Virus record (IMG/VR): IMGVR_UViG_3300009156_000046
Coordinates: 1-44,152 of that record
Source of the DNA: a virus
Length of the DNA stretch: 44,152 bases
Strand: one strand, 5' to 3'
The position numbers were made by a program, and so were the translations under genes. The notes under the pieces are model-generated. The model made no database searches, was not told the DNA's origin, and was given only the letters and a program-made list of their open reading frames with translations. Below are positions 1-44,152 of the stretch, piece after piece (the stretch's first letter is position 1; every line of letters begins with the position of its first letter).

Positions 1-559
1 ACAAGTTCTCTGCGCCAGACATGGCCATCTGTCCGCACGACTGGCACTGATAGCCATTGGCATCCGGCTCAACTCCGCCTTGCTCCGATCCGCACGACGT
101 GCAAAAGCCGACTTGTTCTCCGCTCTCGACCGCAGCCATGATGCGCTTCTGGCTGATGACTTTGGCCGGCGCAAATCCGCTGCGCGTCACAGTCCAGGGC
201 GATGGCTTGCCGGACTTCCGCGGGCTGGTGTAGATGCGCGCGAAATCGTCCGCGGTCTTGCCGGGCTTCAGTGTCGCGCTAACTTTCCAGCCGTAGGAAT
301 GCCGGCGGCCCTGCGGGTCTTCCCAGGAGCAATTCGGGCTTGGACGGAATCGCACATCTCGTTTCTCGAGCACCTTACCATCCGACATCAGGCGCTTTGT
401 GACACGTTCCCATACCGTCAGTGACGGATCGCTACCAGGAACGTAATCTGACTTGAAACTCGCCTCGAAACGATCATGGGCTCGCTGTAACGTCTCGAGG
501 TCGTATTCCCGCGTCGCTTCCACTTGGACTGTCCGGCCGCGTGCACTCAGTTTCGCCAT
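1..559 (-). CDS. Hypothetical phage protein with C-terminal zinc ribbon (partial, runs off left edge)
   Basis: The reading frame opens at ATG 559 and is still open at base 1, so the C-terminus is missing. The start is supported by an AGGTGA ribosome binding site five bases upstream and by a near-consensus promoter at 580-608. The visible 186 residues are charged and probably soluble. Near the end there are two CxxC pairs (CTSC and CQSC, about 20 residues apart), the layout of a zinc ribbon, as in small phage proteins of unknown role. It is the only gene seen under its promoter. Function unknown. Confidence 0.8.
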   Translation of the reverse strand, partial: MAKLSARGRTVQVEATREYDLETLQRAHDRFEASFKSDYVPGSDPSLTVWERVTKRLMSDGKVLEKRDVRFRPSPNCSWEDPQGRRHSYGWKVSATLKPGKTADDFARIYTSPRKSGKPSPWTVTRSGFAPAKVISQKRIMAAVESGEQVGFCTSCGSEQGGVEPDANGYQCQSCGQMAMSGAENL

Positions 560-579
560 ATCAATCACCTCTGACACCT

Positions 580-608
580 AATATATGCTTACGCCTTAGC
601 ATTGTCAA
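580..608 (-). promoter_or_regulatory. Promoter P1 with inverted-repeat operator in the spacer
   Basis: On the minus strand a perfect -35 (TTGACA, 603-608) and a -10 (TATATT, 580-585) are separated by 17 bases. The spacer holds GCTAAGGCGTAAGC (587-600), an imperfect inverted repeat. An A/T-rich stretch upstream of the -35 (about 619-630) could be an UP element. The start codon at 559 is 20 bases downstream. The same arrangement occurs at 1252-1280 and 2072-2100. Confidence 0.8.
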
Positions 609-632
609 GGGCTGCGCGATATTTATTTCAAC

Positions 633-905
633 CTAGAACAGTTTCCGGCACGCGCACGTAGGCGACTGGCACATCTGCACGTTGTTCGCCTTGGCAGACT
701 CGAGAATAGCGTCGATGGTTTCCCACTGCCGGCCACGATACGCCAGGCCATCGGGCTGCACTCTGCCGGCCATGACATCGGCCGTGGTCGGCTTGCGTCC
801 CTCGAGCATGGACGTAGGAACCGAGCCGACCAATGAATAGTTATATCCCGGTGCGTGTCCATTGGGATTCTCGGTTACGTGCGTAATGCCTTTGAAGTTA
901 AACAT
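633..905 (-). CDS. Hypothetical protein, 90 aa
   Basis: Second gene of the unit transcribed from the promoter at 1252-1280. ATG 905 is preceded by a strong AGGAGA site six bases away. The protein has no membrane segment. Its N-terminal third is rich in Gly, Asn and Tyr. The C-terminus contains three Cys in a CQSPTCACR context, a possible half zinc site. I do not recognise the family. The gene ends just before promoter P1, whose upstream A/T-rich region overlaps its stop codon. Confidence 0.75.
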   Translation of the reverse strand: MFNFKGITHVTENPNGHAPGYNYSLVGSVPTSMLEGRKPTTADVMAGRVQPDGLAYRGRQWETIDAILESAKANNVQMCQSPTCACRKLF

Positions 906-934
906 GGCTGTTCTCCTGAAATGAAATCGGAAGG

Positions 935-1231
935 TTAATAGGTCCAGCGCCGAACTTCGATGGCGCCGAAGATATTGGGAATGTGCGTGATACCGCGAGC
1001 GATCAGCTCGTCGGCCAACAGATTGCAGAATGCGCGCGAATTGTGCCCGAACATCTTATTGAAGCCGTGGCGCTGTTCGGCCAGATACTCACGCTGTAGC
1101 ATGGCATCGTCATAACCAGCCAAGCGCTTGCGCGTCTCAGGATAGCCATTCTGCGAATCGGCCGTGGTAAAGCAGCTATCCGCCTGACCGATGTAAACCC
1201 GCTCTGTCTTTGCAACTTCGATGTTCGCCAT
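935..1231 (-). CDS. Hypothetical protein, 98 aa
   Basis: First gene under promoter 1252-1280. The frame opens further upstream at a GTG (1240), but I place the start at ATG 1231 (MANIEV...) because the AGGTG site lies the right distance from it and would be inside the gene otherwise. The protein is charged, soluble-looking and without recognisable motifs; the N-terminus (VAKTERVYIGQADSCF) looks like a beta strand region, the middle is helical. Co-transcribed with 633-905. Function unknown. Confidence 0.75.
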   Translation of the reverse strand: MANIEVAKTERVYIGQADSCFTTADSQNGYPETRKRLAGYDDAMLQREYLAEQRHGFNKMFGHNSRAFCNLLADELIARGITHIPNIFGAIEVRRWTY

Positions 1232-1251
1232 GTCCATCACCTCTAGACATC

Positions 1252-1280
1252 AATATATGCTTAGACCTAAGCACTGTCAA
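1252..1280 (-). promoter_or_regulatory. Promoter P2 with near-perfect palindromic operator
   Basis: TTGACA (1275-1280), 17-base spacer, TATATT (1252-1257) on the minus strand. The spacer contains GCTTAGGTCTAAGC (1259-1272), a perfect 6+6 inverted repeat with a two-base centre. This is the cleanest version of the element also seen in P1 and P3, and similar half sites flank the XRE gene promoter. It drives 935-1231 and 633-905. Confidence 0.8.
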
Positions 1281-1314
1281 GAGCGAAATGATATTTATTT
1301 GGTCTAGCTGCGAA

Positions 1315-1764
1315 CTATCGGGCGACGTTCGGTGTATGCCCAGCCCAGCGCGTCAATGCGGCGGACCTGGCGATCTCACTACGCCTGGCCTGACTGAGCT
1401 TCGAAGCTCGAGCTTTCCCGCCCGAACGTCCAAATGAGACTGATGCGGGTTCACGTTTCGGATTCCACGTTGCGAGCCGTTCATACCGCTCGGCGCCATC
1501 CGCGGCGATCCATTCGTGGTTCCTGGTCTTCAGATGTTCGAATCGCTTCACGTCGTCGTCGGCAATATGCCAGGCCAGTCTACCGGCCGGCGAATGGACA
1601 CATACGATCCACGTCTGGCTGTGTCGCTCGAGCCATTTCACGTCCTCGGCTGGATGGCGCATGAGATGAGACGGCCAAATCTTCGTGAGCACTGCGATCA
1701 GGGTATCTCGCTCGTAATACGCGCGGGTCTGATAGCGATCACGTCCTTGATCTTGATCAGCCAT
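1315..1764 (-). CDS. Hypothetical protein with C-terminal basic GGKARA...RW motif, 149 aa
   Basis: ATG 1764 overlaps the TAA of the upstream gene (TAATG), implying translational coupling. The N-terminal two thirds contain a WLERHSQTW segment and a second segment ending WIAADGAERYERLATW, which resembles the 'WDGH-T-EKY-RL' motif found in many small phage proteins. The last 35 residues (GGKARASKLSQARRSE...ALTRW) are the basic motif common at the ends of bacterial and phage nucleic-acid-associated proteins; a cognate motif occurs in 36762-36959. Probably a nucleic-acid-binding accessory protein; role unknown. Confidence 0.7.
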   Translation of the reverse strand: MADQDQGRDRYQTRAYYERDTLIAVLTKIWPSHLMRHPAEDVKWLERHSQTWIVCVHSPAGRLAWHIADDDVKRFEHLKTRNHEWIAADGAERYERLATWNPKREPASVSFGRSGGKARASKLSQARRSEIARSAALTRWAGHTPNVAR

Positions 1765-2051
1765 TAGCGCTCGCCTGCATGTGCATCGATCGTGTAGTAG
1801 CGCGTCCAGCCGTGCGGCACGGACACATCGGACGGCCGCAGCGAATAGCGCTCACCACTGCCGCAGATTTTGCCGTCAACGCTCACAGGGCGACGATACC
1901 AACCGCCAGCCAAGCACGACGCATTCCGCATTGCGTCGTCAAGGTTGGCTACTTCGTGCATCTCGCGCTGTGCAGCGTTCCACGTCTCAGGCTCATAGGC
2001 GATGGTTGCTGTCTTTGGCATGGTTGTAGCTTCTTTGAACTCAGTCTGCAT
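1764..2051 (-). CDS. Hypothetical protein, 95 aa
   Basis: The frame opens at a GTG at 2069, but ATG 2051 has AAGGAG seven bases upstream and lies 20 bases from the -10 of promoter P3, so that start is chosen. The protein is soluble with a WNAAQREMHEVANLDDAM helix and a C-terminal GWTRYYTIDAH segment. It is the first gene of a two-gene unit with 1315-1764. No family recognised. Confidence 0.75.
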   Translation of the reverse strand: MQTEFKEATTMPKTATIAYEPETWNAAQREMHEVANLDDAMRNASCLAGGWYRRPVSVDGKICGSGERYSLRPSDVSVPHGWTRYYTIDAHAGER

Positions 2052-2071
2052 GTCTGATCTCCTTGACACCT

Positions 2072-2100
2072 AATATATGCTTACGCCTAGGCATTGTCAA
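2072..2100 (-). promoter_or_regulatory. Promoter P3 with operator-like inverted repeat
   Basis: TTGACA (2095-2100), 17-base spacer, TATATT (2072-2077) on the minus strand. The spacer holds GCCTAGGCGTAAGC (2079-2092), sharing the right half site with P1 and P2. It drives 1764-2051 and 1315-1764. It lies downstream of the stop of the DUF1064-like gene, so it separates this unit from the XRE operon. Confidence 0.8.
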
Positions 2101-2179
2101 GGGCTAGGACAAGATTATTTAGTCCAGATGTGAACTATCTAGCGGACTGGCCGATACTCCGTCACGAATCGCGCGGCTG

Positions 2180-2614
2180 TCATACCTCTTCGATTACGAT
2201 CCCTGATTGCAGCTCGAGCCATTTTTTCTTCAACTGATATATGGCTGTGCGCTTGCCCTTGGCGTCGACAACGTGCTCTTTGCCGTCCTCGTCGACATAC
2301 ACGAAATCGGCAATGTAATTGGACACGAGAGGATAGGTCGTAGATGGGTCTGCGACCGGCCCGAAATGCCAGACTGGACAGGCCAACGGAAACCAGACCT
2401 GGCGCCTCAATCCTTTAATGTCGCCGACCCGCTCGCGCATCTTCAATTCAGCCCAATGCTGCGCCTCGCGCTTAGAGTCGAATGTGATGCCGTCTACGAC
2501 CGTCTTGACGTTGCGGTATTTGCTCGGCTTTGGCTCTGCCACGGCCGGCGCTGACTCTTTCCGCATCCTGGCGTTATGGGCGAGGATATCGGCTTCTGTC
2601 CACCTGGCGCCCAT
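2180..2614 (-). CDS. DUF1064-like phage protein (PD-(D/E)XK nuclease-like fold)
   Basis: The 144-residue product carries the hallmarks of the DUF1064 phage family: a KYRNVKTVVDGITFDSKREA segment near residue 31, then a Q-V/L-F-L strand, then YIADFVYVDEDGKEHVVDAKG near residues 100-125. The D-(x)n-D-x-K pattern in the last part fits a PD-(D/E)XK nuclease-like core, although no biochemical activity is established for the family to my knowledge. ATG 2614 is chosen because it overlaps the upstream TAA (TAATG). It is the last gene of the operon that begins with the XRE repressor. Confidence 0.8.
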   Translation of the reverse strand: MGARWTEADILAHNARMRKESAPAVAEPKPSKYRNVKTVVDGITFDSKREAQHWAELKMRERVGDIKGLRRQVWFPLACPVWHFGPVADPSTTYPLVSNYIADFVYVDEDGKEHVVDAKGKRTAIYQLKKKWLELQSGIVIEEV

Positions 2615-2943
2615 TACCAGCCGCCGCACTCACGAATGATTGACTTTGCTTCAGTGAATTGGACAGCTCGCTCTGAATCCGTGAATTCCCACGCCTCACG
2701 ACCATACTTCGCCGTCAACGCCGCCGCGGCTTTGCGCGCCTGCTTCATTGTCTCAAATCCGCGAGCGGCCCAGAATCCTGTCGGTATGTGCGTGAGCGTC
2801 CAGAAGTCTAGGCCATACTCGCGATGCACCGCCCACACGCTAGAGAGTTGAATGGCTTCTACGTCTCGGTATTCTGGTGTTTTGAACCACTGCTCGCGCG
2901 ATAGATCATTGCGCCATGCGAGCTTCAGTTGAATCTTTTTCAT
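2614..2943 (-). CDS. Hypothetical protein, 109 aa
   Basis: The open frame reaches to 3069, but ATG 2943 gives the standard ATGA overlap with the upstream gene's stop and starts a sensible protein (MKKIQLKLAW...). It is mixed alpha/beta, with aromatic-rich central strands (YGLDFWTLTHIPTGFWAARGF) followed by an alanine-rich helix (KQARKAAAALTAKYG). Unknown family. Part of the XRE operon. Confidence 0.7.
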   Translation of the reverse strand: MKKIQLKLAWRNDLSREQWFKTPEYRDVEAIQLSSVWAVHREYGLDFWTLTHIPTGFWAARGFETMKQARKAAAALTAKYGREAWEFTDSERAVQFTEAKSIIRECGGW

Positions 2944-3131
2944 GTTCGCACCAAAGCTAAGCCTACTTCTCGAATCTGTTTCGTGATTTTCGCGTAGAGC
3001 CGTGAACAGGGTTTGCACTTGTCCGCGTGCTTGTAAAAGTCTGTGATCGGTTTCTCGCGATAGCACCAACGACAGGTTTTCACGCTGAATTCGTCGGGCT
3101 CATCAAAGCGCAACACGCGCAACTTGGACAT
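2940..3131 (-). CDS. Small zinc-finger protein, 63 aa
   Basis: Contains CRWC and CKPC pairs separated by about 17 residues, with KPITDFYKH between them. This is the 'CxxC-x(n)-KP-x-x-x-F-Y-x(n)-CK-x-C' finger often found beside HNH endonucleases and in small phage DNA-binding proteins. No HNH motif follows, so this is the finger alone with a basic C-terminal helix. Probably binds DNA or RNA. ATGA overlap with its downstream neighbour. Confidence 0.7.
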   Translation of the reverse strand: MSKLRVLRFDEPDEFSVKTCRWCYREKPITDFYKHADKCKPCSRLYAKITKQIREVGLALVRT

Positions 3132-3394
3132 CAGAATAGCGACTTCTGTTCGACGCGCGACTTGGCATCACGGCCCATAGGCGGCTGACCGTAGCGTATT
3201 TCCCACTCGGCACCTTTGAGCTTGCGCACCGTGATCGGGTAGCCGGCCTTTTTCAACTCGTGCACGCGGCCCATAGCTCGAGCCCCGCCGATCCCGCGGA
3301 GTCGCTGATTCGTGGCACTCCCATGTTCACGTAGGTAGGCTAAGACCTTCTCGCGGTTGCTCAGCGTGCGGGCTTTGTCTTCAGCGTCCATCAT
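3131..3394 (-). CDS. Winged-helix/HTH-like small protein, 87 aa
   Basis: Residues about 12-62 read as a helix-turn-helix: a first helix (REKVLAYLREHG), a turn, a recognition-like helix (TNQRLRGIGG...MGRVHELKKAG) and a wing (YPITVRKLKGAEWEIRY). This is like the small 'which-gene-is-on' HTH domains of phages used with DNA-binding or replication proteins. It has either ATG 3394 or ATG 3391 as start; both fit the overlap with the upstream gene. A transcription regulator of the early arm is possible, but this is inferred. Confidence 0.65.
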   Translation of the reverse strand: MMDAEDKARTLSNREKVLAYLREHGSATNQRLRGIGGARAMGRVHELKKAGYPITVRKLKGAEWEIRYGQPPMGRDAKSRVEQKSLF

Positions 3395-3764
3395 GGACAG
3401 GCTCTAGCGCGAGATAAGTTCGGCGGCGCTCTGACGAGATCTTGATTGCTTCCTCTTTGTCCATCGCCCAACAGTGCGTGTAAATGTCTTTATGTATGTC
3501 CTCGCCGCACTCGTTCGAGATTGAACCGCTCGCATATTCGTTAAGGCGGCACTCCATCACGTCGCCACTATCACGCTTCAAGCGAACGAACCACGACACC
3601 TTGCCTTGCAGCGCATCGTCAGCGTGCTCGTCCAACTCGTATTCGTAAATACTGGCATCATCTGCGAACACGCGCGCCATCGCGTCCGCCTTAGCTTGCG
3701 TTGAGTAGATGCCCACTAATCGTGTGTCAGAGTAGCAACCGTTGAATAACGCGAACAGTTTCAT
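3381..3764 (-). CDS. Hypothetical protein, 127 aa
   Basis: The frame is open further upstream (to 3878), but ATG 3764 (MKLFALFNG...) overlaps the stop of the upstream gene as ATGA and is the likely start. Mixed alpha/beta acidic protein with repeated YELDEHADD-like acidic stretches. No motif recognised. Member of the XRE operon. Confidence 0.65.
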   Translation of the reverse strand: MKLFALFNGCYSDTRLVGIYSTQAKADAMARVFADDASIYEYELDEHADDALQGKVSWFVRLKRDSGDVMECRLNEYASGSISNECGEDIHKDIYTHCWAMDKEEAIKISSERRRTYLALEPVHDGR

Positions 3765-3958
3765 CGGCTCAACTCCCGCCTCAGTCGCGCCTGAAACCGC
3801 AAGGTCCGCACAATCGATCGTGACGCTTGATGCTGAATCCCTGGCGTCTCTTTCCAGCAGGAGACGCAGCGTAGCCATTGCTTGACCTGATCGTGTTCCC
3901 AGACGAAATTATGCCCGTGTGCCACGCCACACCACCACTGGCTAAGATTTTTTAGCAT
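3761..3958 (-). CDS. Small Cys-containing basic protein, 65 aa
   Basis: Begins with aromatic WWCGVAHGHNFVW, then a single CVSCWKETPG, a variant of the CxxC-x-E-(S/T)PG motif found in many small actinobacterial and phage proteins of unknown role, followed by a basic Arg-rich tail. It has only three Cys, so metal binding through them alone is uncertain; nearby His could help. ATG 3958 lies inside the end of the upstream gene (17-base overlap). Confidence 0.65.
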   Translation of the reverse strand: MLKNLSQWWCGVAHGHNFVWEHDQVKQWLRCVSCWKETPGIQHQASRSIVRTLRFQARLRRELSR

Positions 3959-4136
3959 CGGGGATTGGTCCTATGCCGCCGGTGTTGGGATTCATCGGGA
4001 TCGCATTCGGCTGCGCGAGTCTGCACGGACATTGACAGGTGTAGCAGAGCCCGATCCGGCAGTAGACACACCGGGCGCTATGCGGGATCGTCTTCTCGCA
4101 GACACAACAGTAGTTGGCGGCTCCCCACCGGCTCAT
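3942..4136 (-). CDS. Cys-rich small protein, 64 aa
   Basis: ATG 4136 overlaps the stop of the upstream gene as ATGA, so the longer open frame to 4373 is not used. The N-terminal half has nine Cys in 35 residues (CCVC, CVYC, CYTCQCPC) with one His, suggesting two zinc sites of the ribbon or cross-brace type. The C-terminal half is Pro/Asn-rich and likely disordered. Function unknown; it is one of a dozen small putative zinc proteins in the window. Confidence 0.65.
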   Translation of the reverse strand: MSRWGAANYCCVCEKTIPHSARCVYCRIGLCYTCQCPCRLAQPNAIPMNPNTGGIGPIPDAKKS

Positions 4137-4438
4137 TGTGCGTCCTTGACTTTCGCGACGACTGCCGCATGGCCTGCGAGCGCATCGGCGCGCGAGGAGT
4201 AGCGTTCGCAGAGTCCATCCAGTTTGCCGCCGAAGACCATTGTTTCCCACAGCAGCGGATCTGTATTGCCCCACCCGTGATCGAGACCGAGAAACACCGT
4301 CGAGACGCGGACGTGGCCGACTTGCTCGCGCTTGACGATCTGATTGTCGCCCGTGCCCATCCACTGCGCCCACGCCAGTAGATCGCCTTCTGGTTGCGGA
4401 TTGCCGTCAGTGTCGAGGACGTATTTAGTGAGGTTCAT
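4133..4438 (-). CDS. Conserved phage protein, 101 aa (VSTVFLGLDH type)
   Basis: The central part (VGHVRVSTVFLGLDHGWG, then PLLWETMVFGGKLD) followed by an ERYSSRADALAGH helix is a widely shared small phage/prophage protein that I recognise by motif but that has no established function. Length fits. It has ATGA overlaps at both ends, so it is translated as part of the XRE-led chain. Confidence 0.75.
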   Translation of the reverse strand: MNLTKYVLDTDGNPQPEGDLLAWAQWMGTGDNQIVKREQVGHVRVSTVFLGLDHGWGNTDPLLWETMVFGGKLDGLCERYSSRADALAGHAAVVAKVKDAQ

Positions 4439-4773
4439 CGCACCGCCTTCACGCGCCCCACGCGCATCCTCTGACGGGCCAACTGCGCCAACAGTCCACC
4501 AATCTGCACATCCTCTGGTAAGCCTGTCGCCGGCGCCGTCGCTTTCAAGATCGCCGCGGCTGTCTCAATATAGGCCCGTCGAATATGCACCGGCAGAGCG
4601 GAGAATTCCAGCATCGAAGGATTGTAGGCTTCGCGTCTGGCGTCATGGAGTGCCCAGGCGAGGCGAATACTCGCGGCATTCACGCGCAGATCCTGCGGCC
4701 AGTCGCGATCAGATTGTTCGGATCGCATTGCACGCATAAATCGCGCGGCCTTCTGAAGCTGCGTCTCCTTCAC
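4435..4773 (-). CDS. Hypothetical helical protein, 112 aa
   Basis: Mostly alpha-helical, basic at both ends (ending RQRMRVGRVKAVR). No Cys pairs, membrane segments or recognised motifs. Start ATG 4773 overlaps the upstream stop as ATGA, and its own stop overlaps the next start in the same way. Function unknown. Confidence 0.7.
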   Translation of the reverse strand: MKETQLQKAARFMRAMRSEQSDRDWPQDLRVNAASIRLAWALHDARREAYNPSMLEFSALPVHIRRAYIETAAAILKATAPATGLPEDVQIGGLLAQLARQRMRVGRVKAVR

Positions 4774-4961
4774 CGTCCTGCCTCGATCTTGAGCCTCAGA
4801 TCGGCAGCTCCGCGCGCTTGGTCCTCAAACGTGGCACGGAACGTCTGCCAGTGCTTCGACGTTTCGGCCAACATCCGATAGTGCGCGTCGGCGATCTTGA
4901 GCGCATCCGCGATCGTGTCGATTTCTGCGTCCGTGAAGGTGTGGAGTTCTTTGACAGTCAT
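4770..4961 (-). CDS. Hypothetical helical protein, 63 aa
   Basis: Short helical protein starting at ATG 4961 with an ATGA overlap to the upstream gene. It has two predicted helices (TDAEIDTIADALKIADAHY and HWQTFRATFEDQARGAAD) and no Cys. No family recognised. Retained because of its coding-like composition and its exact fit in the overlapping gene chain. Confidence 0.65.
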   Translation of the reverse strand: MTVKELHTFTDAEIDTIADALKIADAHYRMLAETSKHWQTFRATFEDQARGAADLRLKIEAGR

Positions 4962-5227
4962 GGTTTGCTCCGCAGTTGACGCATCATGGCTCTGAATTCA
5001 TCTTCTTGAATCTCAGTCGCGAGCGGCCCGTGGTGAATAGTGCCGAGCGCGTCAAGCGTCACAATCGACAACTGGTCACGCTCGCTACAGCGAAGACACA
5101 TGCGTTGCGCTAGAAACGGGCGGTCAACACGAACCACTCGGCGAGGATTCGTCGGATACCACTCGCTCCATCGATGCGGACGAACGAGGCAGAGCCAAGC
5201 CGTCAACAGCCTATACAGATAGCTCAT
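4958..5227 (-). CDS. Hypothetical protein, 89 aa
   Basis: Second gene of the XRE operon; ATG 5227 overlaps the repressor's TGA. The first 20 residues are moderately hydrophobic (YLYRLLTAWLCLV) but interrupted by Arg and His, so I do not call a membrane segment. A CLRC pair occurs near residue 45. Co-translation with the repressor suggests an early role, but nothing specific can be assigned. Confidence 0.65.
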   Translation of the reverse strand: MSYLYRLLTAWLCLVRPHRWSEWYPTNPRRVVRVDRPFLAQRMCLRCSERDQLSIVTLDALGTIHHGPLATEIQEDEFRAMMRQLRSKP

Positions 5228-5445
5228 GGCTCACTCCGTTCCTCAAACACCAAGCCCGCCACGCTGAGCAGGGCCGTCATCTTGAGCGCCAACTCGAGTT
5301 TCCGCATCGTCGCGATTTCCGGCTGCGCGATCGTGCCAGACTCGAGCTGGCTGATATGTGGGGCAGGCACGCCAGACGCCTCAGCCAACTGCGCTTGGGT
5401 CCAATCCTTCTGCGCCCGAGCCTCTTTCAGTGTCATGCGCTTCAT
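5224..5445 (-). CDS. XRE-family transcriptional repressor (Cro/CI-like HTH), 73 aa
   Basis: A one-domain helix-turn-helix protein: residues 16-37 (TQAQLAEASGVPAPHISQLE followed by SG) are a classic XRE helix-turn-helix, with the rest of a five-helix Cro/CI fold around it. There is no oligomerisation or peptidase domain, so it resembles a Cro-sized regulator. It heads a chain of 12 overlapping genes down to 2180. Its own promoter puts the ATG only eight bases from the -10, so the message is predicted to be leaderless. The inverted repeats around this promoter (5449-5463, 5461-5472) resemble those inside P1-P3, so it likely represses itself and those units. A second in-frame ATG lies nine bases downstream. 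Confidence 0.85.
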   Translation of the reverse strand: MKRMTLKEARAQKDWTQAQLAEASGVPAPHISQLESGTIAQPEIATMRKLELALKMTALLSVAGLVFEERSEP

Positions 5446-5448
5446 CTA

Positions 5449-5482
5449 GGCTTAAGATAAGCCTGACTTAGCGATTTGTCAA
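5449..5482 (-). promoter_or_regulatory. Autoregulated promoter of the XRE operon, with operator-like repeats
   Basis: On the minus strand: TTGACA (5477-5482), 17-base spacer, TATCTT (5454-5459). The sequence GGCTTATCTTAAGCC (5449-5463) is a perfect 6+6 inverted repeat over the -10, and GCTAAGTCAGGC (5461-5472) in the spacer shares its left half with P1. The coding start is at 5445, so any transcript from the usual distance begins at or within a few bases of the ATG. Confidence 0.7.
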
Positions 5483-5508
5483 GGGGGAGTCTTTATAGAG
5501 GCTGGACC

Positions 5509-5545
5509 GGCCCGAACCACACGCTAGGATAGGGTGATTCGGGCC
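5509..5545. terminator. 12-bp hairpin between convergent-side end of late genes and XRE promoter (possible terminator)
   Basis: GGCCCGAACCAC (5509-5520) and GTGATTCGGGCC (5534-5545) form a 12-bp stem with one wobble pair in one orientation and a 13-base loop. It sits after the last gene of the long leftward block (5578-5886) and before the XRE promoter, where a terminator would be expected. There is no T-run on either side, so a factor-independent terminator is not proven. Confidence 0.5.
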
Positions 5546-5577
5546 AGAAACCGGGCTAGGCGCGACGATCGGCGGGC

Positions 5578-5886
5578 TTATGGTGCTGGAGGCGTATGCT
5601 TCGCTGCGGTCGCCTGGAGGGCCGTCTTGAGTTCCACGAGCTTCGCCTTTACGGCGTCGGCTTCGGCCGGTGACAGTCCGCCGGCGAGCTGCGCGAGCAA
5701 ATCGTCTACGTCGGCGGCGAGTTCGTTCGTCGTGGTGTTGATTTCGACCAATTCCGCTTCGAGTTCGTCCACTTTAGCCATGATCTGCACTCCTTGTTGG
5801 TTGAGGGATTGGAGCATCGTGAGCACTTGATCCAACCGTGGATCGGGCGGCGTCGGATCGAAATGATGGTAAATGTCGATGCGCAC
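5578..5886 (-). CDS. Small coiled-coil phage protein, 102 aa
   Basis: I place the start at GTG 5886 (RIDIYHHFDP...) because GGGAG lies eight bases upstream; a GTG at 5928 is possible. The N-terminal RIDIYHHF segment followed by a long heptad-rich helix (VDELEAELVEINTTTNELAADV) matches small coiled-coil proteins commonly encoded at the end of phage structural or lysis blocks. The function is unknown. A base-paired segment (5903-5990) lies directly upstream of its ribosome binding site. Confidence 0.65.
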   Translation of the reverse strand: MRIDIYHHFDPTPPDPRLDQVLTMLQSLNQQGVQIMAKVDELEAELVEINTTTNELAADVDDLLAQLAGGLSPAEADAVKAKLVELKTALQATAAKHTPPAP

Positions 5887-5902
5887 TGCTAGACTCCCGT
5901 CC

Positions 5903-5990
5903 GGCTCTCTGCGGCGTGGATAGGACACGCGGGATAAGCAGCCGCCCGTGAAGCCATAGCGGAGCCGGTATCAAGCCCGGTCAGAGAGCC
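5903..5990 (-). ncRNA. Candidate structured RNA / leader element
   Basis: Read on the minus strand, GGCTCTCTG (5982-5990) pairs perfectly with CAGAGAGCC (5903-5911) to close an 88-nt domain. Inside are a CCGG/CCGG stem with an eight-base loop, and GCGTG/CACGC with a seven-base loop (TCCTATC). The arm sizes recall a tRNA (D-like and T-like arms) but no canonical anticodon arm or TTC loop is present, so it is not called a tRNA. It lies immediately 5' of the GGGAG ribosome binding site of 5578-5886 and could be a translational control leader or a tRNA relic. Confidence 0.45.
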
Positions 5991-6004
5991 CTTCATTGGC
6001 CTGC

Positions 6005-6223
6005 CTACGATTCGTTCTGCTGCCGCGGTGGACGTGGGAACGTCCGACGTTCTGCGAACTGCCGACGATTCCCACCGCTGATCGCGTCCAGATCCTTATC
6101 GAGTTCCTGTAACCGATACTCGTGATTTTCCACCATGTGCTTCATGAGGTCGAGGTCAGGATCGCGTCGGGATTCCCGGTCGGAGTCTTTCGCCGGTAGA
6201 CCGAACCATTTCCGCCAATTCAT
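6005..6223 (-). CDS. Hypothetical helical protein, 72 aa
   Basis: ATG 6223 overlaps the upstream stop as ATGA and begins MNWRKWFGLPAK, so the longer frame to 6466 is not used. Very polar, with a central helix (LDLMKHMVENHEYRLQELDK) and an Arg/Pro-rich tail. An amphipathic N-terminus next to membrane-protein genes suggests a membrane-associated accessory role, but this is inferred only from position. Confidence 0.6.
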   Translation of the reverse strand: MNWRKWFGLPAKDSDRESRRDPDLDLMKHMVENHEYRLQELDKDLDAISGGNRRQFAERRTFPRPPRQQNES

Positions 6224-6447
6224 CGTTGCGTCTCCACTACGCGCGAGACGGTTTCGACTGCGCGTCCCATACTGCCGGTTTGTCGCATCGAAATATTTTT
6301 CCATTCGACCTTCTCGAGTCGGCATTCCTCGTAAATCCAGCCCAACACCCACCACTTCCGCACGAGCCCCACGACAAAGACGCCGAGAAACACCGCGCCG
6401 GTTCCACCGCTCGCGCGAAGCCACTCGGCCCATTGTAGGTCGGTCAT
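6220..6447 (-). CDS. Small single-pass membrane protein, 75 aa
   Basis: One clear membrane segment (GAVFLGVFVVGLV, residues about 17-30) followed by a polar tail containing EECRLEKVEWKNISMRQTG, a pattern seen in phage membrane proteins of the 'ERDEWK-ALxL' type next to holins. The N-terminus is short and would face the periplasm or cytoplasm depending on charge. Its place between two other membrane proteins points to the lysis region. No good ribosome binding site seen. Confidence 0.65.
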   Translation of the reverse strand: MTDLQWAEWLRASGGTGAVFLGVFVVGLVRKWWVLGWIYEECRLEKVEWKNISMRQTGSMGRAVETVSRVVETQR

Positions 6448-6480
6448 GTCGATCGGAACTTCGCATGAGACAAGCTCATC

Positions 6481-6672
6481 CTACGCAGCCGGCGGAAACG
6501 GCGGACCCTTCAGCACATACAAGAGCGCCAAGCCAGCGATGGCAACGCGCAGAATCAGCATCAGGTCTGTCGACGCCGGAAACCCGATGATCCGCAAGAG
6601 GGGCGGGAGAATCGCGAAGAACAGAATCACGGCAATCACCGCGAGCACGATGCGCCAGAGCATACCAGACAT
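6481..6672 (-). CDS. Holin-like membrane protein, 63 aa
   Basis: Two hydrophobic segments (residues about 5-30 and 38-56) separated by a short turn, with few charges, give the size and topology of a class II holin. AGAGGA lies seven bases before ATG 6672. The neighbours also encode small membrane proteins. It might form the membrane lesion for lysis, but homology to a known holin is not established from the sequence alone, and no endolysin gene is seen nearby. Confidence 0.55.
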   Translation of the reverse strand: MSGMLWRIVLAVIAVILFFAILPPLLRIIGFPASTDLMLILRVAIAGLALLYVLKGPPFPPAA

Positions 6673-6697
6673 TAGGAGTCCTCTCTAAGACGAGCTT

Positions 6698-7168
6698 TTA
6701 CGTCAGACGATCATTGACTCGCCGGTTCGTCGGTTCCTGTTCCACGCGAACCTGTGCAGCATGGCGATCCGCGAGGATACCATCCAGTTCCACGATCCGC
6801 CCCTCCGCCCGCGCGATCTCATCGATCAATTCACTCGGCGATGGAATCTCAAGCTTGACATTCGCGGTCACCACTTGCTTGAGCGCCACCACGAGCAGTT
6901 TCATCGCGTCCCGTTCCGCCGTCCGTGCCGCCGTCATGTCGGAGTTCACGAGAATATGAATCTCCTTCAGATTGGCTTGTGTTCGTCGGTCGGCTTCCTC
7001 TGCGAGCGTGGCGACTTTCTCTACCCGCTGCGCCACGAGATCCTGCCGGTCGTAGTCGCGCTTTTCTTTCCCCCGAGAAATCCACGCTTGCACGAGTGTG
7101 AGGATGACGACTTGCACGCCCGCGATCAGGGCAATAGCTACAGCCGGGACTGCGATCACTTCAGCCAC
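6698..7168 (-). CDS. Membrane-anchored coiled-coil protein, 156 aa (lysis-region candidate)
   Basis: The frame is open to 7300, but GTG 7168 has GGTGA eight bases upstream and starts a proper N-terminal membrane anchor (VIAVPAVAIALIAGVQVV). The rest is a long helix with EIHILVNSDMTAA, the 'IHxLVNSxxT' motif seen in phage holin-like and tail-region membrane proteins, followed by another coiled coil. Topology (N-anchor, long soluble coil) resembles an inner-membrane spanin, though no partner lipoprotein is seen. Confidence 0.6.
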   Translation of the reverse strand: MAEVIAVPAVAIALIAGVQVVILTLVQAWISRGKEKRDYDRQDLVAQRVEKVATLAEEADRRTQANLKEIHILVNSDMTAARTAERDAMKLLVVALKQVVTANVKLEIPSPSELIDEIARAEGRIVELDGILADRHAAQVRVEQEPTNRRVNDRLT

Positions 7169-7175
7169 GCGAGCG

Positions 7176-7430
7176 TCACCCGGTATACGCCGGCCCCTTC
7201 GCCAACTTCGCGATGGCCTGCTTGAAAGCGTAGAGCGTGCCCTTTGGCGCCAGATCCCAATTGCGCGCGACCCACTCGGCGACTTCACCGGCTTGCTCAT
7301 GTGAGAGCCACGGCAGGGCGTGTTCCGCTACGTCCGTGAGCGCCTTCACCTGCTTGGAGTTCGGCCCACCGCAGCACACCTCGAGAATGCAGTTTTGTTG
7401 CTGGTCGTTGCCGCCGCCGTTCATCGCCAT
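7176..7430 (-). CDS. Hypothetical protein, 84 aa
   Basis: Starts with a polar MAMNGGGNDQQQN run then NCILEVCCGGPNS and two helices (VKALTDVAEHALPWL, AEWVARNWDLAPKG). This small family occurs beside phage membrane and lysis genes, and I know no function for it. The ATG overlaps the upstream stop (TAATG), so it is coupled to the gene before it. Confidence 0.6.
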   Translation of the reverse strand: MAMNGGGNDQQQNCILEVCCGGPNSKQVKALTDVAEHALPWLSHEQAGEVAEWVARNWDLAPKGTLYAFKQAIAKLAKGPAYTG

Positions 7431-7906
7431 TAGCGTCCTCGTCGTTGATTGAGAATCGTTTCCCGAAGGCTCTGGATCTCGAGCTGCTGAAGTTCCTGCT
7501 TTTTCCCGATCGACTCCACCGCCTGCTTCAACGATGCCGCGCGTTCATCCTGCAAGCGTTGCGTGTTGATGTCTGACTTCGCCTGTTCGCTCAGATGCGT
7601 GTTGATGTCCCGAATGTCCGAGCGAAGCCCCCACGTTGACGCCACTTGCCCGCCGACGATGCTGACGATCGCGGTCACGATGCCGATCACCATGCCAGGC
7701 GAGAGCGTCATACGCGAGAAGTCTGGCGCCGCCGTCGACAGCGCCGTGAGCTTGAAGGCATGGTCGGCGGTCAGCGCTTCAATCTTCACTAGACGGTCCT
7801 CATGATCACGGTAGTCATCCCGTAACCGTTTGTGTCCCTGTTCGGCCTGTTCGTGATTGGCGCGGACTAATTGGAACACGGCCGACTCCCGTCCTGGGGG
7901 ACCCAT
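7430..7906 (-). CDS. Single-pass membrane protein with flanking coiled coils, 158 aa
   Basis: Residues about 1-65 form a charged helix, then a membrane segment (MVIGIVTAIVSIVGGQVA, about 71-88) is followed by a second coiled coil rich in Gln and Glu. Phage proteins with this 'helix - one TM - helix' build are often found next to holins and are sometimes annotated as spanin-like. No ribosome binding site close to ATG 7906 was seen. Confidence 0.6.
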   Translation of the reverse strand: MGPPGRESAVFQLVRANHEQAEQGHKRLRDDYRDHEDRLVKIEALTADHAFKLTALSTAAPDFSRMTLSPGMVIGIVTAIVSIVGGQVASTWGLRSDIRDINTHLSEQAKSDINTQRLQDERAASLKQAVESIGKKQELQQLEIQSLRETILNQRRGR

Positions 7907-7936
7907 CGGTTAGGCACATGCCTCCGCGCATGACAT

Positions 7937-8776
7937 TCAGGGCTTTCCCAACTTCTGAAACGAGGGCGACTTCAAGAGCTTCATGACCGCAGCCGGCGGT
8001 GGGAGTCCTGCGGCTTTCACGGAGCCGACATACGCATCCTTCAACGCTTCTGCGTATTCTGCGCTCCCGTTGGCGATGATGCGAATCGCAACCTTCGGGT
8101 CCATACCCATCGATATCGATTCACGGATCAAGCCAACATCGTCGGCGAGTGATTGTGCCGTCTCAGCCGCGATCTTCGGCGCCGCTTCAGGTGTGATCTT
8201 TCCTGCAGTCTGCATCGCCTTGCCGGCCGTGCGCGCCAGTGGCGGGATGACGATTTGCTTCAGGCCTTTATAGATGTCGCCTTTGAGGATGGTTCGGAGC
8301 ACATCTGAGCCGCTAACCGACGCATCACCGGCCGCACTAGCTAAGGCTTCGCCAGCACCTCCGAGCATTGGCCGCACTGCTCGGATAGCCGCCCCACCAA
8401 CTGCGAATGGTGCCGCTGTCGCTGCACCGATGCCCGCTTCGCCAGCCATCTCACCTAAGGCTTCAGGAACCGTCCCAGGGACCGCTTCGCCGCGCAACTT
8501 GTTCGCGGCTTGCTTCAGCGCATCCCCGACCATCCCACCGACGCCAGCGCCCGCGACGCCGGTAACGGGTCCACCGGTCGCGCCGACGATACCGCCAACG
8601 ATGGAGCCAGCAGCCGGGAGCGCATCGACCGCCACGTCCGTCCATGTGCGAGCCTTGGGAACGTCTTTCGCGTTGGAGACTGGAATAGCTTTCAGGAACG
8701 CCGATATCTGCGCGTCGGTAGCTTGGTCTGGGATTTCGTAGCGTTGCCCGTCTGGCCCTTCGATGCGGCGCGGCAT
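7937..8776 (-). CDS. Internal virion / DNA-ejection protein candidate, 279 aa
   Basis: The N-terminus (RIEGPDGQRYEIPDQATDAQISAFL) carries the short 'P-D-x-A-T-D-x-x-I' motif typical of phage structural proteins. Residues about 55-135 are very rich in Gly/Ala with glycine-zipper spacing (GGIVGATGGPVTGVAGAGVGG), which could insert into a membrane. The C-terminal half is helical. The position next to 8776-10176 and the p32-like genes, in the place of the P22 ejection proteins, supports a role in forming the DNA-translocation channel. Confidence 0.6.
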   Translation of the reverse strand: MPRRIEGPDGQRYEIPDQATDAQISAFLKAIPVSNAKDVPKARTWTDVAVDALPAAGSIVGGIVGATGGPVTGVAGAGVGGMVGDALKQAANKLRGEAVPGTVPEALGEMAGEAGIGAATAAPFAVGGAAIRAVRPMLGGAGEALASAAGDASVSGSDVLRTILKGDIYKGLKQIVIPPLARTAGKAMQTAGKITPEAAPKIAAETAQSLADDVGLIRESISMGMDPKVAIRIIANGSAEYAEALKDAYVGSVKAAGLPPPAAVMKLLKSPSFQKLGKP

Positions 8777-10176
8777 TAGTCTTTCTTTAATCGAAGCTCG
8801 CCATTCGGCCCGAATTCGACCTTTTGAAATCCAGTCGTGCCGCCTTTCGCCGCCCGCGATCGATAGTCCTGCACGAGCGTGTCACCTTCATCACCGTAAA
8901 ACTCGTGCAATGCGCCAGCGCCAGCCTCGGAACCGAGAGAGGCGATCAGCGCCGCGCGTGCCCGTCGCTTCTGTTCAAGGGCCGCTGGACCGTCGCCAGG
9001 TTCGGCGAAATACGTCTTCCGATCGTTCTCGTATTCATGCTCTGGAATAGCCGCCCCTGAATCCTTCCGCAATCTCGCTTCCGTGAATGCCCGCTGCGCT
9101 TGGTTGTATTTCTGCCCTGTATCGGATTGGAGCGGGTTCCACAGATATTTCATGCGAGCCGTGCCGACTAGGCCTAACTTCGATACTTGATTCTCGAGAG
9201 CCTGCACATCGTCATCGGCTTGCTTGGCGCGATTGAAGAATCCAAGTGCTCTGCGTTGTTGCCCAGTCGGCGGCTTGTCCGCACCTTGTGGCTTCGCGGC
9301 TTCGCGAGCCTCACGCTGTTGAGCCAGCGACAATTGACCGCGCGAGATGTTCAACTGAGCGGCCTGATACGGAGACAATGGAGCCGGTTGATTCATCAAC
9401 GAAAGCGCCTTGGATGGATCGCCGCCAGCCGCTTCGACCGCCAACGATGCCTCCGTTGGTGCCTTCGGCGCGAATGGTGCTTGCAGTAATACCTTATCCC
9501 CGCGAGCGATCACATCGCCAGGACCGAGCTTTTGCTCCTTCTCTCGATACTTATCCGACAACGTATCGCGCAATTGCTTCAGGCGTGGTTTCGGATCTTG
9601 CCCACTGGCGAACAGGGCCATGAGTGGTTCGGCTTCGGCGTCCTTCAGCCAGCCGTTCGCCTTCCCTGTAGCGATACCCATCATGGCCGCTTGTTCAGTG
9701 TCTGGCGCTTCAATTACCGCATTGAGCACGCGCGCCGCATGATCGCGTCTGGCTTCCTCCAGCTTCGAGCCGGAATCCTCAACATCATCCAAGGCTTTCA
9801 ATGTATGCGCCTGCACGTCCAGCGGGGCTCCAACACGCGCAAAGCCTTCCATGATGCGCTTCCGATCGAAGCGCTTCACGCCATCTGGCCCTTCGACCAT
9901 CGCCTGCGAGACGATCGCGTTGACCGCCTGATCCATCTGCGCCATCTTCGCTTTCGCGGCGTCCTGTTGCTGGAGCGCTTGTTGACGGTATTGCAGCTCG
10001 CCCGCGCGTGTCTGCGCGTTGAGTTGTTGCGCTTCCATCTCGGCCCGTTGCGCCGCAGCTCGAGCCCGACGCTCCGGTATCGACGCCACGGCTTGCGCGA
10101 GTGATGCCAATGTCGTCCACGTCTCATCCTGTCGTGGTCGGATCGTGCCGGTGAGGAGATCGAGCGGATCAGCCAT
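8776..10176 (-). CDS. Large helical internal virion protein candidate, 466 aa
   Basis: Almost entirely alpha-helical and Ala/Gln/Arg-rich, with a long N-terminal coiled coil (RARAAAQRAEMEAQQLNAQ, residues about 35-85). No signal peptide, enzymatic motif or membrane helix. In this gene order it corresponds to P22 gp20/gp16-type ejection proteins, though sequence similarity to them is not visible to me. ATG 10176 overlaps the upstream stop (TAATG). Confidence 0.55.
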   Translation of the reverse strand: MADPLDLLTGTIRPRQDETWTTLASLAQAVASIPERRARAAAQRAEMEAQQLNAQTRAGELQYRQQALQQQDAAKAKMAQMDQAVNAIVSQAMVEGPDGVKRFDRKRIMEGFARVGAPLDVQAHTLKALDDVEDSGSKLEEARRDHAARVLNAVIEAPDTEQAAMMGIATGKANGWLKDAEAEPLMALFASGQDPKPRLKQLRDTLSDKYREKEQKLGPGDVIARGDKVLLQAPFAPKAPTEASLAVEAAGGDPSKALSLMNQPAPLSPYQAAQLNISRGQLSLAQQREAREAAKPQGADKPPTGQQRRALGFFNRAKQADDDVQALENQVSKLGLVGTARMKYLWNPLQSDTGQKYNQAQRAFTEARLRKDSGAAIPEHEYENDRKTYFAEPGDGPAALEQKRRARAALIASLGSEAGAGALHEFYGDEGDTLVQDYRSRAAKGGTTGFQKVEFGPNGELRLKKD

Positions 10177-10442
10177 TAGCGATGCCAGACACCGATACCG
10201 GGATTCTGTGACGGATCGAGGAATTCAGGATCGCGCCCGCTGAACGCCGACAAGCCGCCCCACAGTCCACCGCCGGGCAGGAACATCGGCCCGAACATCG
10301 CGATCCCTTTCAGCGTGTTTTTGAGCAGCCGATGTTTAGCTTGGCGCTTTTCTTCTTCGGCGGCGATGCGCTCGCGCGCCTCTTGCGCTTTGATGTCTCC
10401 TTCTCGGAGCATCATTTCCGCGATGTCTTGTATGAGGCTCAT
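10176..10442 (-). CDS. Small virion-region protein, 88 aa
   Basis: N-terminal half is a charged amphipathic helix (AEMMLREGDIKAQEARERIA), the C-terminal half has a hydrophobic Gly/Pro-rich stretch (GIAMFGPMFLPGGGLWGG). The helix-then-hydrophobic build resembles small ejection proteins. No recognised family; kept for its fit in the overlapping block. Confidence 0.6.
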   Translation of the reverse strand: MSLIQDIAEMMLREGDIKAQEARERIAAEEEKRQAKHRLLKNTLKGIAMFGPMFLPGGGLWGGLSAFSGRDPEFLDPSQNPGIGVWHR

Positions 10443-10446
10443 AAGC

Positions 10447-10755
10447 TCACCGTCGTTGCTGCGCCAAGATCATTTCCAGTAACGCGCCCATCGGATGCTG
10501 TGGCTGAGCAGGTCCCGGCATCGCGCCGACCGCTGGCTGACCGAGAATCGACACGGGTTGTGGACGCAGAAACGCCGGATGCGTGCCGGCTTGCGCGGGC
10601 ATCTGCGTTGGCGCATTGCCCCATCCCCGCGGCATCTGGGGTGTGATCGGAGGCCCATAGAGCGAAGGCCAGCCCATCGTCATCGGCTGTGCGCCTTGCT
10701 GTTGCCACGGTAAGCCGCGTGTTGCGAGATCGCGGAGCGTAAAAGAGTTCGGCAT
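10447..10755 (-). CDS. Pro/Gln/Met-rich virion-region protein, 102 aa
   Basis: Low-complexity Pro, Gln, Met and Gly over residues about 15-90 with a short C-terminal helix (ALLEMILAQQRR). Likely disordered. Lies between the small helical protein and the p32-like C-terminal domain gene. The overlapping open frames on both strands are shadows. Unknown function. Confidence 0.55.
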   Translation of the reverse strand: MPNSFTLRDLATRGLPWQQQGAQPMTMGWPSLYGPPITPQMPRGWGNAPTQMPAQAGTHPAFLRPQPVSILGQPAVGAMPGPAQPQHPMGALLEMILAQQRR

Positions 10756-10759
10756 GACG

Positions 10760-11107
10760 TTACGCGAACGGCGCGGTTGCGCCGCGCAAGCCGAGGTCCG
10801 CGAGACTCAGATAGCGATTGACGGTATCGCCGTAGAGTTGATCCGCGATGCCGGTGCCGTAGCGTGCGAGCGCTTTCAACGTGCCGCCGGTCAGCAACGT
10901 GCCGCGCGCCGCCGCGCTTGACTGGACGGCCCGTTGCCCTTGTCCAAAGGCGAATTCGTAGCCGGGCACACCGCGGAGAAAGAACTCCATCGGATTTGTC
11001 GCCGGCAGAATGTTCTGCTGTCCGGTGAACATGCCTTGCGCGGGCTGTGTGTAGTTGTAGCCAGGCAATCCGCTCGAGCCGCTGGTCGTGTTGAGGAGAT
11101 CAGCCAT
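10760..11107 (-). CDS. C-terminal half of a p32-like DNA-transfer protein, 115 aa
   Basis: Residues 48-110 read PGYEFAFGQGQRAVQSSAAA then RGTLLTGGTLKAL...YGTGIAD...NRYLSLADLG. This is the most conserved region of the phage 'DNA transfer protein p32' family, normally located after an N-terminal helical region of the same polypeptide. Here the N-terminal region is encoded by the separate upstream gene 11111-11845. Likely a virion ejection or tail-needle-associated protein. ATG 11107 lies just after the upstream stop. Confidence 0.65.
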   Translation of the reverse strand: MADLLNTTSGSSGLPGYNYTQPAQGMFTGQQNILPATNPMEFFLRGVPGYEFAFGQGQRAVQSSAAARGTLLTGGTLKALARYGTGIADQLYGDTVNRYLSLADLGLRGATAPFA

Positions 11108-11110
11108 ACA

Positions 11111-11845
11111 TTAGACCTTCGTGTAACCCATGTTGAGATACCACGCCAGAATGCTCGCCGGGACGGTAATCGTTTGTCCGCCTCTTGTGACTTGCACCGT
11201 ATCCGTCGCCGGGACAGTGGTATTAGGAATGTGCGGCGTTGGCGACCACGGCGGAATGCCGCTCGTATCGGTCGCGGAGTCTGGAGGCGTGCCTTCCCCG
11301 CGTCTCCACGGTTCATCTTCTGGGATGTATTGCTGTCCCGTCGCTGGATCAATCACTGGCCGTATGCCAGGCACGGGCTTTTCGAATCCGACATCGCCGA
11401 CCTTAAACGTCGGCGCAACGTAGCCGGGAAATTTCTGGCCTGGAAACGCGCTGGACGGTGACCCTGGATAGACTCCAGTCGATGTGCCCGGAAACGTCCC
11501 AGGCCGACCCGGACCACCAGGACCGCCCGGACCACTCGGACTGCCAGGCCCGCCTCCCGTGCTAGGAGACGTGCCGGGATTCGTGCCAGGAGGTCCACCA
11601 CCACCAGGCGGATTGATCGGAGGCGGTGATCCTCCAGGCGGGTTGTAGTTCGGCAACTGCAACCCGAGGAGATTCATCAGCATCGTCGTCGCCGAGGCAC
11701 CGGCATCCGTGTAGGGCTTCCGCAGCCCTTTCATGTATTCGAATTGTTCTTTCGTGAACGCGAGCGCGTTACGGGCAGCTTCGGCTTGGGCTTCCGTTGA
11801 CGCCATCGAGGCCGCGATTTGCGCTTGATTGCCGCTACTGCACAT
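11111..11845 (-). CDS. N-terminal half of a p32-like DNA-transfer protein with Pro/Gly collagen-like insert, 244 aa
   Basis: Residues 10-62 (AASMASTEAQAEAARNALAF, EQFEYMKGLRKPYTDAGA) match the N-terminal helix of p32-like DNA-transfer proteins. Residues about 66-145 are Pro/Gly-rich with runs of Gly-x-y triplets (GPGGPGGPGRPGTFPG), like the collagen-like linkers of phage fibres. The tail (VTRGGQTITVPASILAWYL) is a small beta module. The family's C-terminal signature is absent here and present in 10760-11107. Start codon ATG 11845 has AAAAGG about eight bases upstream. Confidence 0.6.
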   Translation of the reverse strand: MCSSGNQAQIAASMASTEAQAEAARNALAFTKEQFEYMKGLRKPYTDAGASATTMLMNLLGLQLPNYNPPGGSPPPINPPGGGGPPGTNPGTSPSTGGGPGSPSGPGGPGGPGRPGTFPGTSTGVYPGSPSSAFPGQKFPGYVAPTFKVGDVGFEKPVPGIRPVIDPATGQQYIPEDEPWRRGEGTPPDSATDTSGIPPWSPTPHIPNTTVPATDTVQVTRGGQTITVPASILAWYLNMGYTKV

Positions 11846-11847
11846 AA

Positions 11848-12354
11848 TTACGGCCTTTTCTGGAGGGAAATTTCAGCCATATGATACCCCAATCCCTCTA
11901 ACGACTTGCGCTGTTTATCGTCGTGGACGCCGATCGATATCACGGCTTGGTGTTCGCGCGCCCATTCCTCCGCGACTCGGAGCAGCATCAGCCCGCCACG
12001 CCCACGCGCGGAAGGGTCGACATACCACCAGACATTCGAGGCCATCAATTCCCCGGAATAGATGTTCGTAGAGAGCGACATCGCGATCGTGCCTCTCACG
12101 GCATCGCCTTGCACGAATACCCACGCTGCCGCGCCGACTGTTGACACCGCCCACGCCATAATGGTGCGGATACGCTGCTCACTCGGCGGCACATGATGCC
12201 ACGGCATGTCCTGCCAGTGTGCCAACGCGAACGGGATCAGCACATCGATATCATTCGCGTCAGCCTCGCGGATGTAACAGGACTTGCGAGCTGGTAAATC
12301 CTCCACCGCCATGATGGCCGTCTTCTCCGATGGGACGAGTTCACGGACAGTCAT
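11848..12354 (-). CDS. GNAT-family N-acetyltransferase, 168 aa
   Basis: Acetyl-CoA-dependent transferase fold: N-terminal strand and helix (YIREADANDIDVLIPFA), a central strand ending in VWWYVDPSARGRGGLMLL, where RGRGG (117-121) is the R/Q-x-x-G-x-G/A pyrophosphate-binding loop, then a helix and the final strand (GYHMAEISLQKR). Small acetyltransferases of this kind are common among podophage tail genes; the target is unknown. The ATG at 12354 is used; a TTG at 12393 would add 13 residues. Confidence 0.8.
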   Translation of the reverse strand: MTVRELVPSEKTAIMAVEDLPARKSCYIREADANDIDVLIPFALAHWQDMPWHHVPPSEQRIRTIMAWAVSTVGAAAWVFVQGDAVRGTIAMSLSTNIYSGELMASNVWWYVDPSARGRGGLMLLRVAEEWAREHQAVISIGVHDDKQRKSLEGLGYHMAEISLQKRP

Positions 12355-12373
12355 ACGAGTATGTTTTGGTGAA

Positions 12374-13414
12374 TCATGCCCAGATCGTTCCAACGATGCC
12401 AGACTGGAAATATGTCAACCCGGCATCGCCAAACCAGGTCGTCGTGCCAGTTGCGCCAGATAGCTCCAACCACGGTAAAATGTGGTAGCCCAGTCCAGGC
12501 ATCCCTTTATACGTCCCCATACTCAGCATAGTGACACCGATCCCAGCGGTGCAGACTAATAACTGCGCCGAGTTGACGGACGTGGAATCGACACCGATCC
12601 CTGTCGCCGTATTCGCATTGGAGGATGCATTGGAGTGCGTGGCCTGCGCCTGCGCCTCAATGAACGACGACGCCGATCCGGTAACATACGCTAATTGATT
12701 CGCCGTGTTGCTATTGGCTTGCCGGAACGTGGCGGTCGTGTAATTCCATGTATCCGTGGTTTCTGGCGTATTGACCAAGGATCGCGGCACTTGATTATAG
12801 GCATTCCAGACAAACCGGAACGCCGCCGCATCGGCGGTCACATTCGCCCCACTCGCCCGAATTGTGCCTACCCAGCGGTAAGCTGCGGTCCCGCTCTTGA
12901 TGATGATGCCGCTCTGCACACCAAGCGCATCGGCGCGAGTCGTATCGTTCGTCCAAGCCGCCGATAGCACAAGCTGCGGCGTCCCACTGTTATAGTCCAC
13001 GAACACGTCGTAGTTTTTTCCGCTGGTCAGCGTCAACGCGAGCGATAATTGCGTAAATGTCGCATTCACCAGTGCCGATCCGTTATACAGCGTGATATTT
13101 CCATTGGTCTGCGCAACACCACTTGAGGTCGATGGTGTGTAATATAGCGTCCCTTGCGCCGTCCGATCTGATGAACTCACCGGAATGCCGCTTTCCGTCG
13201 TCAACCGCCCTTCGATCGTGGATGGTAAAATGACTGGGACGGCGCCGCTTGACGTGAGTTGATGCCAGCCAGTCGAGTAGAGCCATAACTGGCCGGTGTC
13301 GGTTTCATACCAGAGATAGACCGGCTGTGTCCCACCGGGCGGAGACGGGGTAAATGCCGTGCGCTGCGCGTTGGTGCCGTATTGCTGGAACGTCGGATAA
13401 CTCGTGTCGCTCAT
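12374..13414 (-). CDS. Tail/appendage protein, 346 aa
   Basis: Beta-rich, Thr/Ser/Asn/Gly-rich sequence without membrane or enzyme motifs. The early segment PVYLWYETDTGQLWLYSTGW is a module often found at the N-terminus of phage fibre and decoration proteins, and residues about 190-330 look like a jelly-roll receptor-binding or decoration domain. ATGA overlap with the preceding fibre-like gene. A receptor-contacting role is inferred from composition and position. Confidence 0.6.
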   Translation of the reverse strand: MSDTSYPTFQQYGTNAQRTAFTPSPPGGTQPVYLWYETDTGQLWLYSTGWHQLTSSGAVPVILPSTIEGRLTTESGIPVSSSDRTAQGTLYYTPSTSSGVAQTNGNITLYNGSALVNATFTQLSLALTLTSGKNYDVFVDYNSGTPQLVLSAAWTNDTTRADALGVQSGIIIKSGTAAYRWVGTIRASGANVTADAAAFRFVWNAYNQVPRSLVNTPETTDTWNYTTATFRQANSNTANQLAYVTGSASSFIEAQAQATHSNASSNANTATGIGVDSTSVNSAQLLVCTAGIGVTMLSMGTYKGMPGLGYHILPWLELSGATGTTTWFGDAGLTYFQSGIVGTIWA

Positions 13415-13923
13415 GGCGTATAACTTATATACAGAAAGTTGCCAGCGCCGTCATCCATCGGGCTCGGCGGATTCGCCCCATCACTCATCACGACGTAATC
13501 GGCGCCCGTCGTGGACGCCGAAATCACGACGGTCACGCCATTAATGCGCGCCTTGAGTTGATTCGTGGTGGAGTTATACCAGACATCGCCATTGACTAAT
13601 GACGACGGATCGCCAGCCTGCGCGCCGACATTGACGCCCGCATTCGTCGCGTCTGGATTGAACGTCTGCCGCACACCATCCGCGAACGCGAACAGTCCAG
13701 CATCGCTCAGCGTCGTGTTGCTATTCTGGATGATGGTGCCAGTCGTGCCATCCCACCGCGCAATCGCGTTGTCGGTCGAGAGCCTAGGCCCGAACACGTC
13801 GCCGGCTGTCGTGAACTCCTGAATGAACTGCATCAGCCACATATACCAAGCCCTTGAGATGAGCCCGGTCTGCGGATCAGCGATCGGTTCGTGCGGCGCC
13901 TGAAAGAGCAGTGGGCGTGGCAT
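13411..13923 (-). CDS. Tail-fibre-like virion protein, 170 aa
   Basis: ATG 13923 (MPRPLLFQAPHEP) overlaps the upstream TAA, so the upstream extension is not used. It contains GPRLSTDNAIARWDGTTGTI followed by QNSNTTLSDAG, the head-binding/linker motif seen at the N-terminus of many fibre proteins, then NPSSLVNGDVWYNSTTNQLKA-like sequence common in structural proteins. The C-terminal VVMSDGANPPSPMDDGAGNF is a short beta end. Likely part of the appendage. Confidence 0.65.
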   Translation of the reverse strand: MPRPLLFQAPHEPIADPQTGLISRAWYMWLMQFIQEFTTAGDVFGPRLSTDNAIARWDGTTGTIIQNSNTTLSDAGLFAFADGVRQTFNPDATNAGVNVGAQAGDPSSLVNGDVWYNSTTNQLKARINGVTVVISASTTGADYVVMSDGANPPSPMDDGAGNFLYISYTP

Positions 13924-15779
13924 TAGCTTGTGCCCACCGTGAAGTCTTGTGGTAATTCGCAGGCAATCCAACCGACGAACACGGGCGCATCGCAGATCAA
14001 CTCTGCGACAGGATTGCGCATCCCTTGACAGAACCGCGTCAGATACGCGCGGATCTGCGGCTCACTGGAGGCGCCGAGCGGCATGTCTCGGAATGGTCCC
14101 CAGTTCACGCCGCCGTCTGGACTGATCCGCATCGACATGACGGGATCAGTATCGTCGGCATTCCCCACGCCCATCTGCGCGACGATTTCAATCCGAGGAA
14201 TGAAGATCCGTTTATTGCCATCCCACGGGAGCCGAAAGCGGCGATACACCCGCATCTGACTTGTGGAGCTTTGAAACGTGTTCGTGACCGTGACGGTGAC
14301 GGCTTCGCCAGTGCCCAGCACAATCGCGTCGTGCGGACTTCCGTCGCTCACTGAATAAGATGCCGCCCATCCAGTCGGTGCCTGTTCCGTCACACCATAC
14401 GTGCCAGCCGACAGACCACTGAATAATTGCGATTCTCCGTCCATTAGCGTGAACGTCGATGGCGATAAACCTCCGGTTGTTGCAAAAGGAAATTGCGTCT
14501 GTCCGCCTGGGATCGGTGTCGCGTTTTTAATGACAGTGATCGAGGCTTGCGGATTCGCGCCACATGCGTTGGTGGTTCCCGTCAGGTTATGCGCGAGCAC
14601 CAGCGCCCACACTTCGCGGGCCGGCGAACTGGCCGTAGTCCAATTCAGCGCGAGATTCGTCGCAGTAAGCGTGCATGAGGCCGCAGCATCCACGACGCTA
14701 GTAGACGCTCCGAGCGCCGTAGCCAGATTGATGCACTTCGTGGTTGACGACAATCGATCGCGGGCGTAGGGATTCGACGTGCCGTGTACGTCCTGAACTC
14801 CCCACCACTGCGACATATTCGAGACGCCATCGTAGACACCGAAGTGGAAATTAATGTCGACGTTCCCCGCGCCAACAGTGTGCGGCTTACAGACCGAACC
14901 GAAAAAGGCGACGACTGGGTCTGTCGCAGTCAGTGCAATATTCTGCGTGCCAGTCGATGTCGGAGGAATGATCTGCACGAGATTCGCGGACACCGCTGAG
15001 CCGCCAATCGCAAGGTAGCCAATGTTCCAGTTCGGCGTGCCTGATACGGTGACGGTAAAGCCATTCGCCACGAATGCGACCGAGACAGGATCGGAAATCG
15101 TGGTCGATGTAAACGCAATGTCCTCTTGCACGACCGCATCAATCAAAAAACTGGCCGACTGTGATGAGCCAGGACCCATCGCGCCGCCCCAGCCCACTTG
15201 TTGATCCGGCCCGCAAAGCGTGGCAAATCCGTAGCTATTGTCCGCGCCAGCCACATTCCCGTCACTGCCCGCATCGACCGTGCCTAATTTCAATAGCGCG
15301 ACGGGATCGAAGCCCACATTAACAGTGCCAGATCCAGGCGTGACATCGTATAAGCCGACTGCGCACGACACATTCGTTCCGCCGATAAGGATGGCGAACC
15401 ACTCGGCTCCGGGCGTATTATTCAAGTCCAGCGTGATCTCGAAACTGCCGACATTGAGAGCACTAACGTAGCCGCTGAGCCTCCGCTCATAACCGCCGAA
15501 AAACACCTGAGCTTGCGTAACAACGAGAGAATATACGGCGCTATAGCCGCGCGCAGACACTTCGACACCGAACGCCTCAGAGACGCCGACGCCAGCGCCG
15601 ATATGCGTCGTGCCGTCGTCAAATCCAAAGCTATAAATTTCGGAGTTCGTCCCAGAATTGTCGGCACACGTAAAGATGATGGCTTGCGCGGTCATCGACG
15701 GATAGCGCACATGGCTGATCGTTTGCGATCCAGCACCAGTGCGGAGCGTAAACGGGATGGTTTCAACTTGGAGAGACAT
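13923..15779 (-). CDS. Chimeric tail protein: novel beta modules plus the C-terminal domain of a gp10-like stabilisation protein, 618 aa
   Basis: Residues 1-400 are beta-rich with Thr/Gly/Ala, of unknown fold. Residues about 410-505 (ITVIKNATPIPGGQTQFPFA, then SGLSAGTYGVTEQAPTGWAA and VTVTVTNTF) match a prealbumin-like (SpaA/Cna-B type) domain. From residue 509 (RVYRRFRLPWDGNKRIFI...GVGN...MRISPDGGVNWG) the sequence resembles the C-terminal domain of P22 gp10-type DNA stabilisation proteins, which the adjacent gp10-like gene (15786-16904) lacks. The gene starts six bases after that gene's stop. Presumably a tail component with an inserted exposed region. Confidence 0.6.
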   Translation of the reverse strand: MSLQVETIPFTLRTGAGSQTISHVRYPSMTAQAIIFTCADNSGTNSEIYSFGFDDGTTHIGAGVGVSEAFGVEVSARGYSAVYSLVVTQAQVFFGGYERRLSGYVSALNVGSFEITLDLNNTPGAEWFAILIGGTNVSCAVGLYDVTPGSGTVNVGFDPVALLKLGTVDAGSDGNVAGADNSYGFATLCGPDQQVGWGGAMGPGSSQSASFLIDAVVQEDIAFTSTTISDPVSVAFVANGFTVTVSGTPNWNIGYLAIGGSAVSANLVQIIPPTSTGTQNIALTATDPVVAFFGSVCKPHTVGAGNVDINFHFGVYDGVSNMSQWWGVQDVHGTSNPYARDRLSSTTKCINLATALGASTSVVDAAASCTLTATNLALNWTTASSPAREVWALVLAHNLTGTTNACGANPQASITVIKNATPIPGGQTQFPFATTGGLSPSTFTLMDGESQLFSGLSAGTYGVTEQAPTGWAASYSVSDGSPHDAIVLGTGEAVTVTVTNTFQSSTSQMRVYRRFRLPWDGNKRIFIPRIEIVAQMGVGNADDTDPVMSMRISPDGGVNWGPFRDMPLGASSEPQIRAYLTRFCQGMRNPVAELICDAPVFVGWIACELPQDFTVGTS

Positions 15780-15785
15780 TACGGA

Positions 15786-16904
15786 TTAGGTCGCTAAATC
15801 CTGGCTAAAGAGCGATGATGATTGCTCATAGACCGTGCCGGTGAGTCGATCGCCGACAAGATGCTTTCCGAAACAGAAGCAATGCGAGATCGGGCGATTC
15901 GGCAACCATGATTGATCGGCTTCAACCCACAAGCCGCGCTCATGCCAGCGGTCCATCGTGAGATCAAAGACGGGCGTGGCATCGTCGCGCCCTTCCATGT
16001 GGAAGGAACAGAACCAATGCCCCACCTCTTGATACGTCCATGCGTGCCCATTCGTCGCCGGCTGCGCGAGGAGTGTTTCCACGCCGAACGTCGATACACG
16101 CTGCGGTGTATAGCCGTTCGCCATGACGACGATCCCGGTGCCGTCCGTGTCGAACGTCGCCCAAATCACGGTATTTCCGATCCGTTGTAGGAGCGCATTC
16201 AGCGCGCAGCCCTGCTCGAGAAACACGCCTTGCACGGGCGCGAAGGGAAAATCGGGATCGCCGTTGTCATACCAGACTTCGCCGGTTTCCGTCCCAAGCA
16301 ACCAGATTTCCCGATGCGAGCGCCGCATGGAGGTGAGGTTGTCGGAGCCTTCCGACCGTTCCGCGATGTCCAGGCCATCCCAATCGGTGCCGTCTTCAAG
16401 CGCGGAGATTTGAAACGCGCGGGATTCACGGATCAGAACGAGGAAATAGCCGTCTATGAACTCGCCGGCCGCGGCTTCTCCTTGCGGGAAATCCACGTCG
16501 GCGATGAGCGTCAGTGTGTTCGCGATCGTATCGAAGATGTAGCCATTCAGCCCGGACGTGATGAACAGTTGATGGCCTGCTGTGCCGTTGCTCGAGAACG
16601 TCGGCACGAAATCTGGATTCGTTGCGACCGTGCCGTAGTTCGTCCAACTCCCATCGCTCGCTATTTCTACGAAGATATCGCCAGCAATGGCCCACATGCG
16701 GCCATCCTGCGAAAACACTTCGGTCGAGATGCCCGATCCGCCGATCGATGCGAAGATCGACAAGCCTGGCGCTTTGCGGAGCCAGCGTTGCCCCTTTCCA
16801 ACGCCAGGCTCGACTAATTCCTCATACGCATTGATCGTGCGATCGGGCGCCGCACTGAGCGCGTAGAGCGTATTGGATGGCCCGATGAAGTTCTCGACGA
16901 TCAT
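15786..16904 (-). CDS. Packaged-DNA stabilisation protein, gp10-like (lacks C-terminal domain), 372 aa
   Basis: The sequence opens with MIVENFIGPSNTLYALS...INAYEE...GVGKGQRWLRKAPGLSIF, the N-terminal signature of the P22 gp10 (packaged-DNA stabilisation) family, and continues with SSNGTAGHQLFITSG, GEFIDGYFLVLIRESRAFQISALE and STFGVETLLAQ, all in family order. It ends at GTVYEQSSSLFSQDLAT, exactly where the C-terminal beta domain would begin. ATG 16904 is chosen over the longer frame to 16961 because of the family N-terminus. In the virion it should sit under the portal and seal the DNA. Confidence 0.75.
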   Translation of the reverse strand: MIVENFIGPSNTLYALSAAPDRTINAYEELVEPGVGKGQRWLRKAPGLSIFASIGGSGISTEVFSQDGRMWAIAGDIFVEIASDGSWTNYGTVATNPDFVPTFSSNGTAGHQLFITSGLNGYIFDTIANTLTLIADVDFPQGEAAAGEFIDGYFLVLIRESRAFQISALEDGTDWDGLDIAERSEGSDNLTSMRRSHREIWLLGTETGEVWYDNGDPDFPFAPVQGVFLEQGCALNALLQRIGNTVIWATFDTDGTGIVVMANGYTPQRVSTFGVETLLAQPATNGHAWTYQEVGHWFCSFHMEGRDDATPVFDLTMDRWHERGLWVEADQSWLPNRPISHCFCFGKHLVGDRLTGTVYEQSSSLFSQDLAT

Positions 16905-16905
16905 C

Positions 16906-17331
16906 TCACCGCACTCTGACGTTGCTTGCAGCGGCCGGGACTTTTGTCCCGGCAACCCCAAAAGGGTTTGACGCGGACGAGACGTTGCAGGCCGATTGCC
17001 CGACGCCGCCGCAGTCTGGACCGATCGACGTGATTTTGGCGGTATATAACGCTTCTGGCGTGATCGGAATAGCCGCAGGCAATGCGACCGTCGCTAGGCC
17101 GGCCGCATTCGCGACGGGCTTCCCGAGATCCTGCGTCCACATGAGCGCGCCGATCTGCGTCATTGCCGTGGACACCATTTCGTAGCGCGTCAACACCAGC
17201 GCGCCATCTAGTTTCGTTGCCATATGGTCCACGGACACGGTGAAATCCACGAAATGCGGATTGGCAACGGTCTGCGCGTGAGCACTCGCGGCGAACAGGA
17301 GCGCGACGAACGCGAGGAGTAACCGTTTCAT
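16906..17331 (-). CDS. Secreted protein within the tail block, 141 aa
   Basis: ATG 17331 with GGGGG six bases upstream begins MKRLLLAFVALLFAASAHAQT, a textbook Sec signal peptide with an AxA cleavage site before the Gln. The mature part is beta-rich (FVDFTVSVDHMATKLDGALV, ITPEALYTAKITSIGPDCG) with a Cys pair and looks like a fibronectin-type or cupredoxin-like fold. A signal peptide in a virion block is unusual; possible roles are a periplasmic factor or a virion protein cut after injection. ATGA overlap with 17328-17522. Confidence 0.65.
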   Translation of the reverse strand: MKRLLLAFVALLFAASAHAQTVANPHFVDFTVSVDHMATKLDGALVLTRYEMVSTAMTQIGALMWTQDLGKPVANAAGLATVALPAAIPITPEALYTAKITSIGPDCGGVGQSACNVSSASNPFGVAGTKVPAAASNVRVR

Positions 17332-17522
17332 GATGCCCCCTTGGGATGCGTCAGTAACCACAGAAACACAGGCTCGCGATCGGCTGGGCGTATGTCGCTC
17401 GCGCGCATCAGTCGTCCACGATAGCGATAGGCTAACTGCTTGATCCGGTTCAGTTCGACTTGACCGGATGCGCGGTCGCGCCGATTGCGTGTCGTATTGC
17501 GCGCGTGAATGAAACGGCTCAT
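17328..17522 (-). CDS. Small basic protein, 64 aa
   Basis: Extremely Arg-rich first half (ARNTTRNRRDRASGQVELNR), a helix and a hydrophobic end (VFLWLLTHPKG). ATGA overlaps at both ends. No family recognised. It is kept because of its exact position in the chain rather than its sequence. Confidence 0.5.
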   Translation of the reverse strand: MSRFIHARNTTRNRRDRASGQVELNRIKQLAYRYRGRLMRASDIRPADREPVFLWLLTHPKGAS

Positions 17523-17722
17523 GGCTTCGACGTGTCGATCTCTGCCTCTGGCATGGCGATACGAATCTCGCCGTTCTCGGTAATGGAGTCTTTGAGCCCC
17601 AACCGATATTTCGCAGACACATAGTGTCGCCAGGCGGCAACCACGGCTTGGGCGTCAGCAAGTTGCTTGAGCACAAACCGCTGATACGCCAGGTCCGACG
17701 CTTCAATCTGTTTCGTGTCCAT
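17519..17722 (-). CDS. Hypothetical virion-block protein, 67 aa
   Basis: Two-helix protein with the 'LADAQAVVAAWRHYVSAKY' helix and the short 'YRLGLKDSITENGEI' end found in small phage proteins near tail genes. No good ribosome binding site is visible upstream of ATG 17722. Unknown function. Confidence 0.55.
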   Translation of the reverse strand: MDTKQIEASDLAYQRFVLKQLADAQAVVAAWRHYVSAKYRLGLKDSITENGEIRIAMPEAEIDTSKP

Positions 17723-17728
17723 ATAGAG

Positions 17729-18415
17729 TTATCCGATCGCGACAAGTTCACCGAATGATCCGCGCAGAATTGTCACCGCATTTCCATTGACTTCCGTGCG
17801 GAAGCGTAGACTGAACGCGCCGCCGTTCGCGGCCGTCGAGATCGTGCCGACCAACGAAAATGGCAATGCCGTCGACGCACCAGAATTGAGCGCCGCGATC
17901 GGCGCATCATACGACCCGATCGCCGCCGAGAACGGCGTCGCCGCAGCGGTATAGATCGTCCCGACGGCCCGCATGAATGTCGGGCTCGCTGGCCCGTTGA
18001 CACTCAACTGCATCCCAGTCGTGGCCGCTGCCGATGTATACGCGCCCGTGAATTCGAATTTGTAGTTGGCGTTCGGCGCGAGAATAAACTGCAAATTCGG
18101 CACGTCGATAAAGGCTGGATTTGATGTCGGTGCATCAGCCGACACGCGCACGCCAGTCACCTGATCGTCGGCGAGTCCACACATCCAGACTTCCGACGGC
18201 TTCAACGTGAGGCTTCCGCCGGCCACTGTCGCGGCCCATGTGATGACCTGTGCGCGCACGGCGGATGTAAGCTGCCCGAGCCCTCGCGCGCTGCCCGCAA
18301 ACGCCAGTTGATCCGACAGGACTTTGCCGGCGGAATTCATGACCACAAACGACACACGCAGATCCGTCGCGTTCGTGGCGCTAATTTCGCCGAGGAACAC
18401 ATTCGCGAAGGCCAT
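17729..18415 (-). CDS. Virion structural protein with C-terminal beta domain, 228 aa
   Basis: All-beta, rich in Ala, Ser and Thr. The C-terminal half (YKFEFTGAYTSAAATTGMQL...FMRAVGTIYTAAATPFSAAI) is a domain repeatedly found at the end of phage tail or decoration proteins and in the same genome neighbourhood. ATG 18415 directly abuts the stop of the upstream fibre gene. Likely an exposed virion component. Confidence 0.65.
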   Translation of the reverse strand: MAFANVFLGEISATNATDLRVSFVVMNSAGKVLSDQLAFAGSARGLGQLTSAVRAQVITWAATVAGGSLTLKPSEVWMCGLADDQVTGVRVSADAPTSNPAFIDVPNLQFILAPNANYKFEFTGAYTSAAATTGMQLSVNGPASPTFMRAVGTIYTAAATPFSAAIGSYDAPIAALNSGASTALPFSLVGTISTAANGGAFSLRFRTEVNGNAVTILRGSFGELVAIG

Positions 18416-20814
18416 TAGACCGCCGGGTAGAAGATCACGGTGTAGCCCACCAGTTGCGCGGTATCGCCAGAATTTGCCGTGGACGCATTGAAGTTGAGAA
18501 AGGAATCAGCCGTCGTATCGATCGCGCCGACCGTAGGCGCGGCAGTCGCGATACCCCACCCGCGAACGTCGAGCGTACTCCCCGAATAGGCAATCTGGGC
18601 ATTTGTGGCGTTGGTGTTCCAGAAGTGCGCGCAGGTGTGCGTCTGGAGTGTCGTCGCGGCAGCGCTGACGTTATACAAAATGGTGCCGCTTGACGTGGCG
18701 CCTGATGTTGTGTTGTGTCGGAGGATCGGCGCCTTCGTGCTGTTCGTGCCTGTGTATTTCCACAACATTTCAACAAAGATATGACCATTCGCCCCGAGCA
18801 GGTTCGCAGGCAATGTCACGACAGCCAGATTGGTTTCGCTCGCCGAGTTCGTCGTCGATGTGGCGGTCCCACTGCTCCCGATGATGACGGGCACAGTGCC
18901 AGTCGCAGCCGGAATCGTCACGGTCTTTCCACCGCTCACGAGATTCGTCGCAGTGTTGCCAGAGATCGTCTTGCCGGTGATCGTCTGCGTCGCGTCGGTC
19001 GTCACCACGCTCGTGGAGGCGTTGCCAGCCGTTGTGACTTTCAGGTCAGCTCCGGCTAACGTCACCACGTCGCCGACTTGCGTGAGTGTGGCATCTCCGT
19101 TGTCCCAATTAATGACGCCGCCTTCAGCAAGGAATAGATCCGACCATTGCTTCGACGTAGAGCCGAGCGCCGCACTGTCACTGGTGCCCAACACCAACGC
19201 GGTATTGATCGCAACTGACGCGAGATTGTCGAGCGCGGTCGTAGCGCCGCTCCCGCCCGACACGTTCGTCCAGGTCGTATTGCCTGATCCGTCCGTGGTG
19301 AGCGAGAAGCCGCTCGTGCCAGCCGTCGTAGGCAGCTTCATCGTCCACGTGCCGGCCGCATCCGCCACGGAGAGCGTCACCGTGCCGCTCGTGGTGCCCT
19401 TGAACAGCGTGGCGCCTGTCGTGCCGGATGCGGTCCCGAGTGTCGCCGTGCTTGCCGCTGAAATGGCCGCGTCGAATGTCACACTGGTCGTGCCTGCAAT
19501 CGCGAGGACGTTATTCGTCTGCGTGATCGTCACATCGCCGTTGTCCCAGTTGATGACGCCCCCTTCCGCCAAGAACAGATCGGAGAATTGCAAGGCCGAT
19601 GTCCCGAGCGTAGCCGTGTCGTTCGTTGCAGGCTTGATCGCTCCACCGCTCCCAAGCAGAATCGGATTCGCCCCGGTAATCTCGATCGCGGGCGCCGTGC
19701 CAGATGTGAAATTGTGCAGGTAGATCCCGCGTGTCGCCACATCGCGAATGTCAATGGCCGTCCCAATAAGGGATTTACTACCCGCCGTGGCCCGCCAAGG
19801 GGAGCCCGTGCCCCCAATCTGGAGCGCGGTCGTAAAGCCAATTACATCCGTCGCGCTGTTGTGGGCAAATCCTCCGATGTAGATCCCCGCATCAATGGCG
19901 AAGCTGTCCGCCGCCGCGTGCGTCGCGTCCCCGAATCCGTAGCCGGCTAGCAGATTGATACCGGCCATCTCGTTGTCGATGGCCGAACCGTTGTAGTTGT
20001 TCTGAAAGACGATGGTGTAGCCGTTGAGCGAGTTCGGCTGCACGGCAACCGGGCCGATGATCTGGTCGTCGGTGAACCATCCGCGCCCAGTCGGGCCAGC
20101 GCTTTGCGTGTAGCCAGTCCCGATGTTGTAGACCAACTGGCCCGCGTGGGCGGCGACTTCATTGCTCACGTCGCCGCTGCCATAGACTGTCACGGTAAAC
20201 GAGGCCGCGTGTGCCGTGCCGATCGCGGCCACACCACCCAATCCATATTCCAGCAAGCCGGTCACGCCGCCAGACAAGAACGTCTCTGGGCTCGCTGTAT
20301 TGGTTTTGGTCAGCGTGCCGACAAAGATCGAAGGTTGCCCATCGAACGGTAACGCAGTCGGATCGTAGGCATTGTTGATGGTGACTTGCGCCTGAATACT
20401 GCCCTCGATCGAGAGCCGCGGAGTGAGACGCCAATCATCCTCAGTGACGCGGGCGCCGAAAAAGGTATTCCCCGGACCAGAGATATTAAGGCTACCGTCG
20501 TTGCTGATCCAGCCGCACGTCGTCACCGCTGGCGTCGTGGCATTGATGAAACTGAACAGACAGGCGGTATCGTCTGGTTGGCTCAGCGTGAGGATATTAG
20601 TAGCTCCAGATCCGCCGGCCAAAGAGATCCGCTCACCGGACAGGATATTCGTCGTTGAGTTATAGGTGAGCGCCGCATCGCCGCCGATAGTATCGGCTCC
20701 CGTTCCGAAAGCCACTTGCGTCGCGGCGATCGTGCCACTGATAGTGCCTCCGCCGCCCCCACTAGTGCCCGTGAAGTCAAACGGCGGACCCAGAGGATTG
20801 ATCGTGACGGCCAT
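18415..20814 (-). CDS. Large tail-fibre protein, 799 aa
   Basis: Long, repetitive, Thr/Gly/Asn-rich fibre: N-terminal residues look like a virion attachment, the middle has two near-identical modules (SDLFLAEGGVINWDNGDVTI, around 19089-19172 and 19530-19611 at DNA level) and a short 'TTDATQTITGKTI' fibre linker. The C-terminal 150 residues (ASETNLAVVTLPANLLGANG...) form a jelly-roll-like receptor-binding candidate. ATG 20814 follows the upstream stop directly. It probably determines host range. Confidence 0.7.
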   Translation of the reverse strand: MAVTINPLGPPFDFTGTSGGGGGTISGTIAATQVAFGTGADTIGGDAALTYNSTTNILSGERISLAGGSGATNILTLSQPDDTACLFSFINATTPAVTTCGWISNDGSLNISGPGNTFFGARVTEDDWRLTPRLSIEGSIQAQVTINNAYDPTALPFDGQPSIFVGTLTKTNTASPETFLSGGVTGLLEYGLGGVAAIGTAHAASFTVTVYGSGDVSNEVAAHAGQLVYNIGTGYTQSAGPTGRGWFTDDQIIGPVAVQPNSLNGYTIVFQNNYNGSAIDNEMAGINLLAGYGFGDATHAAADSFAIDAGIYIGGFAHNSATDVIGFTTALQIGGTGSPWRATAGSKSLIGTAIDIRDVATRGIYLHNFTSGTAPAIEITGANPILLGSGGAIKPATNDTATLGTSALQFSDLFLAEGGVINWDNGDVTITQTNNVLAIAGTTSVTFDAAISAASTATLGTASGTTGATLFKGTTSGTVTLSVADAAGTWTMKLPTTAGTSGFSLTTDGSGNTTWTNVSGGSGATTALDNLASVAINTALVLGTSDSAALGSTSKQWSDLFLAEGGVINWDNGDATLTQVGDVVTLAGADLKVTTAGNASTSVVTTDATQTITGKTISGNTATNLVSGGKTVTIPAATGTVPVIIGSSGTATSTTNSASETNLAVVTLPANLLGANGHIFVEMLWKYTGTNSTKAPILRHNTTSGATSSGTILYNVSAAATTLQTHTCAHFWNTNATNAQIAYSGSTLDVRGWGIATAAPTVGAIDTTADSFLNFNASTANSGDTAQLVGYTVIFYPAV
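19089..19611 (-). repeat. Duplicated module in the tail-fibre gene
   Basis: Two copies of about 80 bases (19093-19172 and 19533-19611) share most bases and encode the same peptide (S/L-D-L-F-L-A-E-G-G-V-I-N-W-D-N-G-D). Divergence is mostly at third codon positions, so the duplication is not recent. Confidence 0.7.
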
Positions 20815-21030
20815 TTACTTGAGGGGAGGCGTGCGCGTAACGGTGGAGATGGTGCCCTTGGAGGAATCCGTATAGACGATCGCGACGACGCAGACAGTTA
20901 GCCCAGAGGCGCCGCCCACCTTGAATGTGAAGGTATCAGTCGTGGACCCGGAGGCATTCGACACGTAGTCATAGATCGGCAACACCAGGCCCGATTCGAT
21001 GACTTGAGAATGCCCGTCAACATTGTTCAC
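20815..21030 (-). CDS. Small virion structural protein, 71 aa
   Basis: GTG start at 21030 with weak initiation context. The product (SGSTTDTFTFKVGGASGLTV then VAIVYTDSSKGTISTVTRT) is the common small phage structural protein with the 'T-D-T-(F/Y)-x-(F/Y)-K-x-G-G' motif. All beta. Located directly upstream of the fibre gene, spaced by zero bases. Confidence 0.65.
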   Translation of the reverse strand: MNNVDGHSQVIESGLVLPIYDYVSNASGSTTDTFTFKVGGASGLTVCVVAIVYTDSSKGTISTVTRTPPLK

Positions 21031-21038
21031 GGACGCAC

Positions 21039-21323
21039 TTACCGCACGGACACGAATGGATCGTTGCCGACGCCAGTGACGTTGCCGATGCGCTCATTCA
21101 CTTCCTGTCGGATGCGATCCAGCGCAACACGCGCGTCTTCGGTTTTCTTCTGCGCCTCCGATACCATCGCGCCGTAATCCGCCTTCACGGCGTCGAGTTC
21201 GGCTTGCTTCGCCTTCACCGCTTCATCGGCCGATTTAGCGATCTCGGCGAGCTTCTTCGCCTGCGATTCGTAGTTATCGAAGGCTTCATCCAACTTCGTC
21301 AAGAGGTCATTGACCTTGGACAT
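21039..21323 (-). CDS. Coiled-coil protein, 94 aa
   Basis: Continuous amphipathic helix from residue 5 to 80 (LTKLDEAFDNYESQAKKLAE, AVKAKQAELDAVKADYGAM), Glu/Lys/Ala-rich with heptad spacing. Short C-terminal beta end (VTGVGNDPFVSVR). Perhaps a tail or fibre chaperone, but this is inferred from the neighbours. Confidence 0.6.
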   Translation of the reverse strand: MSKVNDLLTKLDEAFDNYESQAKKLAEIAKSADEAVKAKQAELDAVKADYGAMVSEAQKKTEDARVALDRIRQEVNERIGNVTGVGNDPFVSVR

Positions 21324-21335
21324 CGTTCTAGGCTC

Positions 21336-21698
21336 CTAGCTGTTCGTGGCTGCAAACAAGCGCACCGAGACGGTTCCGCTCGTGACCGCGCTGGAGATTC
21401 TGGCACGCATCGCACCAGCCAGCAAATTGACGGAGACGCGATGCGCTTTATCGATCGCCGCCCAATTCACGGTGCCTTCCACGACCCAGACGCCATCATA
21501 GTTCCGATAAGGCGCCGACTCGATCAGGACCGTGCCGGCCGCAGACGTGTGATCGAAGTAAACATAAAACGAGGCCGCGACGAACCGACCACAGATCGAT
21601 GCCGGAACTACACCGATGCCGGTGGTGTCTGCGGCTGTCTTTGCATCGAGGAGCAGATACCCTTCGTCGGCCGTGAGATTGATGTTGATGCCGCTCAT
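21336..21698 (-). CDS. Virion decoration-like protein, 120 aa
   Basis: All-beta, no signal peptide. It contains ASFYVYFDHTSAAGTVLIES and AHRVSVNLLAGAMRARISSAV, a fold seen in small phage structural proteins that coat heads or tails. ATG 21698 is three bases after the upstream gene's stop. A decoration or tail-tube adaptor role is plausible. Confidence 0.65.
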   Translation of the reverse strand: MSGININLTADEGYLLLDAKTAADTTGIGVVPASICGRFVAASFYVYFDHTSAAGTVLIESAPYRNYDGVWVVEGTVNWAAIDKAHRVSVNLLAGAMRARISSAVTSGTVSVRLFAATNS

Positions 21699-21701
21699 GC
21701 C

Positions 21702-22697
21702 TTATCCGTTCGAGGTGTTGATGTTGTAGTAGCCATGGCGATCATGCGTCCACGCGGGATCAATCGGCATGTCGCTGAGTTGGTTGACTGCGTTGGTGCG
21801 CTTACAGATCGCCATCGATTCAGCCGCGCCGCGCATCACGTCCGCGCGCACGTTCTCATCCTTCACCGCATACGGTGTCAGCAGCCGCTTCGCGAGGTTG
21901 TATTCCAGCAGTTCTTCGAAGCCAGGCGGCACGGCATACGAGGTCGTTGCCAGATCCGAGAACGTCGCGAGCATGTTGCGCCGATACAGCACGAGTGCAT
22001 TCGTCGCGATGTTCGGAATCGGCCACAACTGAATCACGGCCAGATCGCGCGCATAGTTCGCGTTGAAGTAGACGCCGGTCGCGAGCGAGTTCGACAACGA
22101 CTTGACTTGGATGCTCTGCCACGCATCGTCGGTAAAGATCGTCCGCGGGATTTCAATCGTGGAGTTATCCGACGTGAACGCCTGAATCGTCGTTGTCGTG
22201 ACGGTTGAACTCGGCACGACTTCGGCCACAGTAATCACGGTGTTCGCGCCGAACACGGACGAGACGACGGTGTAGACGCCATCATTCGCCCCGCCGGCGA
22301 CGACGGCTTCTGTGCCTGATGTGAATACCGCCGTCACATCCGTCGCCACGGTAAACGTCCCGTTCGTCGGAGACGCCGCAGCGAGCGTGTAGACCGTGCT
22401 GATGGATGGATTCTGGAGAATCGCCGCGCCTTCCAACTCGAACGGGCGCGTGGTATCGAAGTCTCCACCGGACCCGATCGTGTAGGTGCCTTGGTCGGCC
22501 ACGAGCGGGAAGACTTCCCGCGCTTGAAACGCGGAAATCATTTTTTGGTTGTTGAGGATCTTGACGAGGTTGTTCAGGCGGCGGCGCGCGTCGATGTAAT
22601 CATCAGACGCGAGCGAGCCGCCGAACAATTCTCCCGGCTGCTTGATGTTGCAAAGGTCTGCAGCCCCGTCGATGACATCTTGCGCGGTAACGCTCAT
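21702..22697 (-). CDS. Head-to-tail adaptor, P22 gp4-like, 331 aa
   Basis: Residues about 25-95 (RRLNNLVKILNNQKMISAFQ, FPLVADQGTYTIGSGGDFDT) and 170-300 (WQSIQVKSLSNSLATGVYFN, LAVIQLWPIPN, SYAVPPGFEELLEYNLAKRL) match the P22 gp4 family that docks on the portal. Between them lies about 70 residues of beta-rich sequence (NGTFTVATDVTAVFTSG...VYTVVSSVFGANTVITVAEV) which I do not expect in the family. ATG 22697 is preferred to the TTG at 22700. Confidence 0.75.
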   Translation of the reverse strand: MSVTAQDVIDGAADLCNIKQPGELFGGSLASDDYIDARRRLNNLVKILNNQKMISAFQAREVFPLVADQGTYTIGSGGDFDTTRPFELEGAAILQNPSISTVYTLAAASPTNGTFTVATDVTAVFTSGTEAVVAGGANDGVYTVVSSVFGANTVITVAEVVPSSTVTTTTIQAFTSDNSTIEIPRTIFTDDAWQSIQVKSLSNSLATGVYFNANYARDLAVIQLWPIPNIATNALVLYRRNMLATFSDLATTSYAVPPGFEELLEYNLAKRLLTPYAVKDENVRADVMRGAAESMAICKRTNAVNQLSDMPIDPAWTHDRHGYYNINTSNG

Positions 22698-22708
22698 CAA
22701 TCACGACT

Positions 22709-23305
22709 TTACGTGCCGATCGCAACCCATTCGAAATTCTCGGTGCCGGTCGAGGCGATCAGCGTGCAATCGCCCGTCGCCGTGACCTTCCACGCATAGA
22801 CGGCCAGCGCGCCGGTCGCGTAGTTCGTGGACGCGACAGTGAGCACGCTCGTGCCCACGCCTGGCGCCGCCGTGCCTTCCAGCGAAACCGTCGCCGCAAC
22901 GACGGTCGAGAGGCCCGTGGTCACTGGCGTCGGATTGGACCCGTCCAGTGCTGTCACGCCGCGAGCCACTTTGTAGCCCGCCGCGACACCCGCGGCATAC
23001 GGGATCGTCGCCGAGGACGCGATCGTTTTGTTCGTCAGCGTGTTCGTGGTGTCGGTGCCGACGATCGTTGTGCTCGTGTTCGGAAACGTCAACGTGACCG
23101 CACCAGACGAGGCTGGATACGTCGACGTGGTGATGTTCGAGCCGCCGCCCGTCGCGATCTGATTCGTCAACGCCGTCAATGTCGCCGTGGTGCTCGAGGT
23201 TGTCGTCGTGCCGGCGTTCGTCACCGTGCCTTCGAAGCGCCAATTACCGGTGACGGTGTAATCGTCCGCCGGGATAAAGGCGCCGCCGTTGTTTTTATTC
23301 GCCAT
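22709..23305 (-). CDS. Virion structural protein, 198 aa
   Basis: Beta-rich Thr/Ala/Gly protein with the fibre-type linker TDTTNTLTNKTIASSATIPY and an N-terminal PADDYTVTGNWRFEGTVTN segment. No enzymatic motif. GGAG eight bases before the start supports ATG 23305. It could be a head-associated fibre or decoration protein. Confidence 0.65.
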   Translation of the reverse strand: MANKNNGGAFIPADDYTVTGNWRFEGTVTNAGTTTTSSTTATLTALTNQIATGGGSNITTSTYPASSGAVTLTFPNTSTTIVGTDTTNTLTNKTIASSATIPYAAGVAAGYKVARGVTALDGSNPTPVTTGLSTVVAATVSLEGTAAPGVGTSVLTVASTNYATGALAVYAWKVTATGDCTLIASTGTENFEWVAIGT

Positions 23306-23785
23306 TTATCGTGTCTCCGTTTTCGGCTGACGCCGCAGAATCGGCGTCTCCGGAATTTCGGCGACATGCTGTGCGGTCGTCGCCTCGAAGCGCGCGGCTT
23401 CGGCTTTGGCCTTCTCGCTCATCAACTGTTCGCTGTAGGCGCGTTCTGCCGCAGCCACAGCCAACCGCTGCTCGGCTTCCTCGAATGCCGCATGTGCTGC
23501 GGCCTGACCCTGGCAGTAGCCGCGCGACTGCAGATTGCGCGCTTCGACTTCATCCGCGGCATTCAGTTCGTGCTCGACTACGATCTTGCCGCTCATCTCA
23601 TCGCGCTTGACCTTGAAGAATCGCGCCGGGTATTCCTGAAAGCCAACCACTTCGCGCGGGCGTCCCGGCGGGCCGTATGGCGAGTAGCCCATCTCCCATT
23701 TCGCCATTTCTTTGGAATAGGCAGAGGCGGGGTTGTGGACAACCCCGCCCGGCCCTGATCGATCCGTGAATGCTGCCGATGCCAT
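23306..23785 (-). CDS. Hypothetical head-region protein, 159 aa
   Basis: N-terminus polar with Gly/Pro (SPYGPPGRPREVVGFQEYPAR), then a charged helix rich in Ala/Glu/Gln (AAHAAFEEAEQRLAVAAAER). Strong AAGGAG nine bases upstream of ATG 23785. Location between coat-proximal genes suggests a minor virion protein, possibly fibrous. Unknown family. Confidence 0.65.
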   Translation of the reverse strand: MASAAFTDRSGPGGVVHNPASAYSKEMAKWEMGYSPYGPPGRPREVVGFQEYPARFFKVKRDEMSGKIVVEHELNAADEVEARNLQSRGYCQGQAAAHAAFEEAEQRLAVAAAERAYSEQLMSEKAKAEAARFEATTAQHVAEIPETPILRRQPKTETR

Positions 23786-23798
23786 GTCTGAATGCTCC

Positions 23799-24425
23799 TT
23801 ACGACAGCGCCACGTCGAATCCGGTCGTCGTGCCGGAGAGTGCCGGACAATACCAGAGTTCGTTGTAGGCCAACAGTTCGATCATGGACCGCCCACTCGC
23901 ATCCTGCGTGAGCGTGACAATGGCGGACCCACCGATCCCGCCGGCCACAGTGATGACGTGCGCCGCCGCCGTCAGATTGAGAATCGTGAGCTTGGACCCG
24001 TTGAGGTCCTTCGACGGCACGGCGAGCGTCATGCCGGTATGCGCCGTGCCGCTGATGACGGCGATGGCATCACCACCAGCCGGCGGCAAGGCGATCGCGC
24101 CATCCGCTGAGTATTCATTGATCACCCTTCCACGCATCGCGATCGGGAAGGCATCCACGGTCTGTGGCGTGCCCTGCTGTGCCCAATCCGACGCCACGCC
24201 ATCCGTGACCTGTGCGCCGGACGGATGCGCGACGGCAACCGTGCCGTCCTGTCCTCGGAACACGGGCACAGTCAACGATCCCGATACGTAGCCTTTGGTG
24301 ACTTTGAAATCCTCATCACCGATGCGGAGTTTGTGGCCGATGGCGATCCCGGTCGCTGCGGCCACGGTGATCTTCTTGTCCGAAACCGCGCACGCGGCGC
24401 CAAGTGTGGTGTTGACAAGTGACAT
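23799..24425 (-). CDS. Head decoration-like protein, 208 aa
   Basis: All-beta small-domain protein (MSLVNTTLGAACAVSDKKITVAAATGIAIGHK, written here as a segment of two strands) with Gly-rich turns and the end SGRSMIELLAYNELWYCPAL that is common to phage head-stabilising proteins following the coat gene. GGAG precedes ATG 24425. It would cap or glue the coat shell. Confidence 0.6.
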   Translation of the reverse strand: MSLVNTTLGAACAVSDKKITVAAATGIAIGHKLRIGDEDFKVTKGYVSGSLTVPVFRGQDGTVAVAHPSGAQVTDGVASDWAQQGTPQTVDAFPIAMRGRVINEYSADGAIALPPAGGDAIAVISGTAHTGMTLAVPSKDLNGSKLTILNLTAAAHVITVAGGIGGSAIVTLTQDASGRSMIELLAYNELWYCPALSGTTTGFDVALS

Positions 24426-24428
24426 GAC

Positions 24429-25667
24429 TTAGCTCCACAGCCGGACGGCGAAGTAGGGAAGAATCGCTGCGACCCCGCCGATGGTGTCGCATCGCGACGG
24501 CTGCTGATCCGTCTGGATGTTGTATTGCTCCACCCAGCGAATCGCAATGTTCGTGTCCTTGTCGCCAACCGTCTTCGCATTCGCACCCGCGAGATTGTCC
24601 GGTAGATCGACCATCGCGAACGCGAAGGCCGCCGGATTGAACATCAACGACTGCCGCGTGCTCTGCGTCGCCAGCGTCGCCGAGACGGCGCCCGTCGAGC
24701 CGAGGAACGTCAGCGGCGCATCGTTGGCCGGCGAGTTCATCACCGTCTGGAGCTGCCCGCTCGGAATGATGCTCGGCGAGATGTTGAGTGTCGCCGTGCT
24801 CGAGCCCGACACGTCCGCCGTCAGCACGAACTGCTGCAGCGATCCGGTGTCGGTGTAGCTCTCCGGGTTGACGCCGTTGACGCCCGCGATCGTGAACACG
24901 TCGCCCTCTTTGAGCGCATACGTGCCGCCACCGTCCACCGTGATCGATGATCCGGTCTGGCCCGCGCTCGTCATCTGCCACGAAGACGAGGTAAACGTCC
25001 CGGTCGTGTGCGTCGGGATCAGCGGGTCCCAATACCATTCGTTGACGCCGAGTGCGGCGTTGGCGAACTGGCCGGTTTTGAAGTAGCTCGAAATCTGCGC
25101 GGAGGGATTGAACAGCGCGAAGTTCGCGGCGAGCAGCGCCGACTGCGTGAGCGGATCGATCACCGCGCACAATTCGTCGTCGGGGACGGCGTTGTTGTGC
25201 AACAGCGCGACGGCATCGGTCCATGTCTTGTTCGAAGACAACGGCGTGCCAGGCGAGCCGGCCGAGAAGTAGACCGACTTGTAGACTTCGGCACCGGCGA
25301 CGGCGTCCCACTTGTTCGCCTGTCGGCGTCCCGCGGGCCGGGTGTAGCGGTCCTGCACGCGCTCGACTTCCAACGCGGTCTGCGATGAACTCCACCCCAT
25401 GCCGACTTGGAACTGATGGTTGATGGTGAGCGGCACGGTCTGATTCAGGATGGACTGCTGCACGAGTCCCTGTCCCTCGAAGACCTGCCAGCGCTGTTGA
25501 ATGCGAACCTGGACGGTGTCGCCGATCTGCGCGCCTTCGGGCTTATTGCCCCAATTCTGTTTTTCCCAAGTGCGATCGAACTGGCCGATCAACTTCAAGT
25601 GATTCTTGAAGTTCATTGCCACGTCCTTGGTAACCCAAGTTGGCGAAATGAATGTATTGGTTGCCAA
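24429..25667 (-). CDS. Major coat protein, P22 gene 5-like, 412 aa
   Basis: The N-terminus (NTFISPTWVTKDVAMNFKNH then LIGQFDRTWE, GAQIGDTVQVRIQQRW) matches the P22 coat family, with the conserved 'N-T-x-x-(S/T)-P' and 'G-D-T' features; the rest contains the family's accessory-domain beta region (FTIAGVNGVNPESYTDTG). The start is unusual: the codon at 25667 is TTG, with no strong ribosome binding site, and a hairpin (25669-25687) lies immediately upstream. ATG 25616 (17 codons in) has a strong AAGGA, but would remove conserved residues. Confidence 0.8.
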   Translation of the reverse strand: MATNTFISPTWVTKDVAMNFKNHLKLIGQFDRTWEKQNWGNKPEGAQIGDTVQVRIQQRWQVFEGQGLVQQSILNQTVPLTINHQFQVGMGWSSSQTALEVERVQDRYTRPAGRRQANKWDAVAGAEVYKSVYFSAGSPGTPLSSNKTWTDAVALLHNNAVPDDELCAVIDPLTQSALLAANFALFNPSAQISSYFKTGQFANAALGVNEWYWDPLIPTHTTGTFTSSSWQMTSAGQTGSSITVDGGGTYALKEGDVFTIAGVNGVNPESYTDTGSLQQFVLTADVSGSSTATLNISPSIIPSGQLQTVMNSPANDAPLTFLGSTGAVSATLATQSTRQSLMFNPAAFAFAMVDLPDNLAGANAKTVGDKDTNIAIRWVEQYNIQTDQQPSRCDTIGGVAAILPYFAVRLWS

Positions 25668-25668
25668 T

Positions 25669-25687
25669 GCCGTCTCTCAGGGACGGC
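25669..25687 (-). promoter_or_regulatory. Hairpin immediately upstream of the coat gene start
   Basis: On the minus strand GCCGTC and GACGGC form a six-base-pair stem with the loop CCTGAGA, ending one base before the TTG start of the coat gene. It could limit or shape ribosome access and takes the place of a clean ribosome binding site. No T-run follows, so it is not a typical terminator. Confidence 0.45.
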
Positions 25688-25696
25688 GACGGTCAC

Positions 25697-26800
25697 TTAC
25701 CTGCGCTTACGGCCAAAGTATTTTTCGTGGTTCAGGATACTCGAGTCGTCATCGCTAGGCGGTTCGTCGCCTGTCTTCAACGGCCCGGTCCCCAAGGGTG
25801 TGGGGGGACGAGGAGCCACGAGTATCGGCTGCTGTGCGGGGGGCGACGCACCCTTCTGAACGTCGATGTCCCGCACGTAACGGTTGAGGCGGCGTCGCAT
25901 TAACGCGACGGATGGAGCACTGAGATCATCACCGAACGGAATGGCAAACGCGATGGCATCTTCCAAGTGTTCAGGATGAGTCGCGAGATAATACATCAGT
26001 TTCGGCGCGGTGTCTACATCGCTCGCGATGGCCTGGATCATGACGTTCGGCAACGCCAGTTCCGGCACGTTCACCCGGTCTAATGCCGCTTGGAAGTCTG
26101 GCTCGGTTTTTTCGAACTCCGCGATCTTCGCGTCGAGTGCGGCCTTGACTTCGTGAGACTTCGCAATCGCCTCATGCTGCGACTGTTGCGCGCGTTGCGC
26201 CAGAATCATTTGCTGCGCGTCATGAATCTGTCGGCGGAACTCGTGCCCGGCTACGGCGCGGTAATACTCCGTGGCTGGATCTTCAGCCGTGGCGAAGTCT
26301 TCCGGCTTCGGCACGGGCTCGGCGAATGGCGCGGGCTGATTGGTCGGCTGCGTGCCGGCTGGCGCGACTTGCTGGTAAGGCTGCAGTTGCTGTTGCGGAG
26401 CGGCCGGCGGCGCGCTTGAGGCTTTCCGCGCATCACGGAGCGCTTCAGCCATTTCCACTTGTCGACGCAACCCGAATGCGCGGTCGCTTTCGCCTAGTTG
26501 CTTTTCGATTTTGATGCCTGCATCGGCTTCCGCTTGCCGCCAACGCCTCGTGAGTTCCGAAATCTGGTCTACGTCTTTCGCTGTAGCCTGCTGGCTCTGT
26601 GCGCGCTTACGAAATCGTCCACCGGGATCGCGGTCAGCGTCGTCGTCGGTCGCGGCTGCGGCTGCGGCGCCGTTCGGCGGTGGAGATTGCGGATCGCGCT
26701 GCGCGCCAGGGCCGAATTGTGCTTCGTGATCGGCCAGTGAGGTTTCGACAGGCGCTTCAACGGCTGGCGCTTCACTCGGTGCCGCGACTTCCACGTCCAT
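25697..26800 (-). CDS. Scaffolding protein (P22 gp8-like in position), 367 aa
   Basis: Very Pro/Ala/Gln/Asp-rich and mostly helical, with a disordered N-terminus and a basic C-terminal tail (HEKYFGRKRR), as expected for a P22-type scaffold whose C-terminus binds coat. Residues about 75-130 and 190-260 form helices. It lies between portal and coat, its usual place, with TAATG coupling to the portal gene. No enzyme motif. Confidence 0.75.
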   Translation of the reverse strand: MDVEVAAPSEAPAVEAPVETSLADHEAQFGPGAQRDPQSPPPNGAAAAAATDDDADRDPGGRFRKRAQSQQATAKDVDQISELTRRWRQAEADAGIKIEKQLGESDRAFGLRRQVEMAEALRDARKASSAPPAAPQQQLQPYQQVAPAGTQPTNQPAPFAEPVPKPEDFATAEDPATEYYRAVAGHEFRRQIHDAQQMILAQRAQQSQHEAIAKSHEVKAALDAKIAEFEKTEPDFQAALDRVNVPELALPNVMIQAIASDVDTAPKLMYYLATHPEHLEDAIAFAIPFGDDLSAPSVALMRRRLNRYVRDIDVQKGASPPAQQPILVAPRPPTPLGTGPLKTGDEPPSDDDSSILNHEKYFGRKRR

Positions 26801-29076
26801 TAGTCCCCACTTCCATTCGTTGACGGTTTCGGCATCACGTCGGCTTCATGTGAGAGCAAGTCTTTGGCATGGACGTGCTCCACGTTTCGCATCCCGAGTT
26901 CGTGCGCGTGCTCCTGCGTTAGCCGGCGTTCTTCCATGAACTTTTCGATCGTCCGCATTTCCTCTTGCCGGGCCTGATCCGCTTGCACGAGCAACTTGCT
27001 TTGTTCCGCCAGTTCCGCGATCTGATTCTTCATCTCCGCGATGAGGATCGCCGTCGCGTTGTTGCCCTGCGCGACTTGCAGCTTCGTCTCGTTATCCTTG
27101 TCCGTCGTCGCTGCATCAGAGAGCGCTTTGATTTGCGCCTGCTCAATGCGCGCGTGCTTGTCGGCTTTGAGCTGCATCATCTCCTGCGCGAGGAGTGCGC
27201 CTTGCTCCATCGCTTGCTTGAGCCGCGGATCGACGGGTTGCCCTTGCTGCAACATTTCCACGACCGGCGGCGCGAGCACGGCGCGATACCGCTTCGCCAT
27301 GTCGTCATCGCCGGCCAGTTCGAAGAATCGATCGCCAATAATCGCGAGTTGTTCGGGCGACTTCTCGATCAAGCCCGCCATAAGCGAGAGGCGTTCCGCT
27401 TGTTTCGTTTCGTAGAACTTCGTCGCTTCGATCGCGACGTTGAAGGAACCATCCTTCGTCAGCGTATACGTCTTCGGCTCGTGTCCTTCGTGCTGCGCCG
27501 GATCGTAGGGCTGCGGCATCCCGTTGGCAGTCGGCGTCACGAATGGTTTCCCAATCATCACGCGCTCAGCCTTCTGCGAGCCGTTCATCATCGACACGAT
27601 CCGGCCGGGACGAATGCCGTAGATCGGGTAGAGCAAATCGTTGACGATCGCGCCTTCGTAATGCACCGATCGGATCAAGTTTGAGAGATAGTTGGACGTG
27701 CCGCGCGCCGCTTCGTCCAACAACGTGCTTGCCATTGCGCCAGAGCGCACGTCGGGATGGGTATCGGCGAGATTCGCTTGTCCGATCGTCGCCATGATGG
27801 ATTGATCGAACGCGCCAATCATGAGCGCCATTGCCTGTATCGGCGGCTCTGCGTTCTGCCGTTCGGGCGGTGGAATCGGCTGGAGCGTGGTCGGATCGAC
27901 TGCGTTGTAAACCAGATACGGCCAGTTGCGGACGGCTTGCTCTTTCCACTGCGCTTCGAATTGTTCGATCGATCCATTCGCGACAAGCCACGGCGCTTTC
28001 GGTGCGAGCGCAATCGCTTCGACCGCGTTACTCACCATCGCGTTGTAGGCTTTCTGTGGATCGCGCGCTGGCCGGACCAATCCCTCGTAACGGCGTTCTT
28101 TGTCGAAGACGTGGATTTCTTCGCCGACGATTTTAATGAGCGGAATGAACTTCCCCGGCCAGTCGGTTTCCTCAAGGGTGTTCACGCCATCGATGAGCGC
28201 AGACTTGACGGTTTTGACAACGCGCTGACGCTTGCGCTCTGGCGGCAACGCCTTCACGAAGTCCTTGTCTAGCGCAGCGGCTCGGACCACGGAGCCGTCG
28301 CCAAGCAGCACCAACTCGTAGCGCTCGCGTTCGTAGCGCCAGTAGCGCGTCACGCGCACGAAACGATTCTCGCCCTCCTGCTGAATCCACCCTGGCGCCG
28401 TGTCGGCATACGCGCGCCATTCGTCATCGGTGACGGTGCCTTTCGCGAGTGGATTGTTTTGGCCGTTCGCCATGCGCGGGAACTTGTCGCGATACAAATC
28501 CCACGGCATGTCACGACCGACGAAGGCCCATTCGATGTCGGAGCCGTCCGGCTGTTCGTGCGACGGATCGGCCAACACGGCGAATTGATCGTAGAACCGT
28601 TCGTAGATGATTTCTTGATCGAACGAATCGGCGTCTACGTCTTGCGTCGAAATGCCATACCAGCCACGGCCGGAAATGGCCGCGCGATTCGCGGCCCACA
28701 TGCGCGCGTCTTTCGCGTTCGACTGCCGCTGAATCCGCCGCGCGAGTCCTTCGCGCAATTCGATTTCGTTGTCGTCAATCTGTCCGCCGAAGTCATCGGC
28801 CGCAGTCACCGACATGCCGAGATCGGCCTGGAGTTCGTCGTTCTGAATTTTGCGGATCGGATCGCGAACTTTGTTGATGGTCAGACATGGACGCGACGGC
28901 ACGGATGGCGCGGAGCCGTCAGAGCTAGAGCCCTTGCGAAGTTTCTTGATGTCCTCGTCCCATTGCGTTTCGCCCTGATAAAAACCGAGGTCGGCTTTTT
29001 CGCGATCACGCTGCGTCTTGTCCGCTTCATCGGCGAACTTAAATCTCTTGCGCGCGAGTTCGAGATCGACAGCCAT
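26800..29076 (-). CDS. Portal protein, P22 gp1-like, 758 aa
   Basis: A long portal with the family features: N-terminal FADEADKTQRDREKADLGFYQG, RPCLTINKVRDPIRKIQNDELQ, a central ISTQDVDADSFDQEIIYERF then DPSHEQPDGSDIEWAFVGRD-like wing, a large crown with helices, and a long Gln/Glu/Ala-rich C-terminal barrel helix (EQSKLLVQADQARQEEMRTI). Length agrees with P22-type portals. It would form the dodecameric ring at one vertex. TAATG overlaps scaffold, and ATG 29076 overlaps the upstream stop by one base. Confidence 0.85.
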   Translation of the reverse strand: MAVDLELARKRFKFADEADKTQRDREKADLGFYQGETQWDEDIKKLRKGSSSDGSAPSVPSRPCLTINKVRDPIRKIQNDELQADLGMSVTAADDFGGQIDDNEIELREGLARRIQRQSNAKDARMWAANRAAISGRGWYGISTQDVDADSFDQEIIYERFYDQFAVLADPSHEQPDGSDIEWAFVGRDMPWDLYRDKFPRMANGQNNPLAKGTVTDDEWRAYADTAPGWIQQEGENRFVRVTRYWRYERERYELVLLGDGSVVRAAALDKDFVKALPPERKRQRVVKTVKSALIDGVNTLEETDWPGKFIPLIKIVGEEIHVFDKERRYEGLVRPARDPQKAYNAMVSNAVEAIALAPKAPWLVANGSIEQFEAQWKEQAVRNWPYLVYNAVDPTTLQPIPPPERQNAEPPIQAMALMIGAFDQSIMATIGQANLADTHPDVRSGAMASTLLDEAARGTSNYLSNLIRSVHYEGAIVNDLLYPIYGIRPGRIVSMMNGSQKAERVMIGKPFVTPTANGMPQPYDPAQHEGHEPKTYTLTKDGSFNVAIEATKFYETKQAERLSLMAGLIEKSPEQLAIIGDRFFELAGDDDMAKRYRAVLAPPVVEMLQQGQPVDPRLKQAMEQGALLAQEMMQLKADKHARIEQAQIKALSDAATTDKDNETKLQVAQGNNATAILIAEMKNQIAELAEQSKLLVQADQARQEEMRTIEKFMEERRLTQEHAHELGMRNVEHVHAKDLLSHEADVMPKPSTNGSGD

Positions 29077-29268
29077 TCAGGATTTCGCGACGTGGATGGA
29101 CGCGGAGCGCCGCGCATCACATTTTCGGCAGATGTCTTCGTGTCGCGTGATGTCGTAGCCGCGCCAGTCATGACGTTGGCCGTCCGTGCATGGCGTATCG
29201 GTCAGCCAGCGCTCAATCATGGCGGCGTGGAGTGCTTGCGATTGCGGCGTCGAAGTGGATTTGCTCAT
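29077..29268 (-). CDS. Small protein with possible zinc site, 63 aa
   Basis: Contains TPCTDGQRHDWRGYDITRHE followed by CRKC, three or four potential ligands (Cys, His). Between portal and a small 'SKAQ' gene, ATGA overlap with it. No family recognised. Confidence 0.55.
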   Translation of the reverse strand: MSKSTSTPQSQALHAAMIERWLTDTPCTDGQRHDWRGYDITRHEDICRKCDARRSASIHVAKS

Positions 29269-29426
29269 TTCGCGACGTGCCGTGGTAAGCCCTTGGTCGG
29301 TGTGCGGGCGTAGTCGGCGAGCTGCTTGAGCGTCATGGAGGCGCGGAGTTTCCGTGCTTTCGGAAACGTGGCGCCATGTTCGGCGGCGCGCATGAGATTC
29401 GCTTGCGCTTTAGAAACTGCGGGCAA
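29265..29426 (-). CDS. Small basic SKAQ protein, 53 aa
   Basis: The frame is open to 29465, but TTG 29426 has a perfect AGGAG seven bases upstream and gives MPAVSKAQANLM...KLRASMTLKQLADYARTPTKGLP, matching a small phage family (start 'MPAxSKAQ', end 'KGLP'). The role is unknown; in such phages it lies near head genes. It overlaps the end of the upstream gene. Confidence 0.7.
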   Translation of the reverse strand: MPAVSKAQANLMRAAEHGATFPKARKLRASMTLKQLADYARTPTKGLPRHVAK

Positions 29427-29673
29427 TGAACCGCTCCTGGCGAATCGGCGGATGGGACCAACCACACTTCATGCAGATATCGCGCTGCTCATCTTGCCGG
29501 AACGGTCCAGCATTGCCGCAGTGCTCGCAGGGATCGATTCGCGCGATTCTCACGGAATCCGCCATACGCTGAGCATAGCTTGCCTGCATGAGCACGCCGA
29601 CCATCTCGCCGATGTCGTAGCTCGCTGGCGAGTCGTAGGCGTCTCGTGTTTTCTGTAATCGTGCGTCAGGCAT
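29410..29673 (-). CDS. Small zinc-ribbon protein, 87 aa
   Basis: ATG 29673 (MPDARLQKT) overlaps the upstream stop as TGATG; the longer frame is not used. The C-terminal half has CEHCGNAGPF and CMKCGW, a clear two-CxxC zinc ribbon, following a helical part. Probably DNA- or protein-binding. Position just after the portal-proximal cluster gives no clear function. Confidence 0.65.
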   Translation of the reverse strand: MPDARLQKTRDAYDSPASYDIGEMVGVLMQASYAQRMADSVRIARIDPCEHCGNAGPFRQDEQRDICMKCGWSHPPIRQERFIARSF

Positions 29674-29951
29674 CAGCGAATCCGAGTTGATGTGCCGTCT
29701 GTGAAGATTTCGTAGACGACCGAGTTGCTGGTCGAGAAGCACCGACCATATAGCACGTCCACGCTATCCGCCGCGAACTTGTGGTCGCATAACACGCGAA
29801 TCGGATTTTTGAGTGGGTTTACCGTCAATTGCGGACGCGGACTCGGAGCGACAGATTCGGAGGCTTCGATCAAAGCCGGAGCGATCGAAGTTGCCGCCAC
29901 GGCGCCGGCGAGTCGTGCGAAAAACGCGCGACGTTTCAGCGGCTCAGACAT
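29673..29951 (-). CDS. Protein with Tat-like signal peptide, 92 aa
   Basis: ATG 29951 gives MSEPLKRRAFFARLAGAVAA then TSIAPALIEA, a twin-arginine (RRAFFA) motif followed by a hydrophobic stretch, resembling a Tat signal. The mature part is beta-rich (LTVNPLKNPIRVLCDHKFA, DSVDVLYGRCFSTSNSVVY) with two Cys. In a phage this may be a real export signal or a membrane anchor. It overlaps the upstream stop by 16 bases. Confidence 0.6.
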   Translation of the reverse strand: MSEPLKRRAFFARLAGAVAATSIAPALIEASESVAPSPRPQLTVNPLKNPIRVLCDHKFAADSVDVLYGRCFSTSNSVVYEIFTDGTSTRIR

Positions 29952-30172
29952 GCTTCGAATTCCTTCGGCATCTGCTCTATTGAACAGGTTTTCAAACGCC
30001 CATACGCCTCCACCGAAAACGCCACTGTGACGTGTCTGACGCGAATCGTGAAGCACCCATCGGCGTGGACTGTTTCCGCGCGCAACTCTGGATGCCCAAG
30101 CCACGACGCGAATTGCTGCCCGATGAAGCCATCACGCCAACCGCGCTTGATATTCGCCTGTTCGATGTTCAT
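29936..30172 (-). CDS. Hypothetical protein, 78 aa
   Basis: Mixed alpha/beta, e.g. GWRDGFIGQQFASWLGHPEL then TVHADGCFTIRVRHVTVAFS. ATGA overlap with 30169 gene. No motif recognised. Short gene in the head-proximal part of the leftward operon. Confidence 0.6.
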   Translation of the reverse strand: MNIEQANIKRGWRDGFIGQQFASWLGHPELRAETVHADGCFTIRVRHVTVAFSVEAYGRLKTCSIEQMPKEFEACLSR

Positions 30173-30480
30173 CGCTGCGCCTGCTTCGCGGCACGAGCGG
30201 CCTTGAACGCTTCGACCTTCTCGGTGATGTCTTTCGGCAGTGGTGGAACTTCGCGTTGTGGATGATTCACGAGGGCTTGATGCACGAATGCTCGCGTATT
30301 GGCTCCGCCGAGTTCGTGCTTCTCGATCGCCTCCAGTAGCTTCGTCATTTTCGACGCATCAGCGACGGAGTGCATGACCCACGGATCGCGGGCGAGGTGT
30401 CGACGCAATTTCAGCAACCGATCAGGCGTGAGTTCCCGATGTAGGAGGCGCGCGCTGAGGTCATCGGCATCGAAGGGCAT
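30169..30480 (-). CDS. Helical protein, 103 aa
   Basis: Basic helical protein (DDLSARLLHRELTPDRLLKL, WVMHSVADASKMTKLLEAIE). Its start is uncertain: ATG 30480 (MPFDAD) or GTG 30507 (ten residues longer); neither has a good ribosome binding site. The 119-base gap upstream to the terminase gene shows no other gene. Unknown family. Confidence 0.6.
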   Translation of the reverse strand: MPFDADDLSARLLHRELTPDRLLKLRRHLARDPWVMHSVADASKMTKLLEAIEKHELGGANTRAFVHQALVNHPQREVPPLPKDITEKVEAFKAARAAKQAQR

Positions 30481-30599
30481 TAGGAATCGCCGATACTTTT
30501 CTCGCACATGAGGTGAAGGACATGAACGATTGGCTCAAGAACGGCGAAAAGAACCAAGCTCCATCCCCCAGGAACGCCACTAACTCTAGCACAAGTCAT

Positions 30600-32090
30600 C
30601 TAGAGCATCCAAGAATCAGGACTGTTCCAGCCAGCATGGTTGGGCGCATAGCTCGACGCACGGGTTTTCGCAGCTCGCGCCTCGCGTTCGGCTTCGGTCG
30701 GTCGATTCGCGCAGAAGTTCAGTTCGATATTCGACGCGGCTCGTGCGACGTTCGCGAACCAATCATCGTCTTTGATTTGCCGCACGGGATTATTCGATAC
30801 CGACCGTAAGTGCTCGTCCCACACGATCCCAGCTTCGAACGCTTGGGCCATGAACGGCCACGGCTCGAGCCCGACATGCGAGACTTTCAGCCAGCGCGAT
30901 TCGTCGTCGTTGATGCCGAAGGCTTCGTGTCCGCCTGCGTTCCGTCGACGCATGTAACCGGCGAGTTGTTCCACTAGCGCGAGTCGCACATCCGCTGCAT
31001 TCGCGTTGTCGCGATACGCCGGTCGGAATCCCGCGCGATGCAGGAGCGTGAGATTCGTAAACCGTGTGCCGTTGTTTGCGATTTGTCCGGGCGGTGGGCA
31101 TGTGGTTTTGAAATGCACGTTCGGCAACATCCCGAACCATTCCTCGCGGTGTTCCTGCACGACTGGTAAAAAATCTTCAAGGAACATATTCTCACCGATG
31201 ATGCCGGCGAGAAACGCGAGCCCGCCCGAATGGAATCGCTGCGCGACGGCCCAGACGACATTGAACTTGCCAAAATCGAACGCTTCCAGCAACGGGATGG
31301 ACGAATCAACGCGCAACGAACGGACATGGAGTTGCCGATTGAAGGTTTCTTCGAACACCGCTTCGCCGATCACATTGACGCCGCGCGTGCCGAGAATCAT
31401 CGGCCCGTGTTTCGCGTGATCGGGCGGGAACGTGCGTTCCATGCGCTCGATGTCGGCTGGATCGAGGTTGTAAGCGTTATCGCGGAGACGCAGCCGGTAA
31501 TACTTCCGTCCCTTAATCGAGTTGTCAGTTGGGAATCCGCCGTGCCGCCCATCAGCGAGCCAATGATTCGTCCCAGGCGGATTCGGCGAGAAGGTGAGTT
31601 GATGCGGGAAGCCTTTCTGCCGCAGCGATGCGCGGAGTTCCTGCCCGATGTCGGCGGGGAGTTCTTCGGACTGATCGGAATACACGCGCGACACGTCAAG
31701 GCCGCGGAGTTTTTCGTAACGCTGATTCGCGTTCGCCGCTTTCAGTCCGAACGCATAGACCTTTGAGCCGTTCGTGAAGTTGTAGCAGAGTTCGCGCGAA
31801 TCCCATTCGTAGTCGGTCGCGCCACGGATGCGGCACAACTCCTCGAATCGCGGAATCAGCTTCGTGCGTGTCGCGGTGTCGGAGTAGCGGAAGATCAAAC
31901 TCTTGATGCCAGGATATTTCTTCAGGTAGTAAATCTCGTTATCGAGACAGAGCGTCGTCTTCGCGCACATACGCGAGCCTTCAATGTCGCGTTCGGGTGT
32001 GAGGTCGTTGAAGATTTCTTCGTGGATGCCTTGCCACGGATTTAGCGATTCCGGTAGCGGCTTCTCGGATTCGGATTCGAGTTCGCTCAC
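30600..32090 (-). CDS. terL: Terminase large subunit, 496 aa
   Basis: The GTG start at 32090 overlaps the upstream stop. N-terminal ATPase half has a deviant Walker A (EGSRMCAKTT, about residue 38) and a Walker B-like segment (VSRVYSDQSEELP). The C-terminal half has a nuclease-type LEAFDFGKFNVVWAV strand with Asp and a later YRDNANAADVRLALVEQLAG. These are the features of phage packaging ATPase/nucleases. It drives DNA into the procapsid through the portal. A small terminase subunit is not recognised. Confidence 0.85.
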   Translation of the reverse strand: MSELESESEKPLPESLNPWQGIHEEIFNDLTPERDIEGSRMCAKTTLCLDNEIYYLKKYPGIKSLIFRYSDTATRTKLIPRFEELCRIRGATDYEWDSRELCYNFTNGSKVYAFGLKAANANQRYEKLRGLDVSRVYSDQSEELPADIGQELRASLRQKGFPHQLTFSPNPPGTNHWLADGRHGGFPTDNSIKGRKYYRLRLRDNAYNLDPADIERMERTFPPDHAKHGPMILGTRGVNVIGEAVFEETFNRQLHVRSLRVDSSIPLLEAFDFGKFNVVWAVAQRFHSGGLAFLAGIIGENMFLEDFLPVVQEHREEWFGMLPNVHFKTTCPPPGQIANNGTRFTNLTLLHRAGFRPAYRDNANAADVRLALVEQLAGYMRRRNAGGHEAFGINDDESRWLKVSHVGLEPWPFMAQAFEAGIVWDEHLRSVSNNPVRQIKDDDWFANVARAASNIELNFCANRPTEAEREARAAKTRASSYAPNHAGWNSPDSWML

Positions 32091-32386
32091 GAATTTTTCT
32101 CTCCGAGAATACGCGCCGTCCAATCCTGATCGGAGAGTTTTGCGCGCGTGAACTGATTCGCGGTTGTGCGGAGTGGTCGCAGCGGTGCGCGTTCCGGTTC
32201 TTTTATCACGACGACTTCAGGCAGATCCGGCGGCGCTGGCCCGACACATTCGACGCAGCGAACGAGCTGGCGCTTCACATGCTCGAACTTGATCGCGAGC
32301 ATCGGCTGCTGAATGTAGATTCGTTTTCCGCACGCGCCGCACGAGGCTTCGATCTTCGCGCGGGTCCATTGGCTCTTTGCGCTCAT
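32087..32386 (-). CDS. Zinc-ribbon protein next to terminase, 99 aa
   Basis: ATG 32386 (MSAKSQWTRAKIEASCGACG) overlaps the upstream stop as ATGA. CGAC and CVEC pairs about 30 residues apart make a zinc ribbon; the rest is a Pro/Arg-rich linker and a short helix. Its position just before terL is where a small terminase subunit would be, but its sequence does not look like one. Confidence 0.6.
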   Translation of the reverse strand: MSAKSQWTRAKIEASCGACGKRIYIQQPMLAIKFEHVKRQLVRCVECVGPAPPDLPEVVVIKEPERAPLRPLRTTANQFTRAKLSDQDWTARILGEKNS

Positions 32387-33285
32387 AGGCCAGCCTTTCG
32401 ACGTGCCCACACTTCCTGTTCAAACGCCGACCGTTTCGTCACCGTCGCGAATCGCAAGGGAAGGCCGCGCCGCTGCGCTTCGGCGACAAGTTCAGCCTGA
32501 AGCCAGGCGCCGCCGTCGCGCTTCGGGATGACAAGTCCCTCGTTCCACGCGCGTTCGTCTAACACCCAAAACCAACCGAGGAGGTCGAAGTCTTTCGCGA
32601 ACACACCAAGTGTCTGCTCGCACTCCTGAAACATCCAGTCATGAACCGTAAGTGCCTTGCCGGATATGAGCGGTTTTCGTTTCTTGGATTGGCCGTTTCC
32701 GTTGCCGTTATCGGTAGGGGCCGTCGTCGGAGGCGGTTCTGCTTGCTGCTGATCCTCCTGCTCTAACGAATGATCTAAATCTCTCAATAACCCTGATCTA
32801 GATGCTTCTGCTTCTGCTTCTGCTTCTGCATGTGTTGACAGTGTTGACACTTGTACTACATCTGATAACACTTTGTTGACGGATTTACGTTCTGTTCGCC
32901 GTCTAGCTCGGCGTTCGGCTTGCTTCTGACGGAGGTATTCGCGGCGTTCGTCCGCGTTCATTTTTTCGCGGTATTTGCGGTGGTTGATCAGTCTCCAGCC
33001 GCCTTCAACCGTCTCGATTCGCCGGCCCTCATGGTCCTTCGTGCGGGAGTATGGGTCGGGGGCGTGAAGCTCGGCGAGTGCTCGCTCGCAATCCTCGACG
33101 GAGACACGCGCGAATGTCGCCAACCCAGGTATCGAGCCCTCGGCAATCCCGTTCATGTCGGCCATCGCCATGAGCGTGATCCAGACCAATCGGGTCTTAT
33201 CGTTGGCGCTCCAAATAGTCGACGCCAGAATCGATTGGAACAGTTTGGTGTATCCGGGCAATTGAGCGCCAACAGCATACGCCAC
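32383..33285 (-). CDS. Replication-initiator-like winged-helix protein, 300 aa
   Basis: N-terminal 100 residues (LPGYTKLFQSILASTIWSAN, LVWITLMAMADMNGIAEGSI, ARVSVEDCERALAELHAP, RIETVEGGWRLINHRKYRE) read as the phage winged-helix domain used in replisome-organiser and DnaT-like proteins. A basic Arg-rich segment and a low-complexity linker (AEAEAEAEAS) follow, then a C-terminal helical domain possibly contacting a helicase. The start is GTG 33285, with weak context. TGTTGACA-like sites occur inside and just upstream of the gene. First gene of the long leftward block. Confidence 0.6.
   Translation of the reverse strand: MAYAVGAQLPGYTKLFQSILASTIWSANDKTRLVWITLMAMADMNGIAEGSIPGLATFARVSVEDCERALAELHAPDPYSRTKDHEGRRIETVEGGWRLINHRKYREKMNADERREYLRQKQAERRARRRTERKSVNKVLSDVVQVSTLSTHAEAEAEAEASRSGLLRDLDHSLEQEDQQQAEPPPTTAPTDNGNGNGQSKKRKPLISGKALTVHDWMFQECEQTLGVFAKDFDLLGWFWVLDERAWNEGLVIPKRDGGAWLQAELVAEAQRRGLPLRFATVTKRSAFEQEVWARRKAGL
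32804..32880 (+). repeat. Hexanucleotide repeat and TGTTGACA sites inside the replication gene
   Basis: Four perfect copies of GCTTCT (32804-32827) encode the alternating Glu/Ala linker and are followed directly by two tandem GTGTTGACA 9-mers (32832-32840, 32841-32849) and a TTTGTTGAC (32872-32880). Together with two copies of TGTCAACAAAT at 33287-33309 these are candidate initiator iterons, as in lambda gene O where iterons lie inside the initiator gene. Confidence 0.5.
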
Positions 33286-33286
33286 T

Positions 33287-33309
33287 TGTCAACAAATCTG
33301 TCAACAAAT
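33287..33309. repeat. Tandem TGTCAACAAAT repeats upstream of the replication-like gene
   Basis: Two identical 11-mers spaced 12 bases apart, immediately upstream of GTG 33285. On the minus strand they read TTTGTTGACA, matching the sites inside the gene. Candidate iterons or operator. Confidence 0.5.
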
Positions 33310-33467
33310 GACGTGTGACCAGCGTGAAATACCCGAGAACAGCCACGCCCATATTCAATTCTGGCGCTATTACGGGCCTGTTCTGGAAACCTCTCAACCT
33401 AGACGAGCACGATTTAGAAAACCGTTCACGGGCGAAATGGTTCGCTGCAGAGATAATTACAATGTAT

Positions 33468-33486
33468 GACTAAATAACCATTGACT
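33468..33486. repeat. 18-base motif, copy A
   Basis: tgactaaataaccattgac, related to copies B (44059-44077) and C (44103-44121); the shared core is ACTAAATGACCATT with flanking TAC-like ends. Possible operator in the control region. Confidence 0.4.
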
Positions 33487-33503
33487 GATCGACATACTAC
33501 GTG

Positions 33504-34109
33504 CTAGGCGCGACGTGCTCCAAGGCTCGAGATCGTCGCGTCTGTATCGCTTTCAAGATATGACTTCCCGCAGTGCGGGCACACTAAATCGCGAGAGCGT
33601 ATTCCGCAAGGATGTGATGTGCGGACCCATAATTCCAAATTCTCTGGCCGGTTGTCGTCGCGTAGCCCATTGATGTGGTGAACGTTTTCGCCCTTCTTTA
33701 GGGTCCGTCCTATTTTTTTCTCCATCACCCATCGATGTTCGGACACCCATGAGTTGCCTACGCGAATAAAAATGTAGCCGTCTGGAGATTGAGAACGCTC
33801 GGCCGATAACCGGACGCTTCGTTTTGGCGGTTTCAGGTGAGGTCCGAACGGTGTATATCTGCCGACGACTTTGTTTTCGAGTGGCTTCTGCGCCTCTTCC
33901 GCTCGCCTCCGCGCGCTCTCTCGTTCTCGCTGCTTGGCGCGCTCAAGGTTTTGTTCCCGCAGTTCCCGTAAATGCCTGGGGCAGTAGCGGTAGAACACGA
34001 GACCATCCGGTCGCTTTCGGCTCGGTCTCCTCTGCACGACATAACGCAGGGCTTCGCAGCCATCCCAGCGGCAGAGGATTTCGTCCTTGGTTGGGTGATG
34101 GGTTGACAT
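33504..34109 (-). CDS. HNH endonuclease, 201 aa
   Basis: Residues about 120-195 contain the HNH core: [39 protein letters not shown], with the His-His and the Asn/His pattern, followed by a CPHC-containing zinc end. The N-terminal part ([17 protein letters not shown]) has another Cys pair and a basic region. ATG 34109 is used. It may be a homing-type or packaging-linked nuclease; a packaging role is less likely because it is divergently placed from terL. Possibly leaderless, with TATCCT eight bases before the start. Confidence 0.8.
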
Positions 34110-34140
34110 GGCTTGACAGGATAAACCAAACATGTTTAAC
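34110..34140. promoter_or_regulatory. 31-base divergent region between HNH gene and rightward operon
   Basis: Contains a 10-base perfect palindrome AAACATGTTT (34128-34137) and a TTGACA (34113-34118) reading rightwards. On the minus strand TGGACA (34142-34147)-18-TATCCT (34118-34123) would give a leaderless HNH message. The rightward promoter is not clear. An RHH protein encoded next to it is a natural candidate regulator. Confidence 0.45.
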
Positions 34141-34305
34141 ATGTCCACCGTGGCAAGTAGAGCGAAACCGAAAATCAAGACCTATTCGATTCGGAGCGTC
34201 CCAGCCGAAATTTGGCAGAAGCTCCGCGTGCGAGCGTTACAGGAAGGCATCAGCGTTCAGGATTTGTTCCTGCGCTGGATTCAGCAGTATGCGGAGGGGA
34301 AATGA
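34141..34305 (+). CDS. Ribbon-helix-helix-like regulator, 54 aa
   Basis: Begins with a basic patch ([16 protein letters not shown]) followed by two helices ([30 protein letters not shown]). A short beta strand and two helices with a Gly turn is the ribbon-helix-helix fold of Arc/CopG regulators, and the length is typical. It starts the rightward operon next to a palindrome and so may control it. Its TGA overlaps the next gene's ATG. Confidence 0.65.
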
Positions 34306-34667
34306 GCCTCGCGTTTGCGAAGCCAGAACGTCGTAAAACGACGAAAGGCCGCAAGTCGCGCAAGGCATCAGCGCGAGCTAAATCGATTCGTGCGGCGTGC
34401 GTCGAACGAGACGGTTACTGTCGGATCGGGAAAGATGCCGACGACTACACTGACTGCATCGGCCCGAGCGAGTGGGCGCACTTCGGCGAATTCAAGCGAG
34501 CGAAAACGCGCGGGCAGGAACCGGAGCAGCGGCACACCACGGCCGGATCGTTCATGGCGTGTCGTGGGCATCATCGGGATTACGATGCCGTTGAATTGAT
34601 CATCGTCGCGACGGATCGTGAACGCGGCTGTGATGGCGAGTTGACGTATGCGAAGAATCCTTATTAG
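34302..34667 (+). CDS. HNH-like nuclease, 121 aa
   Basis: Starts at ATG 34302 (ATGA overlap). A basic N-terminus (KPERRKTTKGRKSRKASARA) precedes CVERDGYCRIGK and WAHFGEFKRAKTRGQEPEQRHTTAGSFMACRGHHRDYDA (in shorter pieces: a Cys pair, an AHFGE His, and a CxxHH end). That arrangement matches small phage HNH proteins, with a zinc site and the His-metal motif. Perhaps a nickase or nuclease for host DNA. The exact active site needs comparison. Confidence 0.6.
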   Translation: MSLAFAKPERRKTTKGRKSRKASARAKSIRAACVERDGYCRIGKDADDYTDCIGPSEWAHFGEFKRAKTRGQEPEQRHTTAGSFMACRGHHRDYDAVELIIVATDRERGCDGELTYAKNPY

Positions 34668-34673
34668 GTGCGC

Positions 34674-35065
34674 GCGGTGATCGTGCAGGGGAAGGGATGA
34701 GGCTGACATGAGCGAGATGACGGTTGGACGGATCACGTTTACGCCTGGACCGTGGATTGTGAGTCCTCCGACGCGCGAGAATCCGAGTCAAGCGATGGTG
34801 ACGGCGTGCTCTGGATTCGTGGGGATCTATTCCGCGCCGCTCACGAATGAGACGATCGCGAACGCGCGTCTGATCGCGGCGGCGCCAGATTTGCTGGCAG
34901 CCTGTCAGACGTTCCTGAAATATTGCAAACGGCGCGACGGTTCGCTTGCGGATTTCGAGCACGCCATGATGGCCTTCGTTGAAGATGGGAGCGCGTTACA
35001 AGAGTGCATCCATGTGATCGCCGCTGCCATTGCGAAAGCCGAAGGGGCGGTGATCGTGCAGGGGA
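34674..35065 (+). repeat. 19-bp direct repeat pair flanking gene 34708-35076
   Basis: gcggtgatcgtgcagggga occurs at 34674-34692 and 35047-35065. The second copy encodes the C-terminal AVIVQG of 34708-35076. The first copy is in a non-coding gap but in frame reads GTG...AVIVQGKG then TGA, which looks like the tail of a lost related gene. Confidence 0.7.
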
Positions 35066-35076
35066 CACGCCGGTGA
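34708..35076 (+). CDS. Conserved phage protein of the PGPW...ANARLIAAAPDLL type, 122 aa
   Basis: Contains FTPGPWIVSPPTRENPSQAM and ANARLIAAAPDLLAACQTF, a frequently seen phage family without an assigned role. GAGG lies six bases before ATG 34708. The end of the gene carries the 19-bp repeat, and its TGA overlaps the GTG of the methyltransferase. An alpha/beta soluble protein. Confidence 0.7.
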   Translation: MSEMTVGRITFTPGPWIVSPPTRENPSQAMVTACSGFVGIYSAPLTNETIANARLIAAAPDLLAACQTFLKYCKRRDGSLADFEHAMMAFVEDGSALQECIHVIAAAIAKAEGAVIVQGTRR

Positions 35077-35726
35077 GACTTTTAGACTTGTTCTGTGGAG
35101 CGGGAGGGGCAGCAATGGGCTACTTCCGTGCTGGGTTCACAGAGATCGTTGGTGTGGACATCAAGCCACAGCCGCGGTATCCGTTCACGTTCGTGCAGGC
35201 GGACGCAATGACGTATTCGCTCGCCGGATTCGATGCGATTCATGCTTCCCCACCGTGCCAGCATTATTCGACGGCGACTGCGGAACCAGGCCGACACCCC
35301 GATCTCTACGTCGCGACACGGCGCCGGCTCGAGGATAGCGGATTGCCTTGGGTGATCGAGAATGTCATCGGCGCTCCGTGTCAATACGGGCTCATGCTCT
35401 GCGGGACGATGTTCGGCTTGGAAGCTGACGGTGAATGGCTTCGCCGGCATCGAACATTCGAAACGCCGTTTCTCATCATGCGGCGTCATCGCTGCGCGCA
35501 CCGGAAGGATCGGAGAGCCATAACGGTGACCGGAAAGTGCTTTTTAACGGTTACGAAAGATTGTGCGCGGCATTCTAGGCAGTCTACGTTCAAGACGGCG
35601 CAATCGCTCATGGGCATCGACTGGATGAACCGCCGAGAGTTACCGCAGGCGATTCCGCCGGCCTATACGGAATACATCGGGAAACAGTTACTTGAGGCCT
35701 TCACTAGCCGGGGACACGCTCCATGA
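35073..35726 (+). CDS. Cytosine-C5 DNA methyltransferase, 217 aa
   Basis: GTG 35073 overlaps the previous TGA and gives VRLLDLFCGAGGAAMGYFRA, motif I (SAM binding). Motif IV is ASPPCQHYS with catalytic Cys 62, motif VI is IENV (residues 95-98). The rest is shorter than typical enzymes such as M.HhaI, with a small target-recognition part, as in other phage copies. It would protect phage DNA from host restriction. It ends in the 31-bp repeat (35704-35734), which may have reshaped its last residues (TSRGHAP). Confidence 0.85.
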   Translation: MRLLDLFCGAGGAAMGYFRAGFTEIVGVDIKPQPRYPFTFVQADAMTYSLAGFDAIHASPPCQHYSTATAEPGRHPDLYVATRRRLEDSGLPWVIENVIGAPCQYGLMLCGTMFGLEADGEWLRRHRTFETPFLIMRRHRCAHRKDRRAITVTGKCFLTVTKDCARHSRQSTFKTAQSLMGIDWMNRRELPQAIPPAYTEYIGKQLLEAFTSRGHAP

Positions 35727-35897
35727 GTGAACGGCCATGACGCACTTCGGTCGTGGTGCTGTCGGATTCTGAGCGCGACTGGCACTCGAGATGTCGGAGA
35801 GATTGCCAAGTTACTGAAGCAAGCTCTACGGGAAGATAACGAACGTCTCGATGCTATGGAGCGAACGGCACGGATACGCGATGAGCGTAGCCGATGA
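35727..35897 (+). CDS. Small protein, 56 aa
   Basis: GTG 35727 follows directly after the methyltransferase stop. The reading is VNGHDALRSWCCRILSATGT, then a helical region with EIAKLLKQALREDNERLDAM. Its stop (TGA 35895-35897) overlaps the next start ATG. Codon use and fit support coding. No family recognised. Confidence 0.55.
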   Translation: MNGHDALRSWCCRILSATGTRDVGEIAKLLKQALREDNERLDAMERTARIRDERSR

Positions 35898-36151
35898 TGT
35901 GCGAATACACGCTAGAAGTCGTGGCGACGTGTCCAGTGGACGACAAACATGATGTTTATAAACTGACCATTCGTTCCACGCGCATGGTGGAGGTTGAAGA
36001 CATCCGTCGACTCACGGCGCAATGCGTTACCGAGAAAATGTTGCAGGAAGATTTGACGGAGCGTATTCATCGCGCGTTAGCCTGCGAAGTCGAGACGATC
36101 GGTTATCACTCTGGCGTGCGGACGAAGGTGACTTGCGGAGCGACGGCGTGA
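35894..36151 (+). CDS. Hypothetical protein, 85 aa
   Basis: Beta-then-helix protein (MCEYTLEVVATCPVDDKHDV, YKLTIRSTRMVEVEDIRRL), start ATG 35894 or 35897. Its TGA overlaps the GTG of the next gene. No motif recognised; possibly a small-molecule or nucleic-acid-binding beta sheet. Confidence 0.6.
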   Translation: MMCEYTLEVVATCPVDDKHDVYKLTIRSTRMVEVEDIRRLTAQCVTEKMLQEDLTERIHRALACEVETIGYHSGVRTKVTCGATA

Positions 36152-36768
36152 TCCTTTTCGTTTCAGGCGCGACGGCGACGGTGAAGAAGTATCGCCGCTG
36201 TGGGGAACTGATCGTGCCGGAAGCTGGCAACTCGCCGGATTCGCTGCGGCTGTTGCCTGGCTTGTGGGCGGGCGACTGCGGGTGCTATTCCGCGCCTTTT
36301 GGAGAAGTGGACATCGCGGCGTTTATGCTGATGTTGCAGCGTTTCCACGGTCGGAGAGGATGCCGGTTCATCGCCTGTCCTGATCGGGTAGGGGATGCAC
36401 ATCAAACCCTCTTGCAGTGGCCATTTTGGTCGCGCGTCGTCCGTGGCGCGGGCTTTGTGCCAGCTCTAGTCGGGCAGGACGGGATGACCGTCGATGACGT
36501 GCCATGGAGCGAGATCGGGGCGTTGTTCATAGGCGGATACACCGAATGGAAACTTGGGCCGCAGGCGCAGACGTTGATGGCTTACGCGAAAAGCCGCGGA
36601 CTCTGGGTCCATATGGGTCGCGTGAACAGCATTGAGCGGATCGGACTGGCCGCGCGGATGGGTGCGGACTCGTTCGATGGTTCGCGGCATTCGTGGTTCG
36701 CGGATAAATACATCCCTGAAACACTAGACGCGATCGAATCGGAAACGTCCCAGGGGCGGTTATGTTGA
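36148..36768 (+). CDS. TIM-barrel protein resembling the tRNA/DNA-guanine transglycosylase (TGT/DpdA) fold, 206 aa
   Basis: GTG 36148 overlaps the previous TGA. Conserved elements in order: VSGAT at the start, AGDCGCYSA (41-49), FIACPDRVGD (75-83), VGQDG (108-112), LFIGGYTEWKL (126-136), WVHMGRVNS (153-161) and GADSFDGS (172-179). The late 'GG...(H)MGRVN...G-x-D-x-x-D' order echoes the substrate and zinc-side loops of TGT enzymes, suggesting a base-exchange enzyme or a relative, but no Cys-zinc cluster is seen. If so, it could insert a 7-deazaguanine into phage DNA; no deazaguanine synthesis genes are present here. Other TIM-barrel functions are equally possible. Confidence 0.5.
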   Translation: MILFVSGATATVKKYRRCGELIVPEAGNSPDSLRLLPGLWAGDCGCYSAPFGEVDIAAFMLMLQRFHGRRGCRFIACPDRVGDAHQTLLQWPFWSRVVRGAGFVPALVGQDGMTVDDVPWSEIGALFIGGYTEWKLGPQAQTLMAYAKSRGLWVHMGRVNSIERIGLAARMGADSFDGSRHSWFADKYIPETLDAIESETSQGRLC

Positions 36769-36959
36769 GCACTCGACCGCAGCAATGGACGTCTGAGCAG
36801 GCGCGTGCGGCGGGTCGTATCGGTGGGCGAGTCACGGGTGCTTCTAAAGTTCGCGAGTTGAGTAGTGACGAAGCGCGTCGTCGGGTCAATGTGCGATGGC
36901 AGAAACGGCGAGCCGAGGCACGTCTGATGCTGGCGAGTCGTTTCTGGGGAAAAGGCTAG
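36762..36959 (+). CDS. Basic GGRVTGASK...RW protein, 65 aa
   Basis: Starts within the stop of the previous gene (ATG 36762). The centre AGRIGGRVTGASKVRELSSD then EARRRVNVRWQKRR matches the small basic motif also at the end of 1315-1764. Highly basic and likely nucleic-acid-binding. It ends in the second copy of the 31-bp repeat. Function unknown. Confidence 0.6.
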   Translation: MLSTRPQQWTSEQARAAGRIGGRVTGASKVRELSSDEARRRVNVRWQKRRAEARLMLASRFWGKG

Positions 36960-36974
36960 CCGGGGACACGCTCC

Positions 36975-37172
36975 ATGAGTGAACGGACGCCGAAGGACAA
37001 AAGGCAACCGCGCGACATCGATCCAGAGCGCGCGTGGTATTACGTGAATCGCGCATCTGTCGATCTAGTCCTGCGAGATCCAAATGTCTCGACGCTCATT
37101 TATCGGCTGAAGCGTCGGCATCTGCTCGCGATGCTTTCCGAACTTCGCCCGCTCAAATCGAGGAAAGGCTAG
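36975..37172 (+). CDS. Hypothetical protein, 65 aa
   Basis: Starts MSERTPKDKRQPRDIDPERA; helical and basic (YRLKRRHLLAMLSELRPLKS). The start codon region is duplicated at 35723 as a clipped copy. No family recognised. Confidence 0.6.
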   Translation: MSERTPKDKRQPRDIDPERAWYYVNRASVDLVLRDPNVSTLIYRLKRRHLLAMLSELRPLKSRKG

Positions 37173-37176
37173 CCCC

Positions 37177-37497
37177 ATGACCGCCGACGCCCGCCGACTG
37201 GAGTAGCACATGCCGACAGATAACGGCACAAAGATCGAACAAATCGGCGCGTTGATGGGTATTCCCGTGAGCCGTGCGCTGGATCTCGCTACGCCGATGC
37301 GTGTCGACGTGGGACGGATCGGCTACGGCGATGAAGGGCTGCGGCTGACGTTTAGTATCGGCTCGCCCTATGAGTTCAACGCCGAAGTGAAGCTGTCTCG
37401 CGCGGATGCGGAGTGGTTGAGGCTGCGGCTGGCTCAGGAACTTGAAAATCCAAGGAACGCCAATCTTCCGAAAGGCCGTCGATGACCGCCGACGCCC
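37177..37497 (+). repeat. 16-bp start-region repeat (37177-37192, 37482-37497)
   Basis: atgaccgccgacgccc occurs twice. The first copy starts a nine-codon dead end (ATG...GAG TAG, 37177-37206), the second is the real start of 37482-37703. The gene between them (37210-37485) therefore looks inserted at a start codon. Confidence 0.7.
37210..37485 (+). CDS. Hypothetical protein, 91 aa
   Basis: Mixed protein with MRVDVGRIGYGDEGLRLTFS and an amphipathic C-terminal helix. Start ATG 37210. No known motif. It sits between the two copies of the 16-bp start repeat. Confidence 0.6.
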   Translation: MPTDNGTKIEQIGALMGIPVSRALDLATPMRVDVGRIGYGDEGLRLTFSIGSPYEFNAEVKLSRADAEWLRLRLAQELENPRNANLPKGRR

Positions 37498-37703
37498 TGG
37501 AACGCCGGAATGAAACCGAAGTTCAGAAGCCTCGTATTTGGGCGCTGCATTGTCCGTTTACGAAAACGGGCTTTCCCGTGCTCGGTAACTTCGGACGCAC
37601 GATCCGTCCAGTCGTGGTAATCCCGATGGCGACGTGGACGAAACTCTGTCAGGACATTCCAGAACTCGGGAAGACGCAGTTCGAGGTCGGAGCCAGCGAA
37701 TGA
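37482..37703 (+). CDS. Hypothetical protein, 73 aa
   Basis: Starts MTADALERRNETEVQ; ATGA overlap with its upstream neighbour. Contains WALHCPFTKTGFPVLGNFGR and VVVIPMATWTKLCQDIPELG. Two isolated Cys. No family recognised. Confidence 0.6.
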   Translation: MTADALERRNETEVQKPRIWALHCPFTKTGFPVLGNFGRTIRPVVVIPMATWTKLCQDIPELGKTQFEVGASE

Positions 37704-38056
37704 GCAAGCAACCTGTCTACGGGTTTCCCTGCGTCAGCGATCCGAACGATTTCATTCCTGACGGTGAGTCCTGCTCGCCGACGGAGTTGGAAGCACACCG
37801 GATCGCCTGTGCGAACTTCGGCAAGCCGTCATTTGAGCCAAACAAGGGCTGCTACACCGAGCACGACGCGAGTGGGCAACTCGTGAAGCACGTTCTCCGC
37901 ACGTCGTGGGGCATCGGGACGAACCTAATTCAATCGTGCGATGGATGTCGAGAGCCGCATTTTGACGGCGATCCGGCGTTTATGACGTGCCACGAATGCG
38001 GTGGTCCTGAGTTCTGCGTCAATTGCTGGCCGGAACATGAGAGACAGCATGACTGA
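37700..38056 (+). CDS. Zinc-binding protein, 118 aa
   Basis: ATG 37700 overlaps the upstream TGA. Contains CDGC, CHEC and CVNC pairs near the C-terminus (SCDGCREPHFDGDPAFMTCH, ECGGPEFCVNCWPEHE) with nearby His: a likely multi-site zinc domain of treble-clef or ribbon type. The N-terminal half has no clear motif. Role unknown. Confidence 0.6.
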   Translation: MSKQPVYGFPCVSDPNDFIPDGESCSPTELEAHRIACANFGKPSFEPNKGCYTEHDASGQLVKHVLRTSWGIGTNLIQSCDGCREPHFDGDPAFMTCHECGGPEFCVNCWPEHERQHD

Positions 38057-38258
38057 TCGAAAAGAGAAAGGCTCGTGGCTCTGGTCTAGGTGCTATGCCT
38101 GCGGCCACCGGCTCCGATTCGACTCGAACGGTTGCCCACAGTGCGGTGAGGAGTTCGACGGCCGGAAGGAACCTCGCAAGTGGCCCGAGAAGTGTTCCTG
38201 TGACCGCTGCGAATTGGCGCGTGCTCCTATATCTCAGCCCTCAGAGCCGCCGCAATGA
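38049..38258 (+). CDS. Small three-CxxC zinc protein, 69 aa
   Basis: ATG 38049 (MTDRKEKGSWLW), the larger open frame is not used. CYACGHRLRF, CPQCGEEFDG and CSCDRC give six or more Cys in ribbons. Pro/Ser-rich end. Likely a nucleic-acid-binding ribbon. Confidence 0.6.
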   Translation: MTDRKEKGSWLWSRCYACGHRLRFDSNGCPQCGEEFDGRKEPRKWPEKCSCDRCELARAPISQPSEPPQ

Positions 38259-38863
38259 GCGAGCCGCCGATGGTTCTCACTTGTGGTGTGTGCGGGCATC
38301 AAGGCGAAGACGGCACGACCTACAACCACGACTGCTACTGGGTCTTTCGAGAGCGAGGCAAGATGGCGCGCGAGCTAAAAGGGCCTGCCGGTGGTGCCCG
38401 AGGCGATGCAACGACTCAATCACCTCAAAGCACCGGCTCTCCTACTCCTGTCGTCGCCGAGGTCCGGCGAGCACCGATCGACGTAGAAGACGAACTCGAA
38501 ATAGAGCGCATGAGGCTGGCGGCTTGCACGGCTGCTGCGCTTGGCAATACCGAGGAGTCGGCGGCTCAACGCATCCCGCGCGAGAGTCCGTATTGGTCGG
38601 CATCGTATCAAGATGTCTGCAATACCGTTGACCGCGAAATGGCGTTGCGTGCCGAACTCGAAGCCCTCCGCACCCGTCTCCGAGGACTGGAGCAGCAGAT
38701 GCGGAAAGATTCGCAAGCACATTTAGACGATGCGAAGCGTCTATCTCTCCGCAGCGCCCCCAACCTCGCAGTTGGTCGTGAGGAGCAGCTCGCGCAAGTT
38801 CACAAGTGGTTCGCTGACGAGTTAGCCCGCCTGCTCACCACACCCGAGGAGCCAGGAACGTGA
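38255..38863 (+). CDS. Phage protein with N-terminal zinc motif and coiled coil, 202 aa
   Basis: Begins MVLTCGVCGHQGEDGTTYNH with a further Cys/His, a zinc-type start seen in small phage proteins. Residues about 105-145 have IPRESPYWSASYQDVCNTVD, a conserved phage segment, then a helix (AELEALRTRLRGLEQQMRKD). The C-terminus ends TTPEEP, and those codons double as the ribosome binding site of the next gene. Confidence 0.65.
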   Translation: MSEPPMVLTCGVCGHQGEDGTTYNHDCYWVFRERGKMARELKGPAGGARGDATTQSPQSTGSPTPVVAEVRRAPIDVEDELEIERMRLAACTAAALGNTEESAAQRIPRESPYWSASYQDVCNTVDREMALRAELEALRTRLRGLEQQMRKDSQAHLDDAKRLSLRSAPNLAVGREEQLAQVHKWFADELARLLTTPEEPGT

Positions 38864-39044
38864 AACAGCCGGTTCGCAAATACGACGGGACGATCGCGCG
38901 CATTGCCGGTAATCTTCTGAGCGGCGACACTGATTGGGTGGTCGGTGGGCAGAAGCGAGAATGGGCTGTCAAGGCTGCTGTCGAAACAGCCCGCGCGATT
39001 GTTGCTGAAGTTGAGCGCACGCAGCCGACCACACCCGAGGAGCC
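38837..39044 (+). repeat. 17-bp repeat ending two consecutive genes (38837-38853, 39028-39044)
   Basis: accacacccgaggagcc occurs at the 3' ends of 38255-38863 and 38860-39048 and encodes TTPEEP. The GAGGAG in it is a ribosome binding site for the next gene. A related form (ccagaggagcc) ends 39049-39228. Confidence 0.75.
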
Positions 39045-39048
39045 CTAG
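38860..39048 (+). CDS. Phage protein, 62 aa (YDGTIARIAGN type)
   Basis: GTG start at 38860, four-base overlap with the previous gene, GAGGAG seven bases upstream. RKYDGTIARIAGNLLSGDT then VKAAVETARAIVAEVERTQP is a small family frequent in phage accessory arms. No known function. Confidence 0.6.
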   Translation: MKQPVRKYDGTIARIAGNLLSGDTDWVVGGQKREWAVKAAVETARAIVAEVERTQPTTPEEP

Positions 39049-39228
39049 ATGCCCAAGGGACGATCGAATAATCCGCGCGTGCCCTCACCTCCCGATGGCA
39101 ACTGGAAACGTCGCGCTCCGTCGCGGCTACAACCAACAGCATCGGAAATCTTCGCGACGAATCTACGACGGGCTCGAGCACGGAAAGGTCGCGCCTTCAA
39201 GAAGTTGGCACCAGAGGAGCCTACGTAG
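39049..39228 (+). CDS. Small basic protein, 59 aa
   Basis: ATG 39049 directly after the previous TAG, GAGGAG ribosome site. Pro/Arg-rich N-terminus, then FATNLRRARARKGRAFKKLA, which looks like the beginning of an XRE helix-turn-helix cut short, and a PEEP end. May be a remnant or an anti-regulator. Uncertain. Confidence 0.45.
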   Translation: MPKGRSNNPRVPSPPDGNWKRRAPSRLQPTASEIFATNLRRARARKGRAFKKLAPEEPT

Positions 39229-40440
39229 ATGACCGAACTGTGGTTAGGACCGGATCTGAATGCGGATCTGCTCCCCTTGGTGCAGCAACCGGAGTTATGG
39301 CCGATCGCGCGCTCACGCTGCGTCATGCTCCAAATGTTCGAGCAACAGATCGGCTCCGATACCGAGAATCAATACGATATCGGGTTGAACTACTACCCGC
39401 GCTTACGGGATGCAGGATTCTTCGCCGGCTTAACCGTGCCGCTCGCGATCGAAACACCAGGCTTAAAGGCATGGGACACGGAAAACGGCGTGCCGACCGG
39501 GAAACAGGCGGCCTATGCACTGACGCGAGCGATTAACCGCGTGCTTGCGGCTGGCGGCGCCCTAGCGACGTATTCGATGGATGATCCGCTCGCGGCATCG
39601 TTGTCGGATTTCCCGTCACCCGTGCCGATCGAGACGGTCACGGAGGTCTTATGCCGTGTCGCGCGAGCTGGCAGCGATATGGGCGTGCAAGGCGGCATCA
39701 CGGAAGCGTATCCGACGTGTTCCGTATCGCAGATCGTGGATTTATTCGGGCATGTGCAGCAAGCGGGCTGGTCGCCGCGGCATCTGCACACGGACATTGA
39801 CGAGCAACACGCGAAAGACTTGGAATCGCGCCGGCTAATCAATATCTCGTCAGATTTGCGCGATCTCCAGAACGCTTGTCGCGCGTGGGGGATTCCATTC
39901 GGGATCATTCTGAACGGCCAACGCGGCGACACACCCGAAGCGTATCGTGCGGGCTTTTGGGAATGGTTCACATTCGTGCGCGAACGACTCGGCGGCGATC
40001 CTGATCGTTACATCCTTGAGAGTTGGAAGAAAAAGAATCTGCCGGTGAATCTGCCGGAAACAGACGGCTTAGCCCATACTGGCTTACTGCGAGAAGTCGC
40101 TGAACAACTGCACACCAACACACCGGAGACGCCTATGAAGTGGATTCAGGTCACAGTGGTCGAAAACTCGAACGGCACAACGCTCGCGAATCCCAACGGC
40201 ACGGTGCGGAGCCTGAATCCAGCGCATAACACACCGCCATACGGCCCGTATCACTGGGAAGAACGGCAGGCCGGCTCTCACGGCGGCTATGAGCTGTGCG
40301 GCATTGGTGGAGGCACCGTCTCCTATAGCCCACTCGGAGAATATGTCGTGTTCGGCTTCGGAACGGGCCTGAATGGGTTTTCGATCATGACCGAGGAGCC
40401 GCTGAAGATCGAAACCATCCCGTTAGCTGAGACGACGTAA
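39229..40440 (+). CDS. TIM-barrel hydrolase-like protein, 403 aa
   Basis: ATG 39229, ribosome site in the previous gene's last codons. Residues about 1-300 look like a (beta/alpha)8 barrel: LWLGPDL at start, LAIETPG (72-78), TEAYP (158-162), HLHTDIDEQHAKD (185-197), FGIILNGQ. Acidic residues at strand ends fit a glycosidase. From about 305 a beta domain (MKWIQVTVVENSNGTTLANP) could bind carbohydrate. It may degrade a surface polysaccharide or peptidoglycan. No close family known to me. Confidence 0.5.
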   Translation: MTELWLGPDLNADLLPLVQQPELWPIARSRCVMLQMFEQQIGSDTENQYDIGLNYYPRLRDAGFFAGLTVPLAIETPGLKAWDTENGVPTGKQAAYALTRAINRVLAAGGALATYSMDDPLAASLSDFPSPVPIETVTEVLCRVARAGSDMGVQGGITEAYPTCSVSQIVDLFGHVQQAGWSPRHLHTDIDEQHAKDLESRRLINISSDLRDLQNACRAWGIPFGIILNGQRGDTPEAYRAGFWEWFTFVRERLGGDPDRYILESWKKKNLPVNLPETDGLAHTGLLREVAEQLHTNTPETPMKWIQVTVVENSNGTTLANPNGTVRSLNPAHNTPPYGPYHWEERQAGSHGGYELCGIGGGTVSYSPLGEYVVFGFGTGLNGFSIMTEEPLKIETIPLAETT

Positions 40441-40743
40441 GTGAGCACCCGAGAAGACGTGCTGAGCGCCCCGATGGCGGCTAGATTACTATTCAAACTC
40501 AAAGATGAGTGCGAGAAGCAGCACGCGCGAGCGGAGAAACTGTCCACCGATCTCAGTGAATCCCAGGCAACTGAACACGCCGCGATCGAACGACTCAATG
40601 GATGCCTGACTCTCATTAGATTTCTAGAAGTGAAATGGCGCAGACAGTTCAGGCAGGGGCAGCTAGATGGCTACTCGCGTCCGGCGTTAGCTGAGTGCGC
40701 CGACGAACTCGCCAGTTTGCTTAAGACACTGGAGACACCGTGA
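40441..40743 (+). CDS. Coiled-coil protein, 100 aa
   Basis: GTG 40441 follows the previous stop. Long helix (LKDECEKQHARAEKLSTDLS, SQATEHAAIERLNG) with a helical end. Its TGA overlaps the GTG of the next gene. It lies between two TIM-barrel-like genes and may assemble them, but this is inferred. Confidence 0.55.
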   Translation: MSTREDVLSAPMAARLLFKLKDECEKQHARAEKLSTDLSESQATEHAAIERLNGCLTLIRFLEVKWRRQFRQGQLDGYSRPALAECADELASLLKTLETP

Positions 40744-42014
40744 GCGGCGCTAATTACCTGCTTTTGAGCGGCAGTGCTGGATCTGCCGGCGGCAACTTCG
40801 CGCGGTATCCGCTCAAGGGACGTATTTATCTGAATCCGAGAGGCGTCTGGTGCGATGCGGACGGGCCGTGCCTGATTTTCTTCCATTCGGCATTCCAGCT
40901 CATCACGCTCGTCGCGACGGATAAGCCTGAAGCCGTGCGAACGGTGCGTGCGATTGCTCGAGCCGGGTCAGGCGTGCGCTTTTTCACGCGGATCGGCGCT
41001 GATTTCGATGTCGTTGGTCGGCATCCCTACTTCAGTGACACGTTCTGGGGAAAAGGCAACCGCGAAATCGATTCCACGATGTGCCGCGACTATTTAGCGG
41101 AAACGCTCGACCTCTGCGGCGATCATGGGCTGAAAGTGTTCACCACGATGGGCTCCATGTCGAAGAACGATGCGGTCGAATACGACTTTCACATGATGGT
41201 TGCCGATATCGTCGTCGCATCTGGACACACAGAGACGCTTGCGGGTGCGGAACATCGCAATGAACCTGATCAAACCTCGCAATATACCGGCGATCCGCCG
41301 AAAGCCTGGACACTCGCGAAGCGCACGATGCAAGATTTTAAGGCTAAGGTCGGTTGCGTCATCACCGGGGGCTCGTGGGGCGACAACGATATGGTGCTCG
41401 CGTCAGCAGATGGCATGGATGCGATGGACACGCACGCCAATCGGAGCCCAACGCCTGAACACGTCCGACACGTTCACACGGTGTGGAATACCTACAAGTT
41501 CAACGGGCGGTCGAATAAGGGCATCTGGCGCGGTGAAGACCCTGGACCGAATGATCCCTACGTGGAGAACACGCGGCGTGAGCCTCACGCGAGCATCGGC
41601 GGCGATATGTTCGTCGGCAACAATGATCCAGACTATCAATTCGCCGATACGATGGTCGCAGCCTTCACGGGACAAGCGCAGTGCTGGCTGAATGGTCCCG
41701 CGGTGCGCCAATATTGCCCGATCGATTCAACGGCCTGGGGGTTTCTGGAATGCCCCGAGCTGCTACACACGTTCATGCCGAAAGATGTTGGTGTATGGGC
41801 GATGCAGACGCCGAATCCCTCATGGATCATCGCGCCAGATAACAAGCGATTCGTCTACGCCGGCCTCACGGCCTGGGGCCAATACACGCGCCCGCCACGT
41901 CCGATCGGGAAACGGCGCGTCGTGACCGCAGCAGGGCTCTTAAGTGATGGATCTGGCCCGGTGACATTACCGGAAGGCGTGAAATCGTTGTTGATTGTTG
42001 GAGAGTTTGCGTGA
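40740..42014 (+). CDS. Glycoside hydrolase-like TIM-barrel protein, 424 aa
   Basis: GTG 40740 start (GTGA overlap). Barrel features of clan GH-A: LKGRIYLNPRGVWCDADGPC near the start, HRNEP with Asn 174-Glu 175 (general acid position), GITGGSW-like strand, GEDPGPND and HASIGGDMFVG, and a C-terminal beta sandwich. The same build is found in phage-borne endoglycosidases. A second catalytic Glu is not certain. Could act on host or biofilm polysaccharide. Confidence 0.55.
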   Translation: MSGANYLLLSGSAGSAGGNFARYPLKGRIYLNPRGVWCDADGPCLIFFHSAFQLITLVATDKPEAVRTVRAIARAGSGVRFFTRIGADFDVVGRHPYFSDTFWGKGNREIDSTMCRDYLAETLDLCGDHGLKVFTTMGSMSKNDAVEYDFHMMVADIVVASGHTETLAGAEHRNEPDQTSQYTGDPPKAWTLAKRTMQDFKAKVGCVITGGSWGDNDMVLASADGMDAMDTHANRSPTPEHVRHVHTVWNTYKFNGRSNKGIWRGEDPGPNDPYVENTRREPHASIGGDMFVGNNDPDYQFADTMVAAFTGQAQCWLNGPAVRQYCPIDSTAWGFLECPELLHTFMPKDVGVWAMQTPNPSWIIAPDNKRFVYAGLTAWGQYTRPPRPIGKRRVVTAAGLLSDGSGPVTLPEGVKSLLIVGEFA

Positions 42015-42085
42015 ACTTCGGGCGCTCGCACACGTCGGTAATTCTGCCGATTGGCGTCACTCAACCGTCGCGGCTCGAACGGTGA
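42011..42085 (+). CDS. Possible tiny ORF, 24 aa
   Basis: GTG 42011 overlaps the TGA of the hydrolase gene as in the rest of this arm and reads VNFGRSHTSVILPIGVTQPS then RLER. It may be a real leader or chance. The following 42086-42134 has no gene. Confidence 0.25.
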   Translation: MNFGRSHTSVILPIGVTQPSRLER

Positions 42086-42134
42086 AGACTTCGAGCCAAA
42101 TTCGACTCAGATCGACTAACGAAAGTGACTCGAT

Positions 42135-42251
42135 ATGATTCTACTCGGCTACATCGCGCTGACATGTTTCGGATTACTGGTGCTGTGCGTATTGATCGGG
42201 TTAGGCTTCACGGTCTACAACTCGATTCAAGAGGCACGTAGTGAGCGATAA
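42135..42251 (+). CDS. Single-pass membrane peptide, 38 aa
   Basis: MILLGYIALTCFGLLVLCVL then IGLGFTVYNSI, one membrane helix and a short charged tail. Too short for usual gene lists. Its end overlaps the next GTG. Could be a superinfection-exclusion, inhibitor or holin-like peptide. Confidence 0.55.
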   Translation: MILLGYIALTCFGLLVLCVLIGLGFTVYNSIQEARSER

Positions 42252-42504
42252 TCCACTCGTGCCAGTCGGGCCGACGCTGTTTCCGAAGTCTGCCCTGGAT
42301 GCCGCGGTGCGCGAGATGATTCCGCAACTACCTCCCGGCCGCACGCACGGAGTCGGCTTCGCGCATGATTGCAGCGGCACACGCTTCGCTGTGCTCTTTG
42401 GCGACAAAGACGGCAAAGGCATCGATTGGGAAGCGAGCGGAGCTGTGGTAGTCGATCCAAGAGGCCACGTAGGCGGCGCGGTAGCTGGAAACATCACATG
42501 GTAA
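42241..42504 (+). CDS. Hypothetical protein, 87 aa
   Basis: GTG 42241 with AGAGG seven bases upstream. Small beta-rich protein (HGVGFAHDCSGTRFAVLFGD, EASGAVVVDPRGHVGG). No family recognised. Overlaps the next gene by seven bases. Confidence 0.6.
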   Translation: MSDNPLVPVGPTLFPKSALDAAVREMIPQLPPGRTHGVGFAHDCSGTRFAVLFGDKDGKGIDWEASGAVVVDPRGHVGGAVAGNITW

Positions 42505-42695
42505 TCTGCCGGCATCCGTCCACGCGCGTCGGTGAGCCGGTTGTGAAGGACGATTGCGTGAACGTGTCGGAGATTTGCACGACGTGTCAGGCACCTGTCG
42601 CCGTGGTGAGTTGGACGAAGGACGCCTGGATACATCACCAGATGAAGCGGATCGTCAACGTGCAGCAAGGGAGTCTCTTTGGCGGACAGGAGTAA
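42498..42695 (+). CDS. Small zinc-site protein, 65 aa
   Basis: ATG 42498 inside the previous gene's end. CRHP...C...ICTTCQAPVAV gives four potential ligands, and the end (QMKRIVNVQQGSLFGGQE) is basic. A zinc ribbon-like fold is plausible. Confidence 0.55.
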   Translation: MVICRHPSTRVGEPVVKDDCVNVSEICTTCQAPVAVVSWTKDAWIHHQMKRIVNVQQGSLFGGQE

Positions 42696-42697
42696 CA

Positions 42698-42997
42698 ATG
42701 CAATCATGGGGTGCGCAGCGTGAAGTCGAGAAGGTCAAAACGAATCCGCACAACAAGTGCATCGTCGTGGACAGTGGGACGTGTCGGAATGCGATTCGCG
42801 TGCTGCATCAGGACGGCGGCGTAAACGTCTGGCTTGGCCTAGATCGCGATTCGTTACCAGAATTCATCATCGGTCAAGGCGAGACAACCGATCGCGCGCT
42901 TGCCGATGCTGTCGCCACACTGGAAGCGCTCACGAAAGGCATTCAGGAACGGCGATATCCAGACGACTGGAAGATCGACACGCTCGGAGACGATTAA
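42698..42997 (+). CDS. Hypothetical protein, 99 aa
   Basis: ATG 42698 with AGGAG six bases upstream, the best in this area. Mixed alpha/beta (HNKCIVVDSGTCRNAIRVLH, EFIIGQGETTDRALADAVAT), perhaps with a Rossmann-like core, no recognised motif. Confidence 0.6.
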   Translation: MQSWGAQREVEKVKTNPHNKCIVVDSGTCRNAIRVLHQDGGVNVWLGLDRDSLPEFIIGQGETTDRALADAVATLEALTKGIQERRYPDDWKIDTLGDD

Positions 42998-43093
42998 ATG
43001 ACGCGGACAGACTGGTGGGACGCCTCGTGCGTGATCGGAATGCTCCTGATTGCGGTGGGGTTGGCGTATTGGATTGTTGTGGTGACGCGATGA
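42998..43093 (+). CDS. Single-pass membrane peptide, 31 aa
   Basis: MTRTDWWDASCVIGMLLIAV then GLAYWIVVVTR: a membrane helix with a Trp-rich start. Abuts the previous stop, its TGA overlaps the next ATG. Very short, so moderate confidence. Confidence 0.5.
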   Translation: MTRTDWWDASCVIGMLLIAVGLAYWIVVVTR

Positions 43094-43278
43094 AGAAAGC
43101 GGCAGATCGGTGCGCGCATTGGTGGGAGCGTCGGTCCCCAGGCAAGCGATACGTCAACGCTCGCGGGCAGTGCAAGAGACTCACGGCACATCCGAGCGGC
43201 TACTGTAAAGAGCATCGCTATCAATATCGCTGGAATGATGCACAGGAAGACGATTTTAGGCGAGCAAATCGGGGATGA
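43090..43278 (+). CDS. Small Cys/His protein, 62 aa
   Basis: ATG 43090 (MKKAADRCAHWWERRSPGKR). Cys and His at C-A-H, QCKRLT, YCKEHR form a likely zinc site (C-x-H, C, C-x-x-H). Basic; ATGA overlap with the next gene. Confidence 0.55.
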   Translation: MKKAADRCAHWWERRSPGKRYVNARGQCKRLTAHPSGYCKEHRYQYRWNDAQEDDFRRANRG

Positions 43279-43376
43279 AGAGAAGGACCGATCGGTCAAG
43301 CCCTAGCGATCCACCGCAGTCGGAACCGCCGTCGACGCAGACTCGAACGTGGACCTTCTCTCGAAAGGAATCGTAG
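43275..43376 (+). CDS. Possible small ORF, 33 aa
   Basis: ATG 43275 overlaps the previous TGA and reads MKRRTDRSSPSDPPQSEPPS and TQTRTWTFSRKES. Ser/Pro-rich, disordered. Its last codons contain the AAAGGA site of the next gene, so it may serve as a translational leader. Confidence 0.45.
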   Translation: MKRRTDRSSPSDPPQSEPPSTQTRTWTFSRKES

Positions 43377-43377
43377 C

Positions 43378-43551
43378 ATGGACGAGCAGGAATGGATCGA
43401 ACTAATTTCAGCTATGGAGATGGTGAAGCAAGCTCTCGACGGAATCAAAGCGAATCCGGCACTAGCCGATCCGCGCGGGATTTCAATTGCCATTACACAT
43501 CTTGAAACGTCGATGTTGTGGGTTGCGAATGCCAGGCATGAGCCGACGTAG
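43378..43551 (+). CDS. Acb2/Tad1-like cyclic-nucleotide sponge candidate, 57 aa
   Basis: ATG 43378, with AAAGGA eight bases upstream. The protein is two helices: residues 5-26 (EWIELISAMEMVKQALDGIK) and 33-54 (RGISIAITHLETSMLWVANA). The second reads like the conserved helix of the Acb2/Tad1 hairpin family, 'A-x-T-x-L-(E/Q)-x-x-(F/M)-(M/L)-W-x-x-x-A', and the preceding 'DPR' turn also fits. Known members bind cyclic oligonucleotides and signalling nucleotides of CBASS and Thoeris; here only the hairpin is present, and residues for ligand contact cannot be verified. Located just before the putative RNA element. Confidence 0.55.
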   Translation: MDEQEWIELISAMEMVKQALDGIKANPALADPRGISIAITHLETSMLWVANARHEPT

Positions 43552-43804
43552 CCGACTCGAGATGCCACAACGACAGGGGACGGCCGGACCTGATCCGACC
43601 GTGCGACCTCGGTAGGGGCGAGCACTAGGCCGTTTGCTCGGCGCAGCCGGGACGGTAAGCCCTGAAGGCAAAGTGAGGCAACGCAGCAAGAAAACCAGAG
43701 AGCCATCCGTAACTAGCAAGTGGCAATGGTGCTCGGTCCCCGCTTGACGCGAACGCCGGCATAGGACTAGGCGTGACAGCCCGGAGAGACGGGCCTTCCC
43801 TGAA
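43552..43804 (+). ncRNA. Candidate structured RNA of about 250 nt
   Basis: The only gap of this size in the rightward arm, where all other genes overlap or abut. Pairings visible by eye: 43580-43588 with 43594-43602 (eight pairs, one mismatch), 43615-43625 with 43729-43741 (eleven pairs with a two-base bulge, closing a 100-nt domain), 43629-43632 with 43639-43642, 43652-43655 with 43707-43710, 43753-43757 with 43770-43774, and GCCCG/CGGGC (43779-43783 with 43790-43794) with a GAGAGA loop. Unpaired A-rich tracts (GCAAGAAAACC) lie between stems. AGCCCGGAGA is reminiscent of a B12-box, but other cobalamin riboswitch parts are not clear, so no class is assigned. Confidence 0.55.
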
Positions 43805-44023
43805 ATGAAACCGAACCAGCATCACCCGCTCGGACTAACGCTGTTTAGCCGCGCCAGAATCTACGCCCAATTCGTAACGGCCGTCCGACGCTGCAAGCGC
43901 CCAGGCTGCGACCGACGCATCGGAAGCGATCGACGCGCCGACTCGGAATACTGCTCAAAACGCTGCCAGCAGGTCGAAGCACAGAAACGCCACTACGCCA
44001 AGCGAAAAGCGAAACGCGGATAA
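43805..44023 (+). CDS. Zinc-finger basic protein, 72 aa
   Basis: ATG 43805; no standard ribosome site. Contains CKRPGCDRRI and YCSKRCQQVEAQKR, the 'C-x4-C ... YCS-x-RC' finger common in small phage and bacterial DNA-binding proteins, then a very basic tail (YAKRKAKRG). Its transcript would carry the RNA element just upstream. Possible regulator. Confidence 0.65.
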   Translation: MKPNQHHPLGLTLFSRARIYAQFVTAVRRCKRPGCDRRIGSDRRADSEYCSKRCQQVEAQKRHYAKRKAKRG

Positions 44024-44025
44024 AG

Positions 44026-44055
44026 TTGACAATCGAATGAGTGTAGTGCTATACC
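44026..44055 (+). promoter_or_regulatory. Rightward promoter at the window end
   Basis: TTGACA (44026-44031), 18-base spacer, TATACC (44050-44055) on the plus strand directly after the last stop. Copy B of the 18-base motif covers the expected transcription start. It would transcribe genes beyond the window. Confidence 0.6.
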
Positions 44056-44058
44056 GGA

Positions 44059-44121
44059 TTACTAAATGAGCATTCACGAACTGTGCTACTACACCGATAC
44101 AGTTATTGAATGACCATTTAC
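44059..44121 (+). repeat. 18-base motif, copies B (44059-44077) and C (44103-44121)
   Basis: ttactaaatgagcattcac and ttattgaatgaccatttac, spaced 44 bases start to start, related to copy A at 33468-33486. Inverted GTGTAGT/ACTACAC arms (44041-44047, 44087-44093) surround copy B. Together they look like an operator array over the promoter. Confidence 0.5.
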
Positions 44122-44152
44122 AAATTAACAGGCTGTTGACAGGGCGACCCAG

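Follow-up and report, generated by a model that had tools for sequence, protein, structure and literature searches.

Positions 43744–43795 on the plus strand of the window, i.e. the entire stretch of 44,152 nt of viral DNA that was analysed, hold a conserved RNA element of 52 nt, which, according to our analysis, is probably a cis-acting RNA antiterminator that is put-like in its mechanism and represents a new family. The whole core is defined by its homologues and by a covariance model, R1, which was built from 26 phage loci selected for having the P3 stem, the window being excluded, and which detects the window element with 58.7 bits (E = 2.7e-14). The members of this family consist of two helical parts, show covariation, have a preferred orientation and, in E. 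coli prophages, are located between promoter and terminator. An RNA that is co-directional, lies behind promoters and ahead of terminators and occurs in long untranslated tRNA transcripts is antiterminator-like, and thus we infer antitermination as the function of the family, the copy in the window presumably being active as well.

When the right end of the window was compared with annotated phages by blastn, only short matches were obtained, several of which fall on the same 25–50 bases (43745–43795), and this shared core corresponds to unannotated gaps in the genomes of the unrelated phages CcrColossus, CcrPW, Itty13, RcCWillis and MinM2. A first search pattern (GGCGTGACAG, 2–7 bases, GGAGAGAC), which did not require pairing around the latter motif, matched at least 119 viral stretches as well as 93 stretches in bacterial genomes, where about 37 would be expected by chance according to our own estimate. 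R1 yielded 160 matches elsewhere in phage loci (119 and 41 in two locus sets) and scored above threshold in 19 of the 21 records tested, with one to three copies per genome. In two broader scans only U-GACA and the third hairpin were fixed and helix I was left free. In total, the broader motif is present at 257 non-redundant phage sites. The phages that carry the element infect Proteobacteria and Cyanobacteria. The family is absent from Rfam, as neither the window nor 20 GAGAGA-type and 20 GAAAGA-type loci gave a match above the gathering threshold, and it is undescribed in the open-access literature searched, in which no family with such a motif was found.

Judged by its sequence, the window element is an H-type pseudoknot, followed by a GACA linker and a hairpin with a GAGAGA hexaloop. 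In helix P2 the 5′ strand ACGCC (43753–43757) would pair with the 3′ strand GGCGU (43770–43774), and compensatory variants of this helix are found in relatives (ACCGC/GCGGT, ACGAC/GTCGT, ACGTC/GACGT, ACATC/GATGT and ACACC/GGTGT). As the P1 hairpin around the loop GAACGCCG (43749–43760) encloses the 5′ strand of P2, the layout is that of an H-type pseudoknot. P1 is assigned by a register test at the level of the family and is weak in the window, where only two Watson-Crick pairs can be formed (43749–43750 with 43759–43760), with possible C·A and A-U pairs outside. The linker (43775–43778) is invariant, which is mostly by construction as GACA is contained in the search patterns, and it is found again in additional copies within the leaders of E. 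coli prophages. Finally, P3 (GCCCG-GAGAGA-CGGGC, 43779–43794) comprises 5 bp and a purine hexaloop, and its assignment relies on stem pairing and compensatory changes. A 16-mer identical to window positions 43745–43760, TGACGCGAACGCCGGC, occurs twice in CcrColossus, at about 2000 and 2225, i.e. 225 nt apart; both copies are followed by differing third hairpins and lie below the threshold of the model.

Several tests address these helices at the level of the family. P3 has at least 4 bp in 115 of the 139 viral-side matches to the first pattern, in which pairing was not forced, and compensatory changes are present at 3 of its 5 pairs in the alignment of the 26 loci, which had been chosen for having the stem. 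The motif ACG(C/T)C is found no more than 60 nt upstream in 89 of 112 non-redundant sites, as compared to 10 in a control interval, and P1 in its best register shows 42% Watson-Crick pairs versus 28% in shuffled sequences (sd 2%, z ~7). When G-U pairs are permitted, a 5′ strand for P2 is often found by chance through short complementarity (25 of 27 sites versus 19.5 in shuffled sequences); therefore, a strict Watson-Crick test was used instead, which identified an exact upstream complement in 36 of the 178 sites lacking GGCGU, whereas 10.0 (sd 3.1) were obtained with shuffled sequences.

The family comprises two subtypes. Among 221 non-redundant sites GGCGU is present in 43 of the 110 with a GAGAGA loop and in none of the 111 with a GAAAGA loop (P = 5e-16). 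In the GAAAGA type helix I is one base shorter, leaving a U unpaired before GACA (z = 6.8 versus 0.5 for the other register), and it frequently takes the form of a plain hairpin whose sequence is free. Hence, base 4 of the hexaloop tracks the type of the helix junction, and this association suggests that the loop may contact the junction.

The element forms the 3′ part of a longer stretch (43552–43804) that sits between two small plus-strand ORFs of 57 and 72 amino acids and that the original prediction had regarded as a single non-coding structured RNA of about 250 nt with six stems, built around a long-range stem of 11 bp. In agreement with this prediction, no long plus-strand ORF accounts for the stretch and the Rfam scan it had called for gave no match above threshold; relaxing the threshold added nothing but chance matches (SNORA73, SOX2OT), and the stretch contains no tRNA. 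The single fold, however, has the energy of shuffled sequences (z = 0.22; 113 of 200 shuffles do equally well). The long-range stem (43615–43625/43729–43741) does appear in the predicted fold; the domain enclosed by it is only marginal, however (z = −1.33; 20 of 200 shuffles are as good). This stem, treated as the core, lacks independent support. As the stretch folds no better than shuffles and the domain of the 11-bp stem is marginal, the six-stem picture is unsupported. Among relatives of the neighbouring genes no homologues of positions 43552–43743 were found: two relatives of the window with 92% identity stop before this region, and in relatives of the 57-aa ORF the element is absent. The plus-strand segment 43552–43743, including the 11-bp stem and a hairpin at 43580–43602, is thus near shuffles in its folding, without detected homologues and unsupported as a conserved RNA.

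That all 250 nt form one large structured RNA, e.g. a riboswitch, a packaging RNA or an inhibitor of host defence, is consequently hardly credible, even though in the predicted fold the element is immediately preceded by the 11-bp stem, since the fold is that expected of shuffled sequence and homologues are detected for the 3′ 52 nt and not for the 5′ 190 nt. Taken together, the notion of an unassigned structured RNA was right in spirit and wrong in extent: it applies to the last 52 nt, which are conserved, covarying and absent from Rfam and constitute the genuine conserved RNA, but not to the remainder. Downstream, the first ORF (43805–44023, plus strand, from the ORF list) encodes 72 amino acids with cysteine pairs; no relative of it was found in viral contigs, and it has no PHROG match. 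The contig ends at 44152, about 350 nt beyond the element.

Across phages the element is found in different genomic contexts. It is located at the early operon, after the repressor, in mEp390, Medea1 and Cruim01, upstream of holin/terminase genes in IME1369_02 and CS01, and among tRNAs in phiCbK, CcrColossus, MD18 and Pokken. A tRNA lies within 400 nt of 40 of the 257 sites, as compared to 14 random points, and in 40 of 40 cases the nearest tRNA is co-directional. As a crude ORF caller is unreliable for orientation in GC-rich DNA, the strand of the tRNAs and annotated records were used; exceptions in orientation are RcCWillis and Alexa, where the elements adjoin genes on the opposite strand. 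Within 600 nt downstream of the elements there are 20 terminator-like sites on the same strand versus 7 on the opposite strand, and same-strand sites are about equally frequent upstream and downstream (23 versus 20) and about three times as frequent as opposite-strand sites on either side. Promoters are not enriched in the 150 nt upstream of the elements in a mixed set of metagenomic phages. Two or three tandem elements, 80–160 nt apart, occur in many metagenomic phages (loci L013, L029, L034, L070, L097 and L122). One metagenomic phage (L036, minus strand) carries a Pistol ribozyme (1577–1649; 44 bits) about 130 nt downstream of its element (1774–1836), suggesting that several RNA signals may be combined in one leader, and in another locus (L273, minus strand) a HEARO RNA (657–896) precedes a GAAAGA-type element by about 50 nt.

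This distribution bears on what the element might do. In many cases a start codon follows the element after 20–60 nt (according to the crude ORF caller, the same-strand ORF is 60 nt away in the median), as would be expected of a 5′-UTR element that acts on the translation of the next gene or on mRNA stability, riboswitch-like control included. Such a role is nevertheless quite improbable, as the element also occurs in tRNA arrays without an adjoining ORF and the downstream gene is not shared. The riboswitch suggested originally is unsupported for the same lack of a common downstream gene, copies being found in tRNA arrays, before terminase operons and at the starts of early operons. Packaging, scaffold or anti-defence RNAs, which had also been proposed, fare no better: the presence of one to three copies per genome, the co-direction with nearby tRNAs and the placement in operon leaders are better explained by a signal carried on a transcript. 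A further alternative is an RNA-processing element, i.e. a self-cleaving ribozyme or a site for an RNase, by which tRNAs and mRNAs in long phage transcripts would be separated. The frequent and always co-directional occurrence in tRNA arrays, the compact pseudoknot and the nearby Pistol ribozyme of one phage would be in line with this role, which we nonetheless regard as improbable because no Rfam ribozyme family matches and because tandem, promoter-proximal copies at early-operon starts, together with the low copy number, fit cleavage less well.

In E. coli, 440 of 5,426 complete genomes (8%) carry a prophage leader with the element. Three divergent prophages (L475, L478 and L479) share the same order, i.e. 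a cI-like gene, a PL-like promoter, tandem elements, an intrinsic terminator and the early operon, which reaches the integrase in L475 and L478. The two elements are 50 nt apart, the first beginning about 15 nt past the expected transcription start, and, in general, the copies in E. coli prophages follow a PL-like promoter at a distance of 15–70 nt and precede an intrinsic terminator. The terminator is located at about +150 in L475 and at about +450 in L478 and L479, and in two of the three prophages additional copies follow beyond it. Downstream of the terminator, short motifs (e.g. GAGGAAAGACCAA and GGAGACCAATCC) are also repeated in the three leaders; these motifs may be degenerate or partial copies of the element.

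We propose that the nascent RNA would fold while the operon is being transcribed, giving helix I, which would be an H-type pseudoknot in the subtype of the window, the GACA linker and the 5-bp hairpin with its GARAGA hexaloop. HK022 put is held by the zinc-binding domain of the β′ subunit of RNA polymerase, and in the same way the folded module may be held by the elongating host RNA polymerase, presumably by direct contact and without the help of a phage protein. The bound polymerase would then be kept from pausing or terminating, so that genes or tRNAs beyond terminators may be transcribed.

The position that the element occupies in the E. coli prophages is that of putL, and equally that of nutL, which raises the alternative of a protein-dependent antitermination site, where an N-like peptide or Nus factors bind the GARAGA hairpin and are loaded onto the polymerase. 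The hairpin is comparable to boxB of λ nut in having 5 bp and a purine-rich loop, and it is likewise found downstream of PL. We nevertheless consider this alternative unlikely. BoxA-like octamers are not enriched upstream of the elements (4 versus 3 in controls, of 257 sites), the annotation of the L475, L478 and L479 stretches shown lists no N or N-like gene, and phages whose hosts differ widely have retained the same GACA-GARAGA core, in contrast to the fast divergence of N proteins. The element itself was rejected as a λ nut site, since a boxA next to boxB is not enriched; it also differs from nut in the GARAGA hexaloop with its fixed G-C closing pair, in the additional upstream helix and the GACA linker, and in being conserved across unrelated hosts.

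Returning to an antiterminator made of RNA only, it is quite possible, and we put it forward tentatively, that the elements constitute a widespread new family of processive antiterminators with the arrangement helix I-(U)-GACA-GARAGA, which bind polymerase directly and do so via a recognition module unlike that of put. Tailed phages of Proteobacteria, Cyanobacteria and other bacteria might well use them in early operons, late operons and tRNA arrays, and the division into GAGAGA-pseudoknot and GAAAGA-plain-helix subtypes could then reveal a tertiary contact between hexaloop and junction.

Protein-free modification of RNA polymerase by an RNA has been observed in a small number of lambdoid phages, as exemplified by HK022 put. 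If the element is put-like, RNA-only antitermination would be a common trait of tailed phages whose hosts belong to many bacterial phyla. Such phages may rely on it much more frequently than is apparent from the few cases known, and it would be present as prophage leaders in 8% of the complete E. coli genomes. Moreover, it would explain read-through in the absence of N or Q, both at terminators and in untranslated tRNA arrays. In addition, synthetic operons could be equipped with the element as a short, portable antiterminator, and its sequence would allow operon starts that are unannotated in phage genomes to be recognised.

Among known systems, Pistol and HDV-like theta ribozymes are small structured RNAs that occur in intergenic and tRNA-rich regions of phages (PMC10879173). 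The element resembles them in size, in being structured and in its location, and Pistol and the GGCGU subtype both contain a pseudoknot. Its conserved sequences are different, however, it has no match to an Rfam ribozyme and it sits at the starts of early operons. As an Rfam ribozyme or riboswitch it was rejected since no family matches.

Of the RNA-only systems, HK022 put has been studied best. The numbering used here is that of the cryo-EM study of put, in which A3-G7 of HK022 putL pair with C15-U19 and enclose the loop A8-A9-C10-G11-G12-C13-G14 (PMC9378689). Together with this numbering, the listed pairs A9-G35 and G12-U32 imply that putL 10–14 pair with 30–34 and that stem II starts at G36 (PMC9378689). 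In the sequence we located putL as AGACG-AACGGCG-CGUCU-linker-CGUCGG-stem II, and the loop of HK022 putR is AACGGCC. The put RNAs (putL and putR; also HK75, O276, the putL-like RNA of HK639 and phiEt88) and our element are cis RNAs of 50–75 nt with two helical domains and, in E. coli phages, are situated just downstream of an early promoter; in L475, L478 and L479 the element lies in the leader of the early operon, past PL and before the terminators, as does put. In the GGCGU subtype, as in put, the loop of a small hairpin (GAACGCCG in the element; AACGGCG or AACGGCC in put) pairs with a strand that immediately precedes the second stem, AACG being common to both loops, whereas in the GAAAGA subtype this hairpin-loop pseudoknot is replaced by a simple helix.

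The element also differs from put. The loop comprises 8 nt rather than the 7 of put, the junction is A-U rather than A·G, and instead of the stem II of put, with about 37 nt and an irregular internal loop, there is a 16-nt stem with a fixed hexaloop, i.e. a short GARAGA hairpin preceded by the GACA linker. In addition, the element is found far beyond lambdoid phages and also in late operons and tRNA arrays. R1 gave no match at put in the HK022, HK75, HK639, phiEt88, S9-5 and CobraSix loci, and blastn with HK022 putL retrieved only put-bearing enterophages and chance matches. HK639 also carries an annotated 'M3-like RNA' after cII (4911–4970), another putative antiterminator RNA; this was rejected as a relative, as the motif is absent from it and its sequence shows no likeness to the element. 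The docking motif around R77 of the polymerase, CGKYKR, is shared by the hosts examined from Proteobacteria, Cyanobacteria and Firmicutes; the residue equivalent to R77 is replaced in Treponema and Chloroflexi hosts. As the model finds no put RNA and the second stems differ, the element is not filed under the put family; on the basis of these sequence comparisons it would rather be put-like by its placement and, in part, by its architecture.
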